Part shown: in pieces, positions 1 to 23,605 of the stretch
Numbering within the stretch: the first letter of the stretch is position 1
Layout: each line of letters starts with the position of its first letter
Assembly (NCBI GenBank): GCA_025201365.1
Contig: JAIXMF010000212.1
Coordinates: forward strand, 1-23,605
DNA: 23,605 bases
From: Syncephalis plumigaleata
Taxonomy: Eukaryota > Zoopagomycota > Zoopagomycetes > Zoopagales > Piptocephalidaceae
Direction of reading: 5' to 3'
Position numbers and translations under genes: made by a program
The notes under the pieces: model-generated
Told to the model about the DNA's origin: nothing
The model's database searches: none
What the model saw: only the letters and a program-made list of their open reading frames with translations

Positions 1-787
1 TGTATTCGGGAGGCAAGACGTGGTATATCAGAGATTGAAATCGAGGAGGTTGCTTTTCGACGTAAGTTAACAGTAATTGATATGTAAAGCAGATCGGGAA
101 TACTTAGTGCGCGCATGCTAACAAACAATATTCAGCTGAACACTTCATGGATACAACGGAATTTGAAGGCGATCACAACGTTGTCGACATTGAACAGTTT
201 TTATCGAGTGTGGCGCCTGATGTCTACAAGAAGTGTACAGCGCCACCAATGAGGAATAAAACGAACGGGCAGCCCATGTTGATCATAGTATCCAGTTCAG
301 GAATACGATGCACCGATGTCATTCGGTAAGTGGTGCTTACACATTTGACATTTTCATTCGAGCACACTATATACTAATAACGCGTGTAGTGCAATGCCAG
401 AGATTCATAAGCGATCCCGTGTTGCAAAGTTGTTTGCGAAACACTTTAAGATCCCGGAACAAGTGGAGTATCTAAGAACTAACGACTGTCGTGCTGCAGC
501 CGGTACACCAAATCGATTGGTAAAATTGGCCGACGAAGAGAATGGTATGTTTCATTGTAACCGTGTAGAACATAATATGTCGCACTCGTTAATACTAACT
601 GTTTCAATGATGCACTTTAGCCCTAGATCTATCGCAGCTTGCTCTCGTGGTGCTTGATCGTCATCGTGATTCAAAGCAACGCACCATGTTTGACATTCCC
701 GAGATACGCGCCGATCTTTTGACAATGCTCGACGGCTCAATTGGACAGCGCGTACGATCAGGCAGCGCAAAGATTGTTGTTTTTTAA
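1..787 (+). CDS. CMS1: Cms1/CMSS1-family ribosome biogenesis protein (5' partial)
   Basis: Four exons are read: 1-61, 136-325, 390-544 and 621-787, giving 190 residues and a TAA stop. The introns (62-135, 326-389, 545-620) have GTAAGT, GTAAGT and GTATGT donors, and the second has a TACTAAT branch-like site at 372-378. The spliced product has the family's order of blocks: an ISEIEIEEVAF segment, LIIVSSSGIR, VAKLFAKHFKIPEQVEYL, a GTPNRLVKL motif, LALVVLDRHRDSKQRTMFDI and a C-terminal KIVVF. Human CMSS1 has equivalent blocks (LFAKH, GTPGR, RMMDIPEIR and a C-terminal LF). Family knowledge: Cms1 is a nucleolar protein of the 90S pre-ribosome (SSU processome) with a degenerate helicase-like fold. 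The start codon and charged N-terminus lie before the window. The ATG at 147 is internal, because exon 1 joins in frame upstream of it. Confidence 0.9.
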
Positions 788-880
788 CGCTTTATAATTA
801 TATCATACAAACAGCAAGTTGTATAACCGCCGCAAGCTTTGCTAGATATGTTTCCTCCCAAAACAAAACAGCTTACGTTT

Positions 881-886
881 AATAAA
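881..886 (+). terminator. Probable polyadenylation signal of the Cms1 gene
   Basis: An AATAAA lies 94 bases after the stop codon in AT-rich DNA, before the convergent tRNA gene. Confidence 0.5.
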
Positions 887-1033
887 TCCGATAATCAATA
901 CAGCTACTAAACTATAGGCTCTACACTTTATTTTTGTCGTCTAAATGTGCACGCGCACGCGCTCTATACATATTCTTTACTTACATGTTCATATTAGCAA
1001 AAAAATAACACCTAGCTACGAGTAATTAGATGC

Positions 1034-1039
1034 AAAAAA
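1034..1039 (-). terminator. RNA polymerase III terminator of the tRNA
   Basis: On the minus strand six T residues begin five bases after the discriminator base of the tRNA, the usual Pol III stop. Confidence 0.85.
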
Positions 1040-1044
1040 GCGAG

Positions 1045-1117
1045 CGAGCACACCAGGACTCGAACCTGGAATCTCCTGATCCGTAGTCAGGCGCCTTATC
1101 CATTTGGCCATGCGCCC
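1045..1117 (-). tRNA. trnR-ACG: tRNA-Arg (anticodon ACG)
   Basis: Read on the minus strand, this is a complete 73-nt cloverleaf without an intron. The acceptor GGGCGCA pairs with TGTGCTC through all seven positions (two G-U) and is followed by discriminator G. The anticodon stem CCTGA/TCAGG encloses loop CTACGGA with anticodon ACG. The T arm CCAGG-TTCGAGT-CCTGG contains the internal B box. It decodes CGU and, with inosine at the wobble position, CGC and CGA arginine codons. CCA is not encoded, as expected for a eukaryotic nuclear tRNA. Confidence 0.97.
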
Positions 1118-1205
1118 GTTAACGGGACAGCTCGTTAAAAATTTTGCAATTTTTTCGTTTATATTCATTCTAGTAACAAATCACGTGACTCCCAAAATTA
1201 CTAAA

Positions 1206-1293
1206 AATGGAACAAGCGTAAGCTGTGCTTGTCCCATTATGCCATTGAGTAAACGAGAGTGTACGCGCGTACACTTGTGCTTACTCAATGGCA
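1206..1293. repeat. Two adjacent hairpin-forming palindromes
   Basis: Hairpin one: AATGGAACAAGC (1206-1217) faces GCTTGTCCCATT (1227-1238) with one mismatch and a 9-nt loop. Hairpin two runs from 1240 to 1293. Its outer stem TGCCATTGAGTAA/TTACTCAATGGCA is near perfect, and its centre is a perfect 18-bp palindrome (1258-1275) around GTACGCGCGTAC. A few mismatches separate the two parts. This could be a small miniature transposable element or a cruciform/regulatory site. No flanking duplication was recognised. Confidence 0.75.
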
Positions 1294-2220
1294 AAGTAAT
1301 AGTGTCTAATAGGGGGTGTAGGTTAGCATAATGATGAAGGTGCCAGCTTAAACTTACTCGTTCGTATTAACGCGCATAGCGGTGCATATAGCAAGCTCGT
1401 CATCTAGAAAGAATGAGTACTAGTAAACGTTAGTAGTAAGGTTAATATTGATACTCTTATATTATCGACACTTTTCTCTGCTTGGAATACCTAGTTGTAT
1501 GCAGCACTAGTTCATCATCTTTACGTGAACAATACTCTATAAAGCTATGCTAATAATATCATACTCTATTGAGTAGTGTTTACGGTTCAAATAGCCATAT
1601 GAACCAACGATGATGGTCAAGCTAGGTGTATGCATCATCAGTCATGGTGTGGTCAAATTGACGAGTGAGGAATAAATGGAAAGAGTTACGTAGACTAGGG
1701 TGTATATGATGATCACCTCGGTAATTAATTATGTGTTAATCACCCACTCTTCTTCTTGAGCATGCATTCGTTTATTAGCTTAGATTAATATGTCTAGCCA
1801 TCATTATATTGGCGGTTATCATTATTGTCAAAATAATAATATACGTCATTTATTACATTACTGTTTTATTAAATGGCCTAATTAGTTCAATTATCATAGC
1901 AACATTATATAGAGTTCTATAATTACATGGTCTATTTGTATATGATATAATAGTAATCCCATCCTCTGGCTTGTTAATGCTCCTGCATAAAGATGGCATA
2001 ATGATTCATACATATTGCGTGCTTTATCACGTGCTATGTTGACTAATCTGCACATGTTAATTGCAATATTTAGTTGCAGCTTAACTCCCACGTAAACACC
2101 TCCGAATAGTTTTTCATTACAGCTAATTTTTTCTATGCAAAATACCTTTTATTCCTACTGTTCTCTGGTTGTATATTTGTACAAGAATAATTAGTAAAAA
2201 AGAAAAGTGATCAGTCTACA
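1294..2220. other. Intergenic AT-rich DNA
   Basis: There is no credible gene: only short frames without domain-like content. The last part, before the ATG at 2221, should hold the promoter and 5' leader of the F-box gene. No clear TATA box or operator could be assigned. Confidence 0.6.
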
Positions 2221-4470
2221 ATGCACAACCAGAGCAGTAATCAGGTCAGCACAGGGCCATGTACTCCTCACCACTGCATGGCTGCACTTGACTGCCGGCT
2301 TCCAACCGAGTTATTGACGCGCTTGCTCTACGCCCTTCCTCCGCATAGTGCAGCTATACTGTCACGTACAAATAAGAGAATGCACCAAATTGTACGTCAA
2401 GAATCACTATACTGGCGAGAATGCTACCGACAACAATACGGCGGTGAAGTATGTCGACAAGGATTCACCTGGTGCGATAACGAGGAGATTGCTGAGAGTA
2501 TGGATTCCGAGGCCACGCTACGCTCTTTCCTACTTAATCGCAGCGTTAGCGGCAAGTATGGATCGTCGAATCTTCAGTCAGACTGGTATGCAGCATATCG
2601 TGCACGCGCCAACTTGGAATTACGATGGCAACGCAATCCATCCAATGCTAATGCTGGCGCAACGGTAATCCCTAGTGTTCGATTGTTAAACACACTGACG
2701 CCAGCCTATACCGACAAACCGTCTGCAACCGTGTCAAACCCATGGCGACGCTCGACGATCAATGTGCATGCCGCGTACACGGTTGTCGCAAATGAAAATG
2801 GCGTATGGATTAGTCATCATCCACTTCAAGAGGGACGTGTGCCACCCCCTAAAATGCTGTGTTACCCACTAGTATCCACTACCACATCTGATGATATCGC
2901 CCAGTCTTTGATATTGGCGGCGAAGCATGAATCGCAGCTTGACAATCAACTATCGGATACAATGCCAATTCCAATTAACGGCTATAATCCAAGACAGTGT
3001 TGGAGCAACGGACGTTGGATAGTAGTTGCCGAGAAATATAGCGACAGCGATGTGACACTATACCACGTATGGGAAGGTGCAACAGGCCGACGTATCTCCA
3101 ATTGCCATGCATCATCTAATGTAAATGACAACACAGTCGTTTCACTATTTAACGAATCCTCACGTTCAACAACACCAGCTAACACACCAAGCTCGACATT
3201 GATGATATCTACACCGTCGCCAACTATTAGTAGTAGTGATGCGTCTCATCGACATGCATGTCACTTGCTAGCTGGATCACAACTACTTACTTGTAACATT
3301 ACTAAAAGCAAATTGCAACTGGAAACATCGTTGACGACACAGCGTTGGCGATTGACACGTTCGAGAACGACCAAAGATTTGCCTGAAAATGAACGATACA
3401 ACTTTATTACGGAACAAGGCTTCTGGCAATCTACCATTGAGAATGAATCAGCACCTATCGTAAAACTGCTAGTTAGCAAGCTTCGACCTAATCTATTGAC
3501 GGGCGTGCAACTAGTGAAGCTGGCAAATGGTAATGATGCAAATCTAACTAGTACACAAATACGTCTGCTACTATGGGATATGCGTGGTACTACGCCCACC
3601 GATCAGCTACCGGATGGACGACACCAAACCAATGAATTAGAATCAGCACCGATCTATTCTCGAGTACTGCTGGACAATTTACAGCCGCACGATACACCGA
3701 CTGTTTGTCAAGACTTTACAGACGATGCTGTCATTCTTCATGGTAATGCAGTGTCAACCGATGCATCGATAGGCCTCTACCATTGGATTGTTTGTTGCAC
3801 GTTCAAGCAGCATCGACGTGGTAGTGTTGCCTCTGATAGTTATAAACTTGATCGCGACAATTACGGACGAGAACAATGGCGACGTGTATTTCCAGCCTGG
3901 CAGTCAATTTGGTCGGCACAGCCTTTGCATGCTGTCGGCCATTTGGCTATTACATTCGGTGAAGGCGATGGCAGCTGGCAGGATCCTTGGTTGTCCAATA
4001 CTACTAACGCGGATGACGTCAGCCATCAAGATTACGGGAAACGTCTCGAGCCAAGTGTAGATGGTTTTCATATTATGTCACTTGACGATGGCTCCCTACT
4101 ACGAACGCTTCCAATGCGTCCCACACGACTTATTGACGCTGTTGGATCGATGCTGATTGTAGCATGGGATAATGTACGTCATGGTGTTGCTGCAATCGAC
4201 ACGACAGCGGGTAAGATTCGTTGGCGACAGCGTTTCCCTGAAGATGATGACACCAATCAATCGACGACAGAAGATAGTAACGAGAACAATATTAACACGC
4301 AAACTACGCGTGGTTGGCTTGATGTTCGTGTGAGTTCCACGCGATTACTAATGATGGAACGACGTCGTCAACAACAACAACAGCGGCAGCAGCAGCAAGC
4401 ATTGAACACCAATAATTATACAGCACAATCAGATCAACATGAACGTTTATTAATTGTTGATTTTGCTTAG
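2221..4470 (+). CDS. F-box protein with beta-rich, possibly propeller-like C-terminus
   Basis: A single exon encodes 749 residues. Residues about 24-72 form a typical F-box: LPTELLTRLLYALPP, then SRTNKRMHQIV and LYWRECYRQQYGG. Family knowledge: an F-box binds Skp1 in an SCF ubiquitin ligase while the rest of the protein selects the substrate. The remainder has scattered WD-like or PQQ-like strands (NGRWIVVAEKY, IRLLLWDMRG, AAIDTTAGKIRWRQRFP), so a degenerate beta-propeller is inferred. There are low-complexity Ser/Thr stretches around residues 305-340 and a Gln-rich tract near residue 720 (QQQQQRQQQQ). No transmembrane segment or signal peptide is seen. The start is the first ATG after a stop-rich leader and leaves about 23 residues before the F-box. 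The substrate cannot be named. Confidence 0.85.
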   Translation: MHNQSSNQVSTGPCTPHHCMAALDCRLPTELLTRLLYALPPHSAAILSRTNKRMHQIVRQESLYWRECYRQQYGGEVCRQGFTWCDNEEIAESMDSEATLRSFLLNRSVSGKYGSSNLQSDWYAAYRARANLELRWQRNPSNANAGATVIPSVRLLNTLTPAYTDKPSATVSNPWRRSTINVHAAYTVVANENGVWISHHPLQEGRVPPPKMLCYPLVSTTTSDDIAQSLILAAKHESQLDNQLSDTMPIPINGYNPRQCWSNGRWIVVAEKYSDSDVTLYHVWEGATGRRISNCHASSNVNDNTVVSLFNESSRSTTPANTPSSTLMISTPSPTISSSDASHRHACHLLAGSQLLTCNITKSKLQLETSLTTQRWRLTRSRTTKDLPENERYNFITEQGFWQSTIENESAPIVKLLVSKLRPNLLTGVQLVKLANGNDANLTSTQIRLLLWDMRGTTPTDQLPDGRHQTNELESAPIYSRVLLDNLQPHDTPTVCQDFTDDAVILHGNAVSTDASIGLYHWIVCCTFKQHRRGSVASDSYKLDRDNYGREQWRRVFPAWQSIWSAQPLHAVGHLAITFGEGDGSWQDPWLSNTTNADDVSHQDYGKRLEPSVDGFHIMSLDDGSLLRTLPMRPTRLIDAVGSMLIVAWDNVRHGVAAIDTTAGKIRWRQRFPEDDDTNQSTTEDSNENNINTQTTRGWLDVRVSSTRLLMMERRRQQQQQRQQQQALNTNNYTAQSDQHERLLIVDFA

Positions 4471-4569
4471 ACATTAATTACAATATTATTTATGCATTGA
4501 CCATTTATTAGATGTAATAATATGCTGTTTCTGTTGCGCTTGAGTAGTTAAAAAGTGTATCTCATCATT

Positions 4570-4575
4570 AATAAA
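4570..4575 (+). terminator. Probable polyadenylation signal of the F-box gene
   Basis: An AATAAA lies 100 bases after the TAG stop and just before the left inverted-repeat arm. Confidence 0.45.
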
Positions 4576-4650
4576 TAGTATTTGAATTGTAACTTATATA
4601 GTAAATACTACTCATTAGGTTATTATAGTAATTGCTATATAGAATTCTAG

Positions 4651-5980
4651 ATTACAGGGTTTTCCAACCAGTTGGCATTGTTAGCCTATAACTTTTGCTC
4701 TTACTGAAAAATAATTTCGCATAATTGTTAGCGTCGCTGTCTTTGTCAATACTGTACACGCAATCATACAATGAACACGATTAACAAGGAGTATAAGACG
4801 AGTGTGCTATGGAGAGGGTTAATTACGTACACAGATACTAATGCTATATATTGACTTCAATAATAACAATAATAATAATGATACTAACTAATGCGCAATA
4901 CTATTTATTAATAAAAGCAGAGATTAATGACTAACAGCGTTAAACGGTTGGAAAGATCTGTAATACCATGCTAATGATCAATGAATGGACGTACTAATGT
5001 AGTTATTACTCTCTATTAATGCCATGCTAGCTATTGATATGTACTATGCAAATAAAGATATAGCCATCATATAGGATTTCCTCGGCACATTTACAATATG
5101 CAATACAATGTCAGACAGTGCCACTACAAATACAAAGTGCTAAGCGACGTAATTGGGTAGTAGTTAGCGCGGATATTATGTATGTGCGCGTACTTTCACA
5201 ACACACGAGTAAAAGGCGTAGTGTTCGTTACGTATACATGTCGCAATTGGAGGAACAAAAGCACTGGCTAGTGATTAACACGAGTACCGCGTACTTGCAT
5301 ATATAGTTATAAATCACGAGTAAGTAGTGCAAAGTAGCGAGTGGAGACGTTGTATGTTGACAAGCAAGTGTGTCGCCTAATGTATAGCGCGAGTGTTACG
5401 TATGCGTACGTGTCCCCACATACTACAAGCAATGATCAGCAAGTCAACGCGAATAAAGTGGTACAACGTGGCGAGCAAACGCAGTGAATAAAGGACACGA
5501 CATGAAATAATAGAAATACACGAGTGAGGGCAAGGGAGTGTCGCAAGCAAGTAGACAAGGGAGCGAGAAAGAGAGAACTGAATAGAGGATAGACCAGTAT
5601 GAAAGACACAGTGGAGTATATGCCACGTTGATCGACAACGAATAAAGAACCAACTACTACACAGCGTGAAGAGCAAAGTGTGCTTATGACAGAGTATACA
5701 GATTGGAGTGAGGCTGCCGACGAGTAACGATACAAAATACGAGTACGCGACATACAATCAACATAATCGACAAGTAGTCATTGGCAAAGCGGCAGACTAG
5801 ACGGGAATAAGACGACCGACCGAGACCAGCAAAAGACAAGTAGTATACGCTTGCAGCTAAGCGTAGCCTGTATATGACTGTAAACGAAGGTGGAGTAAGA
5901 GGAAAAGCATGAGTTGTAGTGGTGTATGTGTGAGTAGAAGACGAATAAAAGAATAAAAAGCAATAGACGAGTGTGAGTGT
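4651..5980 (+). repeat. Left arm of a long inverted repeat (about 1.33 kb)
   Basis: This segment is the reverse complement of 9962-11289. Coordinates sum to 15940 in the outer part and 15942 after a 2-nt indel near 5290-5315. The outer edge is sharp: TACAGGG starts at 4653 and the DNA outside does not match. By eye almost all bases agree from 4653 to about 5780, with substitutions (C/T at 4668, a few others). Open frames in the two arms translate identically, for example a 105-residue frame. Divergence increases towards the inner edge and homology fades in a GT-rich run near 5980. The arm contains many copies of an ACGAGTA-like motif. Its frames lack domain-like content, so it is probably not coding. 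Confidence 0.95.
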
Positions 5981-6059
5981 GTGTGTGCATTAGCGTGCAT
6001 TATGTATTGATTGATAGGGATACAAACAACGAGTAACCATTAATGTTTGAAGGAACAAC

Positions 6060-6065
6060 TTTATT
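6060..6065 (-). terminator. Probable polyadenylation signal of the Cdc20-like gene
   Basis: AATAAA on the minus strand lies 33 bases after the TAA stop. Confidence 0.55.
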
Positions 6066-6097
6066 ATGTTCACTAAAGTAGAACTCAATTCATGAGT

Positions 6098-7521
6098 TTA
6101 CATCTCCCAGAGGGAGAGGGGCTTGTTGGGCGCACTAGTTGCAAACACATTGCCATCTGGCGAGGTGGCCAGATATGAGACACCATTGTCGTGTCCAGTT
6201 GCCATGCTGATTAAGTCCAGATCAGCATGGCGTCCAATACGGTCACCCATCTCAGTGACAACGTCCGGTTGCATCAGCTCTGGATACTCCCAAAGTCGTA
6301 TATTCTTTTTCTTGCACGTATGTGTTGATAAGATGCCGCGGTTATGCGGTAACCAGGCCAAGTTACTTACTTTAGAATTTGTTTCAACTGAGCTATAAAT
6401 ATAACCATCCGTTATGTTCCATAATCGAATTTTACCATCTCTCGAGTTACTACCGACTACTAGTAAGTCATCGCGATGTGGTGACCAAGCGGCAGCTTTG
6501 ATTGCACTACCATCACCTTTGTCCAAGCGATGAAGAGGTGACGTCGAATATTTGTCCCAAAGCAATAAGTGGCCATTCATATTACCGCTAACTTGATAGG
6601 TATTTGCACGATTCCAGTGCAAACAACATACATCAGATGTATGCTCGAGGTACCGTTCTTCCTCAATATCGGGAGCTCTTATATCCCGCCGCATGATTCT
6701 TCCGCCATTTTCGCCACGTTCGCCTGAGTCTAGCACTGAGCCACACCATGTCATAGCGTATATTGGGTGCCCTGATCTGCCGTATGTACGCAGCACTCGC
6801 TCGTGACGTACGTCCCATACGTTAATAGTACCGTTGGCTGTTGCAACAGCCAAGTATGGTCTCTACATAAAAGGAAAGTAAATGGATTAATAAATTTTGG
6901 TACAATTGACTAGAAGTGATTGCCACTTACTTCCTTCATCCAGCTTACACATGTAATTGGATTGTTTGCGCTTATATCATCCAATTTAATATCAGCACCG
7001 GTGGTAGTGTTCACTACGGTTAAGTGCTCGTTTGTTCCGACTGCTAACAAATTGATTGGTGACCAATCAATAGGATTAGAATAAAGGTGTTGAACTATGC
7101 TTGTTGCGTACGCTGGTGCGATTAATTGTGATAAGAGACGTTCCACCGATCCATGAGTTTGTCGTTCCGTATCAAATCTATACGGTTTAATTATACTAGA
7201 TATTGTCGCCAACATTCTAGAGAAGTCACTTCGGTGGAATTGTGGTGGTGGCGGTGACGATGACGATGCCGCTATATGTTGAAAATCATTATCTTCTAAT
7301 AACGTCGTTTCGTCGAATGTTGGCTCTGTGTTGGTGGTGGTAGTGGTGGTAGTAGTAGTGCCAGTGCTGGTAGTGGTAGCAGTAGTGGTGGTAGTGGTAG
7401 TGCCAGCGGTAGCAGTAGTGGTAGTAGTAGTGGTAGATGTTGCTGTTCTGTCACTCCGTAATCGGCGTGCCATTGCTCGGGTGACTACTCCACTATGACT
7501 GCTAAGATTTGAAATAGTCAT
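6098..7521 (-). CDS. Cdc20/Cdh1-family WD40 protein, divergent
   Basis: Two exons on the minus strand, 7521-6931 and 6862-6098, are joined in phase 0 across a 68-nt intron (GTAAGT...TGTAG). They encode 451 residues. The N-terminus is basic (RAMARRLRSDR), then comes a threonine-rich tract at about 26-68, then a linker. Seven WD-like blades run from about residue 160 to the end. Family-like signatures include NPIDWSPINLLAVGTN, YLAVATANGTINVWDVR, GGRIMRRDIRAPD (compare the HHHDVR blade of Cdc20), KAAAWSPHRDDLL and a final LSLWEM. Family knowledge: these proteins activate the APC/C and recruit substrates. I find no clear C-box (DRYIPxR-like), and the protein ends at the last blade without a C-terminal Ile-Arg tail. 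It may therefore be a divergent or meiosis-type activator, a regulator that lost APC/C binding, or lack an unseen terminal exon. The start is the first ATG in frame. The gene lies wholly between the inverted-repeat arms. Confidence 0.85.
7318..7446. repeat. GGTAGT-type low-complexity tract coding poly-threonine
   Basis: The plus strand shows imperfect GGTAGT/GTGGTA repeats. On the minus strand they encode about 40 residues that are mostly Thr, with a few Ala, Ser and Gly, in the N-terminal region of the Cdc20-like protein. A tract like this is expected to vary in length between strains. Confidence 0.85.
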
Positions 7522-8290
7522 ATTGTTTGCCGCTAATATGAAATATACAGTGTATAAACAAGAAGATTTAAGGATGCAAAGCTTAAAACTTGAGAGAACT
7601 GCGACTTCTAGACCGATAGCAAACAACGCGTGTCTCGATCAGCGGTAGCAAGTACAAACTGCTGTTGCAGTAGTAGCAGCAGTAGAAACACGTAATCGCT
7701 AAGATATAAAGTGAACAGAGGTTATTGACGAAGGTTATGGAGGATATACAGGAAAGGAAAAGTACTGCGCTCGTAATATTTACAAAGCGAGCGAGAAGAA
7801 TAGAAGAATAAACGTAATGGACAATATCGCGAGGATGTATACAAAATATACAATGGTGAGGAAAGGTAGTTCGAGTATATGTTTTGCAAAGCGGATAGCA
7901 TTCGTATACTACACGGTATGCTTTGTATTGTATTTTTATACTTGCTTATTGCTACTTGCAAGTACATCGCATGTGAACATCAAACCATACTGCTACGCTT
8001 GTATCGTCACGAATGCTATAAGGTAGACGATTGCTATCGCTATCACTGAAACATTTATTACCAAATACTGAAGTTTGTATAACCTAAATGGCCAATGATG
8101 ACGGCATCATAGCACTCACTACATAGTGAGCTATTCAATGACTCACACCAGTTCTCTTCACACCACTTCTCTTTACTCTTCTCTTTACTTTTCGCTTCTC
8201 TTCTTCTTCTCTTCTTTGTCATTCAAATGAACTATTTATTCTTTTCTTTGTTTAAACATACACATAGCGAAATAGGTCAGTGCTCCGTAA
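7522..8290. other. Upstream region of the Cdc20-like gene
   Basis: No gene is recognised. It should contain the promoter and 5' leader of the minus-strand Cdc20-like gene. A pyrimidine-rich CTTCT tract lies at about 8152-8220. Confidence 0.5.
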
Positions 8291-8453
8291 ACTGTTTGCG
8301 TGTAGCGTAGCGCTGAGTGTGGTAATGAGCGTAGTTGACATTTTTCCAGTTCAGTGTAATGTCGGTACCTGTAACGGGTGTCGATGTTCTACGCTACTTG
8401 CTTGCGGACATTCATATATTTACGTAATATGAAGCTACTGCAAAGCAAACGGT
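8291..8453 (+). ncRNA. Candidate structured RNA (three-way junction pattern)
   Basis: Nested complementary segments are visible. Stem A is ACTGTTTGC (8291-8299) with GCAAACGGT (8445-8453), nine pairs including one G-U. Inside it, stem B is GTAGCGTAG (8302-8310) with CTACGCTAC (8389-8397), nine perfect pairs. Stem C within B is GACATT (8337-8342) with AATGTC (8358-8363). A side hairpin is TTCATAT (8411-8417) with ATATGAA (8427-8433). This could be one folded RNA domain. No known RNA family was recognised, no Pol III boxes are obvious, and transcription is unproven. Confidence 0.25.
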
Positions 8454-8956
8454 GAAACTAAATTCTGAATGAGAGCTTAAGGAAATTGTAGCATCCTTAC
8501 GGAAGGAAAGTCGCCATTGTTTCTACAGGTCATTAAGTTGCTAATGTAGCTGGGTAGCCTCTCTATTATGTGAATATTATGAAATGTATCGGTTTGCAAA
8601 TACTTGAATACATATCTTTATTCTATGTTGATATGTGTTTAGGTAATTTGCCATCATAATATCATGTAAGTTATGCTTTGCCGTGATATTTGATCATCAT
8701 GTTGCTGCTTCAGGGAGAAGGGCCTAGTTTACTTGGTATTATGGTGACTGACCACATTTAATGATATGTTTTTGTGTATGTTTAATCACTCTTTATTTGC
8801 GCTATCCTATCGCATTCTAATTGTACTTTTATTCATATCTCCACTTCCCAATCCCCTCATTTATTATGTCATGTCCCATTAGCACCAATACATTTTGTAT
8901 AAATGTGCTAATTTACTGATCCCATCGTATGTGCTTCAGTTGATGTACCATGAACC

Positions 8957-9211
8957 GCTACGGAAGTAGCAGCATCGTCTATGGCGGTGATGCTTAGCCA
9001 GCATCACCATCATACTGTCGATGTGATGTATGGCCATTTGTAATGAATGGACCATATGCCCGCTCTTCCATAGTGTCTACTGCCGAATGTTATCACACTA
9101 ACATTCAGCAGTATAGTGGTATATTGTCGCAAGGCTATCCAACTGACTCAGCATTGCATGTCCGCTCCATAGAAAAGGCTATGGCTACGGCTGCGGATAT
9201 GATGGGGACAT
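8957..9211 (+). other. Cluster of five consecutive hairpins
   Basis: In order: GCTAC-GGAA-GTAGC (8957-8970); GGTGATGCT/AGCATCACC (8986-9008, 5-nt loop); TATGGCCATT pairing with 9046-9056 with one bulge; an ACTGC...GAATGTTA stem from 9079 to 9112 (13 pairs, one mismatch, 6-nt loop); and ATGTCC/GGACAT (9158-9211) around CCATAG/CTATGG. A frame from the ATG at 8950 reads 15 codons to a TAG at 8995 (in the second loop), then stays open in the same frame to a TAA at 9211. The product matches nothing I recognise. It may be a structured transcript, a decayed small gene, or chance. Confidence 0.3.
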
Positions 9212-9267
9212 AACATATCTTAACACTTTATTGTAATCATTCATTCATTCATAAGGATTAATTACAG

Positions 9268-9406
9268 GTAAGTTCATTTATTACAATACACTAACAACAT
9301 TACAATTAGAACATCCAAATGTCAACGATATTGACTACACGCTATTTCCATTTTATTCGGTAAGTTGTCATTTCTATTCATTGCTAATACAAGTGACAAC
9401 ATCCAG
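9268..9406 (+). other. Two intron-like segments on the plus strand
   Basis: Segment 9268-9309 has donor CAG|GTAAGT, a CACTAAC branch-like site at 9289-9295 and acceptor TTAG. Segment 9360-9406 has donor CG|GTAAGT, a GCTAATA branch-like site and acceptor CCAG. They would leave an exon of 50 nt between them. A third possible pair is 8666-8713. At 42-48 nt they are shorter than the introns in the coding genes here. Frames across them do not give a credible protein, so a spliced non-coding transcript or chance are both possible. Confidence 0.25.
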
Positions 9407-9961
9407 ACAATATGTACTAATTCTCATTCTAAATGTCAATCAACTAATATTCAACAACAGCAACGACAGTATACCAGGATAATCAACCATGCTAATGCTT
9501 ATTGCCAGCACTCATTGCCATCCATTATTGACAAGTATCCACTAGCAATATTAATAAACATGAATCATTTTGATCTATATCGACATGCACCTTTTACTTT
9601 TACCACTCTTTTCCGTCATCTGTTTGTATGCCACCATTACGTCATGCTTTTATTTGTATTTTTATTTGTTTACTGCCATCTAAATACTCTATTGACCACA
9701 TACAAGCATATACTGCTTCTTCAAATAAACTGGTATACGTGTTCGTGCACCCTTCCTTGCTCATTCTTTTGTTCGTCCTCTCGTTATCACGTAACTATTC
9801 CGCGACACTAATAAAAGATGTATATGCTCACTCGCACACTCACCCGGTTGTTTACCCGTTGTTTGCTCATTCATTCATTCACTCGTTCGTTTGTTCGTTC
9901 ATTCGTTTGCTAATAGCATAGCTATTCCCATGACACTCTTAGACGGTAGCAATGCTCGTTA
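9407..9961. other. Intergenic, low-complexity inner flank of the right arm
   Basis: No gene is recognised. From about 9825 to 9905 the plus strand carries irregular repeats of CACTCGT, TCATT and TCGTT units, related in sequence style to the ACGAGTA motif of the arms. Confidence 0.5.
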
Positions 9962-11289
9962 ACACACACACTCGTCTATTACTTTTTATTCTTTTATTCG
10001 TCCTCTGACCACACATACACCACAACAACTCATGCTTTTTCTCTTACTCCACCTTCGTTTACAGTCATATACAGGCTACGCTTAGCTGCAAGCGTATACT
10101 ACTTGTCTTTTGCTGGTCTCGGTCGGTCGTCTTGTTCCCGTCTAGTCTGCCGCTTTGCCAATGACTACTTGTCGATTATGTTGGTTGTATGTCGCGTACT
10201 CGTATTTTGTATCGTTACTCGTCGGCAGCCTCACTCCAATCTGTATACTCTGTCATAAGCACACTTTGCTCTTCACGCTGTGTAGTAGTTGGTTCTTTAT
10301 TCGTTGTCGATCAACGTGGCATATACTCCACTGTGTCTTTCATACTGGTCTATCCTCTATTCAGTTCTCTCTTTCTCGCTCCCTTGTCTACTTGCTTGCG
10401 ACACTCCCTTGCCCTCACTCGTGTATTTCTATTATTTCATGTCGTGTCCTTTATTCACTGCGTTTGCTCGCCACGTTGTACCACTTTATTCGCGTTGACT
10501 TGCTGATCATTGCTTGTAGTATGTGGGGACACGTACGCATACGTAACACTCGCGCTATGCATTAGGCGCCACACTTGCTTGTCAACATACAACGTCTCCA
10601 CTCGCTGCTTTGCCTTACTTACTCGTGCTTTATACATATATGCAAGTACGCGGTACTCGTGTTAATCACTAGCCAGTGCTTTTGTTCCTCCAATTGCGAC
10701 ATGTATACGTAACGAACACTACGCCTTTTACTCGTGTGTTGTGAAAGTACGCGCACATACATAATATCCGCGCTAACTACTACCCAATTACGTCGCTTAG
10801 CACTTTGTATTTGTAGTGGCACTGTCTGACATTGTATTGCATATTGTAAATGTGCCGAGGAAATCCTATATGATGGCTATATCTTTATTTGCATAGTACA
10901 TATCAATAGCTAGCATGGCATTAATAGAGAGTAATAACTACATTAGTACGTCCATTCATTGATCATTAGCATGGTATTACAGATCTTTCCAACCGTTTAA
11001 CGCTGTTAGTCATTAATCTCTGCTTTTATTAATAAATAGTATTGCGCATTAGTTAGTATCATTATTATTATTGTTATTATTGAAGTCAATATATAGCATT
11101 AGTATCTGTGTACGTAATTAACCCTCTCCATAGCACACTCGTCTTATACTCCTTGTTAATCGTGTTCATTGTATGATTGCGTGTACAGTATTGACAAAGA
11201 CAGCGACGCTAACAATTATGCGAAATTATTTTTCAGTAAGAGCAAAAGTTATAGGCTAACAATGCCAACTGATTGGAAAACCCTGTATT
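9962..11289 (-). repeat. Right arm of the long inverted repeat (about 1.33 kb)
   Basis: This is the reverse complement of 4651-5980. The outer edge is at 11287 (CCCTGTA), after which the flanks differ. The best-conserved part is the outer 1.1 kb. The inner 200 bases show more substitutions, for example GTTGTTGTGG against GTTGTAGTGG. No independent gene is supported. The open frames mirror those in the left arm. Confidence 0.95.
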
Positions 11290-12002
11290 AAAACGTAAAC
11301 AGCTTACTATTCCGTGTTTGTATCTACTTGTGTTGAGTCACGCGTATCCATTATTTTACACTTTATAATATTAATGAAAGAAAGAAAGAAAGAAAGGCTT
11401 GAATAAATGAACATTATGGACAATGTAAACGGGAGTTTAGTATGTTCGTGTAACAAACGTGATTTTACATCATGCGTGTCGTTAGTGGCACGGCAATTCA
11501 AATATGCAGCATGAATATGCATGCAACAGGGATGTTTCAGCTGTGTTGGCATGTGCATACCGGCTATTATAGAAGTAGGAGATGACCATTTAATAGCGGA
11601 TTACTTACAATATCTCGCACTTTCGCTTTCGTTCTCTCTCTCTCTCGTTCTTTCGTTCTCTCGTTTGTCGTTCATTATCCACTGTGCTGGCACACTAGTC
11701 TGTTTGTTATCATTGTCATTTACTTCGTATTCCTCATTTGATTACCTTGTATCAAGCCACTCCCTCCATTGACTTGGTTTGTATCTTATTCCGCACACAT
11801 TGTAGTTTTCCAATTGCTCCCTTATCATTAACGGCCGGTCCGTTGTATTCGCTCCATCAAAATCATTATTATTTGTTTATAAGTCAACTGTTTATTATTG
11901 CTGTGCTAGCAAATTCATCAACTATACTATTGTGTATACAAACTCATTGGCACGATATATATATATATATACGTACATTTGCGCTTACCATCGATATAAA
12001 CA
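11290..12002. other. Intergenic region upstream of the RGS-like gene
   Basis: It holds a (GAAA)5 microsatellite at 11376-11396, a CT-rich stretch near 11625-11665 and an AT dinucleotide run at about 11955-11971, 30 bases before the start codon. No gene is recognised. The promoter of the downstream gene should lie here. Confidence 0.55.
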
Positions 12003-13364
12003 ATGTCGCCAAACTCGGTTCCATCTACCCACGAATGTCGCCTCTTGCTCGAGGTACTACTCGCCGAGGATCACTCGGCCCTGGTGGGGATGACACAGGC
12101 GCCATTGAGCTCTGAAGATTTCCAGCTATATTTGCAAAAACAACAAGACAAGACTCTCGAGCATTGTATCGAGTTCCTCGAATGGTTGGTCGACTATACC
12201 GTGCGATTCTCCAAGCTTGCTCACGATCTACAACAACGCAGTCCACCTGCACGCGGTGATCGCGTAGAAATGAGCAGTGTCCAGTCAACGGTACCCGGTA
12301 TTCGGTATGGACTATCTCCACCGGGCAAACAGCCATTTCGTAGTGCCGCTGATTTTTGCCAGCTACGATTTCTTAATCCAGGTGCACCACTCGACCTAAG
12401 AATGCCACTTGGTATTCGTGACACGAGTCTCGCTCTACTAGCTCGGACCACACATCCAAGCGCGTTTGCCGGTGTAGCCGATCATTGTCGACGCCGATTG
12501 GCCTCCGAGGCATTGCCGAAATACGTATCGAGTGCCTGTCGAAACATTAATCAACGATCCGTACGCATGCGTAATCTATGGTGTGCCCTCGGTATCACAT
12601 TGGTGGTTGCAGCCATTCTAACGACTGTCCTATTGGGATGGTCACGTTGGATTCGGTTTGCACTGGTTCCTTTTATATTCTACATTATCTTCACTCTATT
12701 GGGATCGCATCTATCTCTGTGTTTCTTTCGCTATCTAAAGGGTATTCGTGACGACAGCGGATATGATGGCGATGCACATGACGGATCGGATCATCAGAGT
12801 GGCAGCGGCAATGGTAGCAATAGTCCGTTAGACGACATCGACGATGCTAGAAGACTGGAGTCTGGCCTGTGCCCAGTCGGTGGTCTGGAGACTGTACCCG
12901 AGGTTAACGAAACGGAGGAGGAAAAGTCAGTGGTGGTAGACGAGGAGAAATCGGGAACATCCGTGGATCCTGCAAAAGTCAGCCTAGATGGCGAAACAAA
13001 GTATTCCGGTAGTATTCATCGATTGTCGTCGATTACCACACGACTACCCTCGCTCGACTATATTGAATCGGATCCAAGTATATTTGAGATTGAGGCATCA
13101 TCAGCACCAACATCGGCATCATCTTCATGGTCTCGATGGATGTTCTGGCGTCGAAGACAACAAGTGGAACCGAAGAAGAAGCAAGGCTATAGCAAATCAT
13201 TCGAGAAGATGCCCACCAATAGCTACAAGCGAGTGGTGCGCTCGTCTCTTGTACGTCGACTACAACGACGTCAAATCCTTCGTAATGTCATTCCAATGTC
13301 TATAATTACTACCTTAATGTTTTCAGCTGCTTTGTTGGCCATTCCCGAAACTATATTCGACTAG
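12003..13364 (+). CDS. RGS-domain membrane protein, Rax1-like
   Basis: A single exon encodes 453 residues, close to the length of yeast Rax1. The N-terminal half reads as a divergent RGS fold: LLLEVLLAEDHSALVG, then PLSSEDFQLYLQKQQDKTLE, FLEWLVDYTVRF, and a later part with FLNPGAPLDLRMP, ALLARTTHPSAFAGV and LPKYVSSACRNINQ. Two hydrophobic segments follow at about 192-212 and 220-242. A long acidic, Ser-rich region comes next, then a basic stretch and a final hydrophobic segment at about 428-447. Family knowledge: Rax1 marks bud or cell poles in yeasts, and related RGS-transmembrane proteins are common in fungi. Whether this one acts on a G-alpha subunit or in polarity is not shown. The ATG is the first in frame. 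A CT microsatellite follows within ten bases of the stop. Confidence 0.75.
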   Translation: MSPNSVPSTHECRLLLEVLLAEDHSALVGMTQAPLSSEDFQLYLQKQQDKTLEHCIEFLEWLVDYTVRFSKLAHDLQQRSPPARGDRVEMSSVQSTVPGIRYGLSPPGKQPFRSAADFCQLRFLNPGAPLDLRMPLGIRDTSLALLARTTHPSAFAGVADHCRRRLASEALPKYVSSACRNINQRSVRMRNLWCALGITLVVAAILTTVLLGWSRWIRFALVPFIFYIIFTLLGSHLSLCFFRYLKGIRDDSGYDGDAHDGSDHQSGSGNGSNSPLDDIDDARRLESGLCPVGGLETVPEVNETEEEKSVVVDEEKSGTSVDPAKVSLDGETKYSGSIHRLSSITTRLPSLDYIESDPSIFEIEASSAPTSASSSWSRWMFWRRRQQVEPKKKQGYSKSFEKMPTNSYKRVVRSSLVRRLQRRQILRNVIPMSIITTLMFSAALLAIPETIFD

Positions 13365-13370
13365 CTTCCT

Positions 13371-13371
13371 C

Positions 13372-13409
<38 letters not shown>

Positions 13410-13421
13410 ATCTATCTATCT
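13371..13421. repeat. CT then TCTA microsatellite
   Basis: An almost pure CT run passes into TCTA repeats directly after the RGS-like gene's stop codon, in its 3' UTR. Length variation and sequencing slippage are likely. Confidence 0.9.
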
Positions 13422-13437
13422 ACTAGTTGATTATAAA

Positions 13438-13443
13438 AATAAA
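13438..13443 (+). terminator. Probable polyadenylation signal of the RGS-like gene
   Basis: An AATAAA lies 74 bases after the TAG stop, beyond the microsatellite. Confidence 0.5.
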
Positions 13444-14184
13444 TGATATTTACGAACATTTTAGGAATATGGTTTATTGCCATGATAATTGTTGGACAGA
13501 CTAACCAGTTGTATAGCATTGTTGCATGCATCTACTTTATATTACGTTAGTTGGTGGATATCATTTCTCGAAACAAGCTATTCACTACAAAGCAGCAATA
13601 ATCCATGCGAGTTTCCATGACAGACATACTTATCGACTACGTCACCTATCCGTATATCCATATCCATAATCATATTCATATTCATATCTATACCCATATA
13701 TGAATATATGAATACATTTATGCGTTCTATCCTATGCAATAGTCCTAACCACCTTGGCCGCTCGAGTACTATCCTTTGCACTAAACGTGCAATAATCCAA
13801 CTGGTAGGATCTACCTTGATCAAAAAGGACGAGTAGTGGCACAAATAATCCTAATTTGCTATGGACCGGTTCATCATCAGGTGATCATTCTAGTTGGTGT
13901 GGGCGGTGCAAGGACAACCTGCATAAGGCAGAAAGTCTACCTGTGAACCTAGTCTATTCCATTGCTGTAGCATTTCTCTATGGCAAGCAAGAACAACGCG
14001 CAAGCTAGTTTTCCTTTTCCTTCATCGTCTCCTTGTCAATCTTCCCCTAATAGCGAGACTCTATTATAATAAAATATATTGCTCACGCTGTATTCAGCGG
14101 ATAGCTCGCAAAAAGAAACTAGCCATTCGCCATTTGAATAAACGTGACGATCTAACTCACGGCATGGTAAAGAAGTAGGCTAGC
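13444..14184. other. Intergenic DNA with TATCCA/TTCATA repeats
   Basis: An irregular ATATCC/ATATTC repeat lies at about 13650-13715. A minus-strand open frame crosses it but is largely repeat-derived (alternating Met, Asn, Asp and Ile). Nothing else is recognised. Confidence 0.5.
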
Positions 14185-14662
14185 ATGGCAACTCCGCACG
14201 TTCCTACACACACGCACGCGACCATTCTGGCAAGAATGACTGGCTCAACTGGTAAGCATGTCCATGTCCATGTGTGTCTGTCTATGTCGATTCAAGTCAT
14301 CATTCTCAATTCAGCATGTGGCTGCAGATTATCGCGGTGGCCTTGTTCTAAGCGTTACATCGTTCGTCATTATTATTCCTTCCCTTTTATTAACTACTTG
14401 CACAGAACGACGCTTCTCTTCCAACACTTCTCCTACTTCTTCTTCTTCTCTCCTTTCATTTAATTACAATCTACTATTTATTTCAATTCGTATTCGTTAT
14501 TGGTCGTGGCTTGATTGCTCGTCCAGATTTATTCCAATAGCTATATCCGCTATCATTGTTATTTTTCTTATTTGTAGTAGTATCTCGACGAATTCAATTA
14601 TCCGATTCACCAAACTGTCGAAACACAACCGTGTATTGTCGTTCTCATTCAAGATAGTGTAG
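14185..14662 (+). CDS. Doubtful two-exon hypothetical membrane protein
   Basis: An ATG at 14185 opens 22 codons to a GTAAGC donor at 14252. Joining to an acceptor CAG at 14325-14327 keeps the phase and gives a 133-residue product ending at TAG 14660-14662. The 76-nt intron matches the size of the real introns in this window. The product has two hydrophobic stretches, LVLSVTSFVIIIPSLLL and FIPIAISAIIVIFLI, with a Ser/Thr-rich loop between. No homologue is recognised. Much of the frame is pyrimidine-rich DNA, which yields hydrophobic and serine codons by chance, so this may not be a gene. Confidence 0.2.
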
Positions 14663-15464
14663 AGTAAGTGATATTTCTATGTGCATGCTGAATACGCTAC
14701 CGAGTTATCGCACGTTTGCTTTTAACCTCCTTACTTGGCAAGCCTACGGTGCCTACCTATCATCTTCCTTGTCGGCGGTCACAAAATCAGACTAAACAGT
14801 TTATTTGTGGCTTTACGGCCTTGACACTTCAAACTGCTGTGTCACTGCCGTTGACTGTACTTCGTCAGCGTTACGTTTCTTGCTTTCTTCATTAACAAAT
14901 ACTACATAACATTAGTTCATATTCGGAGGGAGGTCTGGGTTTATTTTAGAATATATATTTCGTATATTATTCGACTTTGAAATCTCCGACCATTATTTCC
15001 GTTACACTTCGTTCTTTTATTTATTCGCTCCACACACACACACACACACGTACGCATACGTCCACACACCACCACCACAACCACTCGATTCTTGTTCTCT
15101 CGTCCTCCCTTTCTTAAAGGCTGGTTCATTCTAATATACTTGCTATAGTCACTGCAGTCGAGTGTCTACCTCATTACTCTTCCTTTCACCCCCACCTTTG
15201 GTTAAACATTGTTATTATCATCATCATCTTCCTCTACTAATTTACATTTCTATACTATTGCGTCCTACACTAGTACGCATATACATACACTGATACATAT
15301 TACGACATAATCTAGGTTTTGTTGATCAAGTTTACGCAACTGTGAACCACTATCTACCGCGGTTGTCTTTAATATTGCGTAGCAGACTAGGCTCGTTTAC
15401 TTCCCTTTTCGATATATCGTTATTCGTATCTTATTATTCACCATTATACAACTAATCGACAAAC
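14663..15464. other. Upstream region of the kinesin gene
   Basis: No gene is recognised. A CA dinucleotide run at about 15030-15049 is followed by CCA repeats. The kinesin promoter and leader should be in this stretch. Confidence 0.5.
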
Positions 15465-16211
15465 ATGGCACCGACTAGTAGCGAAGGCACTGATGTGTCA
15501 GTCCAAGTTGGTAAGTGCTTATGTCTGTGACTTCCTAGGAAGATGATGTTTCGGGAATAGACGCTAAACATGCGATACCGCTATTATTGTATGTCTAGCC
15601 CTTCGTATACGTCCACTAAACGACTCGGAGATCGTACAACGTGCTCCCTCGATGCGCAATTTGCCCGCTGAAGTGCTCAGTCTCTCCCCTAATCTACCCA
15701 GGGTTACGGTAGTGCCATATCAACGTCACTTCACCTATGATCATATATTCGGACCGTCTACCTCGCAGCAGGAAGTGTTCGACCAGTGTGTCGCTCGTTT
15801 GATGGACAAATTTCTAGACGGATACAACGCCACCATCCTTGCTTATGGTCAGACCTCCTCCGGTAAAACGTTTACAATGGGCACCGGGCTCGGCGAGGGT
15901 TACGCCGACAGCGAGAACACACGGGGTATTGTACCACGAGCCGCGGCAGCTCTATTCGATCATTTGCAACGAATGCCTCGCAATGAATTCAGATATCAAG
16001 TACAAGTATCGTTTCTCGAGATTTACAACGAGGATCTCATTGATTTACTGTCGATTACTTCTCGCGATGGACCGCGCAACACGGTCACCATTCGCGAGGA
16101 CACCCGCGGCAACATCATATGGACAGGTGTACGCGAGTTACGAGTTAATAGCATGCTAGAACTGTTGAGGTAAGTGGCATTTTATTTGGTTTTTATTACG
16201 TTAAACTAATG

Positions 16212-16250
<39 letters not shown>

Positions 16251-19200
16251 GACGATAATAGCTGTCTAGAGAATGGATCAGCCCTTCGTCAGACCGGCTC
16301 CACCGATATGAATGAAGCCTCCTCTCGATCGCACGCCATCTTTAGCGTATCTCTTAAGCAGGAGAAATGGGTGCCTAATGAGCCTGAAGGCGGCGCGGCC
16401 AATGCCAACGGACACGCTAATGGCAGGTCAACACCGAATGGTACTCGTTTGCCCATGCGAACTGGCACACCCACCGGTCGACGTAGCGCACTTGGTGGTC
16501 GAGCCACACCCTCTGGACTACCACGTCCCGGTTCCATGTATAGTCGCGGATCACCTTCCTCGGCCATTGTTGAGCCTAATCCTAATGGTCCGGAATCTGG
16601 AAACGGTCAATGGGTGGTGATGCAGAGCAAGTTCCATTTCGTTGATTTGGCAGGCTCCGAACGGGTAAGTGTTTTATTATGATTTCAATATAATTACAAT
16701 GGAATCCATTAACGCTGAATTTATCATTTTTAGCTTAAACGTACCAATGCAGTCGGTGACCGAGCCAGGGAAGGCATCAGCATTAATGCCGGTCTGTCCG
16801 CTCTAGGCAACGTGATTAGCGCGCTAGGTGATACGACCAAGAAATCCGTCCACGTACCATATCGTGATTCAAAGCTTACCCGTCTATTGCAAGACTCACT
16901 AGGCGGTAACAGTCAAACGCTCATGATCGCTTGTGCCTCACCAGCAGCCAGCAATCTCACAGAAACGATTAATACGCTCAAATACGCAAATCGGGCACGT
17001 AACATTAAGAATCAAGTGACGCAGAATCAGGAAATGTCGCTTGACGTCGATTATCTACAGGCACAAATTGCCAAGCTTAAGGCGGAAATTCGTCATCTTA
17101 AATCGATGAGTATGGCGTCGGATGACACGGACTACATGCAACAGGCCGTCAATCATGAAACCAACTTCCTTCGTAAACGCAACGAATCGCTCGAGCAAGA
17201 ACTGGAAAAGGTCAACACTAGTTACGCTCAATTGGAAGCGCACTTTGAAACGGTCTCGTTAGAGTTGACGCAACTACAGGAGCAACAGGAGGTTTGGCGT
17301 CAACAACAAACGGCAGCCCTTCATCGCTCGACTACCGGATCGTCAGTCGATTCGTCGTCAGAGCAACGCGGTGCCACTCGCGGATCGAACCTCGCCAACA
17401 TTCGTAGTCTAACCGAGTCAGGATCCTCGAACTTTCAACGGGAGGTCGAGCCGGTTATCGAGGAATACGAAAAGGTGGTCTCGGCCTTGGAGGAGCAATT
17501 GAATCAAGCGCGCGAGGCTATTGCCGCGGCAGAGGCACAAGTGCAAATTACCTCGGCCAAATTACGGTTTGAAGAGACGGTACGCGAAAGCAACTCCATC
17601 GTTATCGCCAAGCTTAAATCGCGCGTCAACGAATTGCACGAGCGGGAATCCGGCTCCATTGCCTATATCCACGAGCTTGAAGCCAAGGTACACGGTGGAA
17701 TTATCGAGGAGATCAGTGAAGATGCCAGCGCATTACGCCGTGAACTCGCCAAGGAACGCACTGAAGTTAGTCGACTGCGTCAGGAGTTGGAGACGCACAA
17801 AGATCCGGACGTGTTGGCATTGGTGGAAACGGTCACGGAGCTAGAGGAGAAGATTCAATCGTTGCAAAAAGATGCCGAGTCGCGTCAGAATCGTCGTCGT
17901 CGTATTCCTCAAGTCAACGGCATTGCTCGACCGCAAACCGAGATATTCCTTCCTGGAGAGGAACCGATACTATCGTTGAACGGTCAGAATGGCGAACATG
18001 CCAACGACGCCAAGAATGGTAGCGAGGCCGTTACGGGTGATGACACTGCGGTTGGTGCTGCAAATCAACGTCATCGTCGTGGTAGCAGTTTCACGGATCT
18101 ATCACCGGAGCGACTAGCCCTGGACGCCATTAGCAACAATCCACAGGCTACACTCGAAAAATTGACGGTGCTCGAGGAAGAGCTTGCTCAATTGCAACAA
18201 CGCAATCAATCGTTAATGAAGGAGCATGAAGAGCGCGTTAAAGATCTCATGAATCAGGAGATGGTGGAAACGGAATCACGTCGTCGTGAACGCGAAGCAA
18301 CCGAGAGTGAAATGGCACAACTACGCGGTCGTTTGGCGGCGGCAGAAGCGGAATTAGCAGCAGCACGTGCTCAGCTAGATCCTAATAGCTCGGAGAGAAT
18401 GGCCGAGATTGAAATGCGTATTCGCGAGGTGCAAGAGGAATCGGAGCGTGCACACAACGAGGAATTGCAACGTCATGAAGCGGAACTCGTGGAACTCGAG
18501 AGCAAGATGGCCGATCTACAAGCGGAGGCTACCTCGCTACGTGAAGAGGAGCGTGAACGACATCGTCAAGTGGTACGCCGTCTCGAGAATGAACTGACGG
18601 AATTACGCGCGCAAGCGGAAAAGAGCGGCAAACTACGCAGTATGGACACCAAGATCATCGCCACTTTACGCGACAAGATCGCGATGCTTGATGGCGAGCT
18701 GAAGCGTACCGAACAGCAACTGGCCGAGGAACGCGATCGTGTCTTGACCGCTAAACGGGCCGTACTGGACGAGGCATCTTTCATGGTGTCGCCATTATCG
18801 CCATCTATTCGCGAGAATGAACTGTCAGCACTAGTGGAGGAACTTGGCCAAAAGGCGGAGGCACTCAAGAATGCACGTCAAGCGACAGTCGAGCAAGCCG
18901 AAGACGAGGAGAATGCCCAGGCCGAGCAAATTGCCGAGTTGGAAGTTCGCATCATCAACCTGATCAAGGAATTGGAACAAACGCGCAATGCCGATCGTGC
19001 TCAGCATACCCGTCAAGTATCCGGCATGTTGACCAAGATTGCCCAGCTAGAGAATGAGGTGCTCGAAGCACGCGAGCGTTACGAAGTAGCGGCCGCCAAT
19101 GATGCGGAAGAGATTGCCCACCTTCGGGAACAAGTTGAACTCAAGACGCAGCGCATTCAGGAGCTTGAAGAGCTGCTCGACGAGCATGACGAAGAGATGG

Positions 19201-21854
19201 CCATGATCAATGCGTCCAAGCAGGAACACGAAAGCAAGGTGCTAGCACTCGAGCAGCAAGTGGCCGCTTTGAAGTTGGCCAGCAATCGAGTAGCCTCGGA
19301 ATTGGAGCAACTTCACAACGATGATGGCAGCGACAATCCATCGGAATCTAACGCCGAGCATCGCATTCGTCTATTGACCGCTGAAGCAACCGATCTACGT
19401 CGTGTCAATGAACGTATGGCGGCGCAACTGCAACGCTTGGAGAACATCTCGCTCATGACAACGGATACCAGTCAGGTGATGTCGTTGCAACAAGAGATAC
19501 AACAGCTTGAAGCGACCAATTATCGTCTATTGGAGCAACTGGAGAAGGTAGCGGGCGATGAGGGTGAATCGGCCGGTCAGTTCCTATCGCTGGAAGAGGA
19601 GATTCAACGTTTAGAATCGACCAATGGTCGAATGCTCGATCAAGTGAAGATGCTTGAAACGCGTATGCGTGAATTGGACGCTCAAAAGAAGGCGGAGGCC
19701 CTTCGTGCAAGTCAAGTGGAGGCCGAGCTACAACACATCCACATGAAGTACCAAGGAGCTCATGCGCCACAAGCTGACACCGATGCTAAACAAGATGAAT
19801 CACATGCCACGCGCGAATTGGCCAATGAAGCTAACGATGCCATTTCCGCGGATCTAATCAAGCTACAAGAGCAATTGACGTTGCTAGCCCAGGCTAAAGA
19901 CGATTGTGCACGCGAGCTGGAGGAGGTACGCGCGCAGTTGACGGCATCGCAAGAAGAAAGCGTGAAACAGATTGAAAGCTTGCGCGAGGAACTCGAGACA
20001 CTTCAGACCACCCATGCCACCGAGCTAGAACGTCTAAAAGCGGAGCGTGATGAATTAGAAGCAGCTCGCGCAGCAGCAGATGCTCGTGCCACGAAACTCG
20101 ACACTGAACTGCAGTCGCAGGATGACACGACACTTGAATCACTTCGCAATGTTGTCCGTGAATTGGAGGCCACCAGTGATGCCTCACTCCAACGATTAAC
20201 CGAGCTACAAAAGCAATTGCTAGCTTTGGAATCGGAGAATAGCGAGTATAAGGAGTTGGTAGCCGAGCTTGAGGCGGCACTTTCACGCGCACAAGATGGT
20301 ACAGACACCAATCTAGTCCAGCTGGAGGAGCAGTTGCGCGATGCTCAACAACGTCATCGTGATGAAATACATGCAACGCAATCGCAACTTGAGGAAGCAC
20401 GCACGGCTAATGAGGCATTGCAGAAGCAGCTAGTCGAGCTGGAGACCACAGCATCCGCCGCTCAGGAAGACAAGAAAGCCACTGAGGAGATTCTAGTTGC
20501 ATTGGAGGCAACTCACAATGAACAAGCTGACCGTATTAGCAGTTTAGAGCAGGAGCTGAAGATGGCCCAAGAAGCATTGGCGAAATCGTCGGCATCAGAG
20601 GCGCAATCGGTTAGCGGTCCAACTGCGGAGATGTTTGCCTTATTGCAAAAGGAGCTAAGCACGCTGGAGGAGACACTCGAACTTAAGCAATCGGTAGATA
20701 ATGGTGATGATCAGCAGGATGCTAATGTCGTGGCAGTTCGCTCGCTACTTGCACGCGTACGTCAAGTTGAAGAGGCACGCGCGGTATTGGACAAGCGATC
20801 ACAAGGATACGAGGCTGATGTCAGGGATTTAGAGTCACTAGTGGAGGAGCTTTCCGATAACAACAAGCAGCTAACCGAGCAACTATCGTCAAAGCAAAGT
20901 GGCGATTCTAGCGATAGTCTAACAGAGCGTATTGCACAACTCGAGAACGAGCGTGCCGAGCTGAATAAGGAGAAGGAAAAGTATACGCTAGAGGTGCGAC
21001 AGCTTGAAGAGGAAATGGAACAGGTTGGCGCTATCAACTTGGAGCTGGAGAACGAGGTCACACGACTAGTTGATGCCTTGCGTAAGATGGAGCAAGCCAA
21101 GAAGCAGGACAACGGTGTCGAGGGCAGCGATAATTCTGATGCCGGTCAACTACGCGATAAGCTTGCCAGTCAGGAAACGAACATCATCCAGCAGACTAAG
21201 CTTATTAAGACGCAAGAAGAGCGTATCGTTGAATTGGAGTTGACCATCGAAGCCATGCATCGTCAACAGTTGAGCTCGCCGTCACGTCGTCCATCCAGAC
21301 TATCGGATGAATCCAACGGTGGTTACAAGCACAAGTTGGCGAATGGTTCGCTTAGCAATATCGATGTGAGTCCACCGCCTACACCGCCACCACGTATTCC
21401 GCCACCACCCACACCGATTCCTACATCCAGTCCACCGTCACCAACATCGTCTCGATCACCCTCACCACCTGGCCACAACAACAACAACAGCAGCAATAAT
21501 GGAAACCCGGCTGAAGAGGCTCGTCTACGTAATCAAGTAAAACAGCTCGAGGGTGATTTACGTGGACATGTTGCACTTATCGAGACACTGGAAAAGTCAC
21601 TCGGCGATATGGAGATTGCACAACGGGATCTTGAGCGTAGCAAGGAGAGTGCTAGTCAACAGGTGGAAAGGGAGCGTATCGAGAAGCAAAAGATGACGGA
21701 AGCCCTCGAAACACTACAACGCAAGATGGATGAGATGCGGGGCATGTTTGAAGGAGAACGCGTGAAGAGTGCGCAACTCTTGGAGAAGAATCGTGCACTC
21801 GAGCGTCAGATGCTAGAGTTGAAGGCGAAGAAGAGCAAATTGCTATGCTTCTAA
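15465..21854 (+). CDS. Kinesin-4-type motor protein with very long coiled coil
   Basis: Four exons, 15465-15510, 15599-16169, 16262-16664 and 16734-21854, give 2046 residues. The motor spans about 11-435: VALRIRPL, P-loop GQTSSGKT (99-106), switch I NEASSRSH (223-230), switch II DLAGSER (334-340), then [20 protein letters not shown]. The SCLENG...[17 protein letters not shown] and [10 protein letters not shown] blocks resemble KIF4 most, hence the kinesin-4 assignment. About 84 residues rich in Gly, Pro, Ser, Thr and Asn (about 243-326) are inserted between the switch I strand and switch II. A coiled coil runs from about 440 to 1870, interrupted by polar linkers. A Pro/Ser-rich segment with an Asn run follows at about 1885-1930, and then a final coiled coil ends in KKSKLLCF. 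Family knowledge: kinesin-4 proteins are plus-end motors that control microtubule growth at spindles or carry cargo. The motor comes first, so movement is expected to be plus-end directed. Confidence 0.93.
16211..16250. repeat. CA/TA microsatellite inside a kinesin intron
   Basis: A run of CA dinucleotides followed by TA dinucleotides fills much of the 92-nt second intron (16170-16261), ending about 11 bases before the acceptor. Confidence 0.9.
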
Positions 21855-22856
21855 TCTAAAGATGCACCTTTCTGCGTTCTTTATTACTCTGCGTCTGTGT
21901 ACTCATCTCTTCATTCAATCTTTGCCTTTTGCCTTTATTCGTCAAGTTCACCTAGGTGGACGTCTTCCATGTACTCTTGTTTGGATACGCGTTTACCTTG
22001 TCATGATATCATATTGTGTATTATCTACTTGTTAGTCGCCCTTTTTGGCGGTAGGACGTGCATAGTAATTTAGAACACGCGATTTTGCTCTATTTGATCC
22101 TTGTTTCATTTAGCGTTATTAGACCGTGCACTATTAGTACTACTATTTTGCATGACTGGTTATGATAAATAGTCTGGTTACCGTTTATCAGTAATGGTCG
22201 TGCACTAGCGGTCGATAGATGCATATGATATCATTTGCGTATTCGTTGGCTATATACCTTTTACATTTCTCGATTCAAGCTCTCTTTCTTACGTATAGTT
22301 TATAGTGGTCTCTACCATTATTGCTACTGCTACTGTTCTTCATTTTTTGATGACGATGCTCTTAATCGTCTCTCTCACTCGCTCACTCGCTCTCTTGTGT
22401 TCAATTCTTTCCTTTCCATTCTTCTTAATATACCATTATTACTATATTATTATACTATATTATTAGCTCCCGTCCTTTGTACGGAATTTATTCAATTGAA
22501 CAACAATAATAAACAGAATTTGTTTAACTCGCTAGGTGCATAATCAGCCATCTATGATGTCGTGTAGAATACGCTTAAACTATAATTACTTCAAGTTAAA
22601 TGACAAAGGTTCTATGTATGGCCATGCTGTAGCCAAGCGACCAATGGGGCACGGCAATTATGATAAATCTTGCTGCCGTGTAACCGCATGGCACGCCAGA
22701 CATGCAGGATTGAGCGATAAAAGCAAGCGACTATTTCATGCTTGCAAGACATTATCCAGCTCTCTTTCACTCACTCACTCTCTCTTATTCAGATACTACA
22801 TTTTATATATTCCATAATTTCCATTCCTTGCTACTCTCGTTATTACTCTTGTTACT
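21855..22856. other. 3' region of kinesin and promoter region of the next gene
   Basis: No gene is recognised. CT/CACT-rich stretches lie near 22370-22400 and 22760-22790. No canonical AATAAA was seen close behind the kinesin stop. Confidence 0.5.
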
Positions 22857-23385
22857 ATGCAGCGTACCATCCTCCTATTGAGCACTCTTCTCGTGGCTTT
22901 TATAGCCAGTGAGGTGACTGTTGTAAATGCCTCACCTTTACCTAATTTACCACAACTCACGTCTCTGGTGCGTCGAGGTATGTTATCATTGCTTCATGAA
23001 TAGTAAGATACTCGATTGACCTTTATTAATTGAACAATAATACCATTAGATGATGTGCCCGTCAGTGGAACCAGCCAATACAGGCCTAACCACGGACAAC
23101 AATGGACAGGCGGACACGAAGCCTCTTCCCACTGGTACTCCAGCCAATCCAGCAACCACAACCACAACAACACCACCACCAACACCTAGTCAAGTTAATA
23201 CTGTTGGATCGAGTGGTGCCAATGGACAGTCGGTAACAAATAAAGACGGATCTACAGGATCAGGAAGTGGTTCAGCCTTCAGTCAAACGGCAAGCAATAA
23301 ACCCATTAGTAGTAGCAGCGTTGCTCGATCTAGTAGTAGCGGAAATGGTAGTACCGGTGAAGGTGGCGCATCTACGACAGGATAA
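22857..23385 (+). CDS. Small secreted Ser/Thr/Pro-rich protein
   Basis: Exon 1 (22857-22977) starts with a clear signal peptide: basic QR, a hydrophobic core ILLLSTLLVAFIA, and likely cleavage after VVNA (about residue 25). The donor GTATGT at 22978 leaves phase 1. An acceptor ending at 23065 keeps the long frame open through exon 2 (23066-23385), giving 146 residues rich in Thr, Ser, Pro, Gly and Asn, with a run of six Thr. An acceptor ending at 23049 (TTAG) is also good but shifts the frame and stops at 23187-23189, giving an 85-residue product rich in His and Asn. I favour the longer form for its composition, which suits an O-mannosylated wall or secreted protein. No hydrophobic C-terminus for a GPI anchor is seen. 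No homologue is recognised. Confidence 0.6.
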
Positions 23386-23430
23386 TAGATAGATTGTAGA
23401 GATACTGATAGTCATTATCGCTATCTCCAA

Positions 23431-23436
23431 AATAAA
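23431..23436 (+). terminator. Probable polyadenylation signal of the secreted-protein gene
   Basis: An AATAAA lies about 46 bases after the stop of the long form. The remaining 170 bases to the window end show no recognisable gene. Confidence 0.5.
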
Positions 23437-23605
23437 ATATGTCATTGTTTGATATTCATTAGTGTCATGCTGCTGTTGACTCCTTATTCTTCCTATTATA
23501 TTGGTATATTGATGAAACGCAAGCTGACTTCTAACTAGCATCAACCTTACTCGGTTGCTCATCTAGAGTACAATTGGATTTCTATATGGTGTTTGTAAGA
23601 ACATA

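Follow-up and report, generated by a model that had tools for sequence, protein, structure and literature searches.

Inverted repeats around a Cdc20-like gene

Can a gene enclosed by two nearly identical inverted repeats be found in both orientations, and, if so, does its turning amount to a switch? The question is raised by the window, i.e. the whole stretch of 23,605 nucleotides analysed here, which corresponds to contig C127 of a Syncephalis plumigaleata assembly of 32.6 Mb in 383 contigs. The left arm (4653-5991, plus strand) and the right arm (9951-11287, minus strand) are both copies of a dispersed repeat, and delimit a centre of 3959 nt. They are made of two abutting inverted pairs, 4653-5304/10636-11287 (652 nt, 100% identity as rounded by the tool) and 5301-5991/9951-10641 (691 nt, 97%). 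Comparison of the left with the right arm over 1326 aligned bases shows 18 differing sites and, in addition, 2 gap columns. They are identical across 4669-5304 in the four-arm alignment described below, and the differences cluster at 5305-5383, occur singly at 5758 and 5808, and are found again past 5902. An earlier note on this DNA, which had described inverted repeats with almost no differences over 1.1 kb around a centre of about 4 kb with a Cdc20-like gene, was right on the structure and roughly correct on the similarity.

The outer 306 bp of each arm (4655-4960, plus strand; 10980-11285, minus strand) are flanked by TA on both sides and may be regarded as MITE-like; the ends of the left segment are similar in inverted orientation (CAGGGTTTTCCAACC / GGTTGGAAAGATCTG). 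A coding function of the arms was considered and not retained, as the one ORF tried from each (105 and 134 aa) had no match in Pfam. The left outer flank (1-4652) carries an F-box-like gene (2221-4470, plus strand); the right outer flank was followed from 11288 to 15500.

A single gene could be recognised within the centre. It spans 6098-7521 on the minus strand and appears to be an intact Cdc20/Fizzy-type WD40 gene of 451 aa, with exon 1 at 7521-6931, a GT-AG intron of 68 nt at 6930-6863 and exon 2 at 6862-6098. The window hosts also a spliced kinesin gene, and such spliced genes indicate eukaryotic DNA. The upstream DNA of the Cdc20-like gene (7522-9950, minus strand) is part of the inverted segment described below, and the tract 7730-9769 recurs at many sites in the genome, several of which adjoin other Cdc20-family matches. 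The best Pfam family for both exons is WD40_CDC20-Fz (150.3 and 33.5 bits), and the best PDB match is a Fizzy-related protein. The genome-wise score is 181.5 bits, below the curated cut-off of 200, which is exceeded by other matches in the genome (12 of 56 rows, some of which may be allelic). The C-box DR[F/Y]IPxR and the C-terminal Ile-Arg tail, as defined for APC/C activators (PMC5717348), and the KEN box are absent from the eight translated copies of the gene, two of which are broken. The fold appears Cdc20/Fizzy-like but these motifs are missing, and "cell-cycle gene" denotes a resemblance rather than an established role.

The Cdc20-like unit is found at seven places besides C127 and C1, for a total of nine near-full copies. 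Eight were examined (the C56 copy was left out); six are intact. The C127 and C1 copies are probably allelic, as are those on C13 and C77, and the eight copies would correspond to about six loci. The spliced products of the window and of C1, 451 and 447 aa long, are both intact. Values of dN/dS (0.42 for C127 versus C1; 0.08-0.57 over 15 pairs of intact copies) suggest moderate constraint.

Two orientations of the centre

Window positions 1-4640 align with C1:1489471-1494118 and positions 11290-15500 with C1:1500742-1504938 (98%), both on the plus strand, so that the outer flanks are collinear in the two contigs. The intervening C1 segment aligns with the window with 270 mismatches over 9681 aligned bases when inverted, and with 2339 over 9527 when left as it stands. 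The centre alone differs by 3.67% when inverted and is otherwise unalignable. Both orientations hence occur between the same outer flanks, and the flank adjoining the gene is exchanged, as the earlier note had predicted. The gene turns together with 2.4 kb of upstream DNA. Neither orientation is a plain copy of the other, because the centres carry real differences. C127 and part of C1 would represent two haplotypes of one locus (locus 1) with opposite orientations of the centre, a status suggested by the short contigs of the assembly being about 1% different from the long ones.

Similarity of the arms and divergence of the centre

The two arms of one contig are more alike than arms occupying the same position in the two contigs. 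Differences between arms are 18/1326 in C127 and 9/1327 in C1; position-matched arms of the two contigs differ at 58/1325 and 52/1325 sites (4.38% and 3.92% substitutions). Alignment of the four arms revealed 92 variable columns. In 44 of these the variants follow the contig, not the arm; 4 columns, all at the inner edge, are swapped, a single one shows allelic variation by position, and the remaining 43 fall into other classes. The pattern points to concerted evolution of the locus 1 arms within the chromosome. Homogenisation of arms on the same chromosome appears weaker at the second locus described below, where the arms of one contig are 93% alike.

The near flanks of C127 and C1 differ by 0.72% and 0.96% substitutions (about 1.5 kb on each side) and the centre by 3.67%, and a similar excess (2.24% versus 0.81%) is seen at locus 2. 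This would agree with an old balanced inversion, the two forms of which diverged through lack of recombination. At locus 1, to which the comparison with paralogues refers, 86 of the 138 differences between the C127 and C1 centres are nevertheless sites at which both states are found among six paralogues, the other 52 being private to one contig. C127 and C1 differ at 82 of 425 paralogue-variable columns and at 46 of the 3144 remaining ones. The latter value (1.46%) resembles the usual difference of about 1.5% between paired contigs of this genome, yet is above that of the locus 1 flanks. A large share of the centre's excess divergence hence needs no old inversion, as the variants also occur in paralogues; the locus 1 centre seems to have been exchanged also with copies located elsewhere. 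Ancient inversion is therefore not favoured as main cause of the divergence, and as an account of the two orientations it is unlikely.

Other loci with inverted centres

The same organization was found at two additional loci hosting arms of the same repeat family. Locus 2 (C117/C362) encloses a Peptidase_M17 gene. Its flanks are collinear on the left (C117:1-3700 with C362:333859-337580, plus strand, 99%) and on the right (98.3%), and the region from the outer end of the left arm through the centre is inverted (97.4%). In C362 the arms share 93% identity across 587 nt. Its right arm is 2.99% distant from the left arm of C117 and 4.68% from the right one, as would be expected had the arm rotated along with the centre. 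No further support for this comes from the left arm of C362, a partial sequence, which differs by about 7% from each C117 arm.

Locus 3 (C46/C123) encloses a Peptidase_S9 open frame. The right flank is collinear (99%), and the left flank is made of three pieces, in order and on the plus strand; C46 has there a dispersed repeat of 534 bp that is absent from C123. In the centre, 1.05 kb of the 1.9-kb query is inverted at 95% identity, the C123 side being known from coordinates only, and a large part of the query is without counterpart in C123. Next to the inverted part lies a dispersed piece of 121 bp, on the plus strand in C123; a piece of the left flank recurs within C123 at 10269-10560, and the distance between arms is about 1.5 kb greater in C123.

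All three loci found on two contigs thus exhibit collinear flanks and an inverted centre, locus 3 in part and from coordinates only. The count may suffer from ascertainment bias, since a structural difference favours the retention of a separate second contig. Pairs of contigs that carry single arms and are collinear were also found (C35/C317 and C24/C99, 98.5%).

An inverted repeat provides an assembly graph with two paths, and a second contig with a wrongly turned centre may be an artefact of assembly. In line with this, the inverted segment starts about 3.7-4.7 kb from the contig start in the second contigs of all three loci, and its location near one end of short contigs leaves room for the artefact. 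Such an origin is, on balance, quite unlikely: the centres differ by 3.67% at locus 1 and 2.24% at locus 2, and the arms carry contig-specific and arm-specific variants, so that different molecules must have been read and the arms resolved. The existence of collinear second contigs with single arms (C35/C317 and C24/C99) also speaks against it.

A probably unprogrammed event

The earlier note had likened the locus to mating-type loci of methylotrophic yeasts, in which inversion switches the enclosed gene, and had remarked that a programmed or frequent inversion at an APC/C-activator-like gene would be new. Inverted repeats and both orientations are indeed present, and the arms are not far in length from the 2-kb repeats of some mating-type loci (PMC6692504). 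In those loci mating-type genes located at either end of the segment are switched according to their position (PMC6692504). Here, in contrast, one gene turns along with its own upstream DNA, and no two alternatives are enclosed; the gene is of the Cdc20/Fizzy type, and mating-type genes are not the content of the inverted region. Genes of different kinds, encoding a Cdc20-like protein and M17 and S9 peptidases, behave alike, which deprives the idea of a special event at an APC/C activator of support. No recombinase domain was found in the 9 ORFs scanned of the 16 listed in the window. A nearly invariant 28-mer of the arms looked promising as a site of site-specific recombination, but is no outlier in a conservation profile of 20 arms (of 28 arms, 8 were set aside because they were allelic or represented the second arm of a pair). 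The mean pairwise identity of the 28-mer is 0.965, that of bins from 5013 to 5972 ranges from 0.896 to 0.975, and no specially conserved segment or crossover site emerges among these 20 arms. A programmed switch is very improbable. The case suggests caution, as two orientations of a gene flanked by inverted repeats do not by themselves make it a switch: unrelated genes show here the same behaviour.

The findings are probably best explained by unprogrammed inversion, due to recombination between homogenised inverted repeats at several single-gene cassettes of one repeat family. Gene conversion would preserve the near identity of the two arms of one chromosome, which both belong to a dispersed repeat, and the segment would turn when conversion between them is resolved by crossover. 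The same would have taken place at a minimum of two further loci whose arms belong to this family. Inversion carries the gene along with its own upstream DNA, and is probably neutral or nearly so. Conversion between arms with occasional crossover is the simplest mechanism, by analogy with that argued for Saccharomyces (PMC9731477).

In Saccharomyces, a 24-kb region of chromosome XIV containing 15 genes and flanked by 4-kb arms is found in flip and flop orientations in many strains. Conversion with crossover has been proposed as the cause, and orientation is tied to no phenotype there (PMC9731477). The two systems share the presence of two orientations between homogenised inverted repeats, and arms more alike within than between strains there correspond to arms more alike within than between contigs here (PMC9731477). 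S. plumigaleata differs from what is described there in having, in one assembly, several single-gene cassettes of a few kb bounded by one dispersed repeat family, and in the plausible exchange with paralogues elsewhere. Human polymorphic inversions, which involve inverted repeats of 1.6-24 kb and segments from 5.1 kb upwards, with evidence of recurrence (PMC3961182), similarly affect several inverted-repeat loci in one genome. Unlike in the human cases, as far as these are described there, the loci compared here draw their arms from one repeat family, and the genome measures 32.6 Mb. What the flip/flop mating-type loci of yeasts have in common with this system is an inversion that involves inverted repeats, in some cases of about 2 kb, and the occurrence of both orientations (PMC6692504). 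Searches of the literature for inverted repeats in early-diverging fungi, heterozygous inversions in a fungus, Cdc20 expansion and invertible cassettes in diploids retrieved nothing pertinent among the papers listed.

The loci offer short single-gene inversions that share their arms and occur naturally within one genome. Comparison across them would make it possible to measure how often inversion takes place, how it relates to gene conversion and whether orientation has any effect on expression. A bolder view, that one repeat family makes single-gene invertible cassettes, the orientation of which is routinely heterozygous, perhaps changes within the individual and has an effect used by the organism, is highly doubtful. 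If true, orientation would influence expression or pairing.

The arm repeat family in the genome

Both arm and centre are multi-copy. A search with the left arm gave at least 40 long matches of 90-100% identity (40 of 241 candidates were scored), and the arm 28-mer has 83 matches in the genome with up to 3 mismatches, 62 of them exact; the reversed control had none. In 27 copies compared for extent, the outer ends are ragged and the inner end is commoner, and extents vary from locus to locus.

Such dispersion brings to mind a mobile element, the arms being its long terminal repeats and the two orientations separate insertions. The TA-flanked MITE-like ends fall at the outer limits of the window arms, the Cdc20-like unit is found at seven places besides C127 and C1, and different genes are enclosed by the arms. 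Yet the outer borders, and the flanks in which they lie, coincide in the two orientations, an outcome hardly to be expected of two insertions. The ragged ends and varying extents of the copies also argue against the arms having the borders of a mobile element, as do the absence of transposase domains in the centre ORFs scanned and the lack of a target-site duplication recognisable by eye at the borders of the Cdc20 paralogue L016. The hypothesis is hardly credible, and inversion between arms remains the preferred interpretation.

Arm copies are mostly single. Ten pairs of neighbouring arms lie within 6 kb of each other; nine have the facing arrangement of the window, one is direct and none is outward. 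Three outward pairs were found at a spacing of 6-15 kb. Facing pairs at up to 6 kb are far in excess of the 0.31 expected when arms are placed on one 32.6-Mb line, and none of 20000 simulations reached nine. The nine pairs correspond to six distinct loci, because three loci are present on two contigs; the other three, at C13:391028/394907, C46:370952/373957 and C318:1017153/1022794, are found on one contig only. When the second copies of loci were dropped, 77 arms and six facing pairs were left, and six was not reached in any of 60000 simulations.

Possible dispersal and exchange among Cdc20-like copies

The tract 7730-9769, on the upstream side of the Cdc20-like gene, has many further copies elsewhere in the genome, at 81-93% identity. 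Several of these adjoin other matches to the Cdc20 family, for example at C318:671789-674006 and on contigs C121, C378 and C329. It looks as if the Cdc20-like family had dispersed along with some 2 kb of the DNA that precedes the gene. When the gene in the window (6098-7521) and its paralogues L011-L016 are compared, differences fall in blocks common to varying sets of copies, and this mosaic suggests gene conversion between dispersed copies.

L016, a more diverged Cdc20-like copy, is itself located between inverted repeats (640-890 and 5105-5358). These are 254 bp long, 90% identical and different from the arm of the window, which is absent around this copy.

Other repeats and genes

A repeat unlike the arm of the window also forms a facing pair, with 2.6 kb between its two copies, and this pair too occurs on two contigs (C46:128128-131274 and C50:17453-20595). 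L019, a stretch of C46, includes at 461-993 (C46:31960-32492) a dispersed repeat of roughly 534 bp, found in many copies at 99-100% identity. This repeat, present in C46 and missing from the partner contig C123, is a young mobile element. The collinear left flank of the window hosts a tRNA-Arg (acg) gene, at 1044-1117 on the minus strand.
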